Shown here piece by piece: positions 1-64,000 of a stretch of DNA of 64,000 nucleotides. Under the pieces are notes generated by a model that made no database searches, was not told the DNA's origin, and saw only the letters and a program-made list of their open reading frames with translations. Each line of letters starts with the position of its first letter. Position 1 is the first letter of the stretch. Source of the stretch: Pedobacter planticolens (GTDB lineage Bacteria > Bacteroidota > Bacteroidia > Sphingobacteriales > Sphingobacteriaceae); the NCBI RefSeq assembly GCF_014172375.1, contig NZ_WNXD01000002.1:806001-870000 (forward strand), in the 5' to 3' direction. A program made the translations under genes and the position numbers.

Positions 1-258
1 AGTATTTGATGCTAAGCCATTTGCCTTACTATAGGACGTAAAATCGGTGCCATTAAAATGGCTTACACCGCCATAAGTTCCAAGCCATAGCAAATGATTA
101 TGATCTTGGTACATCGCCATAATTTGCGATTGCGCCAAGCCTTCTTTTAAACCATATAGCGAAAAATTATAGTTTTGTGCATGGCCAACCTTCAAAAAAA
201 GGCTAACTAAAACTGTGAGTATTAATTTAGAAAAATAGGAGGGTGATTGATTTGACAT
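1..258 (-). CDS. Two-component regulator propeller (reg_prop) protein, N-terminal fragment
   Basis: Only the first 86 codons lie in the window; the gene runs off the left edge. The start ATG is at 256-258. The protein opens with a basic and hydrophobic signal peptide ending near VGHAQ (about residue 28). The following segment (GLAQSQIMAMYQDHNHLLWLGT, split here as GLAQSQIMAMYQD and HNHLLWLGT, then YGGVSHFNG) is the typical first blade of the periplasmic reg_prop beta-propeller of Bacteroidota hybrid or LytTR-linked sensors. The output domain (histidine kinase, LytTR or other) is outside the window, so the class of regulator cannot be named. Confident on the propeller, unsure of the full architecture. 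Confidence 0.75.
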   Translation of the reverse strand, partial: MSNQSPSYFSKLILTVLVSLFLKVGHAQNYNFSLYGLKEGLAQSQIMAMYQDHNHLLWLGTYGGVSHFNGTDFTSYSKANGLASNT

Positions 259-439
259 TATCCTCGCAAAATAAATAGATTTAAAATAATTAACATCACC
301 CCAAACGGGTGATATTAATCCCATCTTTTGTGCTTAATGTTATATACCAAAACGGCATTTTTTATGTTAATAAAAATAACCAATTAAATATTAAAACCCG
401 ACTTTGTGTTTATTTAATCCATTTTATGGATGTAATATG

Positions 440-447
440 TATTTTTA
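440..447 (+). promoter_or_regulatory. Candidate -7 element for the DUF4175 gene
   Basis: TATTTTTA fits TAnnTTT(G/A). It lies exactly 4 nt before a TTG at 452 and 7 nt before the ATG at 455, so transcription would start at or just before the start codon. No clear -33 TTG is visible. Confidence 0.35.
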
Positions 448-454
448 TTGATTG

Positions 455-3400
455 ATGAGCAGCAACTACGATCTTTTACTTGCTAAGATTAATGAATTTA
501 CCCGAAAGTTTTATTTAAATAAGCTTTTGCGTGGAAGCATTTATGCTGCGGCAAGTATTTTAGGGCTGTATCTTTTCCTTTTTGTGCTTGTTTATTATGC
601 TCATCCTGGAACTGGAACCAAAACCACTTTATTCTTTTCATTTTTATTTATCGCGTTAGTTGCTATTGGTTTTTGGATAATTAAACCAGCCCTTTCTTAT
701 CTTAAATTGAGCAAAACATTAAGTGTAGAACAAGCTGCGGGATTAATTGGCAATCACTTTTTTAATGTAAAAGATAGACTATTAAATACCTTGCAACTTA
801 AAGCTTTGGCCGATGATTCCCCTCAAAATAGTCAGTTAATTTTAGCGGGTATCGATCAAAAAATTAGCGATTTAAGACCCATTCCATTTGCGAGCGCAAT
901 TAACCTTAATGATAATAGAAAGCATATTAAATACATTTTATTGCCGTTGGCGATTATCATTTTCATTGGCATAATAGCTCCCGCGATATTGAAAGAAGGA
1001 ACAACTAGCTTTATCCGTTACAACGAAGAAATTCTACCTAAAGCTCCTTTTGATTTTGTGGTTTTAAACAAGAATTTAAGTGTTACGCAGGGCGATGATT
1101 TTACAGTTAAATTGCAGCTGAATGGCAATGAATTTCCGCAAGATATTTACATTGAAGACGGTGCAAATACCTATAAATTAGCAAAGGAAAATATTGGTCA
1201 TTTCAATTATACGTTTAAGAATATTCAAAAAAATAAATCACTTCGCTTTTTTGGTGGAGGCTTTAATTCCGCAGCTTTTACTATTGCCGTGAAGCCTCGC
1301 CCTTCGCTGTTAAATATGAGCGCAAAGTTGGTTTATCCAGCTTATTTGCAAAGAAAAAATGAAGAATTAAACAATGTAGGTGATTTATTAATCCCAGAAG
1401 GAACAAAAATAACTTGGGATTTACACACAGAAAATAGCGAAGAATTAGCGTTTATCCTTCAAAACCAATCTCATAATTTAAAGGTTAATAACAATACCGC
1501 AACCTTTAGCACAACTGTGCGAAAAAACAGCAACTATCAAATTATTCCTAAAAACACTTTTGTAAGTAGTTCGGATTCGTTGAGCCATCAAATAGCAGTT
1601 ATTGCTGATAAATTCCCCAGCATTTCTGTAACAGAAACACCAGATTCTGTAAGTAGTAAAGCACTTTATTTTTCAGGAAATATTGCTGATGATTATGGAT
1701 TTTCTTCCTTAAAATCCATCTATAAAATTATACAGGATGGCAAAACGCTAAGCGAACAAAGTAACCTTATTTCTATAAAAAATAATCAAGTAGAAAATAC
1801 TTTTTTCTATTTATGGGATTTGAATACAATCAGCTTAAAACCCGGTCAAGTTTTAGAATACTATTTTGAAGTAGCCGATAATGATGGCGTAAATGGTGCC
1901 AAAGTTTCAAAATCTGAAATAAAAACATATCAAGTTCCTACACAACAACAAGTAGCCGAGAAATTAGCGGCTGGCAGCGAATCACTGAAACAAAAAATGG
2001 AATCCACCATTAAATTGGCTAATTCCATCGAAAAAGAAAGTAAAAAACTAAGTCAGAATTTACTGGACAAAAAGCAATTAACTTTTGAAGATAAAAAGCA
2101 GATTGAGCAATTGCTAGATAAACAAAAACAGTTAGAAGAAGCGGTTAAGGAAATTAAAAAACAGAACGAGAAAAACACTTTTGAAAAGACCGAAAACAAT
2201 GCAGTTAGCGATGAGTTAAAAGAAAAGCAAAAACAAATTGATGATCTTTTTAATAATGTACTTGATGAAAAAACCAAAGAATTATTGCAAAAACTGCAAC
2301 AATTAATGGAAATGAACAATAAAGATTTAACTCGCGATGAGTTGTCTAAAATGCAATTGGATAATAAATCTTTGAAAAATGAATTGGATAGGATTTTAGA
2401 ATTATACAAGCAATTAGAGTTTGAACAAAATTTACAAAACAAAATAGATCGCTTGGAAGAAATGGCCAAACAGCAGAAAGAATTGGGTCAGCAAAGCAAG
2501 GATAAAAATGCATCGATAAATGATATAAAAAACAAGCAAGATCAATTAAATAAAGATTTTAAAGATTTACAGCAGGAATTAGCAAAACTAGAAGAGAAAA
2601 ATCAAGAATTAGATCGACCAAATCCTTTTGAAAACCCAGAAAAAGAAACGGAGCAGATTGAGAAAAATCAGCAAGAAAGTAAAGAACAACTAAATAAAAA
2701 CGATAAGCAAAAAGCGGCTGAAAAACAACAAAAAGCCGGCGAACAAATGCAACAGTTGGCGCAACAAATGAAAGAAAGTCAACAAGAAAGCGAAGAACAG
2801 GAAGCTAAAACCAATGCTGAAGAATTACGTCGTTTATTAGAAAATTTGTTGAGCACTTCTTTTGCGCAGGAAAAAGTAATGTTGGCTTTAAAGAGAATGA
2901 ACAGCAGTGATCCATCTTATATTGCCAATGTACAACAACAAAACACCATTAAAGACAATATGAAAACTATTGCTGATAGTTTATTTTCATTAAGCAAACG
3001 TGTGCCGCAAATTGAAAGTGTTGTAAATACCGAGGTTGATAAAATCAATTTTAACATTGGAAAATCTATAGATCTTTTAGGCGATAGACGTACCGCCGAA
3101 GCAAATCGCTCGCAACAGTTTACCATGACATCGCTTAACAATTTAGCGTTAATGTTAAATGAAGCTTTAGAACAGATGCAAAACGCAATGAAAAATGCAA
3201 AATCTGGTAAGGGTAAAGGCAAAAAACAAAACATGCAACAATTGCAGCAAATGCAAGATCAATTGAATAAAAACATGCAAAATGCCCGCGATAAAATGCA
3301 AAAGGAAGGCAATAAAGGAACTGTACCAAAAGGGCAAATGAGTCAGGAGTTTGCGAAGATGGCACAGCAACAGCAAATGATTCGAGAAGCTTTGCAAAAA

Positions 3401-3772
3401 ATAAACAAAGAAGATAATAAAGATGGAAAAGGCTCTCTTGGTAATTTAAACCAAATGACGCAAGAAATGAAGCAGACAGAATTGGATTTAGTGAATAAGA
3501 AAATCTCGGAAGAAACGATGAATCGTCAGAAGAATTTGATGATTAAGTTATTGGATGCTGATAAAGCACAACGCGAACAAGATGAAGATTCGAAAAGAGA
3601 AAGTAATGCCGCAAAAGAATTTCCCCCTTCATATCAGCAAATGCTTGATAAATTTAAAAAACAACAGCAAAGCGAAAGTGAGTTGATCCAAAAACTGCCG
3701 CCCAACTTAAATTATTACTACAAAAATAAAATCGCTGAATATTTTAAATTGTTAAATTCGCCAAACCGTTAA
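455..3772 (+). CDS. DUF4175 family membrane-anchored coiled-coil protein
   Basis: A 1105-residue protein of unknown function, of the large DUF4175-type found widely in Bacteroidota. Two membrane segments lie near residues 25-48 and 57-78 and a third near 160-178. An extracytoplasmic beta-rich region extends to about residue 500. The C-terminal half (about 510-1030) is almost entirely Q/K/E/N-rich coiled coil with methionine-glutamine tracts. The ATG at 455 is preferred; an in-frame TTG at 452 would add one residue and sits at the spacing seen for leaderless starts elsewhere in the window. ybeY follows with only 6 nt between stop and ATG, so the two are probably cotranscribed. The reverse strand of the coiled-coil part is open only because of the biased composition. 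Family call is confident, role unknown. Confidence 0.85.
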   Translation: MSSNYDLLLAKINEFTRKFYLNKLLRGSIYAAASILGLYLFLFVLVYYAHPGTGTKTTLFFSFLFIALVAIGFWIIKPALSYLKLSKTLSVEQAAGLIGNHFFNVKDRLLNTLQLKALADDSPQNSQLILAGIDQKISDLRPIPFASAINLNDNRKHIKYILLPLAIIIFIGIIAPAILKEGTTSFIRYNEEILPKAPFDFVVLNKNLSVTQGDDFTVKLQLNGNEFPQDIYIEDGANTYKLAKENIGHFNYTFKNIQKNKSLRFFGGGFNSAAFTIAVKPRPSLLNMSAKLVYPAYLQRKNEELNNVGDLLIPEGTKITWDLHTENSEELAFILQNQSHNLKVNNNTATFSTTVRKNSNYQIIPKNTFVSSSDSLSHQIAVIADKFPSISVTETPDSVSSKALYFSGNIADDYGFSSLKSIYKIIQDGKTLSEQSNLISIKNNQVENTFFYLWDLNTISLKPGQVLEYYFEVADNDGVNGAKVSKSEIKTYQVPTQQQVAEKLAAGSESLKQKMESTIKLANSIEKESKKLSQNLLDKKQLTFEDKKQIEQLLDKQKQLEEAVKEIKKQNEKNTFEKTENNAVSDELKEKQKQIDDLFNNVLDEKTKELLQKLQQLMEMNNKDLTRDELSKMQLDNKSLKNELDRILELYKQLEFEQNLQNKIDRLEEMAKQQKELGQQSKDKNASINDIKNKQDQLNKDFKDLQQELAKLEEKNQELDRPNPFENPEKETEQIEKNQQESKEQLNKNDKQKAAEKQQKAGEQMQQLAQQMKESQQESEEQEAKTNAEELRRLLENLLSTSFAQEKVMLALKRMNSSDPSYIANVQQQNTIKDNMKTIADSLFSLSKRVPQIESVVNTEVDKINFNIGKSIDLLGDRRTAEANRSQQFTMTSLNNLALMLNEALEQMQNAMKNAKSGKGKGKKQNMQQLQQMQDQLNKNMQNARDKMQKEGNKGTVPKGQMSQEFAKMAQQQQMIREALQKINKEDNKDGKGSLGNLNQMTQEMKQTELDLVNKKISEETMNRQKNLMIKLLDADKAQREQDEDSKRESNAAKEFPPSYQQMLDKFKKQQQSESELIQKLPPNLNYYYKNKIAEYFKLLNSPNR

Positions 3773-3778
3773 TTGCTC

Positions 3779-4204
3779 ATGGCAAAAATTACTTTTTTTA
3801 CAGAAGATATTCAATACACATTAAAGCATAAAACTAGTATTAGAAACTGGATTGATGCCACAATTTTGGCTGAAGGCTACCAATTACAAGAACTGAATTT
3901 CATTTTATGTTCCGACGATTATTTATTGCGTATAAACCAAGATTATCTCCAACACGACGATTATACCGATGTGATTACTTTTGACAACTCAGAAGAGCTT
4001 AAAATGATTGTAGGCGATGTTTTTATCAGCCTTGATCGGATTAAAGAAAACGCTGTTAATTTTAAATCGACTACTTTAGGTGAATTATTTCGAGTAATGA
4101 TTCACGGAACATTGCATTTGTTGGGTTACAAAGACAAAACTAAAGCCGCAAAAACATTAATGACGGAAAAAGAAGATTTTTATTTAGCAAAGCTTGTGAT
4201 TTAG
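3779..4204 (+). CDS. ybeY: Endoribonuclease YbeY (rRNA maturation)
   Basis: A 141-residue cytoplasmic protein with the UPF0054 signature HGTLHLLGYKDK near residues 108-119. YbeY is a single-strand endoribonuclease involved in 16S rRNA 3-prime maturation and ribosome quality control. The proteobacterial signature is HGxLHLxGYDH with three zinc-binding histidines. Here the first two are present but the third position is in a KDK context, so the metal site must be completed differently. The ATG at 3779 is chosen over the in-frame TTG two codons upstream. It follows the DUF4175 gene closely and is convergent with the PepSY gene 10 nt beyond its stop. Confidence 0.93.
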   Translation: MAKITFFTEDIQYTLKHKTSIRNWIDATILAEGYQLQELNFILCSDDYLLRINQDYLQHDDYTDVITFDNSEELKMIVGDVFISLDRIKENAVNFKSTTLGELFRVMIHGTLHLLGYKDKTKAAKTLMTEKEDFYLAKLVI

Positions 4205-4214
4205 CTTTATACTG

Positions 4215-4874
4215 CTAAGGCACGAAAATCACGTAAATTAAATAGCAGATAATTAGCCCAATAATCCCCGTAATAAATCCCGCAACGCGTCTCTTTTTAA
4301 TAAAACACAATAAGATTAATCCGCTGAGCGAAACCAAAATTAAAAACACTGCAGAAATATCTATAATCCATCCCCAACCCGAACCAGAATCTCTTCCTTT
4401 GTGCAAATCGTTCATTATGGCAACAATGCCCATTTTAATTTCCGAAAGCTCATACTTTCCTGTTTCACGATCAATAAATGCATCTGCAGAATAAGCAGGT
4501 CCTTTTAGCGAAACGCTTACTTCAGAATCATCAATTCTAATTTCGCTCACATAGCCTTTAACATTGTTGGTTTTACGCAAAAACTCTACAATTTCTAACT
4601 TAGCAATTTTAGTTGTGTCGGGGTTATTTACCCATTTCACATTCAAAACCCCTTTATGCTTTATTTCAACTTGTTTATCTCCGCCAAACCACGTTGGGTG
4701 ATTTAACGTTAAACCCGTTACCGAAAAGAAAAGCACAATGGCAAAGCTCACCATTGAAAGATAAATATGGAGCCAACGTGATAGTTTAGCTACTTCTTTT
4801 TTCGGATTACTTGCTTTTGTAGCTACTTTCTTCTTCGAAGTAAGCGGTGCAGGATTATTTTTTATAGAAGTCAA
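4215..4874 (-). CDS. PepSY-associated transmembrane protein
   Basis: A 219-residue membrane protein. A lysine-rich cytoplasmic N-terminus is followed by a membrane helix with the motif SRWLHIYLSM near residues 31-40, an extracytoplasmic PepSY-like domain (about 65-150), and two C-terminal helices (about 168-190 and 196-217). HDLHKGRDSGSGW-type residues before the second helix (here NDLHKGRDSG) are typical of PepSY_TM proteins, which often carry electrons across the membrane. The start is TTG at 4872-4874; the gene overlaps the 3-prime end of the ApbE-DUF2271 gene by 20 nt on the same strand, implying translational coupling. Its partner is a predicted flavin transferase, so a joint redox role is likely (inference). 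Confidence 0.8.
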   Translation of the reverse strand: MTSIKNNPAPLTSKKKVATKASNPKKEVAKLSRWLHIYLSMVSFAIVLFFSVTGLTLNHPTWFGGDKQVEIKHKGVLNVKWVNNPDTTKIAKLEIVEFLRKTNNVKGYVSEIRIDDSEVSVSLKGPAYSADAFIDRETGKYELSEIKMGIVAIMNDLHKGRDSGSGWGWIIDISAVFLILVSLSGLILLCFIKKRRVAGFITGIIGLIICYLIYVIFVP

Positions 4875-6375
4875 AAGTTACGTTTGAGATTTCAACATTT
4901 CCCGCCGAAGTTGCTTTTCTAGCAGATTTTTTTAATTCCATTGGCTGGCGGATAATTTCATCCGTACCATGTTCTTTTGAAGTTTCGATAACGATGGTAT
5001 ATTTTCCTTGAGCAACAAAGTTTCCTTTATCATCTTTTCCATCCCATTTTATGGTGTATTTTCCTGGAGAACGAGTTGCGCCTGTTACTGAAGCATAATT
5101 GGCTTTATCAGCTTTAAAGCTATCGCCATTAATACGATACCAGTTTTTAAGATCCGGAACCCATTTGGTTTTATTGTACCACAAAGCCAAATTACGAACT
5201 GCTTCTTTCTTTTCATTTTCTACCCAAATTGCTGCAAACGGGCGGTGATTATTTCCTGTAATTACATTCATTTCGAAAGTTATTGCCAATTCAAATTTAG
5301 CATCCCAAGGTTTTTCTGCACTAGATAAAGTTGGAGCAGCAGTTTCTGTTTTAGTTTCTTCAACTTTTGGGTCAACTAATGCATTCCAACCTTTACTTTC
5401 TACTCTTTTTCCGTCTTTAGTGATAATTAAATATTCCGCATCTTTTACTGTTGCAGCTAATGCTTTACTTTCTTCTAACGATAATACATTAAACGCCGTT
5501 GCTAATGCGCCAGCATCTGTAGCGTTTGGAGCCACAATAGTTGCGCTAATTACGCCTTCAACAGGTTTTCCTGTACGTGGATCTACAATATGCGAATACC
5601 AATGTTTACCAATTTGTTCACCTCTGCGGTAGTTTCCGCTAGTTGCAACCGCTTTATTACTTACCAATAAATGAGCTAAAGGCGCATCATTTTCAGCATT
5701 TGCCAAAGGATTAGTAACGTTTACTGCATCAGCAACATCTCCTTTAATCACTAAATCTCCGCCAATATTTACTACAACAGCGTTGATTTTTGATGATGTT
5801 AGCGCTGCATCACAAGCTAAATTAATAATATAGCTTTTTGCAAAAGTATTCATCACCAATGGTGTATTATTTAAACGAGTAGCGGTTAAGGTTGCCGCGT
5901 CTAATTTGTAATGTGCTTGTTTCATCACCATTACTGCTGCGTTAATTTCTGCTGTTGATGGAATTACTTGATTTTTCGCAGCGTCTTTCCACAACTTTAC
6001 CGCAACAGCTGATGAAGCATCTAGCGCTCCGTTTGTACGAGTTTTCCATTGTTCAAACAGGTTAAGCATATCAAATAACTCTTTCGAAACTTTAACTGGT
6101 TTGTTCAAACCCTGTTTCATCCATTGGCTAAACTCACTTTTTTCATCGTAAGCACTAAATACGGCTGATAATCTGTTTATCTCAGCCAATGCTGCAACTT
6201 CTGCTTTCTCTGCCTCATTTTCAGAAACGCTAGTAAATTTGAATTCTAATGATGTTCCCAATACATTTTCATAATTGGAAACGTATAATCTCTGATTACT
6301 TTTCTTCGGCGCTTCGGTAGTTGGTTGCGTACCAATTAGTAAAGCAGCTGTTAATAATGAGGCAAATATTTTCAT
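4855..6375 (-). CDS. ApbE-type FAD:protein FMN transferase fused to DUF2271
   Basis: A 506-residue exported protein with a signal peptide (about 1-20). Residues about 30-330 match ApbE: the VVVNIGGDL segment, the SHIVDPRTGKP segment and the TDAGALATAF metal-site segment are all present. The usual GGIAKGYAVD stretch is degenerate (NTFAKSYIINL), though its lysine remains. Residues about 350-500 match DUF2271. Within DUF2271, SVTGATRSPG (TGAT at residues 431-434) resembles the FMN-acceptor motif (D)xx(S/T)GAT(S/T), but the leading Asp is Ala. ApbE moves FMN from FAD to a threonine of a target protein outside the cytoplasm. Here enzyme and candidate target are in one chain, followed by an overlapping PepSY membrane gene. 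Confidence 0.85.
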   Translation of the reverse strand: MKIFASLLTAALLIGTQPTTEAPKKSNQRLYVSNYENVLGTSLEFKFTSVSENEAEKAEVAALAEINRLSAVFSAYDEKSEFSQWMKQGLNKPVKVSKELFDMLNLFEQWKTRTNGALDASSAVAVKLWKDAAKNQVIPSTAEINAAVMVMKQAHYKLDAATLTATRLNNTPLVMNTFAKSYIINLACDAALTSSKINAVVVNIGGDLVIKGDVADAVNVTNPLANAENDAPLAHLLVSNKAVATSGNYRRGEQIGKHWYSHIVDPRTGKPVEGVISATIVAPNATDAGALATAFNVLSLEESKALAATVKDAEYLIITKDGKRVESKGWNALVDPKVEETKTETAAPTLSSAEKPWDAKFELAITFEMNVITGNNHRPFAAIWVENEKKEAVRNLALWYNKTKWVPDLKNWYRINGDSFKADKANYASVTGATRSPGKYTIKWDGKDDKGNFVAQGKYTIVIETSKEHGTDEIIRQPMELKKSARKATSAGNVEISNVTFDFYKK

Positions 6376-6406
6376 ATCGTTATTAAGTTTAATTCTAAAT
6401 AGTGTG

Positions 6407-6414
6407 CAAATGTA
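6407..6414 (-). promoter_or_regulatory. -7 promoter element of the ApbE-DUF2271/PepSY operon
   Basis: Minus-strand TACATTTG is an exact TAnnTTTG match. The start codon of the ApbE-DUF2271 gene lies 31 nt downstream, giving an expected leader of just under 30 nt. No clear TTG is seen at the -33 distance. Confidence 0.5.
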
Positions 6415-6526
6415 AAATTTGAAATTGAATTTCTGGCCTTTATGACTGTTTTTTTTACTTAAAGGTTTAAGAAACTTAAATCATTTGTAACGCCACTACG
6501 GTTTTTTAGTTGTTAAACTTGCCAAA

Positions 6527-7717
6527 TTATGCTTTTGCAAATGCGATTGCCTCTTTAAAAGCATCCAAAATTAATTTGTTATCTCTTCTCAACAACGTTG
6601 CATTTACTTTAATCTTTACAAAACCATCTTGTTGTGGTAATCCGAAAACAATAGTATACTCTCCTCTTAATCTTGTATTTAATTTAGCTGGATCAATTCC
6701 TTTATCTAATAAAACATTAAGCTGATTTGTTCCATTTTCTATTGGGCTAACTTTTATGCCTTTGAGTTGATTGAATTGATCAAAAAGTGCTTTGGATTTT
6801 ACTTTGATCTTTTCCATTGTCTCATCAATAGCGTTTAAATGATGCAAAGCAACCGCTGCGCTTGGCCAATTATTAAATATTCCGCCGCCATGAATTTTAA
6901 TAAGGTGATGCATTTGGTCTATTACCACTTTGTCACCACATAAAACCGCCCCGCCTGTTGCGCCTAAATATTTATACAAACACATGTAAACAGTATCAAA
7001 ATAAGATGCGTATTCTTTAACTGTCGAATTGGTAAATGCCGTTGCCATATGCAATCTTGCTCCATCTAAGTGCATTTTGTAGCCTTGTTCTTTACAATAA
7101 GCCGAAATCTTTTTAATTTCATCTAACGGAAAAGCTTGATTCTCACATCTTCTTACTGGCGTTTCTATAGAAATTGCGCCAACTCCCCCAACAAATACTT
7201 CTCCGTCTTTATGGTAGTTTACCGACTTTTTTAATTCTTCTACTGTAAAATGTGCTTTTCCTTCTGCTAATGGAATTAATCGTTTATTATATAATGTTTG
7301 AGACGCATCTGCCTCGTCTCTATATACGTGGCTGGTTTCCTGAACAAATGCTTTTGTATTGTTTCCGCACAAAACACTAATTGCCAATTGATTTGCTAAA
7401 GTTCCGGTTGGTATATAAACTGCCGCTTCTTTTCCGGTTATTTCTATAAATTTCTTCAGTAGCTTTTCTACCGCACCTCCTTCGCCATAACTATCTCTTT
7501 CTATTGGGGCAGCAGTATTAATTTCTTGTAGTTTATTGATAAAATCTTCTGGTCGATAAAAAATACCGTCGTTAATGAAATAAACTGCCTCACTATCTTT
7601 TGATAGTGGTTGATTGTTTTCTGCGGCAAATGTGTTAAATGGCACAGCCGATGCAATAAGTGGCAAGGCTGATAAGGTAGAGAGCTTTAAGAAATCGCGG
7701 CGTTTATAAGCTGACAT
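6527..7717 (-). CDS. Tat-exported threonine aldolase-like PLP enzyme
   Basis: A 396-residue fold-type I PLP protein of the beta-eliminating lyase / low-specificity threonine aldolase family. It begins with a twin-arginine signal (RRDFLKLS at residues 6-13, then a hydrophobic stretch and a cleavage-like AFA-type site, here TFAAE). The catalytic body shows MHLDGARLHMAT (the PLP-pyridine Asp region) and CLYKYLGATGG, whose lysine near residue 248 should form the Schiff base. The family normally splits threonine or allo-threonine to glycine and acetaldehyde in the cytoplasm. A Tat signal would place a folded PLP enzyme outside the cytoplasm, so the true substrate is uncertain. It is monocistronic, with a long noncoding region upstream. 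Confidence 0.82.
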   Translation of the reverse strand: MSAYKRRDFLKLSTLSALPLIASAVPFNTFAAENNQPLSKDSEAVYFINDGIFYRPEDFINKLQEINTAAPIERDSYGEGGAVEKLLKKFIEITGKEAAVYIPTGTLANQLAISVLCGNNTKAFVQETSHVYRDEADASQTLYNKRLIPLAEGKAHFTVEELKKSVNYHKDGEVFVGGVGAISIETPVRRCENQAFPLDEIKKISAYCKEQGYKMHLDGARLHMATAFTNSTVKEYASYFDTVYMCLYKYLGATGGAVLCGDKVVIDQMHHLIKIHGGGIFNNWPSAAVALHHLNAIDETMEKIKVKSKALFDQFNQLKGIKVSPIENGTNQLNVLLDKGIDPAKLNTRLRGEYTIVFGLPQQDGFVKIKVNATLLRRDNKLILDAFKEAIAFAKA

Positions 7718-8092
7718 AATTCGATTTTTAAGGTTGTTACAGGATTTAATAAAATTGGCTTTTTATTTTCTGAAATCAAAACGGGAAGCTGGCTTTACTA
7801 TGAAATGCTGGTTTTTGTGTTTTAAACCCGATTGCAGCGAGCACGAAGTAAAGCGGAAAGCGGGACTTGCCTTGTGCTCTCCAAGAAATGTGATTTTCTA
7901 CTAATTTTTCTGGTGCCCGTTGGTCGAAATATTACAGGCGTTCGTCGAGAGTAACACGATGTAGGTATAATACAGCCAATTACGCTGCAACCTTTTGCCC
8001 TTAGCGTCGTCTTATATACGAAACCAGCCTGAAAGAGGGCGGTGATAAAAAAGAAAATAATTTATAAAACAAAGATTTTAAAAAATAAAAAT
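7718..8092. other. Noncoding region with a 220-nt structured or repeat element
   Basis: No credible coding frame. Two nested long-range stems can be drawn: GCTGGTTT (7807-7814) with AAACCAGC (8021-8028), and TTGCAGCG (7832-7839) with CGCTGCAA (7983-7990). A local hairpin lies inside (GAGCAC 7839-7844 with GTGCTC 7874-7879). The stretch is less AT-rich than its flanks and includes a CCCG...CGGG-bounded segment (7827-7865) like repeats I associate with Bacteroidota intergenic regions. It may be a small RNA, a leader or a dispersed repeat. Confidence 0.45.
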
Positions 8093-8719
8093 ATGAAAAC
8101 TTCTATCAAATCATTAATCGTATTAGCAGTAACAGGATTAGTATTAACAACAGCAACAATAAATGTAAAAGCAGCAGATAACACACAAACAACTGTATTA
8201 TCTGAAGTTAAAAAAGTTAACAAAATCAATGTATCTGGAAACGTTGAATTGATTTTGGTTCAAAGTGCAGACGAGAGTGTTAAAGTTTATGACAACTACT
8301 TTTCTAAAAATGCATTGGTACAACAAAAAGATGGCGAATTGCGCATCAGTTCTTTCAACAAAGAAACATTAACTGTTGTAGTTTATGTAAACAGCTTAAC
8401 TTCTATTTCTGCATCTAATAATGCAACTGTAAAAACTTTCGGAAAGTTTAACACTTTGAGTTTAGATGTTAACTTAAAAGATGATGCAAAAGCGACTTTG
8501 AATACCAACACGATAAGTTTATCTACAACTATTGCAGATCAAGCGAACTTAACTTTATCGGGATCTACTACAGATTACAATGCAGTTTTGGGAAGTGTTG
8601 CTACAGTAAACATGGGACAATTTGTTGCAGAAACTACAAATATTCAATCTAAAAATGTTTCGATTGCGAAAGTTGCAAAAGCAGAATTACCAACATCAGA
8701 CGATTTATACAACCTATAA
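8093..8719 (+). CDS. DUF2807 (GIN domain) exported protein
   Basis: A 208-residue secreted protein. The ATG at 8093 gives a clean signal peptide (MKTSIKSLIVLAVTG... cleaved after VKA, about residue 27). The GTG frame further upstream would add an implausible lysine-rich tail. The mature part (VNKINVSGNVELILVQ, then repeated short strands rich in N, T, S and D) matches the putative autotransporter-adhesin head GIN domain DUF2807, a right-handed beta-solenoid. Function is unknown; members are cell-surface or periplasmic. It stands alone and is followed by a strong terminator. The copy is short for the family, with a single GIN-like domain. Confidence 0.8.
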   Translation: MKTSIKSLIVLAVTGLVLTTATINVKAADNTQTTVLSEVKKVNKINVSGNVELILVQSADESVKVYDNYFSKNALVQQKDGELRISSFNKETLTVVVYVNSLTSISASNNATVKTFGKFNTLSLDVNLKDDAKATLNTNTISLSTTIADQANLTLSGSTTDYNAVLGSVATVNMGQFVAETTNIQSKNVSIAKVAKAELPTSDDLYNL

Positions 8720-8764
8720 AATTCATAATCCATCATAAATTTAGTTTAGTTTTTAGTTTAGTTA

Positions 8765-8794
8765 AAAAAATGCGGATGGATGTCCGCATTTTTT
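8765..8794 (+). terminator. Rho-independent terminator after the DUF2807 gene
   Basis: A perfect 12-bp inverted repeat, AAAAAATGCGGA and TCCGCATTTTTT, with a 6-nt loop. The A/T arms make it usable on both strands. Confidence 0.85.
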
Positions 8795-8889
8795 ATGCGT
8801 TTTATTTTGGCATAACTACGTCACTTTATGTATTTGAATTGGCAAAATTACTTGGTTTGATTATTTTGCGATAAACTAACTATACATTT

Positions 8890-9552
8890 ATGAAGATTGC
8901 CTTTTCTATTCAGCAAAAATCTAAAATTGCTTTGTTGCTTTTCTGCATTATGGCCTGCACTATTTTAATCAGGTTTTTGGAAGATAAAAGTATGAAAAGC
9001 ATGAATAACGCTTTCGTTTCTTTATATAACGATAGATTGGTTCCGGCTACAGATTTGTTTCATGTTTCTGAACTGCTTTTTGATAAGAAAGATGTGCTAG
9101 AAAAACATCATCGTTTAGCTGTTTCAGAAACTGAACAAACAGCAAAATTACTTAGCATTCAAGATTTTAAGATTGATTCTGTTTTAAAAAAATACGAACA
9201 AACCTTTTTGGTGACTAATGAAAAAAATCATTTACAACAGTTGAAAGAAAAGTTAATCGCTCATCAGCAACTTGAAAAACAGTTAATTTCTACTACAAAA
9301 AGTAATGAAATTACCTTCGAACAGTTGAATAATTCTTATAAAGGTATTTTGCAAAATCTTTCTTTATTAACCAAAACTCAAATTGAAGTGGGCAAAGAAT
9401 TGATTAAAGAATCTCAAAGCTTATTTGCTGGAAGTAAAATTTATTCTGCCATTCAATTTGCGCTAGCTATTGTAATTGGTGTTTTGATTGTATCTATCAT
9501 TTTTGCTTCGAATGTGATGAAGGTAAAGCAGGATAAATTTAATTTGAATTAG
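8890..9552 (+). CDS. 4HB_MCP-type sensor-domain membrane protein without output domain
   Basis: A 220-residue protein with an N-terminal membrane helix (about 14-30), an extracytoplasmic helical region (about 32-180) that looks like the four-helix-bundle MCP ligand-binding domain, and a second membrane helix (about 184-206). Only about 14 residues follow. There is no HAMP, methyl-accepting, kinase or cyclase domain, so it is a sensor-like module without visible output. Partners are not obvious from the neighbours; the downstream gene is an ABC-F ATPase with its own promoter. The ATG at 8890 fits the N-terminal helix. Domain call moderate, function unknown. Confidence 0.65.
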   Translation: MKIAFSIQQKSKIALLLFCIMACTILIRFLEDKSMKSMNNAFVSLYNDRLVPATDLFHVSELLFDKKDVLEKHHRLAVSETEQTAKLLSIQDFKIDSVLKKYEQTFLVTNEKNHLQQLKEKLIAHQQLEKQLISTTKSNEITFEQLNNSYKGILQNLSLLTKTQIEVGKELIKESQSLFAGSKIYSAIQFALAIVIGVLIVSIIFASNVMKVKQDKFNLN

Positions 9553-9607
9553 GCTAAATCTTCTTTAATCTTTGTTCGTGTTTTCTTCGAGATTAGTTCA
9601 TACTTAC

Positions 9608-9655
9608 TCCGCGTATAGTCCGCATTATTGTGGAAAAACGCGGACTATACGCGGA
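9608..9655. repeat. 16-bp perfect GC-rich inverted repeat
   Basis: TCCGCGTATAGTCCGC (9608-9623) and GCGGACTATACGCGGA (9640-9655) flank a 16-nt spacer. A further partial copy, TGCGGACT, follows about 8 nt later. No T-run follows, so a simple terminator is unlikely. It sits in the 355-nt gap before the ABC-F start; nothing else but the promoter is seen there. Confidence 0.75.
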
Positions 9656-9862
9656 CTCACTGCGGACTTACTACGAGTTTGATATAAGGCAATACTGAAG
9701 ATAAGATGGGTGAGAACCGAACTCTTATAACAATTAATATAGGCTCAAAACGATGACACAATAAATTAGGATAAACGATCTCGCTTTACGCCATCTGTGC
9801 TGATTTTACTAAATTCTGTCTTTACAATTACTTCCTTCATCCTATACCAAAATTTTAATCCT

Positions 9863-9870
9863 TACTTTTG
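9863..9870 (+). promoter_or_regulatory. -7 promoter element of the ABC-F gene
   Basis: TACTTTTG is an exact TAnnTTTG match, 37 nt before the TTG start at 9908. It lies inside a longer possible reading frame beginning at 9797 and so argues for the later start. Confidence 0.6.
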
Positions 9871-9907
9871 CGGTAATTTCTTATTAGATAAATCGTTAAA
9901 AAATACT

Positions 9908-11773
9908 TTGAGTACACTAATTGCAGCTGAAGGCTTAGGCCACGGATACCATGACGAATGGCTTTTCAAAAATTTAACACTGGGCATAAACCCTGGTCAA
10001 CGCGTAGCGTTGGTAGGTATAAATGGCGCAGGGAAAAGCACCCTTTTAAAATTATTAGCCGACCGCTTTCCTCCTTTAGAGGGAAAAATAGTAAAAAATA
10101 AAGCTGTTAAAATTGGCTTTTTAGATCAAGAACCTTCTTTCCCTGATGGATATTCTATTAGTGATTTCATTTTTTCATTAGAGAATAAACAGCAGCAGCT
10201 GATTAAGGAATATGAGGAATTGATTGAAGATCCTAATCCTGATGAGAAAACATTGAACCGTTTATATGAAGAATTAAGCGAGCACAATGCATGGGAATAT
10301 GAGCATGAAATCAAAACGATTTTAAGCAGAATGGGCATTAATCATCTTCAACAAAAAATAGATACGCTTTCTGGTGGACAGAAGAAACGGTTGGCTTTGG
10401 CGAAATTGTTAATTGAAGATCCTGAGATTTATGTATTAGATGAGCCTACCAACCATTTGGATATTGATACGATTGAGTGGTTAGAAAAACTGTTAACTTC
10501 TGGCAACAAAACCATTCTTTTGGTAACTCACGATAGATACTTTTTAGATAATGTTTGCAATACAATTGTAGAACTAGATAGAGGAAAAATCTATAATTAC
10601 AATGGGAATTATGCTTTCTTTTTAGAAAAGAAAAGTGAACGCGAAGCTTCTGACGAAAGCACCTTTCATAAGAACAAAAACCTATTGAAGAAAGAATTGG
10701 AGTGGATGAGGCGTATGCCAGCTGCTCGTACAGTGAAATCTCAATCTAGGATAAACTCATTTTACGATTTAGAAGAGAAAACAAAGCAACGTTCTGACAA
10801 TCAAAAAGTTACATTGAATGTTAAGATGTCTCGCCAAGGAAATAAAATATTAGAGTTAAATCACATTGGTCAGACGTTTGATGATAAAAAAATCATTAAT
10901 GATTTCACTTATACATTTAAGCGAGGCGATAGAATTGGATTAGCGGGTAAAAACGGAACGGGAAAATCAACATTGTTGAATATAATTACCGGCTATCTTA
11001 ATCCTGAAAAGGGAAAAGTTGACGTTGGTGATACTACTGTTTACGGATATTATAAACAAGGTGGTTTAACTTTTGACCCAAAAGTAAGAGTAATTGACAT
11101 CGTAAAATCTGATGCCGAATATATTAAAATGGCAGATGGTCAAACTATTTCTGCCTCTGCATTATTAACCTTATTCCTCTTCCCTCCTAAAAAGCAACAT
11201 GGAATGGTAGAGAAATTAAGTGGCGGAGAAAAGAAGCGTTTACACTTGATGAAGGTGTTAATGCAAAACCCGAACTTCTTAATTTTAGATGAGCCAACTA
11301 ACGATTTAGATATTGATACGCTAAATGTATTGGAAGAGTTTTTAGAAAACTTCCCTGGTGTTCTAATCTTGGTTTCTCACGATAGGTATCTTTTAGATAA
11401 AATGAGTGAGCAATTATTTATCATGGAAGGCGATGGTGGTGTAAGTATTTATAATGGGAACTATTCAGAATATCGCATTAGTTTAGATACCGCTAAAGAT
11501 ACTACTGCTCAGAAAAAAGCTAAAGCTGAAGAAACGATTTCGAGCTCTCCAGTTAAAAAACTTAGCTTTAAAGAGCAAAAAGAATTAGACGAAATTGAAG
11601 AAACGGTTGCAGAGAAAGAAAATGAAATTGAAGAATTGACAAAGAAATTGAATGCAATAGATGCTTCTGATTATTTAAAAATTCAAGAAACTTCATTAGA
11701 AATTGAAAAACTAAACAAGCAATTAGAAGAGATAATGGAGCGTTGGGTAGAACTTTCAGAGAAAACAAATTAA
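9908..11773 (+). CDS. uup: ABC-F family ATPase, Uup-like
   Basis: A soluble 621-residue protein with two ABC domains and no membrane segments. The first has Walker A GINGAGKST, signature LSGGQKKR and Walker B VLDEPTNHLD. The second has GKNGTGKST, LSGGEKKR and LDEPTNDLDIDTL, the NDLD form being typical of Uup. A C-terminal coiled coil (about 555-620) is also Uup-like. ABC-F proteins act on ribosomes, and Uup has been linked to ribosome assembly and stability of tandem repeats. The start is taken as TTG at 9908 (STLIAAEGLGHGY follows) because the promoter lies within the upstream extension. The next gene begins 1 nt after the stop, suggesting an operon. Confidence 0.88.
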   Translation: MSTLIAAEGLGHGYHDEWLFKNLTLGINPGQRVALVGINGAGKSTLLKLLADRFPPLEGKIVKNKAVKIGFLDQEPSFPDGYSISDFIFSLENKQQQLIKEYEELIEDPNPDEKTLNRLYEELSEHNAWEYEHEIKTILSRMGINHLQQKIDTLSGGQKKRLALAKLLIEDPEIYVLDEPTNHLDIDTIEWLEKLLTSGNKTILLVTHDRYFLDNVCNTIVELDRGKIYNYNGNYAFFLEKKSEREASDESTFHKNKNLLKKELEWMRRMPAARTVKSQSRINSFYDLEEKTKQRSDNQKVTLNVKMSRQGNKILELNHIGQTFDDKKIINDFTYTFKRGDRIGLAGKNGTGKSTLLNIITGYLNPEKGKVDVGDTTVYGYYKQGGLTFDPKVRVIDIVKSDAEYIKMADGQTISASALLTLFLFPPKKQHGMVEKLSGGEKKRLHLMKVLMQNPNFLILDEPTNDLDIDTLNVLEEFLENFPGVLILVSHDRYLLDKMSEQLFIMEGDGGVSIYNGNYSEYRISLDTAKDTTAQKKAKAEETISSSPVKKLSFKEQKELDEIEETVAEKENEIEELTKKLNAIDASDYLKIQETSLEIEKLNKQLEEIMERWVELSEKTN

Positions 11774-11774
11774 C

Positions 11775-12026
11775 ATGGAAACTTCAGATATTATTGCAAC
11801 ATTCGGAGTAAGCTTATTATTAATTGCTTTCTTTTTGCAAAGCTTAAAAATAATTAAAGCAGAAAGCGCGACTTATGGCTTGTTAAATTTCTTTGGTGCC
11901 GCCATTGCTGGCTATGCCTCTTGGCTAATTCCATTTATGCCGTTTGTTATTTTAGAAGCTGTTTGGAGTGCCGTTGCGCTTTATGGATTAATTAAACTAT
12001 GTACAAAAAAGAAAAGTTCCACGTGA
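11775..12026 (+). CDS. CBU_0592-like small membrane protein
   Basis: An 83-residue protein with three predicted membrane helices (about 6-22, 33-48 and 53-74) and a short lysine-rich C-terminal tail. The pattern (SLLLIAFFLQS, then YGLLNFFGAAIAGYAS, then ILEAVWSAVALYGL) matches the CBU_0592 family of small membrane proteins of unknown function. It starts 1 nt after the Uup stop and is probably cotranscribed with it. Its stop codon TGA lies inside a near-consensus parS site at 12015-12030. Family call moderate to good; no role can be given. Confidence 0.75.
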   Translation: METSDIIATFGVSLLLIAFFLQSLKIIKAESATYGLLNFFGAAIAGYASWLIPFMPFVILEAVWSAVALYGLIKLCTKKKSST

Positions 12027-12030
12027 AACA
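12015..12030. promoter_or_regulatory. parS: Near-consensus parS site
   Basis: AGTTCCACGTGAAACA matches the parS 16-mer TGTTTCACGTGAAACA at 14 of 16 positions. The core CACGTGAAAC is intact. It overlaps the stop codon of the preceding small gene and lies 54 bp before the exact site. Confidence 0.65.
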
Positions 12031-12068
12031 AAGATTAAATCTGCTTAGATTTTAATTAATTTTGTATG

Positions 12069-12084
12069 TGTTTCACGTGAAACA
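12069..12084. promoter_or_regulatory. parS: Exact consensus parS (ParB-binding) site
   Basis: TGTTTCACGTGAAACA is a 16-bp perfect palindrome identical to the bacterial parS consensus. It sits 13 nt before the mnmG start codon. ParB nucleates on parS to organise chromosome origins; a position next to mnmG (gidA) is a classical origin-proximal context. Confidence 0.88.
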
Positions 12085-12097
12085 AAAATAGATTTCG

Positions 12098-13960
12098 ATG
12101 TTTAAAGAATATGATGTAATTGTTGTGGGCGCTGGACATGCAGGTTGTGAAGCCGCAGCCGCAGCAGCCAACCTTGGCTCTTCTGTTTTATTGGTTACCA
12201 TGAATATGGAAACCATAGCGCAGATGAGTTGCAATCCCGCTATGGGCGGAGTTGCCAAAGGGCAAATAGTGAGAGAGATTGATGCGATGGGTGGCTACTC
12301 GGGGATTATTGCCGACAAAACCACCTTGCAATTCCGCATGTTAAACAAATCTAAAGGCCCTGCGATGTGGAGCCCAAGAGCACAAAATGACAGGAAACGT
12401 TTCGCAGAAGAATGGCGATTAGCTTTAGAAAGAACGCCGAATGTAGATTTCTGGCAAGAAATGGTTGGGAGTTTAATCATTAAAAACGATACGGTTGTGG
12501 GCGTTAAGACTGCACTTGGCGTAGAGATTATGGCTAAAGCCGTAGTACTGACTAATGGTACTTTTTTAAATGGATTAATTCATATTGGAGAAAAGAAGTT
12601 TGGCGGAGGTCGTACAGGAGAAAAAGCAGCGACAGGAATTACTGAGCAATTAACACAATTAGGTTTCGAAGCAGGTCGAATGAAAACCGGAACTCCTCCC
12701 CGAGTTGATGGTCGTTCGTTAAACTATAGTTTGATGGAAGAACAATGGGGCGATGAAAATCCTGGTCGTTTTTCTTATACAAATGTAGAAAGACCAACGG
12801 ATCAGCGTTGCTGCTGGATTACCTATACTAATAGTAATGTCCACGAAACATTGAAAGAAGGTTTTGAAAAATCGCCAATGTTTACGGGTAGAATTAAAGG
12901 TTTAGGCCCGAGGTACTGTCCGTCTATTGAAGATAAAATAAATCGCTTTGCGGAAAGAGAAAGACACCAAATATTTGTAGAACCAGAGGGATGGAATACC
13001 TGTGAAATTTATGTAAATGGTTTTTCAACTTCGTTGCCAGAAGACGTACAATATAAGGCCTTAACTCAAATACCTGGTTTTGAAAATGCTAAAATGTTTC
13101 GCCCAGGTTATGCCATAGAATACGATTATTTTCCACCTACACAACTTGGATTAACATTAGAAACTAAATTAATCAGTAATTTGTTCTTTGCAGGCCAAAT
13201 AAACGGCACAACTGGGTATGAAGAAGCTGCTAGTCAGGGCTTTATAGCTGGAATTAACGCTCACCAAAAGGTTAAAGACCAACATGAGTTGATTATGAAA
13301 CGCTCTGAGTCTTATATTGGCGTTTTAATTGATGATTTAGTAACTAAAGGAACGGAAGAGCCTTATCGCATGTTTACTTCTAGAGCAGAGCATCGTTTAT
13401 TATTAAGACAAGACAACGCCGATATCAGGCTCTCTCCTATTGCGCACAAACTTGGTTTGATTAACGATGAACGTTTAGCAATTGTAAATCAAAAGGTAGA
13501 AAACTCTGACGCGATTGTGGCCTTTGCAAAAAAACAAGGGATCGAGATGAGCGCTGCGAATGAGCTATTGGAAAATTTAGGAACTTCTGCACTAAATCAA
13601 AATGTAAAATTAGTAAATTTATTAAGCAGGCCTCAAGTTGGGATTAATGATATTAGAAAAGTAAGCCCTGCATTTGATTCGTTTTTAAATACATTCGATC
13701 AAGAAACGGTAGAGCAAGCGGAGATTAAAATTAAGTATGAAAGTTATTTTGAGAAAGAAAATGAGATTGTAAACAAAATGCAAAAGATGGAAGATAAATC
13801 TATCAATCCAGAATTTGATTATAGCAAACTACTTTCTTTATCAAAAGAAGCTCGAGAAAAATTATTGAAGATTAAACCAAGAACTTTAGGCCAAGCGTCT
13901 AGAATTTCTGGTGTTTCTCCTTCAGATATTTCAGTTTTAATGGTTCATATTACAAAATAA
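12098..13960 (+). CDS. mnmG: tRNA uridine-5-carboxymethylaminomethyl modification enzyme MnmG (GidA)
   Basis: A 620-residue FAD protein. The N-terminal dinucleotide-binding motif [12 protein letters not shown] is at about residues 9-20. The conserved [15 protein letters not shown] and [17 protein letters not shown] stretches are all present, and the C-terminal helical tRNA/MnmE-binding domain ends with [10 protein letters not shown]. With MnmE it installs the 5-carboxymethylaminomethyl group on wobble uridine 34 of certain tRNAs, using FAD, methylene-THF and glycine. Length is normal for the family (about 620-630). The upstream region holds two parS-like sites, so expression or packing may be influenced by ParB (inference). 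A terminator-like hairpin follows. Confidence 0.97.
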
Positions 13961-13994
13961 TTAGTAAACTATTGATTATCAAATAATTAAACCA

Positions 13995-14047
13995 CAAAAA
14001 GAAGCGGCTTAATTTTAAGCGATTTAAGCGGCTTTTTTGTTTTTTTA
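13995..14047 (+). terminator. Probable terminator after mnmG
   Basis: CAAAAAGAAGCGGCTTAA (13995-14012) pairs with TTAAGCGGCTTTTTTG (14024-14039) with a small bulge and one mismatch, followed by a T-rich tract. Confidence 0.55.
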
Positions 14048-14093
14048 ATGCTATCCATTAAAATTAATGTTGAATTAAATATAGCGCACCTAA

Positions 14094-15728
14094 ATGTCGA
14101 AAAGAGAAAAATTAGCAAATAGACCGTATATACATTATCTGATTTTGATAATTGCATTAATTTATGGCTGTGCGAGCATAAGAACTCCAGAGGGCGGGCC
14201 AAAAGATACCCAGCCCCCAAAGGTTTTAAAAATGGAGCCAAAAAATCTGACGACAAATTTTAAGTCGAAAAAAATAACCATAGAGTTTGATGAATATGTT
14301 AAACTTCAAAATGAGTTTAAAGAATTTTCTATTTCGCCAGAACAAGAACGCCCTCCTATTTTAAAAGGTAGCAATTCAAAAAAATTAGAAATTACGCTTC
14401 AAGACTCTTTAGAGAAAAACACAACTTATACGTTGAACTTTGGTAAATCTATTGCAGATATTAATGAAGGCAATGCGCTTAAAAATTTTACTTATGTTTT
14501 TGCTACAGGACCAACACTTGATTCTTTAAGTATTAGCGGAAATGTTAAAAATGCATTAACTGGTAAACCAGAAATGGAAGCGATTGTTTTTATTCTTCCG
14601 CTTTCACGAGATAGTATTTTCGGAAAAAAGAAACCATCAATTTATACAACTACAGATAGCAGCGGAAATTATAAACTGAATAATCTTAAAAAAGGCACTT
14701 ATAAGGTATATGCTTTAGTTGAAAAAGGTGGTGATAAAATTTATCAGCAAAGCTCAGATGAAATTGGTTTTATTAAAACGCCTCTAGTTTTAGATAAGAA
14801 TTTAGATAGTATAAATTTAACTGTTTTTAAAGAGTTAGCTAGTAATTTCAGAATTCTTGATCGGAAACTAAACAGCGATGGTAGTATTACCATGAATTTT
14901 AATCAGCAATTAAAAAAGCCCGAAATAACAGTTATAGAACCGGTAAATGTCGATGCAAATAAAAAAATCAGATTCAATAAAACTAACGATTCTGTTAAGG
15001 TTTGGTTGAATGATCTAAGTTTCGATTCAATTAAAGTTGCTATTAAGGATGAAGGAAAAGGTTTAGATACTATTAAATTTACTCGAGGGAAAAAAGACAC
15101 CTATACTCGGAATATTCAAGCTGGAGACAATTTAGAAGGAAATATCTTGAATCCATACAAGGATTTAAAATTACATTTCAATTTTCCGATAGATAATATA
15201 GATTTAACTAAGGTAACTTTATTAGAAGATTCTATTCCGCGAACTGGTTTTAGCTTAGTAAAAGATAGCCTAGATTTTTTAACATATAATGTTAAATATC
15301 TTTGGAAACCGAAAGAGGAATACATTCTTAAATTAGCTGATGGCGCTTTAACAGGTATTTTCAATTCAAAAAACAAAGTTATTACCAAAACATTTAAACT
15401 TGGAAATAATGAAGATTACGGCACTTTAATTCTTACTGTAGATGTGCCCGACACTACAAAAAACTATATTTTACAGGTTGTAAATGAAAAGAAAGAAGTT
15501 GTTGTTTCTAGTGAACGCATTTATAAGAATACGATCGTAACCTTTAGCAAATATAGAGCGGGCATCTACTTTGTTAGGATTGTATATGATGAAAATAAAA
15601 ACGGGATTTGGGATACTGGAAATGTAAAACAAGGCTTACAACCAGAAAAGATTTGGTATGCTCCTTTAGAGTTATCTATTAAAGCGAATTGGGATAGGAA
15701 AGAGAAATTAAGTATTCCGAAAGAATAA
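14094..15728 (+). CDS. Ig-like (SbsA-type) domain lipoprotein
   Basis: A 544-residue exported lipoprotein. The signal peptide ends in a lipobox-like ALIYGC, placing the lipidated Cys near residue 26. The next segment (RTPEGGPKDTQPPKVL) and the following FDEYVKL strand are typical of the Bacteroidota Ig-like / SbsA Ig-like domain lipoproteins. A middle carboxypeptidase-regulatory-like strand set (SGNVKNALTGKPEMEAIVFI, then YKLNNLKKGTYKVYAL) follows. The C-terminus has DENKNGIWDTG, a Ca-binding-like loop typical of these proteins. Role unknown, presumably structural at the envelope. It is convergent with the next gene, and the two stop codons abut with no spacer. Confidence 0.8.
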   Translation: MSKREKLANRPYIHYLILIIALIYGCASIRTPEGGPKDTQPPKVLKMEPKNLTTNFKSKKITIEFDEYVKLQNEFKEFSISPEQERPPILKGSNSKKLEITLQDSLEKNTTYTLNFGKSIADINEGNALKNFTYVFATGPTLDSLSISGNVKNALTGKPEMEAIVFILPLSRDSIFGKKKPSIYTTTDSSGNYKLNNLKKGTYKVYALVEKGGDKIYQQSSDEIGFIKTPLVLDKNLDSINLTVFKELASNFRILDRKLNSDGSITMNFNQQLKKPEITVIEPVNVDANKKIRFNKTNDSVKVWLNDLSFDSIKVAIKDEGKGLDTIKFTRGKKDTYTRNIQAGDNLEGNILNPYKDLKLHFNFPIDNIDLTKVTLLEDSIPRTGFSLVKDSLDFLTYNVKYLWKPKEEYILKLADGALTGIFNSKNKVITKTFKLGNNEDYGTLILTVDVPDTTKNYILQVVNEKKEVVVSSERIYKNTIVTFSKYRAGIYFVRIVYDENKNGIWDTGNVKQGLQPEKIWYAPLELSIKANWDRKEKLSIPKE

Positions 15729-16238
15729 TTACCTAAACCAATCTGAATACATAATATAATTATCTGGTAATTTATTTAATAAAGCCCGTTGCTCATCAGT
15801 AATGGGCTTTATCTTTTTTGCAGGAGTTCCGGCATATAAATATCCGCTTTCACAAATTGTGTTTTCTAAAACTACAGCACTAGCAGCTATAATACAATAT
15901 TCTTCAACCACTGCATGATCCATTACAATTGCTCCCATACCTATTAAAACATGGTCTTTAACTTCACAGCCGTGTACAATTGCATTATGTCCAACAGAAA
16001 CTCTATTACCAATATGTGTTGATGCCTTTAAATACGTAGCGTGAATTACAGCTCCGTCTTGGATGTTGCTGTCATTGCCAATTGTAATGCTGTTTACATC
16101 GCCTCTAACAACTGCATTAAACCAAATAGAGCAGTTATTTCCCATTACAACATCACCTACAATGGTTGCGTTTGGTGCAATAAAACAATTTTCTCCCCAT
16201 TTGGGATGTATTCCTTTAACTGGTAATATGACTGGCAT
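15729..16238 (-). CDS. Gamma carbonic anhydrase family protein
   Basis: A 169-residue left-handed beta-helix (hexapeptide repeat) protein of the gamma-CA / YrdA / PaaY group. Likely zinc histidines are seen in DGAVIHAT and in VGHNAIVHGC, the standard three-His arrangement of a trimeric metal site. Members may hydrate CO2 or act as acyl-CoA thioesterases, and many have no proven activity. Length is normal for the family. The stop codon directly abuts the convergent lipoprotein gene. It is probably transcribed alone, as the gene upstream on this strand (nadB) ends 74 nt away. Confidence 0.9.
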   Translation of the reverse strand: MPVILPVKGIHPKWGENCFIAPNATIVGDVVMGNNCSIWFNAVVRGDVNSITIGNDSNIQDGAVIHATYLKASTHIGNRVSVGHNAIVHGCEVKDHVLIGMGAIVMDHAVVEEYCIIAASAVVLENTICESGYLYAGTPAKKIKPITDEQRALLNKLPDNYIMYSDWFR

Positions 16239-16312
16239 TTTTATAAGTATATAGTAATTGGTATTTAGATATTAGACAGCATTACTTATAACTGTCAATT
16301 GAAAACTGTTAA

Positions 16313-17899
16313 CTAAATTATGGTATCAACTAATTCTTTGGCGTGTTCTGGATAATCTGTGGTATAATGTAATCCCCTACTTTCTTTTCTGGCAACGGCC
16401 GATTTAATGACCATGTATGCAACCTGAATTACATTTCTCAACTCACATAATTTAACAGAAACTTTGTTGTTTTTATAAAATTCTTCAGTTTCTTCATACA
16501 ATAAAAATAAGCGTCGCATAGCTCTGTCTAATCTGAAATCAGAACGAACAATACCTACGTAATCGCTCATTATTTTTTGCGTTTCGCGTAAGTTGTGTGT
16601 TACCAAAATATCTTCATTAGATTGTGTTACACCTTGCTCATTCCATTCAGGAATTTCATCAGGTATAATATTATTTTTATAATTTTCTAAAGCTGATAAA
16701 TAGATACGATGTGCAAAAACAGTAGCTTCTAATAATGAGTTCGACGCTAAACGATTTGCACCATGCAATCCTGTTGAAGAAACTTCACCACAAGCATATA
16801 GATTTTTAATAGAAGATTTTCCATATTCATCAACCAAAATACCACCACACATATAATGTGATGCAGGTGTAACTGGAATAAAATCTTTAGTCATATCTAT
16901 TCCAATAGACAAACATTTAGCATATATATTAGGAAAATGAGTTAGAATATCTGCTTTCTTCCTCATGGTAATATCTAAATATACAAAATCATCTCCCGAC
17001 TTTTTCATCTCATTATCAACAGCACGAGCTACGATATCTCTCGGTGCTAAAGATCCACGTTCATCGTATTCATACATAAACTCAACACCATTCTTTCTTC
17101 TTAAAACTCCACCAAAACCACGAACAGCTTCAGATATTAAAAAAGAAGGATATTCTCCTGGATTATATAAAGCCGTAGGGTGGAACTGAATGAACTCCAT
17201 ATTCCTAATTTTTCCTTTGGCTCTGTACACCATCGCCATTCCATCGCCTGTGGCAATTACTGGATTTGTTGTGTTAGAATATACATGTCCAGCACCGCCA
17301 CTAGCCATCACAGTTACACTTGCTAATATCTTCTCCACATCGTTAAGCTCTGTGTTAAAGGCATATATACCAAAACAGTTAATATCTTCGCTACTCTTAT
17401 CAACATGTTTACCAAGGTGATGTTGGGTAATTAACTCCAAACAGAAGTAGTGTGTTAATATCTCTATGTTTTCATTTTCATGAATTTGCTTGAGTAAAAC
17501 ACTCTCAATTTCGTAACCGGTAATGTCTTTATAATGAAGAACTCTATGTTCAGAATGACCGCCTTCTTTTGCTAAATCGAAAACTCCAGCAGTATTTTTA
17601 TCAAAGTTAATACCGTAGTCTATAATCTCTTGTATCCGCTGTGGTCCTTCTTTTACTACAATTTCTACAATATTTTTATCACATAAACCATCTCCAGCAA
17701 TTAAGGTATCTTCAATATGTTTCTCAAAAGAATCCGATTTATCTACAACTACAGCAACACCTCCTTGGGCATATTTTGTATTAGATTCATCCTCGTTTGA
17801 TTTGGTAACTATTAATACTTTTCCATGTTGTGCAGCCTTTAAAGCAAAACTTAAACCTGCTATACCCGATCCTATGACTAAAAAATCAACTTTTCTCAT
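16313..17899 (-). CDS. nadB: L-aspartate oxidase NadB
   Basis: A 528-residue FAD enzyme that oxidises L-aspartate to iminoaspartate, the first step of de novo NAD synthesis. The N-terminal FAD-binding motif IGSGIAGLSFALKAA is at about residues 8-22. Family-typical stretches follow: TKYAQGGVAVV, GGHSEHRVLHYKD, MEFIQFHPTAL, TPASHYMCGGI and the C-terminal HGANRLASNSLLEATVFAHR. Length and order are standard. It is transcribed divergently from nadA across a 440-nt intergenic region, so the two pathway genes may share control. A minus-strand TACGTTAG (17905-17912), one mismatch from the -7 consensus, lies 5 nt before the ATG. Confidence 0.96.
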   Translation of the reverse strand: MRKVDFLVIGSGIAGLSFALKAAQHGKVLIVTKSNEDESNTKYAQGGVAVVVDKSDSFEKHIEDTLIAGDGLCDKNIVEIVVKEGPQRIQEIIDYGINFDKNTAGVFDLAKEGGHSEHRVLHYKDITGYEIESVLLKQIHENENIEILTHYFCLELITQHHLGKHVDKSSEDINCFGIYAFNTELNDVEKILASVTVMASGGAGHVYSNTTNPVIATGDGMAMVYRAKGKIRNMEFIQFHPTALYNPGEYPSFLISEAVRGFGGVLRRKNGVEFMYEYDERGSLAPRDIVARAVDNEMKKSGDDFVYLDITMRKKADILTHFPNIYAKCLSIGIDMTKDFIPVTPASHYMCGGILVDEYGKSSIKNLYACGEVSSTGLHGANRLASNSLLEATVFAHRIYLSALENYKNNIIPDEIPEWNEQGVTQSNEDILVTHNLRETQKIMSDYVGIVRSDFRLDRAMRRLFLLYEETEEFYKNNKVSVKLCELRNVIQVAYMVIKSAVARKESRGLHYTTDYPEHAKELVDTII

Positions 17900-18341
17900 T
17901 AAAACTAACGTAAATCAAACAATTGTTAAGAACATCGTTAATAGTGTTAGCATAATGTCTAAATAAAACCAACAACTATTTTTGAATGTTTAAAGCTAAG
18001 GTAAAAAGGTAATTTGACACAATCTTTTACATTATTTTTAAGCAACTTTGCATAGTTTATTAACTTTTTACACCACCATTAACAATACACATTTTGGTAT
18101 TGATAAGTTTATAGGTCAAATAATATAACACTGTAAATCAGCTTAAGTTTAAAATAAAAATGAATGTTAATTGTTGGTAAGTATGTTATAACTTATAATC
18201 TTCTATTTTAAAATAGAACTTACTCACACTACCAACACCTTAATAAGTAATAAGATTCTTTATATATTAAAATAATTATAATTTATTGTACTGTTGAAAC
18301 AGAGTATCTTTACAAAAGTTCGATAGCCAATAAAAGAATTG
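17900..18341. other. Long nadB/nadA divergent intergenic region
   Basis: About 440 nt of very AT-rich DNA without a coding frame. It holds the nadA promoter near its right end and a weak nadB -7 box near its left end. I see no NadR-like, NiaR-like or Rex-like palindrome that I could name, and no structured riboswitch. A stretch of AT-only sequence (about 18100-18280) may be bent or regulatory. Confidence 0.5.
18286..18312 (+). promoter_or_regulatory. Promoter of nadA
   Basis: TTG at 18286-18288 and TATCTTTA at 18305-18312, separated by 16 nt, fit the Bacteroidota -33/-7 pattern with a slightly short spacer. The predicted leader is about 25 nt. Confidence 0.5.
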
Positions 18342-19343
18342 ATGATGAAAATGGATGTCTTAGAAGAATTAAATAAAAAAGGTTTTGTGGATGAAGCAAT
18401 TGATCTAACGCTTGATTTATTTGATGAAATTGAAAAATTAAAGAAAGAAAAGAACGCGGTAATATTAGCACACTATTATCAAGAACCTGATATACAGGAT
18501 ATTGCTGATTATATTGGAGATAGTTTAGGATTATCTCAAGAAGCTGCTAAAACTGATGCAGATATTATAGTTTTTGCTGGGGTGCATTTTATGGCAGAAA
18601 CTGCTAAGATTTTATCACCAAATAAAACTGTTTTATTGCCAGATTTAAAAGCTGGATGTTCTTTGGCTGATAGTTGTCCACCGCATTTGTTTAAAAAGTT
18701 TAAGGAGAAATATCCTGATCATTTGGTGATAACTTATGTGAATTGTACAGCTGAGTTAAAAGCTTTGAGTGATATTGTTTGTACTTCAACAAATGCGGTA
18801 CAAATTGTTGAAAGTTTACCAAAAGATCAGAAGATAATTTTTGGTCCGGATAAAAACTTAGGTGCTTGGGTTGCAAAAAAAACGGGTAGAGATTTAGTGT
18901 TGTGGAATGGTGCTTGTATGGTACATGAAATATTTTCGAGAGAGAAAATTACCAAGTTAAAAGAACGCCATCCGAATGCTAAGTTTATTGCACATCCAGA
19001 ATGTGAAGAAGCTGTTTTGGCAATGGCCGATTATATTGGAAGTACCACAGGATTGTTAAAATATTCGATAAATAACGACGCACAAGAATTTATTGTAGCT
19101 ACAGAAAGTGGAATTATTCACCAAATGGAAAAGGCAAATCCAACAAAAACCTTTATTCCGGCACCTCCGAATAATAGTTGTGCTTGTAATGATTGCCCTT
19201 ACATGAAAAGAAACACATTAGAAAAATTGTATTTGTGTTTAAAAAATGGTTTACCAGAGGTTACAGTACCTGAAAATATTATTGTAGAAGCTCGTAAACC
19301 AATAGAAAGAATGTTAGAAATTTCGGCGAGTTTGGGATTGTAA
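18342..19343 (+). CDS. nadA: Quinolinate synthase NadA
   Basis: A 333-residue [4Fe-4S] enzyme that condenses iminoaspartate with dihydroxyacetone phosphate to quinolinate. [19 protein letters not shown] is the substrate-site signature. Cluster cysteines are in [10 protein letters not shown], in NGACMVHE and in the C-terminal [15 protein letters not shown] segment. HPEC and STTGLL motifs are also present. Three in-frame ATGs (18342, 18345, 18351) follow a TTG at 18339; I take the first ATG, but any of them could be used. It is divergent from nadB and followed by a long inverted repeat rather than a simple T-tailed terminator. nadC is not in the window. Confidence 0.96.
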
Positions 19344-19350
19344 TTAAACT

Positions 19351-19423
19351 TTGTCATTCAGAGCGCAGCGAAGAATCTCATCGCTATATTATTAGAGATT
19401 CTTCGCTGCGCTCTGAATGACAA
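19351..19423. repeat. 29-bp perfect inverted repeat, GTCATTCAGAGCG family
   Basis: The arms 19351-19379 and 19395-19423 are perfect reverse complements around a 15-nt AT-rich loop. The arm contains GTCATTCAGAGCGCAGCG and ends in AAGAATCTC. A solo arm with two internal mismatches occurs at 51513-51540. It may also stop transcription after nadA, and it overlaps a spurious upstream ATG of thiL. Confidence 0.9.
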
Positions 19424-19440
19424 GAATCAAAAAAAATAAA

Positions 19441-20478
19441 ATGTTTGAAAATAAAGAACACACAGCAATATCAGATTTAGGCGAATTTGGGTTAATAAAA
19501 CACTTAACAACTAATTTTAAAATACAACATGAAACCAGTTTAAAAGGAGTTGGTGATGATGCTGCAGTATTAGATTTTAAAGATCAAGTGTTAATTTCTA
19601 CTGATTTATTATTAGAAGGAATTCACTTCGATTTAGCTTATGTACCACTAATGCATTTGGGTTATAAAGCAGTTCAAGTTAATTTGAGTGATATTTATGC
19701 AATGAATGGAATTGCTACTCAAATTACTGTTTCAATAGGTATTTCGAGTAAATTTCCATTAGAAGCTGTTGAAGAAATTTATAAAGGAATTGAGTTAGCT
19801 TGTAATAAATTTAATATTGATTTAATTGGTGGCGATACTTCGTCGAGTAAACAAGGATTAGTAATTTCTGTAACCAGTATTGGTCACGCAGCAGCGGAAG
19901 ATATTTGTTATAGAAATGGTGCAGAAGAAGGTGATTTAATTTGTGTTTCTGGAGATTTAGGCGGAGCTTATGTTGGTTTACAAATTTTAGAAAGAGAGAA
20001 ACAAATTTTTATAGAAAATCCGCAATTACAACCAGATTTAGAAGGTAAAGATTACATTATTGAACGTCAGTTAAAACCAGAGGGAAGAAGAGATATTGTT
20101 GATTTATTAGCTCAAATGAAGATAAAACCAACTTCGATGATAGATGTTTCTGATGGTTTGGCTTCTGAAATTTTGCACATCTGTACACAATCTGAAAAAG
20201 GTTGTACTTTATATGAAGAGAAAATTCCTATTGACCCAATGACGTATGAAACTGCTCGTGAATTAGGTTTAGATCCTACAGTTTGTGCTTTAAATGGTGG
20301 TGAAGATTATGAGCTATTATTCACCATTAAACAAAGTGATTATGCAAAGCTAAAAAATGATGTTGATATCAGTATAATTGGTCACATTACCGATAAAAAT
20401 TCGGGATGCAATATGATTTCAAAATCTAATATTTCTCATGAGATAAAAGCGCAAGGGTGGAATGCTTTTAAAGGGTAA
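19441..20478 (+). CDS. thiL: Thiamine-phosphate kinase ThiL
   Basis: A 345-residue member of the AIR synthase-related kinase fold. It phosphorylates thiamine monophosphate to thiamine diphosphate with ATP. Family hallmarks are GVGDDAAVLDF, the metal-binding STDLLLEGIHFD, VNLSDIYAMNG, IGGDTSSS and the late IDVSDGLASEILHI and NGGEDYELLF. The start is taken at ATG 19441 (MFENKEHTAISDLGEFG); the earlier ATG at 19417 lies inside the inverted repeat and would add a lysine-rich tail absent from the family. No thiamine biosynthetic genes or TPP riboswitch are nearby. It seems monocistronic. Confidence 0.94.
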   Translation: MFENKEHTAISDLGEFGLIKHLTTNFKIQHETSLKGVGDDAAVLDFKDQVLISTDLLLEGIHFDLAYVPLMHLGYKAVQVNLSDIYAMNGIATQITVSIGISSKFPLEAVEEIYKGIELACNKFNIDLIGGDTSSSKQGLVISVTSIGHAAAEDICYRNGAEEGDLICVSGDLGGAYVGLQILEREKQIFIENPQLQPDLEGKDYIIERQLKPEGRRDIVDLLAQMKIKPTSMIDVSDGLASEILHICTQSEKGCTLYEEKIPIDPMTYETARELGLDPTVCALNGGEDYELLFTIKQSDYAKLKNDVDISIIGHITDKNSGCNMISKSNISHEIKAQGWNAFKG

Positions 20479-20585
20479 ATATTCCATAGGGGTTGAACAT
20501 AGCAAAGAATCTAAAATGTTAAATTCAATTAGATATTCTTATAAGAAAATCTGCATATAAACTTTATCAAAAAATAAAACTAGTG

Positions 20586-21389
20586 ATGAAAAGAAGCTTG
20601 CTTATAGTGTTGCTAATGTTTATAGTTGGTTTTTCCTTTGCACAAAAGCCCTTTCAACTAGGTAATATTTATAAAATTCATTCCAAGATATTAAATGAAG
20701 ATAGAGTATTAAATATCTATACACCAGAAGGTTATCATCCAGATTCTGCCACAAAATATCCAGTAATTTATCTATTGGATGGATCTGCAAATGAAGACTT
20801 TGTTCATGTTGTTGGTTTAGTTCAATTTTTAACAATGATAGAAGCTATGCCAAAAACTATTATTGTGGGGATTGCTAACATAGATAGAAGAAGAGATTTT
20901 ACCTATCCAACAACTATTGAGAACGATAAGAAAGATTATCCGACTACAGGAAGTTCCGCAAAATTCATCAAGTTTTTAGGAGAAGAATTACAGCCCTATA
21001 TTGTTAGTAAATTTAAAACAGGTGGCTCTAAAACTATAATTGGACAATCTTTAGGAGGATTGTTAGCGACAGAGATTTTATTAAAGAATAGTGAACTTTT
21101 TAACAATTATATTATTGTTAGCCCAAGTTTATGGTGGAACAACGAATCACTCTTAAAGAATGCAAACGCATTTATTAACAAAGAGAAGCTAATAGATACA
21201 AAAGTTTACATAGCTGTAGGTGAAGAAGGAGAAAGAATGAAAGATGATGCAAAACAATTGGCTCAACTTATTCTGCAATCTGAAGGCGCTACAATAAACC
21301 TAACATTTTTTGAAAAAGAAGATCATTTAACCATTCTTCACAATGGGCTTTATCAAACATTGGTTAAAATGTATACAAAGAAAAAATAA
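20586..21389 (+). CDS. Secreted alpha/beta hydrolase (esterase D / PF00756 type)
   Basis: A 267-residue protein with a signal peptide ending FSFAQ near residue 20. The mature part looks like the Esterase_D family: YTPEGYHPDSATKYPVIYLLDG, the nucleophile elbow IGQSLGGLLA (Ser near residue 155), and a late DHLTILHNGLY carrying the probable catalytic His. The acid is probably the Asp or Glu in the EEGERMKDD region. Such enzymes hydrolyse esters of sugars, siderophores or acyl groups; the substrate here cannot be told. ATG 20586 is preferred to the GTG one codon upstream. It is convergent with rmuC, 25 nt away. Confidence 0.85.
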   Translation: MKRSLLIVLLMFIVGFSFAQKPFQLGNIYKIHSKILNEDRVLNIYTPEGYHPDSATKYPVIYLLDGSANEDFVHVVGLVQFLTMIEAMPKTIIVGIANIDRRRDFTYPTTIENDKKDYPTTGSSAKFIKFLGEELQPYIVSKFKTGGSKTIIGQSLGGLLATEILLKNSELFNNYIIVSPSLWWNNESLLKNANAFINKEKLIDTKVYIAVGEEGERMKDDAKQLAQLILQSEGATINLTFFEKEDHLTILHNGLYQTLVKMYTKKK

Positions 21390-21414
21390 GGAGGCTCTTT
21401 AATTGGCTATTTCC

Positions 21415-22689
21415 TTACTCCTCCGCGTTCTCCAAAAACTTAGAATCAATCTGTTTATTAGATTTAGTCTTTGCCCCTAGCTTTTTAATCTTTTCTACTT
21501 TTCCAATCAAGTTTCCATTGCCATATTGTAGTTTTTTAAAAGCATCTTCATGTGCTTTTTGAGTAAGATCAATATGCTTTCCAATCTTTTCCATATCTTC
21601 TAAAAACCCAACAAATTTATCATATAAAGCGCCTGCTTCTTCAGCTATTTCAAACACGTTTTTGTTTTGTCGATCTACTTTCCAAATGCTAGCAATGGTA
21701 CGCAAAGTTGCCAATAAAGTAGTCGGACTAACAATAACCACTTTTCTATCCCAGGCATAATTAAATAATTCATTATCAGCCTGAACAGTTACACTAAAAG
21801 AAGATTCGATTGGCATAAAAAGCAACACAAAATCTGGTGAATTAATTTGATATAAATTTTGATAGTTCTTGCCTGCTAAACCATCAATATGAGATTTTAC
21901 AGAAAGCAAATGCTGTTTCAGGTTTACTAATTTCTCTTCATCAGTTTCTGCATTCATCATTCTTTCGTAAGCAACCAAGCTAATTTTAGCGTCTACAATC
22001 AAATGTTTTTCATCCGGCAGGTCAATTATCACATCGGGTTGCATTCTTGCTCCTTCGCTATTATTTAAGCTTGCTTGGATGCGATATTCCCTATCCTTGA
22101 TTAATCCTGAACGTTCTAAAACTCTTTCTAAAATTACTTCGCCCCAATTTCCTTGTTTTTTACTATCGCCTTTTAGTGCTTTAGTTAAATTATTTGCGTC
22201 AGTTTGGATTTGCTTACTTTGATCCATTAACTGAAAAATAACACCTTTTAATTGGCTTCTTTCTAATGCTTCATCTTTATACGCTTTATCTACTTTTTCT
22301 TCAAAAGATTTGATATTTGCTTTTAATGGATTTAAAATAGAATCTAAATTGGTTTGATTTTGTGCAGTGAATTTGGCTGTCTTTTCATCCAATATTTTAT
22401 TAGCTATTAATGAAAACTCTAAAGTGAATTTTTGCTGTAAATCTTCTAGGTTTTTCTGTTGTTCAGCTAATTTCTCACGATGTGAATTAACCAAAGCTTC
22501 AGCTTTTATCAAGTTGCTTCGCTCTGCATTAAAACGCTCACGCAAATCGTTCAATTCATCTTCTAATTTTAGTTTTTCATCTTTTAAATAATTAACTGTT
22601 TCATTGTTTTGAACAGCTGGTTTACGAAACAATAAGACAAAAAGCACCAATAAAATGACTACTAATAAAACAACGCCTGCGATTTCCAT
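21415..22689 (-). CDS. rmuC: DNA recombination protein RmuC
   Basis: A 424-residue protein with an N-terminal membrane anchor (about 4-22), a long coiled coil (about 30-130) and the RmuC nuclease-like domain (about 135-390). Recognisable stretches are GNWGEVILERVLERSG, MQPDVIIDLPDEKHLIVDAKISL, DFVLLFMPIESSF and VVIVSPTTLLATLRT. RmuC limits recombination at inverted repeats and is thought to be a membrane-tethered PD-(D/E)XK-like nuclease. The lysine-rich tail (KIKKLGAKTKSNKQ) is typical. It is monocistronic and divergent from purU. Confidence 0.93.
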   Translation of the reverse strand: MEIAGVVLLVVILLVLFVLLFRKPAVQNNETVNYLKDEKLKLEDELNDLRERFNAERSNLIKAEALVNSHREKLAEQQKNLEDLQQKFTLEFSLIANKILDEKTAKFTAQNQTNLDSILNPLKANIKSFEEKVDKAYKDEALERSQLKGVIFQLMDQSKQIQTDANNLTKALKGDSKKQGNWGEVILERVLERSGLIKDREYRIQASLNNSEGARMQPDVIIDLPDEKHLIVDAKISLVAYERMMNAETDEEKLVNLKQHLLSVKSHIDGLAGKNYQNLYQINSPDFVLLFMPIESSFSVTVQADNELFNYAWDRKVVIVSPTTLLATLRTIASIWKVDRQNKNVFEIAEEAGALYDKFVGFLEDMEKIGKHIDLTQKAHEDAFKKLQYGNGNLIGKVEKIKKLGAKTKSNKQIDSKFLENAEE

Positions 22690-22756
22690 TTGCTAATATT
22701 TTTATCAAAAATAATAAATAATTGGCGAACCAATTTTGCAGAGATAGCTTAAATCT

Positions 22757-22764
22757 TATATTTA
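22757..22764 (+). promoter_or_regulatory. -7 element placed for a leaderless purU mRNA
   Basis: TATATTTA lies exactly 4 nt before the purU ATG, the spacing shared by eight other genes in the window. Transcription should start at the A of the start codon. Confidence 0.6.
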
Positions 22765-22768
22765 CGAC

Positions 22769-23608
22769 ATGAATAATCTTTTAGTCCTAATTCAATGTAA
22801 AGACAGCGTTGGATTAGTAACCAACATCACTAGGGTTTTAGCACAACATCAATTAAATATTATCGCTATGCGTGAATTTGTTGACGAAGTAGAACAGAAG
22901 TTTTTTACCCGAATTGAGTGTAGTGGAATAGTTGAAAATCATAGCAGTTTAAAACTAGAATTATTAAATAATTTGCCAGCAGCAGCTGATGTTTACCTCG
23001 TTCCGAAAGCAGAAAAAAACATAGCATTGTTGGTTACGAAAGAATTTCATTGTTTGGCAGATATTTTAGTGAGAGCTACCTTTAAAACACTAGGAGCAAA
23101 CGTTAAATGTATAATTGGGAACCACGAAATCTTAAAAGAATTTGCTGAGAAATTTGATATTCCATTTTTTTTTGTTTCACATGAAGATAAAAGCAAAGCT
23201 GATTTTGAAAATGAAATAGCCAGTGTATTATCAAATTATCAATTAGATTATATTGTGTTGGCGAAGTTTATGCGAATTCTTTCACCGGATTTCATAGCTC
23301 AGTATTCGAATAAAATTATCAATATTCATCACTCATTTTTACCTGCATTTATTGGGGCAAATCCATATAAACAAGCTTTTGAAAGGGGCGTGAAAATTAT
23401 AGGCGCAACAGCTCATTTTGTGACTAATAATTTGGATGAAGGACCTATTATTTCTCAACAAACTATCCATGTTAATCACACTTTAGATGCTAAACAAATG
23501 GCTGTTGCTGGTAGAGAAATTGAAAAAGCAGTTTTGAGCAAAGCATTAGAACAAGTTTTAGAAGATCGTGTTTTTGTGAGTGGAAATAAAACGATTGTTT
23601 TTGAATAA
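22769..23608 (+). CDS. purU: Formyltetrahydrofolate deformylase PurU
   Basis: A 279-residue cytoplasmic enzyme that hydrolyses 10-formyl-THF to THF and formate, balancing one-carbon pools. An N-terminal ACT domain (about 1-80; LVLIQCKDSVGLVTNITRVL) precedes a formyltransferase domain (about 85-275). The catalytic Asn-His-Asp set is visible in NIHHSFLPAF and NNLDEGPII. Length and order match PurU. The ATG sits directly behind a -7 box, suggesting a leaderless message. A strong hairpin separates it from the convergent FAD oxidoreductase gene. Confidence 0.94.
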   Translation: MNNLLVLIQCKDSVGLVTNITRVLAQHQLNIIAMREFVDEVEQKFFTRIECSGIVENHSSLKLELLNNLPAAADVYLVPKAEKNIALLVTKEFHCLADILVRATFKTLGANVKCIIGNHEILKEFAEKFDIPFFFVSHEDKSKADFENEIASVLSNYQLDYIVLAKFMRILSPDFIAQYSNKIINIHHSFLPAFIGANPYKQAFERGVKIIGATAHFVTNNLDEGPIISQQTIHVNHTLDAKQMAVAGREIEKAVLSKALEQVLEDRVFVSGNKTIVFE

Positions 23609-23611
23609 GTT

Positions 23612-23663
23612 TTAGCCACAGATTAGCAGATTACTGAATCTTAATCTGCTAATCTGTAGCTAA
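23612..23663. terminator. Bidirectional hairpin between convergent genes
   Basis: Two 22-nt arms (23612-23633 and 23642-23663) pair with one mismatch around an 8-nt loop. It lies between the stops of purU and the FAD oxidoreductase. The arm core CAGATTAGCAGATTA looks like a Bacteroidota intergenic repeat as well as a terminator. Confidence 0.75.
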
Positions 23664-23673
23664 CAAATAAATA

Positions 23674-24813
23674 TTACAAACTCCTCACTACCATTTCTCC
23701 AGCTTCTTGTCCTGTTTGGCTTCCGATTGCTATTCCCATTCCGTTGCAACGAACGGCACAAAATACATTAGGTTTTACTTCCTTAATAATTGGCGATAAT
23801 TGAGCGCCAAAAGCCATAATACCACTCCATTTTTGCTCTATTTCAAAATCAGTTTCTGGTAAAATCACTTCTTTTAATAAATTAACTAAAGCATTTTGAA
23901 CCAATTCTGTTTCGCCAAATTCAGTAGTTTCTTCAGTTTTAAAATCTAAATTTCTACCACCACCTAAAAGGATTCTATTATCAATATTTCTAAAATAATA
24001 ATAGCCTTTATCGTAATGAAAAGTTCCTTTAATTTTTAAGTTTTGAATTGGTTTGGTTACAATCACTTGCCCACGACCTGGTGTAATGGCTAAATCTGGC
24101 AATAATTCATTTACAAAAGCATTGGTAGCTAACAAAACTCTTTTGCAAGTAAAATCCTCGTGGTTTGTTTTAATTACCATGCCATTACTTTCTTGCAAAA
24201 GCTCTTCAACCTTACAATTATTATAAACTTGAACTCCAGCAGCTAAAGCTTTAGCTAAAAGTGCTTTCATCATCATTCCAGGATCTATTTGTGCTTCTAA
24301 ATTATTTTCAATAAGCAAATTAATATCCTTAAAGCCAAATGAATTAATTTTGGCATTAGCTAAAGAATACGTGTCTTTTTGCAGCACAATATCCTCAATT
24401 AACGAGTTAAAATGGCTCAATTTTGCTACACATTCATTAGCTAAATCATGCTGCTCAGGTTTAAATAACTCAAAACCCCCATTATTTTGAAAAGAAATAT
24501 GTTCATCACCCAACAAATGTCTAAGCTTTAAAAGTCCTTTCCATCTTTTCGAAATCAATTTATGTAGCCCATCAGTTCCGCTTAATTTTTCTTGTTCTAT
24601 CAATTCTGAAATACTTCCAAAACAAGCAAAACCTGCATTTTTTGTGCTTGCTCCTGAGGGTAAAAATCCACTCTCTAGTACTAATACACTTGTTTTTGGA
24701 CTTTCTGATTTAATTGCAATTGCAGCGTTCAAACCCACAATTCCACTACCAATTATGACTACATCAGCATGAAAGAAATTCTTTTTTTCCCAGTAGGATA
24801 AGTTATGAAGCAT
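23674..24813 (-). CDS. FAD-dependent oxidoreductase (DAO family)
   Basis: A 379-residue flavoprotein of the D-amino-acid oxidase / glycine oxidase superfamily. The dinucleotide-binding motif VVIIGSGIVGLNAAIAI is at about residues 19-35, SGASTKNAGFACFGS follows, and the C-terminal segment (MAFGAQLSP, then RCNGMGIAIGSQTG) closes the FAD site. Members oxidise amines or amino acids; some act on glycine, sarcosine or putrescine. Neither sequence nor neighbours (purU, YugP-like peptidase) fix the substrate. No membrane segment or signal peptide is evident. It is probably monocistronic. Confidence 0.85.
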   Translation of the reverse strand: MLHNLSYWEKKNFFHADVVIIGSGIVGLNAAIAIKSESPKTSVLVLESGFLPSGASTKNAGFACFGSISELIEQEKLSGTDGLHKLISKRWKGLLKLRHLLGDEHISFQNNGGFELFKPEQHDLANECVAKLSHFNSLIEDIVLQKDTYSLANAKINSFGFKDINLLIENNLEAQIDPGMMMKALLAKALAAGVQVYNNCKVEELLQESNGMVIKTNHEDFTCKRVLLATNAFVNELLPDLAITPGRGQVIVTKPIQNLKIKGTFHYDKGYYYFRNIDNRILLGGGRNLDFKTEETTEFGETELVQNALVNLLKEVILPETDFEIEQKWSGIMAFGAQLSPIIKEVKPNVFCAVRCNGMGIAIGSQTGQEAGEMVVRSL

Positions 24814-24898
24814 AATAAACGAATTGTAATTTTTTTATGTCTGTTAAATATGGGAACACTTTTTGATTTAAAGATATTGAAAAACATACACTACCGAT

Positions 24899-25594
24899 AT
24901 GGGAACCTATTTAATTTTATTCATCCCGATACTATTCATTAGCATGTTTGTGCAATGGCGATTTAGAAATAAATTTACAAAATATGCAGAAACCCAGCTG
25001 AGTTCTGGTTTATCAGGGAAAGAAGTAGCTGAAAAAATGCTACGAGATAATGGCATCTACAATGTAAATGTAATGAGTTTAGAGGGTCAGCTCACCGATC
25101 ACTATAATCCAGCCGCATTGACGGTTAATTTAAGTACAGATGTTTATTACGGCAGAAGTGTTGCCGCCGCCGCAGTAGCAGCACATGAATGTGGACATGC
25201 CGTACAACATGCAAAATCGTACCATTGGTTGCAATTGCGCTCTAACATGGTGCCGGTTGTAAGTATTTCTTCTAACCTTTTGCAATGGGTGCTAATTATT
25301 GGTGTGTTATTAATTGGTTTTACCGGAAATCCATTGGTGTTGGGAATTGGCGTAGCAGGATTGGCTTTAGTAACTATATTTAGCATTATAACCCTTCCTG
25401 TAGAATTTGATGCCAGTAAAAGAGCTTTGCTTTGGTTGAGAAATAATCATAGTGTAATGCAAAGCGACGAAGAAAATGTGCAAGCAAAAGATGCGCTTTG
25501 GTGGGCGGCAATGACTTATGTAATCGCTGCGTTAGGCGCATTAGCGAATTTGTTATACTACGCATCAATGCTATTTGGCAGAAGCCGAAATTAA
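24899..25594 (+). CDS. Neutral zinc metallopeptidase, YugP-like
   Basis: A 231-residue integral membrane protein of the Zn_peptidase_2 (YugP) family. It has a first membrane helix (about 2-18), the catalytic HExxH as AHECGHAVQHA near residues 96-106, and further helices (about 118-140, 145-165 and 205-225). The DHYNPAALTVNLS segment before the motif and the PVEFDASKRAL segment after it (supplying the third ligand region) are family-typical. Substrates are unknown; the family is inferred to cleave membrane-associated proteins. A clear terminator follows. Confidence 0.9.
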   Translation: MGTYLILFIPILFISMFVQWRFRNKFTKYAETQLSSGLSGKEVAEKMLRDNGIYNVNVMSLEGQLTDHYNPAALTVNLSTDVYYGRSVAAAAVAAHECGHAVQHAKSYHWLQLRSNMVPVVSISSNLLQWVLIIGVLLIGFTGNPLVLGIGVAGLALVTIFSIITLPVEFDASKRALLWLRNNHSVMQSDEENVQAKDALWWAAMTYVIAALGALANLLYYASMLFGRSRN

Positions 25595-25620
25595 AAGAAA
25601 ATATACCTATGAAAAACTAA

Positions 25621-25652
25621 GGGATGATAATTAATTTATCGTCCCTTTTTTG
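25621..25652 (+). terminator. Rho-independent terminator after the YugP-like gene
   Basis: GGGATGATAA and TTATCGTCCC form a 10-bp stem (one mismatched or wobble position) followed by seven T residues. Confidence 0.8.
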
Positions 25653-25737
25653 TCTTTTTATGCAGTACGTCTTTTCGACCGTCGTGGAGAAATCTTTGAA
25701 CAATGTTTCACTTCAGCAATGTTCAGCATGAAAAAAC

Positions 25738-26124
25738 TTAATTTAATTTATAAGGAACAATCAATTGAAATTCTGGAATATCAACCTCGAAACTGGTTTC
25801 ATCAACCAAACGATTCATCGAATAATGGCCACGCATACTGCCAATATCTGTTTTAAGGTTGCAACCAGAAACGTAAGAATAGTTTTTGCCGGGTTCAATT
25901 ATAGGCTGAACACCAACCACACCTTCTCCTTCAACTTCTCTAACAGAGCCGTTCGAATCGAAGATAAACCATTGGCGACGCATTAATTGTATTGCATAAT
26001 CAGACAAGTTTTCTATTTCTATGCGGTAAGCAAACATGTAATGTTCGTTAGCCGGATTAGAATGCTCGTCTTGGTAAATGGTTTCTACCGAAATTTTTAC
26101 ACCTTGTGTTATAGCTGTAACCAT
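25738..26124 (-). CDS. apaG: ApaG (DUF525) protein
   Basis: A 128-residue protein with the ApaG fibronectin-III-like fold. The signature GVVGVQPIIEPGKNYSYVSG is at about residues 68-87, and MRGHYSMN follows. ApaG is a small cytoplasmic protein linked in proteobacteria to divalent-cation efflux phenotypes and Ap4A metabolism; its biochemical role is unclear. Length is standard. It lies 30 nt downstream of dusB on the same strand, but that gap holds its own -7 box placed for a leaderless mRNA, so it may be expressed independently. Confidence 0.93.
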   Translation of the reverse strand: MVTAITQGVKISVETIYQDEHSNPANEHYMFAYRIEIENLSDYAIQLMRRQWFIFDSNGSVREVEGEGVVGVQPIIEPGKNYSYVSGCNLKTDIGSMRGHYSMNRLVDETSFEVDIPEFQLIVPYKLN

Positions 26125-26128
26125 TTGT

Positions 26129-26136
26129 TAAATTTA
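26129..26136 (-). promoter_or_regulatory. -7 element placed for a leaderless apaG mRNA
   Basis: Minus-strand TAAATTTA lies exactly 4 nt before the apaG ATG, inside the 30-nt dusB-apaG gap. AT-rich context lowers confidence. Confidence 0.4.
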
Positions 26137-26154
26137 TAAATTGCTTTTCAATAA

Positions 26155-27162
26155 TCAAGCCATTTCTGAAAATGATAATACACGCTCATATTTTTCTGCC
26201 ACTTCGTCTAAAATTTGATGGATGGTTTCAATATTTTCTTCCTTTACCAGCTGCATTCGATACGGTTTAAAATCAGGCAAACCTTTAAAATAATTAGCAT
26301 AATGACGTCTCATCTCAAAAACACCCACTTTTGGGCCTTTCCATTCTATAGATTTATCTAGGTGAGTTCGACAAGCTACAATCCTTTCGTCTAATGTTGG
26401 ACCTGGCAAATGTTCACCAGTTTTAAAGAAATGTTTTACTTCACGGAAAATCCAAGGATAGCCAATTGCGGCTCTTCCAATCATAATTCCATCTACCTCA
26501 TATTCCATTCTCCAAGCTGCGGCTTTTTCTACACTATCTACGTCGCCATTGCCAAAAATTGGAATTTTAACACGCGGATTGCGTTTAATTTCTCTAATTA
26601 ATGTCCAATCGGCCTCGCCTTTATACAATTGCGCTCTTGTGCGACCGTGAATAGTTAAGGCTTGAATACCTATGTCCTGCAGCCTTTCAGCAACTTCCTC
26701 TACGTTTTTGGTATTATCATCCCAGCCTAAACGAGTTTTAACAGTAACGGGCAAATGCGTTGCTTTTACAACAGCTTCTGTCATTTTAACCATTTTATCA
26801 ATGTCTTGCAACAAAGCAGAACCCGCACCACGACAAGCCACGTTTTTAACTGGACAGCCATAATTGATATCCATAATATCTGGACCAGCCAGCGTTGCAA
26901 TTTCAGTCGCTTCACGCATGCTTTCGATATCACTACCAAAAATCTGAATCCCAATCGGTCTTTCGTATTCAAAAACATCCAGTTTCTGACGGCTTTTTGC
27001 CGCATCGCGGATTAAACCTTCGGAAGAAATAAATTCTGTATACATCAAATCGGCCCCGCCTTGCTTGCACACATAACGGAAAGGCGGATCGCTCACATCT
27101 TCCATCGGCGCTAGTAACAAAGGGAACTCTCCCAAATCTATATTTCCTATCTTTACAGACAT
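26155..27162 (-). CDS. dusB: tRNA-dihydrouridine synthase (DusB type)
   Basis: A 335-residue FMN enzyme that reduces uridines in the tRNA D-loop. The TIM-barrel begins LLLAPMEDVSDPPFRY. The catalytic cysteine is in NYGCPVKNVACRGAGSALL (the second Cys, near residue 106). TVKTRLGW, LTIHGRTRAQLYKGEADW and GNGDVDS give the FMN and tRNA-site loops, and the C-terminal helical tRNA-binding domain contains RRHYANYFKG. Length fits DusB. It is preceded by a good promoter that reaches into the divergent CPBP gene. Confidence 0.93.
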   Translation of the reverse strand: MSVKIGNIDLGEFPLLLAPMEDVSDPPFRYVCKQGGADLMYTEFISSEGLIRDAAKSRQKLDVFEYERPIGIQIFGSDIESMREATEIATLAGPDIMDINYGCPVKNVACRGAGSALLQDIDKMVKMTEAVVKATHLPVTVKTRLGWDDNTKNVEEVAERLQDIGIQALTIHGRTRAQLYKGEADWTLIREIKRNPRVKIPIFGNGDVDSVEKAAAWRMEYEVDGIMIGRAAIGYPWIFREVKHFFKTGEHLPGPTLDERIVACRTHLDKSIEWKGPKVGVFEMRRHYANYFKGLPDFKPYRMQLVKEENIETIHQILDEVAEKYERVLSFSEMA

Positions 27163-27190
27163 TTCTCTATCTTCAAACCAAAATTTTTTA

Positions 27191-27219
27191 CAAAGTTACG
27201 GATTTTACAAATAATGCAA
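27191..27219 (-). promoter_or_regulatory. Promoter of dusB
   Basis: On the minus strand, TTG (27219-27217) and an exact TAACTTTG (27198-27191) are separated by 18 nt, close to the Bacteroidota consensus. The dusB ATG lies 28 nt beyond the -7 box. The -33 element overlaps the first codons of the divergent CPBP gene. Confidence 0.65.
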
Positions 27220-28149
27220 GTTACACAAACGTCAAGAGAAGAAATTAGCCCGTTTTTACAGCTCTTAATATTAGGGGGTTACGCTGTTGTAGGCGTAGTG
27301 ATAGCCATGATTATTGGATTTTTAATCTGCTTAGGAATTTACGGATTAGATTTATTGCATAACACAGGGTGGATGACTGGAGACGATTTAAAGAATGTTG
27401 GCGCTTTAAAAATATTACTTACAGCGCAACAAATAGGACTTTTCTTAGCTCCGGCAATATTTTTAGGGATCACCGAAGGAAAAAGACCACAACATTTTTA
27501 CGGCATGAAAATGCCAAGAGCAAACCTCCTATTATTGGTTTTTTTACTGATGCTTTGTTCAACACCAATTTTAGGATTGGTAAATGAATTAAATCAGAAA
27601 ATGGCATTACCAGATTCTTTGAAATGGTTAATGGATTGGATGAGAAGAATGGAAGACGAAGGCGCAAAAACTACTGAAGCCATTTTAAAAATGAATTCTA
27701 CCGGGGGATTTTTAATAAATCTATTGGTAATTGCCATTATACCAGCAATTTGTGAGGAATTTATATTTAGAGGAGCTTTACAACGTACTTTTTTACGATT
27801 AATTAAAAATCCGCACATCGCTATTTGGACATCAGCAATTATTTTTAGCACGATACATTTTCAGTTTTTTGGATTTTTCCCAAGGCTATTTTTGGGCGCA
27901 GCATTTGGCTACATCTATTTTTGGACGGGTAGCATTTGGTATACCATTTTTGCTCACTTTTTAAACAATGGTTATGCCGTAGCCGTTGCTTGGTATTTAC
28001 AAAAGCACAATTTACCAATAACTAGCGATGACGGAACTTCTGTTGCTTGGTACGGCTATTTAATTAGTGCAATATTAACCATAGCTTTGTTTTGGATTTT
28101 AAAAGAGAAATCAACAGAGAAAAACACTCAACAACCCACAAATTTTTAA
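27214..28149 (+). CDS. CPBP family intramembrane glutamic endopeptidase
   Basis: A 311-residue polytopic membrane protein with about eight helices. The CPBP/Abi motifs are complete: motif 1 CEEFIFRG (about 180-187), motif 2 FSTIHFQFFGFFPRLFLG (about 210-227) and motif 3 FAHFLNNGYAVA. The family includes the Rce1-type prenyl-CaaX proteases; in bacteria substrates are usually unknown. It abuts cdsA with no spacer (TAA then ATG), so the two are coupled. The start ATG is at 27214, in a tight divergent arrangement with dusB. Confidence 0.9.
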   Translation: MQVTQTSREEISPFLQLLILGGYAVVGVVIAMIIGFLICLGIYGLDLLHNTGWMTGDDLKNVGALKILLTAQQIGLFLAPAIFLGITEGKRPQHFYGMKMPRANLLLLVFLLMLCSTPILGLVNELNQKMALPDSLKWLMDWMRRMEDEGAKTTEAILKMNSTGGFLINLLVIAIIPAICEEFIFRGALQRTFLRLIKNPHIAIWTSAIIFSTIHFQFFGFFPRLFLGAAFGYIYFWTGSIWYTIFAHFLNNGYAVAVAWYLQKHNLPITSDDGTSVAWYGYLISAILTIALFWILKEKSTEKNTQQPTNF

Positions 28150-28956
28150 ATGAAGACAAGAGCAATAACCGCTTTCTTTTTTACCCTAGTGATGCTTGGC
28201 TCACTAATAAATGGCTACGCTTTTACAGGATTTTATTTAGTTTTAAGCATCATTGCGCTTTTAGAGTTTTATAAATTAGTTAAAACTTCGGGCATTCGCC
28301 CACACAGGAATATTGCGGTTGTAGCTGCGGCAATTATCTTTTTATTAACCGCAAGCTATCATTATTTTCAGTTCGAATTAAAGTATTTACTGCTTATCGT
28401 TCCGCTTATATTTTCGGTATTTATTTTCGAATTATATAAAAAGGAGAAAATCCCATTTGCTAATATTTCTTACACCTTTGTTGGTTTTATTTATGTCACC
28501 GTTCCTTTCTGCTTCTTTTATTCTTTAGGCTTTTTGGCCGATTTTAATCAGTATAATTTTCATTTACCGCTTGCATTTTTATTGTTGCTTTGGGCAAATG
28601 ATACAGGAGCATATTTATTTGGCGTAAAATGGGGGAAACACCGATTATTTGAGCGTCATTCTCCAAAAAAATCATGGGAAGGCTTTTTTGGCGGAATGTT
28701 TACCAGCCTCGTGGTTTCTTATTTGATTTCTTTACAGTTTCCCGAAATGAAGCCTATCGTTTGGGCAGGTATGTCTATTTTAATTGTGTGTTTCGGTACG
28801 CTTGGCGATTTAGTAGAATCAATGCTGAAAAGAAGCCTTGACGCAAAAGATTCCGGTAGTTTTTTACCTGGACATGGCGGATTTTTAGATCGCTTTGATG
28901 GCTTATTAATTGCTGCACCAGTTGTTTATGTTTATTTGTATTTGATATTGTATTAG
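28150..28956 (+). CDS. cdsA: Phosphatidate cytidylyltransferase CdsA
   Basis: A 268-residue integral membrane enzyme with about eight helices that makes CDP-diacylglycerol from phosphatidate and CTP, the branch point of phospholipid synthesis. The signature is unmistakable: SPKKSWEGFFGG, then LGDLVESMLKRSLDAKDSG, then LPGHGGFLDRFDGL, carrying the metal-binding acidic residues. It starts immediately after the CPBP stop. In many Bacteroidota I would expect cdsA beside psd; here psd is about 29 kb away, at 56977. Confidence 0.95.
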   Translation: MKTRAITAFFFTLVMLGSLINGYAFTGFYLVLSIIALLEFYKLVKTSGIRPHRNIAVVAAAIIFLLTASYHYFQFELKYLLLIVPLIFSVFIFELYKKEKIPFANISYTFVGFIYVTVPFCFFYSLGFLADFNQYNFHLPLAFLLLLWANDTGAYLFGVKWGKHRLFERHSPKKSWEGFFGGMFTSLVVSYLISLQFPEMKPIVWAGMSILIVCFGTLGDLVESMLKRSLDAKDSGSFLPGHGGFLDRFDGLLIAAPVVYVYLYLILY

Positions 28957-29039
28957 GCGTCTGTAACAAATCAATAACAGCCATACATTACTTTGCTTTC
29001 TCTTTTATATTTGATTTATTATCAACTAAACTAAACCTC

Positions 29040-31775
29040 ATGTCAAAACTTTACCAACGAAGTTTGTTGCTTATTGCGCTGTTTTTTTGTGCTCAAATCG
29101 CGATAGCGCAAAATATTCCGACCCCAAAAGAGCATTTTGGCTTTAACATTGGCGATGATTATCAGCTCGCAAATTACACCCAAACAGAAGCGTATTTTAA
29201 AAAACTGGCAGAAACATCAAAAAGAGTAAAACTAGTAGATATTGGTAAAACCGAAGAAGGGAGATCTCAATATATGTTGATCATTACTTCGCCAGAAAAC
29301 CAAAAGAACTTAGCAAAATATAAAGAGATTTCTCAAAAATTAGTACACGCCGAAGGGTTAACTCCCGAGCAAGCTAAAGCATTGGCGGCAGAAGGAAAAG
29401 CCGTGGTGTGGATTGATGGAGGTTTACATGCAAATGAGGTAGTTGGCGCACATCAGTTAATACAAATGGCATATAATCTTTCAAGCAGAACGGATGCAGA
29501 AACCACTAAAATATTGGATAATGTAATTGTGTTGATGACACATGCTAATCCAGATGGACAGGAATTAGTGAGCAATTGGTACATGAGAGAAAAAGATCCA
29601 AAGAAAAGATCAATTAATGGACTTCCTCGGTTGTACGAAAAATATGCTGGCCATGATAATAACAGAGATTTCTTTATGTTAAATCTAAAAGAAACTCAAA
29701 ATATTGGTCGCCAACTTTTTGTAGAATGGATTCCGCAAATTATGTATAACCACCATCAAGCTGGACCAGCAGGAACGGTTGTAGCTGGGCCACCTTACCG
29801 CGACCCGTATAATTATGTTTTCGATCCAATAATATTAACAAGTATAGATGCCGTTGGTGCTGCAATGCACAATAGAATGAATGTTGAAGCTAAGCCTGGT
29901 TATACACAACGTGGCGGTTCTGTGTTTTCTACGTGGTATAATGGTGGATTAAGAACGACTACTTATTTCCACAACATGATTGGTTTATTAACCGAAATTG
30001 TGGGTAGTCCAACGCCATCAGATATTCCTTTGGTACCATCTCGTTTATTGCCAAATGGCGACTCTCCAAATCCGGTTTTACCACAGAAATGGTATTTTAA
30101 AAACTCAATCGATTATTCGGTTTCCTTAAACTACGCAGTGTTAAATTATGCCCAACGTTATAGCGACGAATTGCTGTATAATATTTATCAAATGGGTAAA
30201 AATTCAATTGATAGAGGAAGTAAAGACACTTGGTCATTTTCACCTAAAAAGATTGACGCCATTAATGCTGCCGCACAAGCAGGAAAATCAACTAGCACAA
30301 CAGCACAAGGTGGAGGTTTTGAAGGAAGAGGCGGAATGTCTACCAAATACTTAGATACAGTGATGAAAAATCCAGCTAATCGCGATGCGAGAGGATATAT
30401 CCTTTCTGCAGATCAGCCAGATTTTACTACCGCTATTCGCTTCTTAAATGCATTGATTAGAACAGGTATTTCCGTTCAAAAAGCAACTGCTCCATTTACC
30501 GTTGCTGGCAAAAATTATCCTGCTGGAAGTTATGTAGTTAAAACCGATCAAGCTTTTCGTCCGCATGTTTTAGATATGTTCGAACCACAAGATCACCCGA
30601 ATGATTTTAAATATGAAGGCGGTCCGCCAATTGCCCCTTATGATGCCGCAGGTTGGACATTAGCGTATTTAATGAATGTAAAATTCGATAGAATCCAAGA
30701 TAAATTTGATGGTCCGTTTGAGAAACTACCTTACGGAGAATTATTAAAAGCATCACCAAAAGCATTGCCTTCGGGTAGCGGGTACGTGTTAAGTTCATCA
30801 GCTAATGAAAGCTATTTAGCGGTTAACGAATTGTTAAAAGGTGGCGCAGAAGTTTATCGCAATACAGCGGATGGCTCATTTTATGTGCCAGCATCTGCGA
30901 AAGCGAAAAGTATATTAGATAAAGCCGAACATGGTTTTGGAATGAGAATTACAGCAGCACAAAAACCTGCAAAAGCAGTTAAACTAACTCCTTCTCGTAT
31001 TGCATTATGGGATACATATGGTGGTTCAATGGATTCTGGGTGGATTCGCTTTATTATGGAACAATATCACTTTGATGCAACCGTAATTTATGCTCCAGAT
31101 ATTGATGCAGGAAACTTGAAAGACAAATACGATGTGCTAATTTTTGTTGATGGTTCTATTCCGGCATACAATCCAAATGCAACGGCTGGTTTCGGCGGAA
31201 GAGGTGGTTTTGGTATGCCAGCTCCAGAAACTATTCCAGAAGAATACAGAGCTCATTTAGGGAGAATAACTCAGGATAAATCAATTCCTCAATTAAAGAA
31301 ATTTTTAGAAGCCGGAGGGGAAATTGTCGCTATTGGTACCGCGACTAATTTAGCGGCACACTTAAATTTGCCAGTTCGCAATGCGATGGTAGAATTGACA
31401 GGAGGCGTAGAAAAAAGATTACCAGCAGAGAAATATTACGTGCCAGGCAGTGTTTTAAATGTTTCGCTAGATAAAAATCAACCAGCAAATTGGGGTATGG
31501 ATAACACTGCGGATGTTTATTTCGATAACAGTCCTGTATTTAAATTAAGCGCAGATGCTGTATCAAGTGGAAAAATTAAACCTTTAGCTTGGTTTGCTAA
31601 CGCAACGCCTTTGCGTAGCGGTTGGGCATGGGGACAAAGTTATTTACAAGATGGTGTTGCTGCTTTTGAAGCAGATTATGGAAAAGGAAAATTATTTGCC
31701 TTTGGCCCAGAAATTACGTTTAGAGCGCAAACTCACGGAACGTTTAAATGGATGTTTAACCAATTGTATAAGTAA
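29040..31775 (+). CDS. M14 family zinc carboxypeptidase-like secreted peptidase
   Basis: A 911-residue secreted protein. The signal peptide ends IAIAQ near residue 24. The M14 domain (about 45-400) shows the zinc motif HxxE in WIDGGLHANEVVGAH, the substrate-site region AGHDNNRDFFMLNLKE, a third-ligand candidate in IMYNHHQAG, and a catalytic Glu candidate in GLLTEIVGSP. A long C-terminal region (about 420-911) appears to hold a further beta-rich domain and a GATase-like alpha/beta part, with glycine-rich loops near 425 and 725. It probably digests peptides outside the cytoplasm. It is monocistronic with a T-tailed terminator. Confidence 0.9.
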   Translation: MSKLYQRSLLLIALFFCAQIAIAQNIPTPKEHFGFNIGDDYQLANYTQTEAYFKKLAETSKRVKLVDIGKTEEGRSQYMLIITSPENQKNLAKYKEISQKLVHAEGLTPEQAKALAAEGKAVVWIDGGLHANEVVGAHQLIQMAYNLSSRTDAETTKILDNVIVLMTHANPDGQELVSNWYMREKDPKKRSINGLPRLYEKYAGHDNNRDFFMLNLKETQNIGRQLFVEWIPQIMYNHHQAGPAGTVVAGPPYRDPYNYVFDPIILTSIDAVGAAMHNRMNVEAKPGYTQRGGSVFSTWYNGGLRTTTYFHNMIGLLTEIVGSPTPSDIPLVPSRLLPNGDSPNPVLPQKWYFKNSIDYSVSLNYAVLNYAQRYSDELLYNIYQMGKNSIDRGSKDTWSFSPKKIDAINAAAQAGKSTSTTAQGGGFEGRGGMSTKYLDTVMKNPANRDARGYILSADQPDFTTAIRFLNALIRTGISVQKATAPFTVAGKNYPAGSYVVKTDQAFRPHVLDMFEPQDHPNDFKYEGGPPIAPYDAAGWTLAYLMNVKFDRIQDKFDGPFEKLPYGELLKASPKALPSGSGYVLSSSANESYLAVNELLKGGAEVYRNTADGSFYVPASAKAKSILDKAEHGFGMRITAAQKPAKAVKLTPSRIALWDTYGGSMDSGWIRFIMEQYHFDATVIYAPDIDAGNLKDKYDVLIFVDGSIPAYNPNATAGFGGRGGFGMPAPETIPEEYRAHLGRITQDKSIPQLKKFLEAGGEIVAIGTATNLAAHLNLPVRNAMVELTGGVEKRLPAEKYYVPGSVLNVSLDKNQPANWGMDNTADVYFDNSPVFKLSADAVSSGKIKPLAWFANATPLRSGWAWGQSYLQDGVAAFEADYGKGKLFAFGPEITFRAQTHGTFKWMFNQLYK

Positions 31776-31814
31776 AGACTTAGTCACAGCTCTGCAATGA
31801 TGAAAACTTGAAAA

Positions 31815-31845
31815 CCTCACTAACATTTTTGTTAGTGGGGTTTTT
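31815..31845 (+). terminator. Rho-independent terminator after the M14 peptidase gene
   Basis: CCTCACTAAC and GTTAGTGGGG form a 10-bp stem (one G-U) with a 6-nt loop and a five-T tail. It lies within a false N-terminal extension of the next gene. Confidence 0.85.
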
Positions 31846-31879
31846 ACTTTTAGCTTACCATTCCAAAAATCATCAAGGT

Positions 31880-31887
31880 TATCTTTG
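31880..31887 (+). promoter_or_regulatory. -7 element placed for a leaderless FrnE-like mRNA
   Basis: TATCTTTG is an exact consensus match exactly 4 nt before the ATG at 31892. No -33 TTG is obvious. Confidence 0.65.
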
Positions 31888-31891
31888 TAGT

Positions 31892-32608
31892 ATGAAAGTA
31901 GAAATTTGGTCTGATGTAATGTGTCCGTTTTGCTATATCGGTAAAAGACATTTTGAAAAAGCGATTGAAAAATTACCGTTTAAAAATGAAGTTGAAGTAG
32001 AATGGAAAAGTTTTCAGCTTAATCCAGAATATCACAATACAAATAACGAAGATTTATACACATATTTGGCGAGAAGCAAAGGCATGTCTTTGGAACAAGC
32101 TAAACAAATGACGGGACAAGTAGTTGAAATGGCTTCAAATGTTGGATTAGATTTAAACTTTGCAACAAATATTCCAGCCAATTCTTTTGATGCACATCGG
32201 TTTTTACATTTTGCCAAAAGCAAAGGTTTACAAGATCAAGCGGAAGAAGCGCTATTTAATGCTCATTTTATGGGCGCAAAAGATATTGCTAAACACGAAA
32301 CACTAATCAGCATTGCTGAAGAATTAGGATTGGATAAGGACGAAACCACAGCAGTTTTGCAAGGCGATGATTTTGCAGAAGCAGTTCGTTACGATATTTA
32401 TGAAAGTCAGCAATTAGGTGTTAGAGGAGTTCCTTATTTTGTGCTCGATAGAAAATATGCATTATCTGGCGCACAACCAATTGAAGCTTTTGAACAAGCA
32501 ATTACGCAAAGTTTTACCGAATGGAAAGCAGCTCAGCCAACAACACAACTGAAATCGTTAAATAAAAATGATGATGCAGTTTGCGATGAAAATGGGTGCG
32601 AGATATAA
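31892..32608 (+). CDS. DsbA family oxidoreductase, FrnE-like
   Basis: A 238-residue thioredoxin-fold protein. It begins MKVEIWSDVMCPFCYIGKRHFE with the redox motif CPFC at about residues 11-14, followed by the helical insertion and the cis-proline segment RGVPYFVLD. It matches FrnE/2-hydroxychromene-isomerase-like DsbA relatives, which are cytoplasmic dithiol oxidoreductases. ATG 31892 is chosen. A TTG 84 nt upstream would give an apparent signal peptide, but that stretch is the terminator of the preceding gene plus this gene's own promoter, so export is not supported. The C-terminal CDENGCEI adds two cysteines. Confidence 0.88.
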   Translation: MKVEIWSDVMCPFCYIGKRHFEKAIEKLPFKNEVEVEWKSFQLNPEYHNTNNEDLYTYLARSKGMSLEQAKQMTGQVVEMASNVGLDLNFATNIPANSFDAHRFLHFAKSKGLQDQAEEALFNAHFMGAKDIAKHETLISIAEELGLDKDETTAVLQGDDFAEAVRYDIYESQQLGVRGVPYFVLDRKYALSGAQPIEAFEQAITQSFTEWKAAQPTTQLKSLNKNDDAVCDENGCEI

Positions 32609-32618
32609 CTAAGACGCT

Positions 32619-32710
32619 CGTCATTGCGAACTGAAGCAAGGGAAAAGTGGTGGAGTGAAGCAATCTTTATCGCACGATAGATTGCTTCGTCATTCTTCCT
32701 CGCAATGACG
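32619..32710. repeat. Palindromic intergenic element, CGTCATTGCGA family
   Basis: The outer arms CGTCATTGCGA (32619-32629) and TCGCAATGACG (32700-32710) enclose an inner stem GAAGCAATCT (32657-32666) / AGATTGCTTC (32679-32688). It can fold as one long hairpin. It lies between convergent genes and may also terminate both. Confidence 0.85.
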
Positions 32711-32720
32711 CCCTAATTAT

Positions 32721-32930
32721 TTATTTCTTCAATCCCTCTAACAAATACTCCAAGCCATTTAACTTAATTTCATACATGGTGGCTAGTAAATGTCCTAATC
32801 TCCCAGGAGGAAAACCTTGACTATGAAACCAAACTAAGTATGATTCTGGTAAACGTGAAATTACCCAGCCTTTATACTTACCAAAAGGCATTTTCATGGT
32901 AATTAACTCATTTAACATTTGTGGATCCAT
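32721..32930 (-). CDS. DUF3820 family protein
   Basis: A 69-residue protein matching DUF3820: MPFGKYKGWVISRLPESYL and then WFHSQGFPPGRLG, with a C-terminal helix. The family was once labelled a quorum-sensing-regulated virulence factor, but its function is unknown. No signal or membrane segment is seen. It lies 50 nt downstream of mfd on the same strand and could be read through from it. No promoter is obvious in the gap. Confidence 0.85.
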   Translation of the reverse strand: MDPQMLNELITMKMPFGKYKGWVISRLPESYLVWFHSQGFPPGRLGHLLATMYEIKLNGLEYLLEGLKK

Positions 32931-32980
32931 ACTTTGGTTTTAACGTTGCTATCTAAATACTAACTACTAATAACTCGACA

Positions 32981-35900
32981 CTATAAAATCATTTCCAACA
33001 TTTCGATTGCTTCGTCAATATTGGTAATGTTATCGAAAGAAATTCGCAAACTATCTTTTACTTCTTTTAAATTACACAAACGTGGATGAATTTGTGCAAA
33101 AGCTAAAATCTTATTAAACACCTCCGAATCGAAGAATTTAGATTGTTTATCGCTCACAAAATAACCACGTAAAATATTTTTCTTAAAGCTCAATTTTTCA
33201 AAGCCTAAGCGTTTGCCAACCCATTGTAAACGCAAAACTTTTAGCATCACTTTTACTGGCTGCGGAACTGGCCCAAAACGATCTTTTAGTTCTTGCTCAA
33301 ACGCTACTAACTCGTTTTCATTTTCTAGTTTCGAAAGTTCGGTGTATAAATTATATCGTTCTGCAATACTCGTCACATAATCATCTGGAATATGTAATTC
33401 CAAATCTGTATCAACTTGAGTAAAGTTCACAAAAGCTCGCTGCGGCTCGTCCTTAAATAAATCTTTAAACTCAGCATCTTTCAATTCCTGTATCGCTTCA
33501 TCTAATATTTTATTATACATTTCGAAACCAATTTCAGCAATAAACCCACTTTGCTCACCGCCCAATAAATTTCCGCTTCCACGTATATCTAAATCACGCA
33601 TAGCGATGTTAAATCCACTTCCTAAATCTGAAAATTCTTCAATAGCACTTAGTCTTTTTCTAGCTTCGTTAGTTAAAGTTGATAAAGGCAAGCTCAATAA
33701 ATAACAAAATGCTTTTTTATTAGAACGACCCACACGGCCACGCATCTGGTGCAAATCGCTCAAGCCAAACATGTGTGCGTGGTTAATGATAATTGTATTT
33801 GCGTTCGGAATATCTAATCCAGCTTCGATAATTGTGGTCGCTACCAACACATCTTTTTCACCATTAATAAAATCGAGCATTACATCCTCCAACTGATCGC
33901 CATCTAATTGTCCGTGTGCAATGCCAATTCTAGCTTTCGGCACTAAAGTTTGAATTAATCCGCCCAACTGTTTCAAATCGTTCACACGATTGTGAATAAA
34001 GAAAACCTGACCGCCTCTATCCAATTCAAACTGTACTGCTTCCTGAATTAATTTATCATTAAAAACATGTAATTCTGTATTAACCGCTTGTCTATTTGGC
34101 GGTGGCGTACTCATAATCGATAAATCTCGAGCACCCATTAAAGAGAAATGCAAAGTTCTAGGGATTGGTGTTGCCGTTAACGTAAGCGTATCCACATTTA
34201 CACGTAAAGCTCGAAGTTTTTCTTTAGCAGCTACGCCAAATTTTTGTTCCTCATCGATAATCATGATTCCCAAATCTTTAAACTTAACATCTTTACTTAA
34301 CAAGCGATGCGTGCCAATTACAACATCAACTTTTCCGCTTGCTACACGTTCTAAAGTGTCCTTAATTTGTTTCGAAGTTTTAAAACGATTAATATAGTCT
34401 ACCGTACATGGAAACTCTTTTAAACGCGACGAAAACGTTTTAAAATGCTGTAAAGCTAAAATAGTAGTAGGAACTAAAATTGCTGCCTGTTTACCATTTG
34501 CTACTGATTTAAAAGCTGCACGAATAGCAATTTCTGTTTTCCCAAAACCCACATCTCCGCAAACCAAACGATCCATTGGATGCGGCGCTTCCATGTCTTT
34601 TTTTACATCGGCAGTTGCCTTAACTTGATCGGGCGTATCTTCGTAAATAAATGAGGCTTCGAGTTCAGTTTCTAAATAGCCGTCGGGTGCAAAAGCAGTA
34701 CCAACCTGAGTTTTTCTCATCGCATACAGCTTGATTAAGTCTCGGGCAATGTCTTTAACTTTTTTTTTTGTGGTTTTTTTGAGCTTGTCCCAAGCTTCGG
34801 TGCCCAATTTGTTCATTTTGGGCTGAGTACCATCTTTTCCGCTAAATTTCGCAATGCGATTTAAGGAGTTGATATTCACATACAACAAGTCATTATCGGC
34901 ATATACCAAACGAATCATTTCTTGGGTTTTGCCATTTACTTCTACTTTCTCTAAACCAGCGTATTTTCCAATTCCATGATCAATATGCGTCACAAAATCA
35001 CCAGGCTTTAATTCTCGTAAATCTTTAAGCGTAATCGCTTGGCTTCGCTGATAACCTTTCTTTAATTGATATTTATAAAAACGATCAAATATCTGATGAT
35101 CGGTATAAAAAGCAACTTTTTGCTGCGCATCTAAAAACCCTTCGCGAAGCGGAATATTTACCGGAGTAAATTTGGCAGTTTTATCAATATCATCTAAAAT
35201 CGCATACAAACGTTCGGTTTGCTTGGTCGAATTAGTGAAAATGAAATTATGAATATGCTGACTTTCGTTCTCTTTTAAATTCTTAATTAAAAGATCAAAA
35301 TCTTTATTGAAAGAAGGCTGCGGTTTAGTTTCGAATTGAATTATATCATCCGTTTGATAGAAAAACTGTTTGCCAAATTCTATTAACGAAAAATCCTGAA
35401 ATAAATCCGACAGCATTTTTTCATCAGTAAAAGAGAACTTTGGATCTAACCAATTCGGATTTTGCTGTTTTTCGGCAATGCCCAACGCTTTCCAAAGTTC
35501 TACAGCTTTTTTATATCCACCCTTAACTATGTCGATGGTATATTCTACATCTTTAAACCAAAGCTGCGTGTCTTTTTCTATATAATCCAACAGGCTGATG
35601 TTGTTTTCTGTCAAGAATTTAGCTTGTACATTGGGTACGATGGTTAAACTTTTTACATCATCTACAGAAAGCTGACTTTCAATTTCAAAAGTTCTAATAC
35701 TTTCAACTGTATCGCCAAAAAATTCGATGCGATAAGGTAATTCGTGTGAAAAAGAGAAAATATCTACAATACCACCACGAATAGAAAATTGCCCAGGTTC
35801 ATACACAAAATCAGACCGTTCGAAATCGTATTCAAATAAAAACTCATTGATGAAATCGATGCCTAAAGAGATACCAACACTAATTTCTAAAGTGTTTTTT

Positions 35901-36319
35901 TCTAGGACTGAACGGTCAATTACCTTTTCGGCCAATGCCTCCGGATAAGTAACTACAATTTTTCCATATTCAGATTGATGGTTAAGCTCGTTTAAAACTT
36001 CGGCCCTAGCCAATACATTTGCGGTATCTATTTGGGTAAACTCAAAAGATTTTCTAAATGATGAAGGAAAAAATAAGACTTCTTTATCCAATATTCCCTC
36101 TAAATCTGACAAAAAATAAGATGCTTCTTCTCTGTTTGGCAGAATAAAAAGCTGTGGTTTGTGTAGTAAAAAATAAATTGAAACAGCAATTACGGCATCG
36201 GCAGAGCCCACCAATCCCTTTAGTTGGGTTTTAGTTCCCTTACTTTTATTTAACGATTGCGCTAAGGCAACAACACGATCGTCTGTTTTGTATCTGTTAA
36301 TCAGGTCGCGAATATTCAC
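32981..36319 (-). CDS. mfd: Transcription-repair coupling factor Mfd
   Basis: A 1112-residue ATP-dependent translocase that removes stalled RNA polymerase and recruits UvrA. Domains in order: UvrB-like region (about 1-330); RNAP-interacting domain with KPGDFVTHIDHGIGKYAGLE (about 465-485); helicase with Walker A CGDVGFGKTEIAIRAA (about 590) and Walker B IIDEEQKFG (about 690); ATPase motif VI in QMRGRVGR; and the TRCF C-terminal domain (about 950-1090). The start is GTG at 36319 (then NIRDLINRY). It has a -7 box exactly 4 nt upstream, which rejects a 24-residue hydrophobic extension further upstream. Confidence 0.95.
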   Translation of the reverse strand: MNIRDLINRYKTDDRVVALAQSLNKSKGTKTQLKGLVGSADAVIAVSIYFLLHKPQLFILPNREEASYFLSDLEGILDKEVLFFPSSFRKSFEFTQIDTANVLARAEVLNELNHQSEYGKIVVTYPEALAEKVIDRSVLEKNTLEISVGISLGIDFINEFLFEYDFERSDFVYEPGQFSIRGGIVDIFSFSHELPYRIEFFGDTVESIRTFEIESQLSVDDVKSLTIVPNVQAKFLTENNISLLDYIEKDTQLWFKDVEYTIDIVKGGYKKAVELWKALGIAEKQQNPNWLDPKFSFTDEKMLSDLFQDFSLIEFGKQFFYQTDDIIQFETKPQPSFNKDFDLLIKNLKENESQHIHNFIFTNSTKQTERLYAILDDIDKTAKFTPVNIPLREGFLDAQQKVAFYTDHQIFDRFYKYQLKKGYQRSQAITLKDLRELKPGDFVTHIDHGIGKYAGLEKVEVNGKTQEMIRLVYADNDLLYVNINSLNRIAKFSGKDGTQPKMNKLGTEAWDKLKKTTKKKVKDIARDLIKLYAMRKTQVGTAFAPDGYLETELEASFIYEDTPDQVKATADVKKDMEAPHPMDRLVCGDVGFGKTEIAIRAAFKSVANGKQAAILVPTTILALQHFKTFSSRLKEFPCTVDYINRFKTSKQIKDTLERVASGKVDVVIGTHRLLSKDVKFKDLGIMIIDEEQKFGVAAKEKLRALRVNVDTLTLTATPIPRTLHFSLMGARDLSIMSTPPPNRQAVNTELHVFNDKLIQEAVQFELDRGGQVFFIHNRVNDLKQLGGLIQTLVPKARIGIAHGQLDGDQLEDVMLDFINGEKDVLVATTIIEAGLDIPNANTIIINHAHMFGLSDLHQMRGRVGRSNKKAFCYLLSLPLSTLTNEARKRLSAIEEFSDLGSGFNIAMRDLDIRGSGNLLGGEQSGFIAEIGFEMYNKILDEAIQELKDAEFKDLFKDEPQRAFVNFTQVDTDLELHIPDDYVTSIAERYNLYTELSKLENENELVAFEQELKDRFGPVPQPVKVMLKVLRLQWVGKRLGFEKLSFKKNILRGYFVSDKQSKFFDSEVFNKILAFAQIHPRLCNLKEVKDSLRISFDNITNIDEAIEMLEMIL

Positions 36320-36323
36320 TACG

Positions 36324-36331
36324 TAAAGGTA
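36324..36331 (-). promoter_or_regulatory. -7 element placed for a leaderless mfd mRNA
   Basis: Minus-strand TACCTTTA lies exactly 4 nt before the GTG start of mfd and fixes that start against a longer frame. Confidence 0.55.
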
Positions 36332-36491
36332 AAAAATTATTGCGTAATAGACAGGTAAACAGCAAATATGAATATGGTTTCTTCGAGGCAACTAGCGGTT
36401 TGGTCGAGATTTTTTTTAGTTTCGTCGAATTGAATTTAATAGCAGTAACAAAAAACTTAACATTGTTTCTAAATAATATAAAACGCGAAAC

Positions 36492-36803
36492 ATGAAGTAC
36501 ATTAAAAGCTTTCCGCTAGAGTTATTTTTCTGGGTTTTAGCTTTAATATTGTTGGCAACAGCAAACCCTCATGAGCACCATTTCACATTTTGCCCTTTGG
36601 CAAATTTAGGAATAACATGGTGTCCAGGATGTGGATTAGGAAGGTCGATTAGCGCATTGTTTCACGGAGATATAAGTGCAAGTTTTTCTTATCATTGGTT
36701 CGGTATACCAGCTTTAATTTTGATTTTCTACCGCATTTATCAACTCACCAAACAAGTATTTAATAAACAAAAAGGATTTAATTTAAATTATAAGGAGGAT
36801 TAG
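36492..36803 (+). CDS. DUF2752 membrane protein
   Basis: A 103-residue protein with two membrane helices (about 9-24 and 66-84) separated by a short loop carrying the DUF2752 signature FCPLANLGITWCPGCGLGRS, with the conserved Cys pair, then ALFHGDISASFSYH. The family has no known biochemical function. It is commonly paired with TM2-domain genes in Bacteroidota, as here, where the next start codon is 2 nt after its stop. Its last codons (NYKED) supply a Shine-Dalgarno-like AAGGAGG for the next gene. Confidence 0.88.
   Translation: MKYIKSFPLELFFWVLALILLATANPHEHHFTFCPLANLGITWCPGCGLGRSISALFHGDISASFSYHWFGIPALILIFYRIYQLTKQVFNKQKGFNLNYKED
36792..36798 (+). promoter_or_regulatory. Shine-Dalgarno-like AAGGAGG before the TM2 gene
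   Basis: AAGGAGG ends 7 nt before the ATG at 36806. Strong SD sequences are rare in Bacteroidota and I saw none this good elsewhere in the window. It also encodes Lys-Glu of the preceding gene, so coincidence is possible. Confidence 0.5.
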
Positions 36804-36805
36804 CA

Positions 36806-37168
36806 ATGTTTGACGCACAATTTATGGCATTACCGGGCATAAGCCCACAAGAATATAGTTACTTACAAAACGCCACCAATGGCTTAAATGAGCAACAGGT
36901 AAGGACTTTTTTAATGATTTATTCGGGCAAAAGAAAAAATCCAAGCGATATGCTTTTGTTCTGTGTAATTGGGCTTTGTCTGGTTCCAGGATTGCAAAGG
37001 TTCATCATCGGACAAATAGGAATGGGTATTTTATATTTATTCACTGCTGGATTATGTTTAATCGGATCAATTGTAGATATCATTAACCACAAAGAATTGG
37101 CATTTGAGCACAATCAGAAAATGGTTTTCGAAAGCTTGCAAATGACAAGAATGAGTAATTTTCAATAA
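36806..37168 (+). CDS. TM2 domain-containing protein
   Basis: A 120-residue protein. A soluble N-terminal helix region (about 1-48, with SPQEYSYLQNATNGL) precedes two membrane helices of the TM2 domain (about 49-90: LLFCVIGLCLVPGLQRF, then IGQIGMGILYLFTAGLCLIGS) and ends in a short hydrophilic tail. TM2 proteins are small membrane proteins of unclear function, sometimes linked to membrane stress or signalling. It follows DUF2752 by 2 nt and is preceded by an SD-like sequence. A hairpin downstream separates it from nif3. Confidence 0.87.
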   Translation: MFDAQFMALPGISPQEYSYLQNATNGLNEQQVRTFLMIYSGKRKNPSDMLLFCVIGLCLVPGLQRFIIGQIGMGILYLFTAGLCLIGSIVDIINHKELAFEHNQKMVFESLQMTRMSNFQ

Positions 37169-37192
37169 ACTACACACACAAATTTTATAAAT

Positions 37193-37230
37193 AATCCTTA
37201 TCTGTTTAAAAACGGGTAAGGATTTTGTTA
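37193..37230 (+). terminator. Terminator after the DUF2752-TM2 pair
   Basis: AATCCTTA and TAAGGATT (extended by C-G pairs) form the stem, followed by a T-rich stretch. It overlaps the -7 box of nif3. Confidence 0.65.
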
Positions 37231-37236
37231 TTTTTA
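37229..37236 (+). promoter_or_regulatory. -7 element placed for a leaderless nif3-like mRNA
   Basis: TATTTTTA lies exactly 4 nt before the ATG at 37241. It is partly within the T-tail of the preceding terminator, so chance similarity cannot be excluded. Confidence 0.4.
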
Positions 37237-37240
37237 TAGA

Positions 37241-38338
37241 ATGAAGTTATCTGAGATTACCAATTTCCTCGAAAATATTGCGCCTCTTAATTATCAAGAA
37301 GATTATGATAATTCTGGGTTAATCGTTGGAAGTGCAAATGATGAAATTCATGCTGCTTTAGTAGCATTAGATTGTACAGAACAGATTGTTGATGAGGCAA
37401 TTGCTAAAAATTGTAATTTAATCATCACTCACCATCCGATAGTTTTTAAAGGATTAAAAAAGTTTAACGGCAAAACATATGTAGAGCGAGTTGTGCTAAA
37501 AGCGATAAAAAATAACATTGCTCTGTATGCAATTCACACTAATCTAGATCATGTGGCTCATGGGGTGAGTGGAGAAATCTGCAAAAGATTAGAGATACAA
37601 AATGCAAAAATCTTAGCGCCTAAAAGCAATCTACTTAAAAAACTGGTGACTTTTTGCCCTACGGCAAAGGCCGATGAAGTTAGAAATGCGTTATTCGCCG
37701 CAGGGGCAGGAAATATTGGTAACTATAGCGAATGTAGTTTTAATGCCGAAGGAGAAGGAACATTTAAAGGAAATGAAGAAACCAATCCTTTTGTAGGCGA
37801 AAAAGGAGCACAACATCATGAAGAAGAAGTAAGGATTGAAACGATTTTTAAAGCGCAAGACGAGCGAAAAATTTTGTTGGCTTTGTTAGAGAATCATCCT
37901 TACGAAGAAGTGGCGTATGATATTTATCCGTTGGCAAACAAATTAGAAAACGTAGGCGCTGGAATGGTTGGTTGGTTATCGCTAGAAATGGATAGTGTTG
38001 ATTTCCTCCACCTTGTGAAAGAAAAAATGCAAGCAAAAGTGATTAGACACACGGAATTATTGCCAAAAAGGATAAAGAAAGTGGCTGTTTGTGGCGGTTC
38101 AGGCAGTTTTTTGTTAAAAGATGCCATTGCTGCTGGCGCTGATGCGTTTATTACTGCTGACTTTAAATATCATGAATTTTTTGATGCTGAACAGAAACTG
38201 ATTATCTGTGATATTGGTCATTATGAAAGCGAACAATTTACATCTAATTTGTTGATAGATAATATTCAAGAAAAATTTCCTAACTTTGCAATCCGTTTAA
38301 CGGAGCATAATACAAACCCCATAAATTATTTCATTTAA
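37241..38338 (+). CDS. Nif3-like dinuclear metal center hexameric protein
   Basis: A 365-residue member of the NIF3 / DUF34 family in its long form, with an inserted CutA-like middle domain (about 125-235). Metal ligands are in ITHHPIVFKG (near 63-72), in AIHTNLDHVAHG and in the C-terminal CDIGHYESEQF. GTP cyclohydrolase I type 2 is an old annotation that is not well supported; the family binds two metals and may be a metal-handling or hydrolase protein. It overlaps the next gene by 1 nt (TAATG), a firm sign of an operon. Confidence 0.92.
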   Translation: MKLSEITNFLENIAPLNYQEDYDNSGLIVGSANDEIHAALVALDCTEQIVDEAIAKNCNLIITHHPIVFKGLKKFNGKTYVERVVLKAIKNNIALYAIHTNLDHVAHGVSGEICKRLEIQNAKILAPKSNLLKKLVTFCPTAKADEVRNALFAAGAGNIGNYSECSFNAEGEGTFKGNEETNPFVGEKGAQHHEEEVRIETIFKAQDERKILLALLENHPYEEVAYDIYPLANKLENVGAGMVGWLSLEMDSVDFLHLVKEKMQAKVIRHTELLPKRIKKVAVCGGSGSFLLKDAIAAGADAFITADFKYHEFFDAEQKLIICDIGHYESEQFTSNLLIDNIQEKFPNFAIRLTEHNTNPINYFI

Positions 38339-39081
38339 TGGAACAAACAGTAGAGCAAAAGCTAAAAGCTTTATACGAATTACAAAACATACATACTAAG
38401 ATTGATAAAATTCGCCAAGTAAGAGGTGAATTGCCAATGGAAGTAGCTGATTTAGAGGACGAAGTAGCTGGATTAGAAACACGTATACAAAAAATCAAAG
38501 CTGAATTAGACGATACTGAAGACGCTATTGTTAACCGTAAAAACATGATTAAAGAAGCACAAGCTTTAATCAAAAAATACGAAAAACAATTAGAAGACGT
38601 AAAAAATAACCGCGAATACGATGCTTTAACTAAAGAAGTTGAGATTCAAAATTTAGATATTCAGGTTTCAGAGAAAAAAATCAAAGAACATGGTTTCGAG
38701 ATTGCTTCTAAAACTGAAATCTACGATCAAGCTTTGGCAAATATCGAATCAAGAAAAGGTGATTTAGAGATTAAAAAAGGTGAGTTAGCAACAATCACTT
38801 CAGAAACTGAAAAAGAAGAACAAGCGTTAGTTAAAAAAGCTGATAAAGCAGAAACTCAAATCGAAGAGCGTTTATTAACGGCCTACCACAGATTAAGAGG
38901 TAATGCTGTTAATGGATTAGCTGTTGTAACAATCGATAGAGATTCTTGTTCAGGTTGTTTCAACCAAATTCCACCACAACGTCAATTAGATATCCGTCAA
39001 CGCAAAAAAGTTATTGTTTGCGAGCATTGCGGCAGAATTTTGGTAGATGAGGCATTAACTCATGAATTAGCAGAAGCATAA
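38338..39081 (+). CDS. C4-type zinc ribbon domain protein
   Basis: A 247-residue protein of the zf-RING_7 (PF02591) type. An N-terminal long coiled coil (about 5-180) is followed by a zinc ribbon with two Cys pairs, CSGC (near residue 204) and CEHC (near residue 228). The linker NQIPPQRQLDIRQRKK is family-typical. The family is often annotated as possibly nucleic-acid-binding, without firm function. The start ATG overlaps the stop of the Nif3-like gene, and this pairing is common across bacteria. A clear terminator follows. Confidence 0.92.
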   Translation: MEQTVEQKLKALYELQNIHTKIDKIRQVRGELPMEVADLEDEVAGLETRIQKIKAELDDTEDAIVNRKNMIKEAQALIKKYEKQLEDVKNNREYDALTKEVEIQNLDIQVSEKKIKEHGFEIASKTEIYDQALANIESRKGDLEIKKGELATITSETEKEEQALVKKADKAETQIEERLLTAYHRLRGNAVNGLAVVTIDRDSCSGCFNQIPPQRQLDIRQRKKVIVCEHCGRILVDEALTHELAEA

Positions 39082-39106
39082 CAACCAAAAACCAAATATA
39101 AATACC

Positions 39107-39133
39107 AAGCCAGATGAAAGTCTGGCTTTTTTT
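39107..39133 (+). terminator. Rho-independent terminator after the zinc-ribbon gene
   Basis: AAGCCAGA and TCTGGCTT form an 8-bp stem with a 6-nt loop, followed by a T-run. Confidence 0.85.
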
Positions 39134-39225
39134 GTGCGCCAAAACTTATTTTAGTCAAAACATACTAGGTTTTTTTACGTTATATAAATTCGTTAACTTA
39201 AACTTTTAAAAGCAGTTCGTATTAC

Positions 39226-40731
39226 ATGCATAAAATCAAAATGCCAAAACTTTCTACCTTCTTTTCTATATTTTCTTTTCTTTTCTTTTCGTCTTTTGTA
39301 GCTTCTGCTAATTTTGATTTTAATGCAAATTGTTTAAAAGCATATCAAAATATTTTTGAGTTAAAACTGGGTACAGCTAGGCAATTAATCGCCGCCGAAA
39401 AGAAAATCCACCCCAATAATTCGATAGTTCCATTGTTGGAAAATTATGTAGATTATTTCTATTTATTAACCACGGAAAGCAAATCTGAATTTGAGCGTTT
39501 AGAATCTAATAAAGATAATCGCATAGATCAGATTAGTGACGACGATAAAAATTCGCCTTATTGTCTTTATGCACAAGCACAAATCAATTTACAGTGGGCA
39601 TTAATTAGGGGTAGATATGGGTCTTATTTTACAGCTGCGAGAGAAATAAATAAAGCCAATAGCCTATTGCAGGAAAACACTAAAAAGTTTCCAGGATTCC
39701 ATTTGAATGGAATAGGGTTGGGAATAATTAACTCCGTTATGGGCGCTTTACCTGATGGTGTTTTAAAATCAACGCTTTCAACTTTCGGACTAAAGGGTAA
39801 TTTGCAAACAGGTGTGAATATGCTAGATAAGCTGGCAGAAAACCTCCCTAAATCAGCCTACAAACCCTTTTATGAAGAAGCCGTTTTTAACTACGCTTAT
39901 GTATTGTCAGATGTGGCACGCAGCCCATCGGCGTATGCAAAAACCATGAAATATACAGCTCGCATAGCGGATAGCAGTTTGTTAAAAGCATATTTGCAAG
40001 CCTATGTGTGCGCAAGAAATGGACATACTGATGAGGCGATAAATATATTAACGGATAGGCCTATTGGAGCGACATATCAAGCGTTTCCTTATTTGGATTA
40101 TTTAATGGGAATTGCCAAATTAAATAAATTGGATTATTCGGCGGCGACTTATTTTGAACGATATTTACAAACGTATAAAGGGGTAAATTATATTAAGGAT
40201 GCGAATTTACATTTAGGGTGGATTAGCCTGTTAAAAGGTGATGCAAGTGGTTTTTCAGCCTTGATGGCGAAAACTAAAACGAGTGGTTACACATATCACG
40301 AGAGGGATAAACAAGCGCTTAACGAAGCAAATGCGCCAGTGCCAAACACAGATCTGCTCAAAGCTAGATTGTTATTTGATGGAGGGTATTTAACAAAAGC
40401 ATTGGCTATTTTAACAGATAGCAAAGCTGAAGATTTTGCGTCAACAAAGGATAAAACAGAGTATTATTATCGTTTAGGAAGAATAAATGATAATTTGGAC
40501 AATGACGATACTGCGCTATCAAATTATCAGAATGCGATTAATACAGGTAAGAACCTAAAATACTATTATGCGGCTAAGGCTGCGGTGCAAATGGGTAAGA
40601 TTTACGAAAAGAAGAAAAATTTACCTAAAGCTAAATCGAGTTTTAATACGGCGATAAACATGAAAGGTCATGAAGATGAAAACAGTATTGAAACAGAAGC
40701 AAAACAAGGCTTAAGAAGGATAGGTGGTTAA
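39226..40731 (+). CDS. Secreted tetratricopeptide repeat protein
   Basis: A 501-residue protein with a strongly hydrophobic signal peptide (about 10-28, ending VASA). The rest is helical with TPR-like units: one cluster around the AREINKANSLLQE region (about 140-160) and a clearer set near the C-terminus (YYRLGRINDNLDNDDTALSNYQNA and AAVQMGKIYEKKKNLPKAKSSF). Such proteins act as envelope scaffolds. It has no enzyme motif. The stop codon TAA overlaps the stop of the convergent synthase gene within a shared TTAA. ATG 39226 is used; an internal ATG five codons on would also keep the signal peptide. Confidence 0.8.
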   Translation: MHKIKMPKLSTFFSIFSFLFFSSFVASANFDFNANCLKAYQNIFELKLGTARQLIAAEKKIHPNNSIVPLLENYVDYFYLLTTESKSEFERLESNKDNRIDQISDDDKNSPYCLYAQAQINLQWALIRGRYGSYFTAAREINKANSLLQENTKKFPGFHLNGIGLGIINSVMGALPDGVLKSTLSTFGLKGNLQTGVNMLDKLAENLPKSAYKPFYEEAVFNYAYVLSDVARSPSAYAKTMKYTARIADSSLLKAYLQAYVCARNGHTDEAINILTDRPIGATYQAFPYLDYLMGIAKLNKLDYSAATYFERYLQTYKGVNYIKDANLHLGWISLLKGDASGFSALMAKTKTSGYTYHERDKQALNEANAPVPNTDLLKARLLFDGGYLTKALAILTDSKAEDFASTKDKTEYYYRLGRINDNLDNDDTALSNYQNAINTGKNLKYYYAAKAAVQMGKIYEKKKNLPKAKSSFNTAINMKGHEDENSIETEAKQGLRRIGG

Positions 40732-41807
40732 AATTTATAAACCACAGCATTAATATGCATCCCCGCACCAACAGATGCAAAAACAGCGTATTCTCCTTTT
40801 TCAATTTTATAACCGTCTACTTTACCATTTAAAACTAAATCTATTAGCGTAGGAATAGTAGCAACAGAGCTATTACCTAACCATGAAATAGTCATTGGCA
40901 CCAAGTTTTCTGGAACAGAATCTAAATCATACAGCTTAAATAAGCGCTTCATTATAGCGTTATCCATTTTTCCATTCGCTTGATGAATAAATACGGTTTT
41001 TATTTTCTCTAACGGAACTCCAGATTTATCAATTGCTTTTTTTACTACTTGAGGAACATTGATAACGGCAAATTCGTATAATTTACGGCCGTTCATTTTC
41101 AAGTACGTATTTCCATTTTGTTCATTTGGATTGTTGCTTCCGCCCATAGTTAAAAGAGAGGCGTGACTTGCAAATGTTTGACTTTTATGAGCGATTATTC
41201 CCGTAGGTTCTTCGGATTCTTTTGCTTCAAAAATTACAGCGCCGGCACCATCAGAAAAAATCATGCTATCTCTATCGTGTGGATCAATAATTCTAGAAAG
41301 TGTTTCTGAACCAATAACCATTACTTTTTTGGCATCGCCACTTCTAATCAGATAATCAGCCTGTATAACTCCTTGAACCCATCCTGGACAACCAAAAATA
41401 ATATCGTAAGCAACACAATCTGGGTTTTCTATTGCTAATTCTGCCTTAACTTTTGCCGCCAAAGCAGGGAGCATATCCATCCGATTTGAGCCCAATTTTA
41501 CATCGCCGAAATTGTGGCAAAAAATAATATGGTCTAAAGTTTCTTTATCAACATTCCCCGCTTCTAGCGCTTTTTTAGCTGCTAAAGTAGCGATATCACT
41601 ATTCAGCAAATCTGAGCATACATATCTACGCTCTACTATTTCTGTAATTTCACTAAACTTATTAATGATTTCGGTATTTTCTTTATCCAGCTTAACGCCG
41701 TTATCGAAAAAAGAAGCGCCCATAAAATGATCGCCAGAAATGATATTTTCGGGTATATAGCTCCCAGTTCCAGTAATAACCGAATAAATTTTGTTCATGT
41801 TGCCCAT
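40728..41807 (-). CDS. 3-oxoacyl-ACP synthase III family protein (FabH-like)
   Basis: A 359-residue thiolase-fold enzyme. The ketoacyl synthase III triad is visible: Cys in FGCPGWVQG (near residue 140), His in FIHQANGKM and Asn in WLGNSSVAT. It is longer than a standard FabH (about 320) and diverged, so it may be an accessory synthase rather than the initiating one for bulk fatty acid synthesis. No other fatty-acid genes are nearby. Two candidate starts, ATG 41807 and ATG 41798, are three codons apart. An inverted repeat (41819-41849) lies directly upstream. Confidence 0.85.
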   Translation of the reverse strand: MGNMNKIYSVITGTGSYIPENIISGDHFMGASFFDNGVKLDKENTEIINKFSEITEIVERRYVCSDLLNSDIATLAAKKALEAGNVDKETLDHIIFCHNFGDVKLGSNRMDMLPALAAKVKAELAIENPDCVAYDIIFGCPGWVQGVIQADYLIRSGDAKKVMVIGSETLSRIIDPHDRDSMIFSDGAGAVIFEAKESEEPTGIIAHKSQTFASHASLLTMGGSNNPNEQNGNTYLKMNGRKLYEFAVINVPQVVKKAIDKSGVPLEKIKTVFIHQANGKMDNAIMKRLFKLYDLDSVPENLVPMTISWLGNSSVATIPTLIDLVLNGKVDGYKIEKGEYAVFASVGAGMHINAVVYKF

Positions 41808-41818
41808 TCTGTACCGTA

Positions 41819-41849
41819 TACTATTTTGGTATTTAGTATAAAAATAGTA
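41819..41849. promoter_or_regulatory. Inverted repeat upstream of the KAS III gene, possible operator
   Basis: TACTATTTT (41819-41827) and AAAATAGTA (41841-41849) are perfect 9-bp arms around 13 nt, ending 12 nt before the ATG on the minus strand. It could bind a dimeric repressor; no regulator is nearby. Confidence 0.35.
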
Positions 41850-41873
41850 TGTTTTAATTGAAATTAAAAATAA

Positions 41874-42518
41874 TCACGAAAAATCGTCAATTAAAAATAC
41901 AAATAATTCTTTTGGACCATGAGCTCCAAGCACTAAAGTTTTTTCAATATCTGCGGTTCTACTTGGCCCGGTAATGTTGCTTACCATCGTAGGAATTTGG
42001 TTTCCGTACTTATTTTTAAGCAGTTGAAAGGCATCTTTCAAATCTAAAACTAATTGCCCAGTTCTGGCAATAACGATATGTTGATGAGGAAATATACTTA
42101 ATCTACGGCCAGCAGCATTTTGATTGCTGACCATTACAGAACCATTGCGAGCAATTAAAGCTTCGCACAAGGTGATACCTACTTCGGCTTGTTCAAAATC
42201 TTTATCAGTTTGATAAAAAGGGAACTCATAATGTGTTAGTAAAGCCTGTAATTCTGGCTCCCAGCAATAGATTTTTCTCCACTTAAACTTATCGGCCAAT
42301 TCGAGAATATTCTCTATAAAATCTACTCCATTTTCGCAGAAAATAAAATTACCAGCAACAGCAGTTAATTGCTCTGCAAATAAAATTTCTAGCTCTTCGG
42401 TATTGGTTTTATAAAGCTGACTTTCTTCTAAATTAGGATAAGGATTATCTCGCTTTTCGAGCAAGGCCTTCCTAATTTTTTTAAGCATAAGTTCTTTTGA
42501 AGAAATGTTCTCTTTCAT
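41874..42518 (-). CDS. LUD domain protein (LutC/YkgG-like)
   Basis: A 214-residue protein of the LUD family. The C-terminal half has the family stretches AEVGITLCEALIARNGSVMV, FPHQHIVIARTGQLV and the closing SNITGPSRTADIEKTLVLGAHGPKEL, which is highly conserved. LutC with LutA and LutB oxidises lactate in other bacteria, but lutA and lutB are absent here; in Bacteroidota a solitary LUD gene next to ftsH is usual and its role is unclear. It has its own -7 box (42529-42536) after the ftsH terminator. Confidence 0.88.
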   Translation of the reverse strand: MKENISSKELMLKKIRKALLEKRDNPYPNLEESQLYKTNTEELEILFAEQLTAVAGNFIFCENGVDFIENILELADKFKWRKIYCWEPELQALLTHYEFPFYQTDKDFEQAEVGITLCEALIARNGSVMVSNQNAAGRRLSIFPHQHIVIARTGQLVLDLKDAFQLLKNKYGNQIPTMVSNITGPSRTADIEKTLVLGAHGPKELFVFLIDDFS

Positions 42519-42528
42519 AGTTGATGAC

Positions 42529-42536
42529 CAAAAATA
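42529..42536 (-). promoter_or_regulatory. -7 element of the LUD gene
   Basis: Minus-strand TATTTTTG is an exact consensus match 10 nt before the ATG, giving a very short leader. Confidence 0.55.
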
Positions 42537-42558
42537 CTTATCCTAGCCCATATAAACA

Positions 42559-42591
42559 AAGAAGCAACCTTAATAATTAAGATTGCTTCTT
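42559..42591 (-). terminator. Strong terminator after ftsH
   Basis: The minus strand reads AAGAAGCAATCTTAA, a 3-nt loop, then TTAAGGTTGCTTCTT: a 15-bp stem with one G-U, followed by a T-rich tail. Confidence 0.85.
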
Positions 42592-42615
42592 ATCCTAAGT
42601 TTCTAATAAAGAAAA

Positions 42616-44697
42616 TTATTTGCTTTCTTCTTCTGGCGTTGAAGGAGCAATAGCGTCTGTAACTCCAGAAGCAAGTAGAGATTGATCATCTACAGCAACG
42701 ATATCGGCAAGTAATTCTGTCCCCTCACTATCAAAAGCACGTTTGCCAAAGATTTCTTCCAAATCTTCTTTGAAAATTACCTCAGCTACTAATAGTTTCT
42801 CAGCTAGTTTAACTAAGTTTTGTTGATTATCTGCCAAAATTTGCAAAGCTCTTTGGTATTGCTCTTCAATAATTTTACTGGCCTCTTCATCAATAATTCT
42901 TGCCGTAGCTTCAGAGTAAGGTTTGGTAAAGCTCTCCTGACCTCTAGAATCGTAGTAAGAGATATTTCCTATCTTATCGTTTAGTCCGTACATAGAAACC
43001 ATCGCATAAGCCTGCTTAGTAACTTTTTCCAAATCGCTTAACGCACCAGTGCTAATTTTACCAAAGGTGATTTTCTCTGCAGCTCTACCACCCATTGTAG
43101 CACACATTTCATCTAAAATCTGCTCAGTAGTGGTAATACTTCTTTCTTCTGGCAAATACCACGCAGCGCCTAAAGATTGGCCACGAGGAACAATGGTTAC
43201 CTTAATTAGTGGGTGCGCATGTTTTAATAACCAAGATACTGTTGCGTGACCCGCTTCATGGAAAGCAATGGCTTTTTTCTCTTCTTTAGTTATTATTTTA
43301 TTCTTTTTCTCTAAACCACCAATAATACGATCAACTGCATCTAAGAAATCTTGTTTAGTTACAGATTCGTGTGTTTTTCTCGCAGCAATTAATGCAGCTT
43401 CATTACATAAATTCGCAATATCAGCGCCAGAAAAACCAGGAGTTTGTTTGGCCAAGAAATTAATGTCGATGTTTTCTTCTAGCTTAATTGGCTTTAAGTG
43501 CACATTAAATATTTCTTTACGCTCGTTAATATCGGGCATATCAACATAGATTTGTCTATCAAAACGACCAGGTCTCAACAAAGCACTATCTAACACATCA
43601 GCTCTATTGGTTGCGCCCATAATAATAATGCCCGAATCGGTACCGAAACCGTCCATCTCTACTAGCAATTGGTTCAAGGTATTTTCACGCTCATCATTTC
43701 CACCCATCATACTACCTTTACCTCTAGCTCTACCAATAGCGTCAATCTCATCAATAAAAATTATACAAGGAGCTTTATCCTTTGCTTGTTTAAACAAATC
43801 TCGTACACGAGAAGCTCCAACCCCTACAAACATTTCTACGAAATCAGATCCTGACAATGAGAAAAATGGAACTTGAGCTTCACCAGCAACAGCTTTAGCC
43901 AATAAGGTTTTACCAGTTCCAGGAGCTCCAACTAGTAATGCGCCTTTAGGGATTTTACCACCTAAGTTTGTATATTTTTTAGGGTTTTTAAGGAAATCTA
44001 CAATTTCCATCACCTCAACTTTAGCTTCTGTTAAACCAGCAACATCATTAAATGTGATGTTTACTTGGCTTTCTTTATCAAACAAAGTAGCTTTAGATTT
44101 ACCAATATTGAAGATTTGGCCACCGCCACCACCTCCGCCGCCACCCATACGACGCATCATGAAAATCCAAAGGCCGATAATAAGGAGTAAAGGAATAACG
44201 ATGTTAACGAAAAGACCAGACCATGCGTTTGACTTAGTGATGGTTTCTGATTTTATTTGAAGATCTAGCGGCACTTTAGCATTAGTTTGCGAAGCTTCTA
44301 ATCGTTTATCTAATGCGTCTGTTGATGGAGAATTAAATGAAACCATTGGCCCCTTGCTCGTTGTATTAAATGCATTTTTACTAGCATATTTTTTATACAA
44401 CGGATCATTTTTCTTATCCTCTTTTATATAAACATCTGAAACTACAATGTCTTCAGATTTATAAGAAACAATCTTTTGAACGTTGCCCGGAATAAGCATT
44501 TCTTTTTCAAAAGTTGTATAATCTATTTTTGTAACGTTCTCAGAAGTGAATAAATACTGTACAACCAATAACCCAACAATAATTGCAGCGTAAACCCAAA
44601 AAATATTAAATTTAGAGCCCTTTTGTGGTTTTTTAGGGATATTTGGAATGCGTTTAATCTGTTTTGGTTTGGTATCTTTATTTTGATTTTCTTTCAT
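42616..44697 (-). CDS. ftsH: ATP-dependent zinc metalloprotease FtsH
   Basis: A 693-residue membrane AAA+ protease. Two membrane helices (about 29-48 and 160-180) flank an extracytoplasmic domain. A run of nine glycines follows the second helix (after MMRRM). The AAA domain has Walker [12 protein letters not shown] (about 255), Walker [12 protein letters not shown] and the second region of homology [19 protein letters not shown]. The protease site is HEAGH (about 480). It degrades misfolded and regulatory membrane proteins. It lies 29 nt after rsfS on the same strand and ends at a strong terminator. Confidence 0.97.
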
Positions 44698-44726
44698 GTT
44701 AATTCAAATGTGTGTAAACAAATTGG

Positions 44727-45101
44727 CTATGCGCTTTTATAAGTCGTGGTTTCTGCATCGCCCCATAAATCTTCAATTCCAAAAAACTCACGTTTTTCAG
44801 TTTTAAAGATGTGTACTACAATATCAAAGTAGTCTAATATAATCCATTCGGCATTTTCCTGACCTTCTTTATGCCAAGGATTTGTTTTGGTTAATTTATA
44901 TATTTCATCTTCAACGCTATCGGCAATAGCTTTTACTTGTGTTGATGAATCGGCATTACAAACAATAAAATAGTCAGAAACTGAACTGTTTAGTTCTCTC
45001 AAATCTAAACGAACAATATCATTTCCCTTTTTTTCTTGAATGCCATGTACGGCTATTTCTGAGAGGTATGTAGAAAGGTTTGCGGTTTTCTTTTTTACCA
45101 T
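44727..45101 (-). CDS. rsfS: Ribosome silencing factor RsfS
   Basis: A 124-residue protein of the RsfS/Iojap family, which binds ribosomal protein uL14 and blocks subunit joining when nutrients are low. Characteristic stretches are SDYFIVCNADSSTQVKAIAD (about 40-60), WHKEGQENAEWIILDYFDIV and VHIFKTEKREFFGIEDLWGDA. Length is normal. It is upstream of ftsH on the same strand and divergent from birA across 43 nt, an order common in Bacteroidota. Confidence 0.95.
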   Translation of the reverse strand: MVKKKTANLSTYLSEIAVHGIQEKKGNDIVRLDLRELNSSVSDYFIVCNADSSTQVKAIADSVEDEIYKLTKTNPWHKEGQENAEWIILDYFDIVVHIFKTEKREFFGIEDLWGDAETTTYKSA

Positions 45102-45144
45102 TAAATATTTTTAATTTTGATGATCAACAAATATAAATCAACCC

Positions 45145-45921
45145 TTGCAAAATAACACTTTTTCAACACTATTTGTTGGTCAAAATCGCATCAAATTATT
45201 GGCGGTTGATTCTACCAATAACTTTTTAAAGGACTTGGTGTCAAAATCCGAGCCATTACCAGAGGGGACTGTAATTATGGCAGATGACCAATTTGCCGGA
45301 AGAGGTCAACAAGAAAATACCTGGCATGCCGAACCAGGAAAAAATTTAACTATCAGCATTTTATTAAAGCCAAAGTTTTTGCCGTTAAACCAGCAATTTT
45401 TGTTAAATATGGCTATCAGCATTGCTATTAATAAAGTTTTAACGGGTTATGTTGCAAATGGATTTAGCATTAAATGGCCAAATGATATTTACTATTTCGA
45501 TAAAAAACTAGGTGGCATTTTAATAGAAAGCTCTGTTATCGGCAATACGATAAAAACTGCCGTAATTGGCATAGGATTAAACATAAATCAGCAAGAATTT
45601 GCTGAGGAGTTAACTAAAACAGCAACATCGTTACATCAAATTTTACAAGAAGATGTTAATTTAGAGGAGCTATTAATAGAAATTTGCAGTCAAATAGAAA
45701 GTTTGTATTTGCAGTTAAAGGCTGGTAACTATACCTTTTTAAGAGAGGCTTACGTTGATAAACTGTACAAATTGAATAAACCAGCTATATACCGACAAAA
45801 TGGCGAGATTTTTGAAGGTATAATTAGAGGAGTAACCGATTTGGGATTATTGAACGTAGAACGAAACGGAGAAATAACACACTATAATTTTAAAGAAATA
45901 GAATTTTTAAATCACATATAA
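45145..45921 (+). CDS. birA: Biotin--[acetyl-CoA-carboxylase] ligase BirA
   Basis: A 258-residue biotin protein ligase. Key stretches are AGRGQQENTWHAEPGKNLTIS (the biotinyl-AMP loop, about 49-69), IKWPNDIYYFDKKLGGIL (the Lys-Trp-Pro-Asn-Asp biotin site, about 111-128) and IGIGLNINQ. The C-terminal SH3-like lobe is present. It has no N-terminal helix-turn-helix, so it is the non-repressor class. The start appears to be TTG at 45145 (then QNNTFSTLF); no in-frame ATG gives a full N-terminus. Its stop overlaps the ATG of the next gene by 1 nt. Confidence 0.93.
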   Translation: MQNNTFSTLFVGQNRIKLLAVDSTNNFLKDLVSKSEPLPEGTVIMADDQFAGRGQQENTWHAEPGKNLTISILLKPKFLPLNQQFLLNMAISIAINKVLTGYVANGFSIKWPNDIYYFDKKLGGILIESSVIGNTIKTAVIGIGLNINQQEFAEELTKTATSLHQILQEDVNLEELLIEICSQIESLYLQLKAGNYTFLREAYVDKLYKLNKPAIYRQNGEIFEGIIRGVTDLGLLNVERNGEITHYNFKEIEFLNHI

Positions 45922-46370
45922 TGAAAAGGATAACCTTAATTTTAACACTAGTATTATTTAGCGCTGTTGGTGCTTTTGCTCAATTAGAAAACCCCGTAAG
46001 TTGGGCATATTCTGCAAAAAAAATTAGCAGTACCGAAGCGGTTGTATATATAAAAGCTACAATAGAAGACGATTGGCATATTTATTCTCAGAATATAAAA
46101 GCAGGTGGTCCAAACAAAACGATTTTTACATTCGCCCCATCAAAAGATTTCTCTTTAATTGGAAAAACAACAGAGCCAAAGCCAATTACAAAATACGAAA
46201 AGGTATTTAAAATGGACGTGCTATATTTTGAAAACGAAGTGGTTTTTCAACAAAAAATAAAATTGAATAAAGGCACAACAGTTATAAAAGGAAAAGTAGA
46301 GTTTATGGTATGTAACGATAAACAATGTTTGCCCCCAAGCGAGGTAACATTTAGCGTTCCTGTTAAGTAA
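45921..46370 (+). CDS. DsbD-alpha-like secreted domain protein (copy 1)
   Basis: A 149-residue periplasmic protein. The signal peptide ends GAFAQ near residue 21, and the rest matches the N-terminal DsbD (DsbD_N / alpha) domain: DDWHIYSQNI near residues 50-59, and a Cys pair in VCNDKQCLPPSE near residues 131-142 that corresponds to the redox pair. In E. coli this domain is fused to the DsbD membrane core and passes electrons to DsbC, DsbG and CcmG. Here it is a separate gene, overlapping the birA stop by 1 nt, with a second copy 72 nt downstream and the DsbD core after that. Confidence 0.85.
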   Translation: MKRITLILTLVLFSAVGAFAQLENPVSWAYSAKKISSTEAVVYIKATIEDDWHIYSQNIKAGGPNKTIFTFAPSKDFSLIGKTTEPKPITKYEKVFKMDVLYFENEVVFQQKIKLNKGTTVIKGKVEFMVCNDKQCLPPSEVTFSVPVK

Positions 46371-46387
46371 CATTTATTAGTCTATTC

Positions 46388-46426
46388 AAAAAGCCTTTTG
46401 ACAATGTTAAAGGGCTTTTTGTTTTT
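46388..46426 (+). terminator. Terminator between the two DsbD-alpha genes
   Basis: AAAAAGCCTTT (46388-46398) and AAAGGGCTTTTT (46409-46420) form a stem with a small bulge, followed by more T residues. Copy 2 therefore probably has its own promoter or depends on read-through. Confidence 0.75.
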
Positions 46427-46442
46427 CACAACCCATAAAGCG

Positions 46443-46886
46443 ATGAAAAAAATTGCACTTGTTTTTGCCTTCACAATTTTGAGTTGTACTGTTTTTGCAC
46501 AATTAGAAAAACCGATTACATGGTCTTATTTTGCAAAAAGAGTAAACAAAACAGAAGCTGTACTTTATTTAAAAGCAAAACTTGATGGAAAATGGCATGT
46601 TTATTCTCAAAACGTAAAATCGGAAGCTATGAAGTTAAAATTTAACTATGCATACTCAAAAGATTTTACTTTGATAGGTAAAACGATTGAACCAAAACCA
46701 ATTAAGAAATACGACAAAACCGTAAAGATGGATTTAGCGTATTTTGAGAAAGAAGTTGTTTTTCAACAGAAAATAAAAATGAATAAAACAGCGACAGTAG
46801 TTAAAGCAAAAATAGAGTTTATGGTTTGTAATGATAGAAGTTGCTTGCCAGCAGATGAAATTACACTTACTATTCCCGTAAAATAA
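46443..46886 (+). CDS. DsbD-alpha-like secreted domain protein (copy 2)
   Basis: A 147-residue paralogue of the preceding gene. The signal peptide ends TVFAQ, and the mature chain (LEKPITWSYFAKRVNKTEAV) aligns throughout with copy 1, including GKWHVYSQNV and the Cys pair in VCNDRSCLPADE. ATG 46443 is used, since an upstream ATG at 46398 falls in the terminator. The two copies clearly arose by tandem duplication and have since diverged. It may serve as an alternative redox carrier between the DsbD core and different partners (inference). Confidence 0.85.
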   Translation: MKKIALVFAFTILSCTVFAQLEKPITWSYFAKRVNKTEAVLYLKAKLDGKWHVYSQNVKSEAMKLKFNYAYSKDFTLIGKTIEPKPIKKYDKTVKMDLAYFEKEVVFQQKIKMNKTATVVKAKIEFMVCNDRSCLPADEITLTIPVK

Positions 46887-46995
46887 ATTAACGGCAGAAA
46901 AATGTAATTGTTCTGCAATGTAACTAATCCCAACCCTTGTATTCGCCGTCTTTAATGAAAAGATTTCTTAATTTCACGGCTTTTAAATAACAATA

Positions 46996-48678
46996 ATGAA
47001 AAAGATAAGCTTCCTTTTATTTTTTGTCGGCATTTTTTTACTGATAAACCCTAATCAAAGCGTTGCCTTAAAGCCGCAAACAGATTCCACTGCAAATGCA
47101 GTTCCAGATGATATTCAATTTACAACTGTTGGTTCTGCAGAAGATAGTATTGCGAATAGCAAAGTAGCTCCTGTAACAACAGACACCGTAAAAAAAGATA
47201 CTACTACGACCACTGCATCTACAAATACTGCGACACAACCTGTCTCATTATGGGTGACTTTTGGTTTAGGGTTACTAGCTGGTTTGGCGGCATTTTTTCT
47301 GCCTTGTATATTTCCAATGGTTCCACTTACTGTGGGATTTTTTACTAAAAGAGCAGAAAGCAAAGGCAAAGGAATACGAAGTGCAATTATTTATGGGCTA
47401 TCTATTATTGTAATTTATGTTGGTTTAGGCGTTATCATCACATTAATTTGGGGGGCAAGCGCACTTAATCAAATCTCAACAGATGGGTTTTTTAATATCC
47501 TTATCTTTTTAATTCTTGTCATTTTTGGAGTTTCTTTTTTAGGAGCTTTTGAAATTACCTTGCCAAGTTCTTTTGTAAATAAGTTAGATGCGAAATCTGA
47601 TTCAAAAGGTTTGAGCGGCATATTTTTTATGGCGGCCACGCTTGCAGTAGTTTCGTTTTCGTGCACAGGGCCATTAATTGGAACGTCTTTAGTCGCGATT
47701 AATACCGATTTATGGACACCAGTTGTGGTAATGTTTGGCTTCTCGTTATCTTTAGCGATAATATTTACGCTATTCGCGATATTTCCGAGTCTAATGACTG
47801 GCTTGCCAAAATCTGGTGGTTGGTTAAATTCGGTTAAAGTGGTATTAGGCTTTTTGGAGCTTGGCCTAGCCTTAAAGTTCTTGTCTACGGCAGATTTATC
47901 TTATCATTGGGGTATTTTAGATAGAGAAATTTTCTTAGCCATTTGGATTGTTTTGTCTATCCTTTTAGGTGTTTATTTATTAGGGAAAATCAAGTTTTCA
48001 CATGATAGCGATTTGCCTTACGTATCTATTCCGCGACTTTTCCTTTCTATTGCCTGCTTTGTATTTGCATTCTATTTAATTCCTGGATTGTGGGGAGCGC
48101 CTTTAAAAGCAGTAAGTTCGTTAGTGCCGCCAAGGTCAACGCAAGATTTTGTTTTATCTGAAGGAGGAACAGTTGCTGCAAATACAGAAGTAAGTGAGAA
48201 GAAAAAATATAGCGATTTCTTGAGCTTCGAATATAAAATAACTAATGGATTTTTTGATTATGAAGAAGCGCTTGCGTATGCAAAAAGCGTAAATAAACCT
48301 TTGTTTTTAGATTTTACTGGGCATGGTTGTGTAAATTGTAGAGAAATGGAAGCTAAGGTTTTATCAGATCCAAGAGTACTCAAAATTATAAACGATAATT
48401 ATGTTGCTGTTGCAATTTATACAGACGATAAAACCAGCCTTCCTGAAAATGAACAATTCGATTCTAAAGTATTAAAAAGAAAAGTCAACACGGTTGGATT
48501 AAAATTCCAACATTTACAAGCGGATAAATTTCAAACGATTTCTCAACCGTATTACGTGCTTTTAGGAAACAATGAAAAAGAATTAGTTTCTCCCCCAATT
48601 GGTGTAGAATACGATATTGATACATATATAGCTTACCTAAATAAAGGATTAGCTGAATTTGCCAACACAAAGAAATAA
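46996..48678 (+). CDS. dsbD: Thiol:disulfide interchange protein DsbD core (membrane and thioredoxin domains)
   Basis: A 560-residue membrane protein. A signal peptide or anchor (about 1-24) leads to a Thr/Asp-rich spacer (about 25-80). An eight-helix CcdA/DsbD domain (about 85-375) follows, with its redox cysteines in FLPCIFPMVPLTVG and SFSCTGPLIGTS. The C-terminal thioredoxin-like domain (about 410-560) has the motif GCVNCRE. It moves electrons from cytoplasmic thioredoxin to the periplasm. The usual N-terminal alpha domain is missing and replaced by the spacer, consistent with two separate alpha-like proteins upstream. pfkA begins directly after the stop. Confidence 0.92.
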   Translation: MKKISFLLFFVGIFLLINPNQSVALKPQTDSTANAVPDDIQFTTVGSAEDSIANSKVAPVTTDTVKKDTTTTTASTNTATQPVSLWVTFGLGLLAGLAAFFLPCIFPMVPLTVGFFTKRAESKGKGIRSAIIYGLSIIVIYVGLGVIITLIWGASALNQISTDGFFNILIFLILVIFGVSFLGAFEITLPSSFVNKLDAKSDSKGLSGIFFMAATLAVVSFSCTGPLIGTSLVAINTDLWTPVVVMFGFSLSLAIIFTLFAIFPSLMTGLPKSGGWLNSVKVVLGFLELGLALKFLSTADLSYHWGILDREIFLAIWIVLSILLGVYLLGKIKFSHDSDLPYVSIPRLFLSIACFVFAFYLIPGLWGAPLKAVSSLVPPRSTQDFVLSEGGTVAANTEVSEKKKYSDFLSFEYKITNGFFDYEEALAYAKSVNKPLFLDFTGHGCVNCREMEAKVLSDPRVLKIINDNYVAVAIYTDDKTSLPENEQFDSKVLKRKVNTVGLKFQHLQADKFQTISQPYYVLLGNNEKELVSPPIGVEYDIDTYIAYLNKGLAEFANTKK

Positions 48679-49662
48679 ATGAGTACAATAAAAAATATAG
48701 GAGTATTAACATCTGGTGGCGATTCGCCAGGGATGAATGCCGCAATTAGAGCCGTAGTAAGAGCAAGTTTATATCATAATTTAAAAGTAACGGGTGTTTT
48801 AAGAGGTTACGAAGGGTTAATTCATGCTGATTTTATGCCAATGGATGGTAAATCTGTAGCAAATATTATTCAACGTGGAGGTACGATTTTAAAAACAGCT
48901 AGAAGTGATGCTTTTAGAACAAAAGAAGGAAGAGAATTAGCACATAAAAACTTAGTAGATAGCGATATTGATGCATTGGTTGTAATTGGCGGAGATGGAA
49001 CTTTTACTGGTGCGGATTTGTTTTCTAGAGAGTTTAATTTCCCAGTAATTGGTTTACCTGGCACAATTGATAACGATTTAGAAGGAACGGATTTTACTAT
49101 TGGATACGATACAGCCATCAACACTGTTGTAAATGCAGTTGATAAAATTAGAGATACTGCAGAATCTCACGATAGGTTATTTATTGTTGAAGTAATGGGT
49201 CGAGATTCTGGATTAATTGCTCTAAGAAGTGGAATTGGCGTAGGTGCAGAAGCCATTATGATTCCAGAAGCAAAAATTGGAGTTGAGGATGTAGTGGTTA
49301 GATTAGAGAATGGACGAAAAGACAAAGCTTCAAAAATTATTATTGTAGCCGAGGGCGATGAAGCGGGAGGTGCATATAATGTCGGAGAAGCCTTAAAGGA
49401 CAGATTTCCTAGTTATGATATTCGTATTTCTGTTTTAGGACACATTCAGCGTGGTGGCAAACCAAGTTGCATGGATAGAGTTTTAGCAAGTCGTTTGGGC
49501 GTGGCTGCGGTAGAAGGATTGTTGGCTGGTAAAACCGATGTTATGGCAGGACAAGTGAATCGTGAAATTGTTTTCACGCCATTTTCACATGCTATTAAAC
49601 ATATCGATGCAGAAAAAATTACTCCAGCTTGGTTGAGATTAGTAGAGATATTATCGCTATAA
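48679..49662 (+). CDS. pfkA: ATP-dependent 6-phosphofructokinase
   Basis: A 327-residue enzyme of glycolysis that phosphorylates fructose 6-phosphate. Signatures are TSGGDSPGMNAAIRAVVR (about 10-27), VVIGGDGTFTGA (about 100-111), GLPGTIDNDLEGTDFTIGYDTA (given as GLPGTIDNDLEGTD then FTIGYDTA) and VEVMGRDSG. The GGDGT form with PGTIDND marks the ATP-using type rather than the PPi type (GGDDT/PKTIDND). Length is standard for a bacterial PfkA. It directly abuts the dsbD stop, so it is likely cotranscribed with the thiol-redox genes. Confidence 0.95.
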   Translation: MSTIKNIGVLTSGGDSPGMNAAIRAVVRASLYHNLKVTGVLRGYEGLIHADFMPMDGKSVANIIQRGGTILKTARSDAFRTKEGRELAHKNLVDSDIDALVVIGGDGTFTGADLFSREFNFPVIGLPGTIDNDLEGTDFTIGYDTAINTVVNAVDKIRDTAESHDRLFIVEVMGRDSGLIALRSGIGVGAEAIMIPEAKIGVEDVVVRLENGRKDKASKIIIVAEGDEAGGAYNVGEALKDRFPSYDIRISVLGHIQRGGKPSCMDRVLASRLGVAAVEGLLAGKTDVMAGQVNREIVFTPFSHAIKHIDAEKITPAWLRLVEILSL

Positions 49663-49683
49663 AGTTATCGTTCATTGGCTCAC

Positions 49684-49714
49684 TAGTTCATTGGTTTAGC
49701 GTAAAAATGAACTA
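49684..49714. terminator. Hairpin between convergent pfkA and ybjQ
   Basis: TAGTTCATT (49684-49692) and AATGAACTA (49706-49714) pair perfectly, with imperfect extension on both sides. It is a likely bidirectional terminator or a remnant repeat. Confidence 0.5.
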
Positions 49715-49736
49715 ATGACTAATGGACCATTGACAC

Positions 49737-50060
49737 TTAGTCTTCAAGTATAACTGCAGTTCCGCTAGCGGTAACCATTAACATGCTACCTCCGCTACCA
49801 ACAGTTTCATAATCTAAATCTACTCCAATAATCGCATTAGCACCCATTGCAGCAGCATATTGTTGCATTTCACTTACCGCAGTGTTTTTACCTTCACGTA
49901 GCACTTGCTCGTATGAACCCGAACGTCCGCCAACAATATCGCGGATACCCGCAAAAAGATCTTTAAAAATATTGGCGCCAATAATGGTTTCGCCAGTTAC
50001 AAGACCAATGTATTTCACAATTTTCTTGCCTTCAATAGTATTTGTGGTTGTAATTAACAT
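49737..50060 (-). CDS. YbjQ/UPF0145 family protein
   Basis: A 107-residue protein of the YbjQ_1 (UPF0145, heavy-metal-binding-like) family. The conserved stretches [21 protein letters not shown] (given as [20 protein letters not shown]), [11 protein letters not shown], and [22 protein letters not shown] are all present. The family forms pentamers; its function is unproven. Length is standard. The gene upstream on this strand (deoxyribonucleotidase) ends 43 nt away, so the two could be cotranscribed. Confidence 0.9.
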
Positions 50061-50103
50061 CTTATTTAGGTTTTTATAATTCGATGTTTGTTTTACAAAA
50101 TTG

Positions 50104-50622
50104 TTACAACAATTTGTCTAATACTTGTTGCCAGGTATCAACACGTTCGTAATCTGTAAGCAACAAATTATGTGGAGAAGAGAATAATAACGGACGCCCT
50201 TTAAAACCGACAAAATTCCTCGCTCTATCATCGATCATTATGTCTGTATTTACAATTTTATCACCACAAAAAATGATGTTTTTCCAGCTAATGAACGGAA
50301 AATGGTCAGCAAGCCAATGACGTTTATCTTCTAGCGAATTAGGGAATTCCATTGCCGCAGACACGATGTAAACCTCGTATTTTTCTTGTAGTTTCTTTAC
50401 TGCTTCAACACCGCCATCTATAACCGGCAAATGTCTGAAAAACCCCTTTTCGTTTATATAATCAAACCATTTGTTGTTAATATGTTCTGGCACATGGTGA
50501 TAAATCTCATTCCCAGGATCTAATTTAAGGTCTAATGAAATTCCGTAATCTCTGTTATAAAGTTCTATAAATTTAAAAATTGGATCGGCTAGGACTTCGT
50601 CCATATCTATTGCTATTCTCAT
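50104..50622 (-). CDS. 5'(3')-deoxyribonucleotidase (NT5C-type HAD phosphatase)
   Basis: A 172-residue HAD-fold phosphatase. Motif [10 protein letters not shown] (about residues 6-14) supplies the nucleophile Asp and the acid/base Asp. Motif II is the Ser of IVSAAMEFP, and motif IV is [12 protein letters not shown]. It resembles the 5-prime-nucleotidase C / mitochondrial-type deoxyribonucleotidase group, which removes phosphate from dNMPs and limits nucleotide pools. Substrate preference cannot be read from the sequence. ATG 50622 is directly supported by the motif I distance. Confidence 0.87.
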
Positions 50623-50683
50623 GCTTTCAAATATCCTAAATTTGGATTAGAGTTATGTTATTTGAATTTAAAATTATTGCACC

Positions 50684-50714
50684 TTGCTAGTTATTAGTAT
50701 TTTACTTACTTTTG
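50684..50714 (+). promoter_or_regulatory. Promoter of rpsP
   Basis: TTG at 50684-50686 and an exact TACTTTTG at 50707-50714 with a 20-nt spacer: the best full match to the Bacteroidota -33/-7 consensus in the window, as expected for a ribosomal gene. Confidence 0.75.
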
Positions 50715-50718
50715 CATC

Positions 50719-50758
50719 CCCGCAAGCACGAAGCTCCGGGAACTATGTTGAATACATA
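50719..50758 (+). promoter_or_regulatory. Structured leader of rpsP, possible S16 regulatory leader
   Basis: Two small hairpins can be drawn: CCCG (50719-50722) with CGGG (50737-50740), and TATGT (50744-50748) with ACATA (50754-50758). They fill most of the 57-nt leader. Stems are short, so this is tentative. Confidence 0.35.
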
Positions 50759-50771
50759 AACTTAAAGAAAA

Positions 50772-51437
50772 ATGGCAACTAAAATCAGATTGCAAAGATT
50801 CGGTAAAAAAGGGAAACCTTTTTTCCACGTGGTAGTAGCAGATTCTCGCTCTCCAAGAGATGGTAAATTTATTGAGCGTTTAGGTTCTTATAACCCTAAC
50901 ACCAATCCAGCAACCATTGAAATTAACTTCGAAAAAACTTTAGACTGGGTAAACAAAGGTGCGCAACCTACGGATACCGCTCGTGCTATCCTTTCTTACA
51001 AAGGTGTTTTATACAAAAAACACTTAGAAGGTGGTGTTAAAAAAGGCGCTTTAACAACTGAACAAGCAGATGCAAAATTTGCAGCTTGGTTAGAAGCTAA
51101 AGGTGGTCAGATTGAAGGAAAAATCGAAGGCTTAAGCACAAGCAAAGGTGAAGCTAAGAAAGCTGCTTTAGCTGCTGAAGCTAAGAAAAATGCTGACCGT
51201 GCTGCTGCAATTGCATTGAAAAATGCGCCAGTAGAAGAGGTTGTTGAAGAAGAGGAAGTAGTTGCTGAAGAAGCTCCTGCTGCTGAAGTTGCAACTGAAG
51301 AAGTGGTAGCGGAAACTCCAGCTGTTGAAGAAACTGCTGCTGTAGCTGAAGAGGCTCCGGTTGCTGAAGAAGCTCCGGTTGTTGAAGAAACTCCTGCTAC
51401 TGAGGCATCAGCTGAAGAAACAAAAGAAGAAGCATAA
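50772..51437 (+). CDS. rpsP: 30S ribosomal protein bS16
   Basis: A 221-residue protein. The N-terminal 80 residues are bS16 ([20 protein letters not shown], then [19 protein letters not shown]). Unlike the short E. coli form (82 residues), it has a long tail: a basic helical part (about 95-150) and an acidic A/E/V-rich region (about 153-221) with repeated EEAP and EETP units. Extended bS16 is usual in Bacteroidota. It opens the ribosomal group with rimM, trmD and rplS, but a terminator and a solo repeat arm separate it from rimM. Confidence 0.95.
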
Positions 51438-51462
51438 TCATAGATTTGTTTTAACTTATTTA

Positions 51463-51494
51463 TAGCGTTCCGAGTTTCGGGACGCTATTTTTTT
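51463..51494 (+). terminator. Terminator between rpsP and rimM
   Basis: TAGCGTTCCGA and TCGGGACGCTA form an 11-bp stem (one G-U) with a 3-nt loop and a run of seven or more T. It should uncouple rpsP from rimM, at least in part. Confidence 0.85.
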
Positions 51495-51512
51495 AACCTC
51501 TAAATCCCATCT

Positions 51513-51540
51513 TTGTCATTCAGAGCAAAGCGAAGAATCT
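51513..51540. repeat. Solo arm of the GTCATTCAGAGCG repeat family
   Basis: This 28-nt segment matches the left arm at 19351-19378 with two mismatches, but no inverted partner follows. It lies between the rpsP terminator and rimM. Confidence 0.8.
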
Positions 51541-51566
51541 ATTTTAAGTTTTTAAACAAAAAGAAC

Positions 51567-52094
51567 ATGACTAAAGAAGAATCATTTTATATCGGTTACA
51601 TTACTAAAACCAAAGGTTTAAAAGGCGAGGTTCAACTATATTTCGAATTTGATGCATATGAAGATTTAGATTTGGATGTGCTTTTTGCTGACATGAATGG
51701 TAAAATGGTTCCTTTTTTTGTGGCATCGCATAAATTATATCCTAACCAAACAGGTCTTTTTTATTTTGATGATATAGACCATATCGATAAAGCTCAACCT
51801 TTGGTGAAGAAAAAAATCTATATGCCATTGAATAAAATGCCAGAACGTGGCGAAGATGATTTTACATACAATGATCTAAAAGGGTTTATGGTGTCTGATG
51901 AAACACATGGAGAACTTGGCGAAATTATAGAGGTGAATGAATACCCACAACAATTTGTAGCTACACTACTTTATAAAGAAAAAGAAATTTTATTTCCTTT
52001 AAATGAAGATATGATTGTAGAAATTGATGAAGATGAAAAAACATTACTGGTAGATTTGCCAGAAGGATTACTAGATCTTTATCTTAATTCATAA
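51567..52094 (+). CDS. rimM: Ribosome maturation factor RimM
   Basis: A 175-residue protein that binds uS19 and helps assemble the 30S head. The N-terminal barrel begins FYIGYITKTKGLKGEVQLYF, and the PRC-barrel half starts near residue 98 (DLKGFMVSDETHGELGEIIEV). It ends in the typical KTLLVDLPEGLLDL. ATG 51567 (MTKEESFYIG) is used; an earlier in-frame ATG at 51513 falls in the repeat arm and gives a non-family tail. It sits in its usual place after rpsP, but the next gene here is not trmD. Confidence 0.93.
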   Translation: MTKEESFYIGYITKTKGLKGEVQLYFEFDAYEDLDLDVLFADMNGKMVPFFVASHKLYPNQTGLFYFDDIDHIDKAQPLVKKKIYMPLNKMPERGEDDFTYNDLKGFMVSDETHGELGEIIEVNEYPQQFVATLLYKEKEILFPLNEDMIVEIDEDEKTLLVDLPEGLLDLYLNS

Positions 52095-52132
52095 AAATTG
52101 AAACAATAGATAGGCTATTTCGTTAAATCTAA

Positions 52133-52771
52133 ATGAAACATTTAACGCTGTTTGTCTTACTGCTTTTCTCAATCTGTTCCTGTAATAATCAGAAAGAAAA
52201 TAAAGAAGAAACTCCTGCTAAAGTTGCAGATACCATAAAAGAAGATTTGCCAAAAGATGACGGTTTATCACAGCAAGACTCTATCAAAGCAACAGGAAGA
52301 CAGATTTTAATTTTTCTTAAGGAAAATAACTTTAAAGAACTTAGTAAATACTTTTCAAATGAAGGTGTTCGATTTTCACCCTATGGCTTTATTGATACGG
52401 CCAAATCTAAAAAACTCACTCCAGAGGATTTTTTAGAATCTATTCATAAAAAATGGCTGCTTACATGGGGAAGTTTAGATGGTACAGGTGATCCAATTAA
52501 ATTAACAGTTCCAGCTTATCTTAAAAAGTTTGCTTATAACGCCGATTATCTAAATGCAGAAGCAGTTGGGTATGATGAAATTATGAAACAAGGCAATTCG
52601 CTAAACAATCTCAAAACCATTTATCCAAATCATCATTTTATAGATTATTATTTTAGTGGATTTGATCAAAAAAATCAAGGAATGGATTGGACAAGTCTTC
52701 GTTTGGTCTTCGAAAAGGAAGATGGACAATATTTTTTGGTTGCCATTATCCACGATCAGTGGACAATTTAA
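52133..52771 (+). CDS. Lipoprotein of unknown function
   Basis: A 212-residue predicted lipoprotein. The signal peptide (MKHLTLFVLLLFSICSC) has a lipobox-like FSICSC, so lipidation near residue 15 or 17 is likely. A Lys/Glu-rich linker (about 20-50) leads to a globular domain (about 55-212) with ILIFLKENNFKELSKYF near 61-78 and aromatic strands near the end (YFLVAIIHDQW). I do not recognise a family; the shape resembles small exported ligand-binding or NTF2-like proteins, but no motif proves it. It sits between rimM and trmD, an unusual insertion into a conserved ribosomal group, followed by 400 nt of noncoding repeats. Confidence 0.7.
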   Translation: MKHLTLFVLLLFSICSCNNQKENKEETPAKVADTIKEDLPKDDGLSQQDSIKATGRQILIFLKENNFKELSKYFSNEGVRFSPYGFIDTAKSKKLTPEDFLESIHKKWLLTWGSLDGTGDPIKLTVPAYLKKFAYNADYLNAEAVGYDEIMKQGNSLNNLKTIYPNHHFIDYYFSGFDQKNQGMDWTSLRLVFEKEDGQYFLVAIIHDQWTI

Positions 52772-52862
52772 TAAAAGTTTAACCTTTTAACTATGCAACC
52801 ATCCTAGTTCGGTATAGTTAATATTTCATGCTTTACTAACTGATACTTCACCCGAACTTAGC

Positions 52863-52947
52863 AGGGAGTTTACAGGGATAACATAGGGATTTGTCCCTGT
52901 AAACCCCCTGTTAGGTCCCTGTTTAATCCCTATTTAGCCCCTGTTAA
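52863..52947. repeat. CCCTGT repeat block with a 16-bp inverted repeat
   Basis: AGGGAGTTTACAGGGA (52863-52878) pairs with TCCCTGTAAACCCCCT (52894-52909) with one mismatch. The second arm continues into about five near-tandem units of roughly (C)CCCTGTTTAat with 10-12 nt period up to 52947. Confidence 0.8.
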
Positions 52948-53055
52948 TTATGTAGATAGTAAGATATCAAAAGCCAGTCTTCCATTGTTCTTTGAGGTGC
53001 TAGTTGAAGAAAATTTTCAATTGGAAGAAGAAGACTAATATTTAACATTAATGAA

Positions 53056-53098
53056 TTAAGAAAGTAAGTTTTTCTCAAGCTCATTGAGGTATTCTTAA
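53056..53098. repeat. Nested hairpin, TTAACATTAA-type repeat (copy 1)
   Basis: TTAAGAA (53056-53062) pairs with TTCTTAA (53092-53098), enclosing CTCAA (53074-53078) with TTGAG (53084-53088). The left flank resembles the inverted repeat at 56898-56951. Confidence 0.5.
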
Positions 53099-53159
53099 CT
53101 CCTTACTATTTCAAAATGCGATATCATCTCTACCATAGGTATCCCTTTGGGAAAAACTT

Positions 53160-53167
53160 TATATTTG
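53160..53167 (+). promoter_or_regulatory. -7 element placed for a leaderless trmD mRNA
   Basis: TATATTTG is an exact consensus match exactly 4 nt before the trmD ATG. Confidence 0.65.
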
Positions 53168-53171
53168 CACT

Positions 53172-53846
53172 ATGCGTTTCGATATCATTTCCGTTTTGCC
53201 AGATTTATTGACAAGTCCTTTTGCGCACTCTATTTTACAGCGAGCGCAAAAAAAAGGAATTGCCGAAATTGTGGTGCACAATTTAAGAGATTACGCCACA
53301 AATAAACAAAAAAGTGTTGATGACTATCCTTATGGTGGAGGAAGCGGAATGATCATGGCTGTTCCGCCTTTTGCCGCTTGTATAGAGCAACTGCAAACTG
53401 AACGTGAATATGATGAGATCATTTTCATGAGTCCAGATGGAGAGACACTGAATCAAACTATTGCAAATCAGCTTTCGACAAAAAAAAATATCATCATTTT
53501 ATGCGGACATTATAAAGGTATAGACCAACGCATACGTGATATTTATGTAACTCGAGAAATTTCTATTGGAGATTATGTTTTATCTGGTGGAGAATTACCA
53601 GCTGCGGTTTTGGTTGATGCAGTAATCAGACTTATTCCAGGAGTTTTGAACGATGAAACTTCTGCTTTATCTGATAGTTTTCAGGGAGATTTACTTGATG
53701 CCCCTTTGTACACCCGCCCAGCCGACTGGAGAGGACATAAAGTTCCTGATGTATTGTTGAGTGGGCACGAGGCAAAAATAAACGACTGGCGCCACGAAGA
53801 AGCGGTTAAGCGCACACAAGAGCGCAGGCCAGATTTATTAAAATAA
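53172..53846 (+). CDS. trmD: tRNA (guanine-N1-)-methyltransferase TrmD
   Basis: A 224-residue SPOUT methyltransferase that makes m1G37 in tRNA, preventing frameshifting. It begins [20 protein letters not shown], then [15 protein letters not shown]. The trefoil-knot SAM site is in [16 protein letters not shown] and [16 protein letters not shown], and the C-terminal tRNA-binding helix includes [14 protein letters not shown]. Length is near standard. It has its own -7 box, so it is likely transcribed separately from rimM. rplS follows 168 nt downstream with its own promoter. Confidence 0.96.
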
Positions 53847-53960
53847 GTTTTAAGTTAACAATTTTCATTTTTAAACACAAAGCGTAAGTGTGGAAAAAAC
53901 TTAATTTGTTAGAAAATAAATTTATTTTGCGCATCACTTTTATTTTTAAAATAATTTTCC

Positions 53961-53997
53961 TAATATTGCAGTCCGATTTTAAACAGAAAAAAATCGG
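53961..53997 (+). promoter_or_regulatory. rplS promoter and leader hairpin
   Basis: TAATATTG (53961-53968) is one mismatch from TAnnTTTG. In the leader, CCGATTTT (53973-53980) and AAAATCGG (53990-53997) form a perfect 8-bp stem with a 9-nt loop, 17 nt before the ATG. The hairpin would lie at the very 5-prime end of the mRNA, where an autoregulatory r-protein leader would be expected. Confidence 0.5.
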
Positions 53998-54014
53998 CTT
54001 AATAGCTTAAAATC

Positions 54015-54362
54015 ATGGATTTAGTAAAATTTGTAGAAGAGCAAGTAATTGCAAAAAATGAGTTTCCTTCTTTCAAATCAGGAGATACAGTGAGTGTTCA
54101 CTATAAAATTCGCGAAGGTAATAAAGAACGTATTCAAATTTATCAAGGTGTTGTTATTCAACGTAACAGTGCTGGTGCAAACGAAACGTTTACTGTTCGT
54201 AAAATGAGTAATGGTGTTGGAGTAGAGCGTATCTTCCCAATTAATTCTCCAAATATTGATAAAGTAGAAGTTAACAGTCACGGTAAAGTGCGTAGAGCTA
54301 AATTGTTCTATTTACGTGAATTAACTGGTAAAGCTGCTCGTATCAAGTCTTTAAGAAAATAA
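54015..54362 (+). CDS. rplS: 50S ribosomal protein bL19
   Basis: A 115-residue protein of normal length. Conserved stretches are [20 protein letters not shown] (about 20-39), [32 protein letters not shown] and [19 protein letters not shown]. bL19 lies at the 30S-50S interface near the bridge to 16S helix 14. It closes the rpsP-rimM-trmD-rplS group and has its own promoter, leader hairpin and terminator, so it is probably an independent unit. Confidence 0.97.
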
Positions 54363-54382
54363 TATTCTTTAATAAGATATAT

Positions 54383-54415
54383 AACCTTCACGATTAGTTT
54401 CGTGGAGGTTTTTTT
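54383..54415 (+). terminator. Rho-independent terminator after rplS
   Basis: AACCTTCACGA and TCGTGGAGGTT form an 11-bp stem (one wobble or mismatch) with a 6-nt loop and a seven-T tail. Confidence 0.88.
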
Positions 54416-54420
54416 GTTTA

Positions 54421-54428
54421 TATCTTTG
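54421..54428 (+). promoter_or_regulatory. -7 element of the glutamate-type dehydrogenase gene
   Basis: TATCTTTG is an exact consensus match, placed directly after the rplS terminator and 20 nt before the ATG at 54449. Confidence 0.65.
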
Positions 54429-54448
54429 CCGCACCAAATAGAATTGAA

Positions 54449-55684
54449 ATGAACGAAATGAAACAACTTTTAAAAAAGTACGAAGAGAAACAGCCAGAAA
54501 TTGTTTTTGAATGGAAAGATAAGGAATCTGAAGCTGAAGGCTGGGTAGTGATCAATTCGTTACGAGGTGGTGCCGCTGGTGGTGGTACACGCATGCGCAA
54601 AGGCTTAGATAAACGTGAGGTAGAATCGTTAGCTAAAACAATGGAAGTTAAATTTACTGTTTCTGGTCCGCCAATTGGAGGTGCAAAATCTGGTATTAAT
54701 TTCGATCCTGCTGATCCACGTAAAAAAGAAGTTTTAGAACGTTGGTATAAGGCGGTTATGCCGTTATTAAAAAGCTATTACGGTACTGGCGGAGATTTGA
54801 ATATAGACGAAATACATGAAGTTATTCCAATTACAGAAAGCTACGGCTTGTGGCACCCGCAAGAAGGTGTAATTAGCGGTCACTATCAAGCTAGAGAAAA
54901 CGAACGTATTCATCAAATTGGTCAGCTACGGTATGGTGTTTCGAAAGTATTAGAAGATTTAGATTACACGCCAGATATCAAAAGAAAATATAAAGTAGCC
55001 GATATGATTACTGGTTACGGCGTATCAGAATCGATTAGACACTATTATAACATTTGGGGCGGAGAATTAGCAGGTAAAAAAGCAATTATACAAGGTTGGG
55101 GTAATGTTGCTGCTGCGGCAGGATATTATTTAGCTCAACATGGCGTTAAAATTGTAGGAATTATTGATCGAGTTGGTGGGTTAATTAAACCAGAGGGATT
55201 TACCGAACAAGAAGTGAAAACATTGTTTAATACTAGAGCAAATAATACCTTAGTTGCTGATAATTTAATTCCTTTTGCAGAAGCGAGTGAAAAAATTTGG
55301 AATGTAGGTGCTGAAATTTTTGTGCCAGCCGCATCTTCAAGATTGGTTCAGCAAGAAGAAGTGGATAAAATGATTAAAAGCGGCTTGGAAGTAATTGCTT
55401 GTGGCGCTAATGTACCTTTTGCAGATAAAGAGATATTTTTTGGAAGCATTATGGAGCACGCAGATAATCATGTAGCGGTAATTCCAGATTTTATTGCAAA
55501 TTGTGGTATGGCTAGAGTTTTCGCCTATTTAATGCAACGTAATGTTGAAATGAGCGACGATGCTATTTTTTCTGATGCATCAACCGTAATTGGCAATGCT
55601 TTGCAAGCGGTTTATACGAAAGCTAACAAAAGAACAAATTTATCAAGTACAGCATTTGAAATTGCATTGAAACAATTGGTATAA
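54449..55684 (+). CDS. Glu/Leu/Phe/Val dehydrogenase
   Basis: A 411-residue amino-acid dehydrogenase. The dimerisation domain has RGGAAGGGTRMRKGLDKREV, then FTVSGPPIGGAKSGINFDP with the substrate-site lysine, and YYGTGGDLNIDE. The Rossmann domain (about 180-360) has IQGWGNVAAAAGYYLAQHG. The C-terminal segment includes FIANCGMARVFAY. The enzyme deaminates an amino acid to a 2-oxoacid with NAD(P). It is shorter than the common 450-residue hexameric glutamate dehydrogenases and its substrate cannot be set from sequence, so no gene symbol is given. It has its own promoter. Confidence 0.88.
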   Translation: MNEMKQLLKKYEEKQPEIVFEWKDKESEAEGWVVINSLRGGAAGGGTRMRKGLDKREVESLAKTMEVKFTVSGPPIGGAKSGINFDPADPRKKEVLERWYKAVMPLLKSYYGTGGDLNIDEIHEVIPITESYGLWHPQEGVISGHYQARENERIHQIGQLRYGVSKVLEDLDYTPDIKRKYKVADMITGYGVSESIRHYYNIWGGELAGKKAIIQGWGNVAAAAGYYLAQHGVKIVGIIDRVGGLIKPEGFTEQEVKTLFNTRANNTLVADNLIPFAEASEKIWNVGAEIFVPAASSRLVQQEEVDKMIKSGLEVIACGANVPFADKEIFFGSIMEHADNHVAVIPDFIANCGMARVFAYLMQRNVEMSDDAIFSDASTVIGNALQAVYTKANKRTNLSSTAFEIALKQLV

Positions 55685-55692
55685 CCCGACAG

Positions 55693-55714
55693 GATTAAAA
55701 TAATTATTTTAATC
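55693..55714. repeat. Perfect 22-bp palindrome
   Basis: Arms GATTAAAATAA and TTATTTTAATC meet with no loop. It lies 8 nt after the dehydrogenase stop. It could be a weak terminator or a protein-binding site. Confidence 0.65.
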
Positions 55715-55761
55715 ATCAAGGGCTCCATCTAACAATTAAAAACAATAAAATAAATAGATGA

Positions 55762-56880
55762 ATGGATAATCAATTTTTTGAACAGGTATTTTGGGGCAAC
55801 ACCATACAGGCATACTGCATGTTTGGCGGTATACTTTTGCTCGGGCTATTATTTAAACGAATTGTTTCCCGATTTTTAAGTCAACTCTTATTTAAACTGT
55901 TCAAAAAATTTGCTGATGAAGTAAAAATAGATACATTCATCGCTCTGCTTTTAAAACCATTTGAATTTTTCATCACCTTAACCTCTTTATATTTAGCGAT
56001 AAATCAATTAAAGTACCCGCTTGAAGTAGAGGTTTTCCATTACCATAAACTGATTGATAAAGTAAAAGTAGTACAAGCCTTTACGCTGGGTGAGCTTTTA
56101 GATAAAATATTTTTATTCCTAATTATCCTGTCATTCTTCTGGATAATTCTGCGAATCATCGATTTTGTGGCACATGTATTTATGTACAAAGCCATAAAAT
56201 CTGATAACAAAGCAGATGATCAATTGGTGCCATTTTTAAAAGAGCTTTTTAAATTCGTCATCTATTTTATTGGCTTCTTCGTGTTGTTAGGCTATGTATT
56301 TGAAGTAAATGCATTGAGCTTAATTACAGGCTTGGGTATTGGCGGTATCGCGATAGCATTAGCAGCAAAGGAAACATTAGAAAACTTAATCGCTTCATTT
56401 ACCATTTTTATTGATAAGCCTTTTACGGTAGGTGATTTGGTAAAAGTTGATGGAGTTGAAGGAACGATTGAAAAAGTTGGATTTAGAAGCACGGTTTTAC
56501 GTAGTACGGATAAAACAACACTAATTATTCCCAATAGGGCAATGATAGATGGTGTTTTAGAAAACATGACTCGAAGAAATTTCCGCAGAGTTAAATTTAA
56601 TATTGGCATCATTTACGAAACCGAGGCGGATATGATAAAAAAGATTATCGAAGAGATTAATCAGTTTTTAGCGCAAAACCCTGATACTACTGATGGCGTA
56701 GCAACTTTTGATAGCTTCGCAGATTCGGCTTTAAATCTTCAAGTTTTATATCTGGTAGAAAACCCAGAGTTTAATACTTATCTTAAGATTAAAGAAGAAG
56801 TCAACTTTAAAATTATCGAGCTAGTTCACAAATACAACTCTGATTTCGCTTACCCAACACAAAGAACGGTTTCAAAATAA
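55762..56880 (+). CDS. Mechanosensitive ion channel, MscS family
   Basis: A 372-residue membrane channel. Helices are near residues 14-32, 58-76, 110-135 and 150-172, and the pore helix plus signature is INALSLITGLGIGGIAIALA-like (here VNALSLITGLGIGGIAIALA, about 174-193). AAKETLENLIASF and FTVGDLVKVDGVEGTIEKVGF, the start of the beta domain, follow. It opens on membrane tension and releases solutes during osmotic downshock. ATG 55762 is used; an ATG 4 nt earlier is out of frame. It is flanked by palindromes on both sides and seems monocistronic. Confidence 0.93.
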   Translation: MDNQFFEQVFWGNTIQAYCMFGGILLLGLLFKRIVSRFLSQLLFKLFKKFADEVKIDTFIALLLKPFEFFITLTSLYLAINQLKYPLEVEVFHYHKLIDKVKVVQAFTLGELLDKIFLFLIILSFFWIILRIIDFVAHVFMYKAIKSDNKADDQLVPFLKELFKFVIYFIGFFVLLGYVFEVNALSLITGLGIGGIAIALAAKETLENLIASFTIFIDKPFTVGDLVKVDGVEGTIEKVGFRSTVLRSTDKTTLIIPNRAMIDGVLENMTRRNFRRVKFNIGIIYETEADMIKKIIEEINQFLAQNPDTTDGVATFDSFADSALNLQVLYLVENPEFNTYLKIKEEVNFKIIELVHKYNSDFAYPTQRTVSK

Positions 56881-56897
56881 AGAGTTTTTTGCTTTTT

Positions 56898-56951
56898 AAC
56901 ATTAAGAAGTTAAGGAAAATTAAGTGTTTCGTTTCTTAATTCCTTAATGTT
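56898..56951. repeat. Imperfect inverted repeat between mscS-like and psd genes (copy 2)
   Basis: AACATTAAG (56898-56906) pairs with CTTAATGTT (56943-56951), with inner TTAAGGAA / TTCCTTAA-like pairing. The left arm resembles 53041-53062. It likely also terminates the two convergent genes. Confidence 0.6.
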
Positions 56952-56976
56952 TAAGTTCAAATTAATGATAAGCAGA

Positions 56977-57636
56977 TTAGCTCAGCTCTGCTAAAACGGT
57001 AATTCCCCCTTTAACAACTTCGTCTAATTGTAAGTTTACTTTAGTCCCGATAGGTAAGAAAATATCTACTCTTGAACCAAATTTAATAAACCCAAATTGC
57101 TCAGTTTGTACAACTTGATCACCTTCTTTAATATACCAAACAATTCTGCGAGCTAAAGCACCTGCAATTTGTCTAAATAATACTGGAGTACCATTTTTAT
57201 GTTCAACGACAGTGGTTGTGCGTTCGTTTTCTGTACTAGATTTTGGATTCCAAGCGGCTAAATATTTGCCAGGATGATATTTAAAAAATTTAACAACACC
57301 AGAAATAGGATTTCTGTTAATGTGTACATTAATTGGCGACATAAAAATAGAAACTTGTAAGCGTTTATCTTTAAAATATTCGCCTTCTTCAGTCTCTTCA
57401 ATTACGACAACTTTACCATCTGCGGGGCAAATCACCAAGTTTTCTCCCGAAGTAAAAGTTCTAGTCGGGTTTCTAAAAAATTGTAAAACGATAACAAAAA
57501 GAGCAAAAGATAAGATGTAAACAAACCAGCGTAACCAAGCTAAATCTGCAAATTTATAATCTACAAAAGCATTAAGCACCATGATAAATAAAACGGTAAG
57601 CGCAATGGTGGTGTAACCTTCTTTATGTATAGTCAT
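56977..57636 (-). CDS. psd: Phosphatidylserine decarboxylase (Asd/Psd family)
   Basis: A 219-residue short-form decarboxylase that makes phosphatidylethanolamine. Two membrane helices near the N-terminus (about 11-23 and 34-52) anchor it. FMSPINVHINRNPISGVV carries the family His region, and GFIKFGSRVDIFLPIG holds the Gly-Ser self-cleavage pair (about residues 186-187) that forms the pyruvoyl cofactor. Length fits the archaeal-type/short bacterial group. It is third in a same-strand run with the GT51 gene and hpt; the gap to hpt is 90 nt. Confidence 0.93.
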   Translation of the reverse strand: MTIHKEGYTTIALTVLFIMVLNAFVDYKFADLAWLRWFVYILSFALFVIVLQFFRNPTRTFTSGENLVICPADGKVVVIEETEEGEYFKDKRLQVSIFMSPINVHINRNPISGVVKFFKYHPGKYLAAWNPKSSTENERTTTVVEHKNGTPVLFRQIAGALARRIVWYIKEGDQVVQTEQFGFIKFGSRVDIFLPIGTKVNLQLDEVVKGGITVLAELS

Positions 57637-57703
57637 TGTTTTTTATTTTTAGTGAGGCAAAAATCGGAAAAAAAACTGATAGATTGATGATTGCTAAACG
57701 TAA

Positions 57704-57726
57704 TTCGTCAATCTAAAATCGTCAAT
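57704..57726. repeat. AATCTAAAAT-type intergenic repeat (copy 1)
   Basis: A segment ending AATCTAAAATCGTCAATTT resembles 62645-62670. Both lie next to the 3-prime end of a minus-strand gene (hpt and def). Confidence 0.45.
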
Positions 57727-58263
57727 TTATATTGCTCTATAAATATCTTTTAAGTTTCGGCCCAAGCCATTATAATCTAAACCGTAACCAACTACAAATT
57801 CATTAGGGATTTCAAAACCCACATAAGTTAGTTCTTCAATGGGTTCTTTTAACGCTTTTGGTTTAAATAATAAGCTACAAACTGTTACCGATGCAGGTTT
57901 TTGTTCGTGTACTTTCTCTAGAATATATTTTAAGGTGAAACCCGTATCCACAATATCTTCTACCAAAACTACATCTCTATCCTTCAAGTTGGTTGGCAAT
58001 CCAAAAGTTTCTTTTATGCTGCCTGTACTTTCAGTGCCCTTGTAAGAAGCTACTTGAATAAAACCAACTTCACAAGCAATATCTATTTCTTTAAGTAAAT
58101 CGGCCATAAATAGGAAACTACCATTTAAAACACCAATAAAAACAGGGCATCTATTTTCATAATCAACATTCAACTGAATACCAATTAAGCGAATGCGCTT
58201 ATTAATCGTGTCGTTTTCCAACAAAATTTCAAAGTCTTTATCGTGTACCTGAATTTTATTCAT
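57727..58263 (-). CDS. hpt: Hypoxanthine phosphoribosyltransferase
   Basis: A 178-residue purine-salvage enzyme that joins hypoxanthine (or guanine) to PRPP. The PRPP-binding motif is VVLVEDIVDTGFTLKYIL (about 94-111). CPVFIGVLNGSFLFMADL and VGYGLDYNGLGRNLKDIY give the other active-site loops. Length is standard. It starts 11 nt after the stop of the GT51 gene on the same strand, so the two are probably cotranscribed. Confidence 0.94.
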   Translation of the reverse strand: MNKIQVHDKDFEILLENDTINKRIRLIGIQLNVDYENRCPVFIGVLNGSFLFMADLLKEIDIACEVGFIQVASYKGTESTGSIKETFGLPTNLKDRDVVLVEDIVDTGFTLKYILEKVHEQKPASVTVCSLLFKPKALKEPIEELTYVGFEIPNEFVVGYGLDYNGLGRNLKDIYRAI

Positions 58264-58274
58264 TTCTGTTTAAT

Positions 58275-60425
58275 TTACCCGCCATTTTCATTCTCTTTCC
58301 GCCTTTGTTCTCTTCTTTCTTGACGCAATTGTTTTTTGGTTTTTACGGTATCAACTTTAACTGGGGTTTTTATTAAAGTGTCTTTTTTTGGAGAACCAAA
58401 TAAACGATCAAAAAGGTTTTTAGATTTATCTTGCATTCCGCCCGGAGGCATCATATCATCCTCTTCACCTTCAATTTTGTTGGTGTCTATCACTACCGAA
58501 TCTGGCAATAAATATTGCCTCAATCCTTCGCGTAAACGCACATTATAAAATCCATAGCCACTGGTGTCGGCAGGTGTTAAACCTCGTCTGGCCATGGTGT
58601 TTCCAATAAAATTGAAATACGGCAATAAATATCCTTTTAGGCTACCATCACTCATAAATTTATACAGCGCTACTTTAGGTTTAGGAACAATATTAGCTAA
58701 GAAAATACCTTCTCCAGTAGTTAATTCGGCAGGTGTTTTACCAAAATAATGACGAGCGGCTTCACCAATTCCGTATACATTTTGTCCCATTTCTATAATG
58801 TTGAAATAGACTTCTAGCATGCGTTGTTTGCTAATTAATTTGTTGTTTTCAATTAACCATACAATTAATATTTCTTCCGCTTTGCGAGCTAAAGTTTTTT
58901 GTCGACTTAAGAAAACATTTTTAACCAATTGCATAGAAATGGTACTTCCGCCACGTTTAAAACGCTTTTCTTTAAAATTTACAGCGATAGATTTTCGAAT
59001 GGATTCTTCTACAAAACCTTTGTGTCTAAAGAAAGATGGGTCTTCTGAAGTCAACAAAGCATTTTTAAAGTTCGAGGAAATATCATCTAAACGCGTAAAA
59101 TTAGGATTAGATGGTCCAATGGTAATATTTCGCATTGGTTTGCCATATTCGTAAGGTGTGTAAACGAAAGTAGAGTTGATTTTTTGCAAATCTGTTTTGC
59201 CCCATTTTACAATTTTAAAATCTGTCGGAGTTAAAGTAGAATTGAATTTTACACTATCAGGAATCGAGGAATCTAAATAAAAATTAAGGTTATATTTCAG
59301 CTTGCCTTTTACCTGTATGCCCTCCAACGATTCGAATAATCCTAATGGAAAAGAATCGAAAATAGCTTGCGCATCTTGCTCTTCTGCATTTAGTTTCATC
59401 TCATAAATTTTGTTAGGAGACAACGTATATTTCAAGTATGGATGAATTGAAGCATTTTTTAAGAAAACCGTTGATGTACTATCCAAACAGATGTAATTTT
59501 CGCCAATTAGCATATCCGCATCAACTTTTGCATCGGGAACAATAACATCTGCCGACGAAATCCTTTTCTGATTAATCAACAAATTTTTAATCGACCAAGA
59601 ACCAGAAATTTTATAATCATCGCCACTATAATCTGCATCTTTCATTTCGGTTGTTACGGTATCAAAGCTTACTTTTGTATGTAGTTTTCGCTCTAAATAA
59701 GGCAATTCTACTTTCTTTCCATCAGCAAAAAGCATTAAATTTAATTTTTTGCTGCTAGGGCGAAGTTTGCCGTTTACATGCCAAGTTGCTGCGGTATCAT
59801 TCACCAAAATGTTAGATTTCAATTCGCCATTATCAATAGTTGCGCTAGTGGTTAAAAACTTAACAGATGCCGTATCGTTATCATTCAGTTGCATCAAAAA
59901 GTTCTTAACTTCCATATCATCAGGAATTTTATAAAAAACTTCATTCAGTAAATTGCTAGCTAAATCGCTCAATGCAACTTTATTTGTTGTAGTTGTGCTA
60001 TCTTTCTTTTTTCTTTTCAGGATGAAATCCAAATTGGTTAAAGAATCTCTTAAAACGATATTCAGTTTTCCTTGGTTAAGGTTAATTTCTGATAATTTCA
60101 CATTACCAAACAGCAATGGAAATATTTTCACCCCAATGGTGATATCATTAATTGTTGATAACGTATCGCGATCTTTTGGCACTACCGAAATGTTTTTCAT
60201 GTTTACAGAACTTAGTCCAGTAAAACCAGCAGAGCCGATTTTAATTTCCAAGCCATAATCTTTATCCGCCTTTGCGATAGCTTTTGCCATCATTTTTTTT
60301 AGCAAAGCCTCACGTTTGTTATAAGCAATTGCTCCAAGCGAAATAAAAACGAGTAAAAAAACGCCTAAAACCCAGGCACCAATCTTTAAATATTTTTTAG
60401 GGATTTTAATTTTTGGTAGATGCAT
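58275..60425 (-). CDS. AsmA-like domain fused to GT51 peptidoglycan glycosyltransferase
   Basis: A 716-residue membrane protein. One N-terminal helix (about 14-34) is followed by a long beta-rich region (about 45-430) with an AsmA-like start (KADKDYGLEIKIGSAGF) and periplasmic spacing. A GT51 transglycosylase domain (about 445-620) then follows: motif I SEDPSFFRHKG (about 457-467), GGSTISMQLVKN (about 490-501), RKAEEILIVWLIE, and LEVYFNIIEMG. There is no transpeptidase domain, so it is a glycosyltransferase without crosslinking activity. The C-terminal tail is Lys/Arg/Glu-rich. It polymerises lipid II into glycan strands (family knowledge). First of a run with hpt and psd. Confidence 0.85.
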   Translation of the reverse strand: MHLPKIKIPKKYLKIGAWVLGVFLLVFISLGAIAYNKREALLKKMMAKAIAKADKDYGLEIKIGSAGFTGLSSVNMKNISVVPKDRDTLSTINDITIGVKIFPLLFGNVKLSEINLNQGKLNIVLRDSLTNLDFILKRKKKDSTTTTNKVALSDLASNLLNEVFYKIPDDMEVKNFLMQLNDNDTASVKFLTTSATIDNGELKSNILVNDTAATWHVNGKLRPSSKKLNLMLFADGKKVELPYLERKLHTKVSFDTVTTEMKDADYSGDDYKISGSWSIKNLLINQKRISSADVIVPDAKVDADMLIGENYICLDSTSTVFLKNASIHPYLKYTLSPNKIYEMKLNAEEQDAQAIFDSFPLGLFESLEGIQVKGKLKYNLNFYLDSSIPDSVKFNSTLTPTDFKIVKWGKTDLQKINSTFVYTPYEYGKPMRNITIGPSNPNFTRLDDISSNFKNALLTSEDPSFFRHKGFVEESIRKSIAVNFKEKRFKRGGSTISMQLVKNVFLSRQKTLARKAEEILIVWLIENNKLISKQRMLEVYFNIIEMGQNVYGIGEAARHYFGKTPAELTTGEGIFLANIVPKPKVALYKFMSDGSLKGYLLPYFNFIGNTMARRGLTPADTSGYGFYNVRLREGLRQYLLPDSVVIDTNKIEGEEDDMMPPGGMQDKSKNLFDRLFGSPKKDTLIKTPVKVDTVKTKKQLRQERREQRRKENENGG

Positions 60426-60533
60426 AAACTAAAGTAGAAATTATTGTTAAACAAACGCTTAGCGCAAATGTTTATTTCGTGTTAAAATTACAACAAAAAG
60501 GGCGATAGAAAATTTTTTATGCCTATGTTTTGT

Positions 60534-60541
60534 TAATTTTG
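60534..60541 (+). promoter_or_regulatory. -7 element placed for a leaderless mrp mRNA
   Basis: TAATTTTG is an exact consensus match exactly 4 nt before the ATG at 60546. Confidence 0.6.
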
Positions 60542-60545
60542 AGGA

Positions 60546-61622
60546 ATGATAATTACCGAGGAACAGGTTTTAGCCGCTTTACGTAATGTAGAAGATCCAG
60601 ATTTGAAGAAAGATTTGGTGACACTACACATGATTAAGGATGTTAAAATTGAAGATAAAACGATTGGATTTACGTTAGAGTTAACTACGCCGGCATGCCC
60701 GATGAAAGACATGTTGAAGAATGCCTGTACAAATGCAATTAAACATTTTGTAGCGGCAGATGCGATAATCAACATTAATATCACATCAAAAGTTACCAAG
60801 CCGTTAGATACTACGCAGCTAAAAGCGATTAAGAATATTATTTTAGTTTCATCTGGTAAAGGTGGGGTTGGGAAGTCGACTGTTGCGAGCAATTTGGCAG
60901 TAACTCTAGCTGCAGATGGTGCAAAAGTTGGGCTAATAGACGCAGATATTTATGGGCCATCTGTACCCATTATGTTTGGTTTAGTTGGTGCAAAACCGAG
61001 CGCTAGAGAAACAGAAGATGGAAAAACCTTGATTTTACCAATTGAGAAATATGGCATTAAATTACTTTCATTAGGGTTTTTTGCAGATCCAGATCAACCT
61101 GTGCCTTGGCGTGGACCAATGGCTTCAAACGCTATCAAACAGTTGTTTAACGATGCGGACTGGGGAGAATTGGATTATTTAATTGTAGATCTTCCGCCGG
61201 GAACTGGAGATATTCACATTACCATTTCTCAAAGTTTTCCAATTGCTGGAGCTGTAATTGTAACTACTCCGCAACAAGTGGCATTGGCCGATACAAGAAA
61301 AGGATTAGCCATGTTTAAAATGCCAGGAATTAATATCCCAGTTTTGGGCGTAATAGAAAACATGTCGTATTTTACACCAGCAGAATTGCCAGATAACAAA
61401 TATTATATTTTTGGTAAGGACGGAGGAAAAGAGCTAGCAGAACAATATAAAGTGCCTTTTTTGGGAGAAATTCCTTTGGTGCAAAGTATTACTGCTGCTG
61501 GAGATAATGGGCAACCTGTTTCAATGGATAAAGAAAATCCGTTAGCTGCAGCATTTGGAGAAATTGCTGGTAAAATGGCGCAACAGATTTCTATAAATAA
61601 CATTCAGACAGCAAATTGCTAA
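60546..61622 (+). CDS. mrp: Mrp/NBP35-type Fe-S carrier ATPase (ApbC)
   Basis: A 358-residue P-loop protein. An N-terminal MIP18/DUF59 domain (about 1-85; LRNVEDPDLKKDLVTL) is followed by the deviant Walker A VSSGKGGVGKSTVASNLAV (about 102-120), DADIYGPSVPIMFG, and DLPPGTGDIHITISQ. The C-terminal region has a VIENMSYF stretch. This family carries and transfers Fe-S clusters. The adjacent nifU gene, 34 nt downstream, supports a joint Fe-S role. The mature C-terminus ends in Cys, and the usual CxxC after ENMSYF is missing here (FTPAELPDNKYYIFG), as in many relatives. Confidence 0.92.
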   Translation: MIITEEQVLAALRNVEDPDLKKDLVTLHMIKDVKIEDKTIGFTLELTTPACPMKDMLKNACTNAIKHFVAADAIININITSKVTKPLDTTQLKAIKNIILVSSGKGGVGKSTVASNLAVTLAADGAKVGLIDADIYGPSVPIMFGLVGAKPSARETEDGKTLILPIEKYGIKLLSLGFFADPDQPVPWRGPMASNAIKQLFNDADWGELDYLIVDLPPGTGDIHITISQSFPIAGAVIVTTPQQVALADTRKGLAMFKMPGINIPVLGVIENMSYFTPAELPDNKYYIFGKDGGKELAEQYKVPFLGEIPLVQSITAAGDNGQPVSMDKENPLAAAFGEIAGKMAQQISINNIQTANC

Positions 61623-61656
61623 AAATTTACTATTTTTATACTTTAAAAAATATAAG

Positions 61657-61902
61657 ATGAGTTTAACAGAACAAGTGGAGCAAGCATTAGAAACTATCAG
61701 GCCTTATTTAATAGCTGATGGAGGAAATGTTGCCATTGAAGAGATAACGCCAGAGCATGTTGTTAAATTGAGATTATTGGGTAATTGCGGTTCTTGCAAA
61801 ATGAGTTTCATGACCATGAAAGCAGGAATTGAGCAAGCTATTATGAAAGCAGTACCTGAAATTACAGGTGTTGTTGCCGTAGATTTAGCTGAGCAAGATT
61901 AG
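61657..61902 (+). CDS. NifU-like C-terminal domain protein
   Basis: An 81-residue Fe-S scaffold/carrier made only of the NifU C-terminal domain. The family signature LLGNCGSCKMSFMTMKAGIE has the CxxC at about residues 47-50, preceded by RPYLIADGGNVAIEEI. It assembles or passes [4Fe-4S] clusters. It follows mrp by 34 nt on the same strand, so the two Fe-S proteins are likely cotranscribed. No sufABCDSE genes are in the window. Confidence 0.92.
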   Translation: MSLTEQVEQALETIRPYLIADGGNVAIEEITPEHVVKLRLLGNCGSCKMSFMTMKAGIEQAIMKAVPEITGVVAVDLAEQD

Positions 61903-61942
61903 ATTTTAACACAATTTAACTAGTCAATTAAGCATTTACATC

Positions 61943-61950
61943 TATTTTTG
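61943..61950 (+). promoter_or_regulatory. -7 element placed for a leaderless mRNA of the next gene
   Basis: TATTTTTG is an exact consensus match exactly 4 nt before the ATG at 61955. Confidence 0.6.
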
Positions 61951-61954
61951 TGAA

Positions 61955-62596
61955 ATGAAATATAGCTTAACCATCATATTGCTATTGTTTGTTGCCACGG
62001 TTTTTGCGCAAAGCGATGCCAAAAGCAATAAATTGGTGCAGCTTTCGGGAATTATTACCGATGTTGACAGCAATGTGGTTGTGCCGTATGTAACTATAAC
62101 CAATCTATCGGTTAAAGAGCAAAAATATGCGGCTAATTACCAAGGTTATTATTCTTTTATTGCCCACCCGGGCGATACAGTAGTGTTTTCGGCGGTTGGC
62201 TTTACAAGCAAAACATTGATATTACCAACCGAAATTGCAGAACATAAATATACTGCAATGATTAAATTAAAATCTGAGGTTGTTTATTTGCGAGCAGTTA
62301 GAGTTAATCCTTGGGCCACGGTTGAAGAATTTAACAAAGACTTTCTATCTATGAAAGTAGCGGATGACGATATGGCTATTGCGAAAAGAAATGTATCGCC
62401 AAAAGCATTAAGAGGAATGATTGCTACTTTGCCTAGAGATGGACAGGAAATTAGCAACGGGAATTACCGTTATAATTTCGATAGAATGATGAACGTAAAT
62501 ATGCGTCAAACAAATCCGTTACTGAATCCTTTTGCTTGGGGCAAATTAATGCAGACTATCTTTAGTGGAGATAAATTGCGTAGCGAAGATCAATAG
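61955..62596 (+). CDS. Carboxypeptidase-like regulatory domain protein, secreted
   Basis: A 213-residue exported protein. The signal peptide ends ATVFAQ near residue 19. The segment VQLSGIITDVDSNVVVPYVT, then GYYSFIAHPGDTVVFSAVGF, is a CarboxypepD_reg-like / CNA-B-like beta sandwich (about 27-110), as in the N-termini of TonB-dependent SusC proteins. The C-terminal part (about 115-213) is specific to this gene and has no motif I recognise (RNVSPKALRGMIATLPRDGQ). Its role is unknown. It probably has its own promoter and faces def tail to tail. Confidence 0.8.
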   Translation: MKYSLTIILLLFVATVFAQSDAKSNKLVQLSGIITDVDSNVVVPYVTITNLSVKEQKYAANYQGYYSFIAHPGDTVVFSAVGFTSKTLILPTEIAEHKYTAMIKLKSEVVYLRAVRVNPWATVEEFNKDFLSMKVADDDMAIAKRNVSPKALRGMIATLPRDGQEISNGNYRYNFDRMMNVNMRQTNPLLNPFAWGKLMQTIFSGDKLRSEDQ

Positions 62597-62644
62597 ATTT
62601 TAGATTTTAAATTGATGAGTTACGATTGATCTTGATTGACGTAA

Positions 62645-62670
62645 ATCGTAAATCTAAAATTGTCAATTCA
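62645..62670. repeat. AATCTAAAAT-type intergenic repeat (copy 2)
   Basis: A segment containing AAATCTAAAATTGTCAATT resembles 57704-57726. The upstream TTTTAGATTTTAAATTGA is a partial inverted copy, so it can form a hairpin between two convergent genes. Confidence 0.45.
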
Positions 62671-62672
62671 AA

Positions 62673-63230
62673 TTATCTTTTCTTATTCCCTTTTGGGAAA
62701 CGCATTTTATAATCCGTTTGCACATTACCTTTTGCAATTGCATCTAATTTTCCTTTTAGCAATTGTTTGCGCAACAAACTCAATTTGTCGGTAAAGAGCT
62801 TACCTTCAATATGATCATATTCATGTTGAATTACACGAGCAGGAAATCCAGTTACTTTTTCTTCGTGAAGTTTCCAATTTTCATCGTAATATTTAATTAG
62901 GATGTTTGGTTTACGCATCACATCTTCTCTCACTTCTGGAATACTTAAACAGCCTTCGTTAAAAGCCCAAGGTTCGCCAGTTTCTTCTAAAATTTGAGCA
63001 TTGATGAAAACTTTCACATAAGCCGCTTCGTCTTCATCACCTTTGGTATCTACAATAAATAAACGAATTGGCAAACCAACTTGAGGGGCAGCTAAGCCAA
63101 CGCCACTAGCATTATACATGGTTTCGAACATGTTTTTTATCAGTTGTTGTAAATCAGGATATGTTTCATCAATATCAACACAAACTTTCTTTAAAACAGG
63201 ATCGCCGTAGGCTACAATTGGTAACTTCAT
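62673..63230 (-). CDS. def: Peptide deformylase
   Basis: A 185-residue metalloenzyme that removes N-formyl from nascent proteins. All three motifs are present: GVGLAAPQVG (about 44-53), EGCLSIPE (about 98-105) and QHEYDHIEGKLF (about 141-152), giving the Cys and two His metal ligands. Length is normal. The ATG at 63230 is directly preceded by a -7 box. It is monocistronic or the end of a unit; the M16 gene upstream on this strand is 86 nt away and ends before that promoter. Confidence 0.96.
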   Translation of the reverse strand: MKLPIVAYGDPVLKKVCVDIDETYPDLQQLIKNMFETMYNASGVGLAAPQVGLPIRLFIVDTKGDEDEAAYVKVFINAQILEETGEPWAFNEGCLSIPEVREDVMRKPNILIKYYDENWKLHEEKVTGFPARVIQHEYDHIEGKLFTDKLSLLRKQLLKGKLDAIAKGNVQTDYKMRFPKGNKKR

Positions 63231-63234
63231 GGTG

Positions 63235-63242
63235 CAAAAATA
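63235..63242 (-). promoter_or_regulatory. -7 element placed for a leaderless def mRNA
   Basis: Minus-strand TATTTTTG is an exact consensus match exactly 4 nt before the def ATG. Confidence 0.6.
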
Positions 63243-63316
63243 CGAAATAATGTATAAATGGGAAATAGGAAATAGTGAATGGGAAATAGATATGACAGGA
63301 TAAAAAGAACAAAAAT

Positions 63317-64000
63317 CTAATTTTCCATTGGATAAAACGTTAATGAACTCAACTTACTTTCATCTAAAATCTCATTAGAAATAGTTGCCATATCAGTTGT
63401 ACTAACCGCTCTAATTTTATTAAATACAGTTTCTAAATCATCAATTTTATTGTAATCAATTAGGCTTTTTGCCATCGAAATGATTAATCCAATTCGGTTT
63501 TCTTCGCCTAAAGCAATTTGCCCGATAAACTTATTTTTAGCCTTTTGCAATTGAATTTCTGTTAAAGGATTATCCTTTATTTTTTTGAATTCTTTCGAAA
63601 TTAAGCTAAATGCTTTATCTAGTTTTTCTTTATCTGTACCAAAATATAAAGCAAAGATTCCCGTATCGCTCAGCGGACTATAATTAGATTCGATGGTGTA
63701 AGCAATGCCGTATTTCTCTCTCAACTGTAAATTTAAAATCGAGCTCATTCCTGTTCCACCAAGCATGTTGTTGAGCAATAATAAACCTGCTTTGTACGGA
63801 TGATGTAACGAATAGGCTTGTGTACCCATCATGACGTGTGCTTGTGAAATCTGTTTGTTTACAACGATATTTTGTGCTTTATTAGGTATTGGCACACTTC
63901 TTTTTTTATCTGATAAATTTGTCGGAACAGATTCAAAATGTGTCGAACCAATCTTAATGAACTTATTTAGCGAGTAATTTCCAATCACAGCAACTACTAT
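63317..64000 (-). CDS. M16 family (insulinase-like) peptidase, C-terminal fragment
   Basis: The last 227 codons of a gene that begins beyond the right edge; no stop interrupts the frame up to 64000. The segment matches the M16 C-terminal (non-catalytic) domain: VVNKQISQAHVMMGTQAYS, LLNNMLGGTGMSSILNLQLR, EKYGIAYTIESNYS and GIFALYFGTDKEKL. The catalytic HxxEH half is outside the window, so it could be an active peptidase or an inactive partner. In Bacteroidota such genes are often processing-peptidase-like and exported; the signal peptide cannot be seen. Confidence 0.85.
   Translation of the reverse strand: MVVAVIGNYSLNKFIKIGSTHFESVPTNLSDKKRSVPIPNKAQNIVVNKQISQAHVMMGTQAYSLHHPYKAGLLLLNNMLGGTGMSSILNLQLREKYGIAYTIESNYSPLSDTGIFALYFGTDKEKLDKAFSLISKEFKKIKDNPLTEIQLQKAKNKFIGQIALGEENRIGLIISMAKSLIDYNKIDDLETVFNKIRAVSTTDMATISNEILDESKLSSLTFYPMEN

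Follow-up and report, generated by a model that had tools for sequence, protein, structure and literature searches.

The closest described counterparts of the locus analyzed here are systems in which the flavin transferase ApbE acts on a DUF2271 protein. According to the accessible parts of the principal report on these, the DUF2271 protein of A. ursilacus is flavinylated by its ApbE, a modification abolished by a Thr-to-Ala substitution; the acceptor motif of ApbE-associated DUF2271 proteins is [S/T]GA[S/T], without an Asp; DUF2271 was included in 2833 of 3220 PepSY-like clusters; and in some genomes a single gene encodes both ApbE and DUF2271 (Meheust 2021; PMC8238504). A 2024 mSystems paper regards DUF2271 proteins as flavinylated and predicts that PepSY-like ones bind haem (PMC11334425). 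The window (i.e., the whole 64,000-nucleotide stretch of Pedobacter planticolens DNA that was analyzed) contains a real and conserved variant of this described kind. A sequence-only reading of it had singled out a self-modifying fusion as the point of interest; both the fusion and the substrate role of DUF2271 were already in print (PMC8238504), but the fusion has an unusual active site that adds to that interest. What is new here is that the sampled Bacteroidota fusions constitute one clade, that the candidate acceptor Thr434 is retained in 84/84 distinct fusions, and that these have a Gly at the position of the triad/metal Asp of ApbE.

A two-gene locus coding for an ApbE-DUF2271 fusion and a PepSY protein

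The features of the locus, with residue numbers referring to the fusion protein, are:

4855..6375, (-) strand: ApbE-DUF2271 fusion ORF, 506 aa, ATG start
5434..6258, (-) strand: ApbE domain (PF02424), residues 40-314, Pfam E 6.4e-53
5836..5838, (-) strand: Lys180 of FAKSY, metal-site-2 equivalent (Ftp_Tp K165 / Ftp_Ec E169), from our alignment and PMC4767422
5590..5592, (-) strand: His262, equivalent in our alignment of V. cholerae ApbE His257, the proposed general base
5509..5517, (-) strand: Asp287-Ala288-Gly289, with Gly289 aligned to the triad/metal Asp (Vc D285, Ec D280)
5308..5385, (-) strand: inter-domain linker, residues 331-356
4885..5289, (-) strand: DUF2271 domain (PF10029), residues 363-497, a beta sandwich, Pfam E 2.3e-36
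5074..5085, (-) strand: TGAT motif, residues 431-434, with the candidate FMN acceptor Thr434
4215..4874, (-) strand: PepSY_TM_like_2 membrane protein, 219 aa, TTG start (PF16357 E 1.6e-50; PF03929 E 6.9e-12)

The domain matches bear out the fusion that had been proposed at 4855-6375 and place the enzyme and its candidate acceptor on one polypeptide, as had been claimed; SVTGATRSPG occupies residues 429-438, its second Thr falling exactly on residue 434. By eye, the N-terminus resembles a Sec-type signal sequence, of which residues 2-14 are helical in an AlphaFold model of the fusion (pLDDT 88.2, pTM 0.83). This pTM hints that the two domains may be packed against each other in a definite manner; within the linker, whose length ranges from 15 to 27 residues across 84 fusions, pLDDT is lowest at residues 341-346. 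Structural comparison with VIA-align matched the ApbE domain to the T. pallidum Ftp 4xdt (Z 34.2, rmsd 2.7 over 311 residues) and gave the DUF2271 domain only weak matches, to Ig/C2-like domains (Z ≤7.8), with weak FlgD-like matches to the same part in a PDB sequence search. Comparison with the nearest named relative among the matches listed, that of P. boryungensis (93% identity), revealed purifying selection on both domains (dN/dS 0.05 and 0.03) and a relaxed linker (0.43), and six further pairs showed the same order wherever synonymous sites were unsaturated. About 32 bases 5′ of the fusion ATG, at window positions 6407-6414 on the (-) strand, lies TACATTTG, resembling the Bacteroidota -7 promoter box.

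The membrane gene that had been noted at the 3′ end of the fusion is indeed a PepSY gene by its PF16357 and PF03929 matches and shares 20 bases with the end of the fusion ORF, and a PepSY gene lies directly downstream in 78 of the 79 complete fusion loci from our contig scan. Taken with the conservation of Thr434 in 84/84 fusions, this pairing indicates that the fusion is not a chance observation. The PepSY proteins have three hydrophobic segments and conserved histidines (His36 and His59 in 79/79; His158 in 78/78 ungapped rows); by analogy with the family, they are candidate haem binders. The PepSY model (pLDDT 84.6, pTM 0.64) gave no Foldseek match at E ≤0.001 and a weak resemblance to FoxB (7abw; Z 5.0, rmsd 7.1 over 145 residues), and a PDB sequence search with the protein returned no convincing match.

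A run of A residues in the 20-base overlap raised the idea that a programmed frameshift might link PepSY to the fusion. Measured from the first start of each frame, however, the gap between the two genes at 78 loci takes values between -98 and +24 bases (an overlap in 59) and the start codons differ, as between ordinary neighboring genes; hence we rejected it. Iron or siderophore genes were likewise rejected as regular neighbors: non-PepSY neighbor clusters occur in at most 22/79 loci and seem to reflect synteny inside genera. The ~4 kb around the fusion loci showed no third partner that is conserved. One assembly has a second fusion copy (L118:332-1855) in addition to that of L101, with no PepSY found in the following 1.7 kb.

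Distribution and origin of the fusion

DUF2271 was found in 43 of 151 genomes of the family, at 45 places, at 14 of which it is fused to ApbE. A sample of 395 genomes across the phylum had 34 places above the Pfam cut-off, five in frames of at least 500 residues, and an overlapping sample of 395 genomes of the class had 31, six in such frames. The scan of genome contigs yielded 163 confirmed relatives, and among the best 80 of these 163, used for the analysis, 79 are labeled as Bacteroidota taxa and one as Williamsia, which the tree groups with the fusions from Bacteroidota; the fusion frame is complete in 79 of these best 80 and cut by a contig end in the remaining one. In a 39-row maximum-likelihood tree, drawn midpoint-rooted, the 22 sampled fusions form one clade (support 99/97), which joins two unfused Deinococcus ApbEs (branch support 100/100) apart from the ApbE partners of stand-alone DUF2271 proteins. 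On the Deinococcus plasmids, apbE, DUF2271 and PepSY are three adjacent genes in the same order as at the fusion locus, and a single tblastn alignment spans apbE and DUF2271 in strain D7000. The simplest reading is that apbE and DUF2271 merged once, and that the Asp disappeared on the branch leading to the fusions.

The candidate acceptor threonine is invariant while its motif varies

The acceptor positions, counted in 84 distinct fusions, lay outside the scan patterns. In the alignment, Thr434, Arg435, Gly438 and Tyr440 are invariant in 84/84, and Thr434 and Arg435 are each also present in all 19 fusions that the DUF2271 model detected. TGAT itself, whose invariance among the fusions had been put forward as a check, is less constant: position 432 is Ser in 58/84 and Gly in 26/84, Ala occurs at 431 in two, and Ser or Thr at 433 in three. 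Strict TGAT, as in the window protein, is found in only 25/84, strict [S/T]GA[S/T] in 26/84, and the relaxed [S/T][G/S]AT in 79/84. The motif also persists without a fused ApbE, but with Ser at the acceptor position in stand-alone DUF2271 proteins of the same family (T[G/S]AS in 31/31); unfused plasmid DUF2271 proteins have the acceptor Thr-Arg in 5/5, the Acidovorax one reading TSPTR, and the Deinococcus one also has Ser for the motif Gly. Since the unfused plasmid proteins keep Thr-Arg and the consensus of the trypanosomatid flavinylation site, D(g/s)x(s/t)(s/g)AS, permits Ser in place of the motif Gly (PMC8065229), the sequences give no clear sign of decay in this replacement. The further caution that the motif Asp is an Ala in the window protein is correct but matters little, because the published DUF2271 motif does not include the Asp, and in a K. 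pneumoniae substrate the effects of the Asp-to-Ala change were no more than minor (reviewed in PMC12052999). Residues 431-438 are modeled by AlphaFold as a loop between strands rather than as a sandwich strand (pLDDT ~67 for 431-440).

The active site of the fused ApbE lacks a conserved aspartate

The conserved catalytic residues of V. cholerae ApbE are Ser241, His257 and Asp285 (PMC12052999), and the ligands in E. coli Ftp are Asp280 and Thr284 for metal 1 and Glu169 for metal 2, while in Ftp_Tp the metal-ligating residues were the sole ones found critical for transferase activity (PMC4767422), as stated in the accessible parts of these sources. Equivalences between species are those of our own alignment, which used 6nxi (V. 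cholerae ApbE; chain 6nxj carries H257G) as the reference. By these, His262 and Ser246 (Vc H257 and S241 of the proposed catalytic triad), Thr293 of metal site 1, Lys180 of metal site 2, and Asp207 are each present in 84/84 fusions and in 19/19 found through DUF2271. In contrast, the window protein has Gly289 where the triad/metal Asp would stand, and so do all 19 fusions found through DUF2271, the fair sample for this site; the 84/84 of the wider set is biased, since one of the two contig-scan patterns contained [DE]AGALAT, matched by 77 of the 79 scan fusions. The Asp is present in all eight reference ApbEs: two from Deinococcus, three proteobacterial DUF2271 partners, one from Leisingera, and the two that the window's genome has besides the fusion.

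The GGIAKGYAVD segment, which had been called degenerate, does depart from the canonical form (MNTFAKSYIIN in the window protein), but the departure is a clade signature, [N/H][S/T]FxKS[Y/F], occurring in 19/19 DUF2271-found fusions with the Lys retained. The missing triad/metal Asp, which the sequence-only reading had overlooked, is the more serious departure.

Three candidates for compensating or auxiliary residues were examined. The acid at position 287 is not always present as a relocated metal ligand that might compensate for Gly289: the 19 DUF2271-found fusions have Asp in 12, Glu in five and Thr in two, and the 83/84 acidic in the wider set is biased by a scan pattern that required D or E. 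Among the strongly conserved acids of DUF2271, Glu362 alone is largely special to the fusions (19/19 DUF2271-found fusions; G, T, A, G, D in unfused proteins), and it is suggestive at most as a putative stand-in for the missing Asp. Lys402 of DUF2271 (78/84 fusions) was rejected as a counterpart of the critical Lys207 of NqrC, the column being Asp/Asn in 31/31 stand-alone proteins.

As a separate observation, the ApbEs near stand-alone DUF2271 genes (L034-L077) carry Asn instead of the triad/metal Asp in 28/28 found, and Glu at the Lys180 position in 10/28. By sequence, this Asn represents a second, separate departure at the site linked to DUF2271.

Probable self-flavinylation and its alternatives

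Two of the 19 fusion genomes, G071 and G022 (each 99% complete), have no ApbE besides the fusion, and the other 17 have at least one more. A search of G071 and G022 for the substrate classes FMN_bind, DUF3570, NqrB/RnfD and DUF2271 found none of the first three in either, making the fused DUF2271 the only substrate present of the classes searched. In these genomes the fused ApbE therefore probably modifies its own fused DUF2271, and we consider self-flavinylation likely for the fusion in general.

The window's own genome codes for three ApbEs in all. One of the two additional copies lies within 1 kb of a DUF3570 match, and the other lacks the Thr of ALAT. The former belongs to a second flavinylation unit of this genome (G000:C1:924933-927139), in which a DUF3570 gene adjoins a canonical ApbE and a nearby 236-aa ORF looks by eye like a VIT-type transporter. 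The copy without the ALAT Thr, a separate ApbE at L002:1399-2406 (G000:C2:1344157-1344990), has degenerate sites, reading TADGYDN for TADALAT and with Gln as its counterpart of Lys180.

Drawing on the domains, the conserved residues, the gene pairing, the single clade among the fusions sampled, and the sole-ApbE genomes, we favor, with fair confidence, an explanation in which the merged apbE/DUF2271 gene and its PepSY neighbor specify a two-gene extracytosolic flavin electron-transfer unit whose ApbE flavinylates Thr434. On this view, apbE and DUF2271, as a rule two genes, would have merged within a two-gene unit of the PepSY type. The ApbE domain of the exported fusion would split FAD and place FMN on Thr434 in the DUF2271 loop, the acceptor lying on the same kind of polypeptide and being reached either within one chain over the linker of 15-27 residues or between two chains. 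The three-helix PepSY protein, likely haem-bearing, would pass electrons to or from this FMN, which would hand them on to a periplasmic acceptor, perhaps ferric iron. A narrower proposal, which we hold to be doubtful, is that the ApbE of this clade is a single-use module for its own tail, with FMN transfer confined to the fused DUF2271: the tethered acceptor could have allowed the metal site to be relaxed or rebuilt (Asp to Gly; GGxAKG to [N/H][S/T]FxKS), the docked domain perhaps making the active site complete, and the ApbE domain, once spent, would stay in the electron carrier permanently.

What counts against the favored explanation is the Gly289 of 19/19 fusions, two of which also have Thr at 287, along with the presence, in 17/19 genomes, of other ApbEs that might act in trans. 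The same Gly, and the two additional ApbEs of the window's genome, are what one would expect if the fused ApbE had lost transferase activity with the Asp-to-Gly change and persisted as a docking or stabilizing module, Thr434 being flavinylated in trans by another ApbE; yet G071 and G022 lack a second ApbE to do so, those of the window's genome are the one beside the DUF3570 gene and the one without the ALAT Thr, and the remaining named active-site residues are fixed with a low dN/dS, all of which render this reading unlikely. The altered metal site could alternatively point to an ApbE domain that holds FAD non-covalently as a redox cofactor, giving a two-site flavin carrier with Thr434 modified or not. 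One class of ApbE binds FAD unhydrolyzed when the acceptor is absent (PMC4767422, accessible part), but the invariance of the acceptor Thr, and the lack of any precedent in the literature we found for ApbE as an electron carrier, make this quite improbable. We give still less credence to a purely structural role for Thr434-Arg435 in the fusion clade, with no flavin attached: the looseness of the motif, with strict TGAT in under a third of the fusions, Ala at 431 and Ser/Thr at 433, would accord with it, but the acceptor position has a Ser in all 31 stand-alone relatives, one DUF2271 protein is flavinylated at the same site (PMC8238504, accessible part), and the fused ApbE domain remains under selection.

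The Asp-to-Gly change makes self-modification in the fusion clade worth testing, and, given G071 and G022, the fusion offers a minimal system, a single polypeptide, for testing how ApbE works. Should flavinylation persist in the Gly289 clade, the mechanism now described for ApbE would have to be revised; should it not, one would have to account for a pseudoenzyme that is conserved together with the conserved acceptor to which it is fused. A domain pair that flavinylates itself, if real, would also be a compact flavin tag.

Comparison with known systems

The single-gene ApbE-DUF2271 of Meheust 2021 (RUL87804.1) has the same two domains, a PepSY partner and an [S/T]GA[S/T] acceptor; the pair tested there, from A. 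ursilacus, was a separate ApbE and DUF2271, unlike the present fusion, and neither the active-site Asp change nor the history of the fusion was found in the accessible part of that paper (PMC8238504). In a literature search confined to open-licence PMC papers, we recognized no fuller account of ApbE-DUF2271 fusions, and we found no published covalent FMN on a protein of the fusion clade.

The Deinococcus plasmid apbE-DUF2271-PepSY set (L158, L159) shows the same order of functions, with an SSAT acceptor, and its ApbE is the nearest unfused one among those compared; it differs in being encoded by separate genes and in an ApbE that keeps the Asp (TADALAT). Its DUF2271 protein (L158:3963-4520, L159:3970-4527) has by eye a twin-arginine-like start, which suggests possible export via Tat rather than Sec. 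Proteobacterial PepSY-DUF2271-DUF4198-ApbE clusters (L161, L162) have the same functional set as the window locus, but as four separate genes in another order and with the extra DUF4198; that of L161 sits between TonB siderophore receptor genes. A further known fusion likewise joins a flavin transferase to its proposed target protein, but it is glycosomal, its acceptor is a Ser right at the N-terminus (Ser9 in Leptomonas), and its electron-transfer domains are unrelated.
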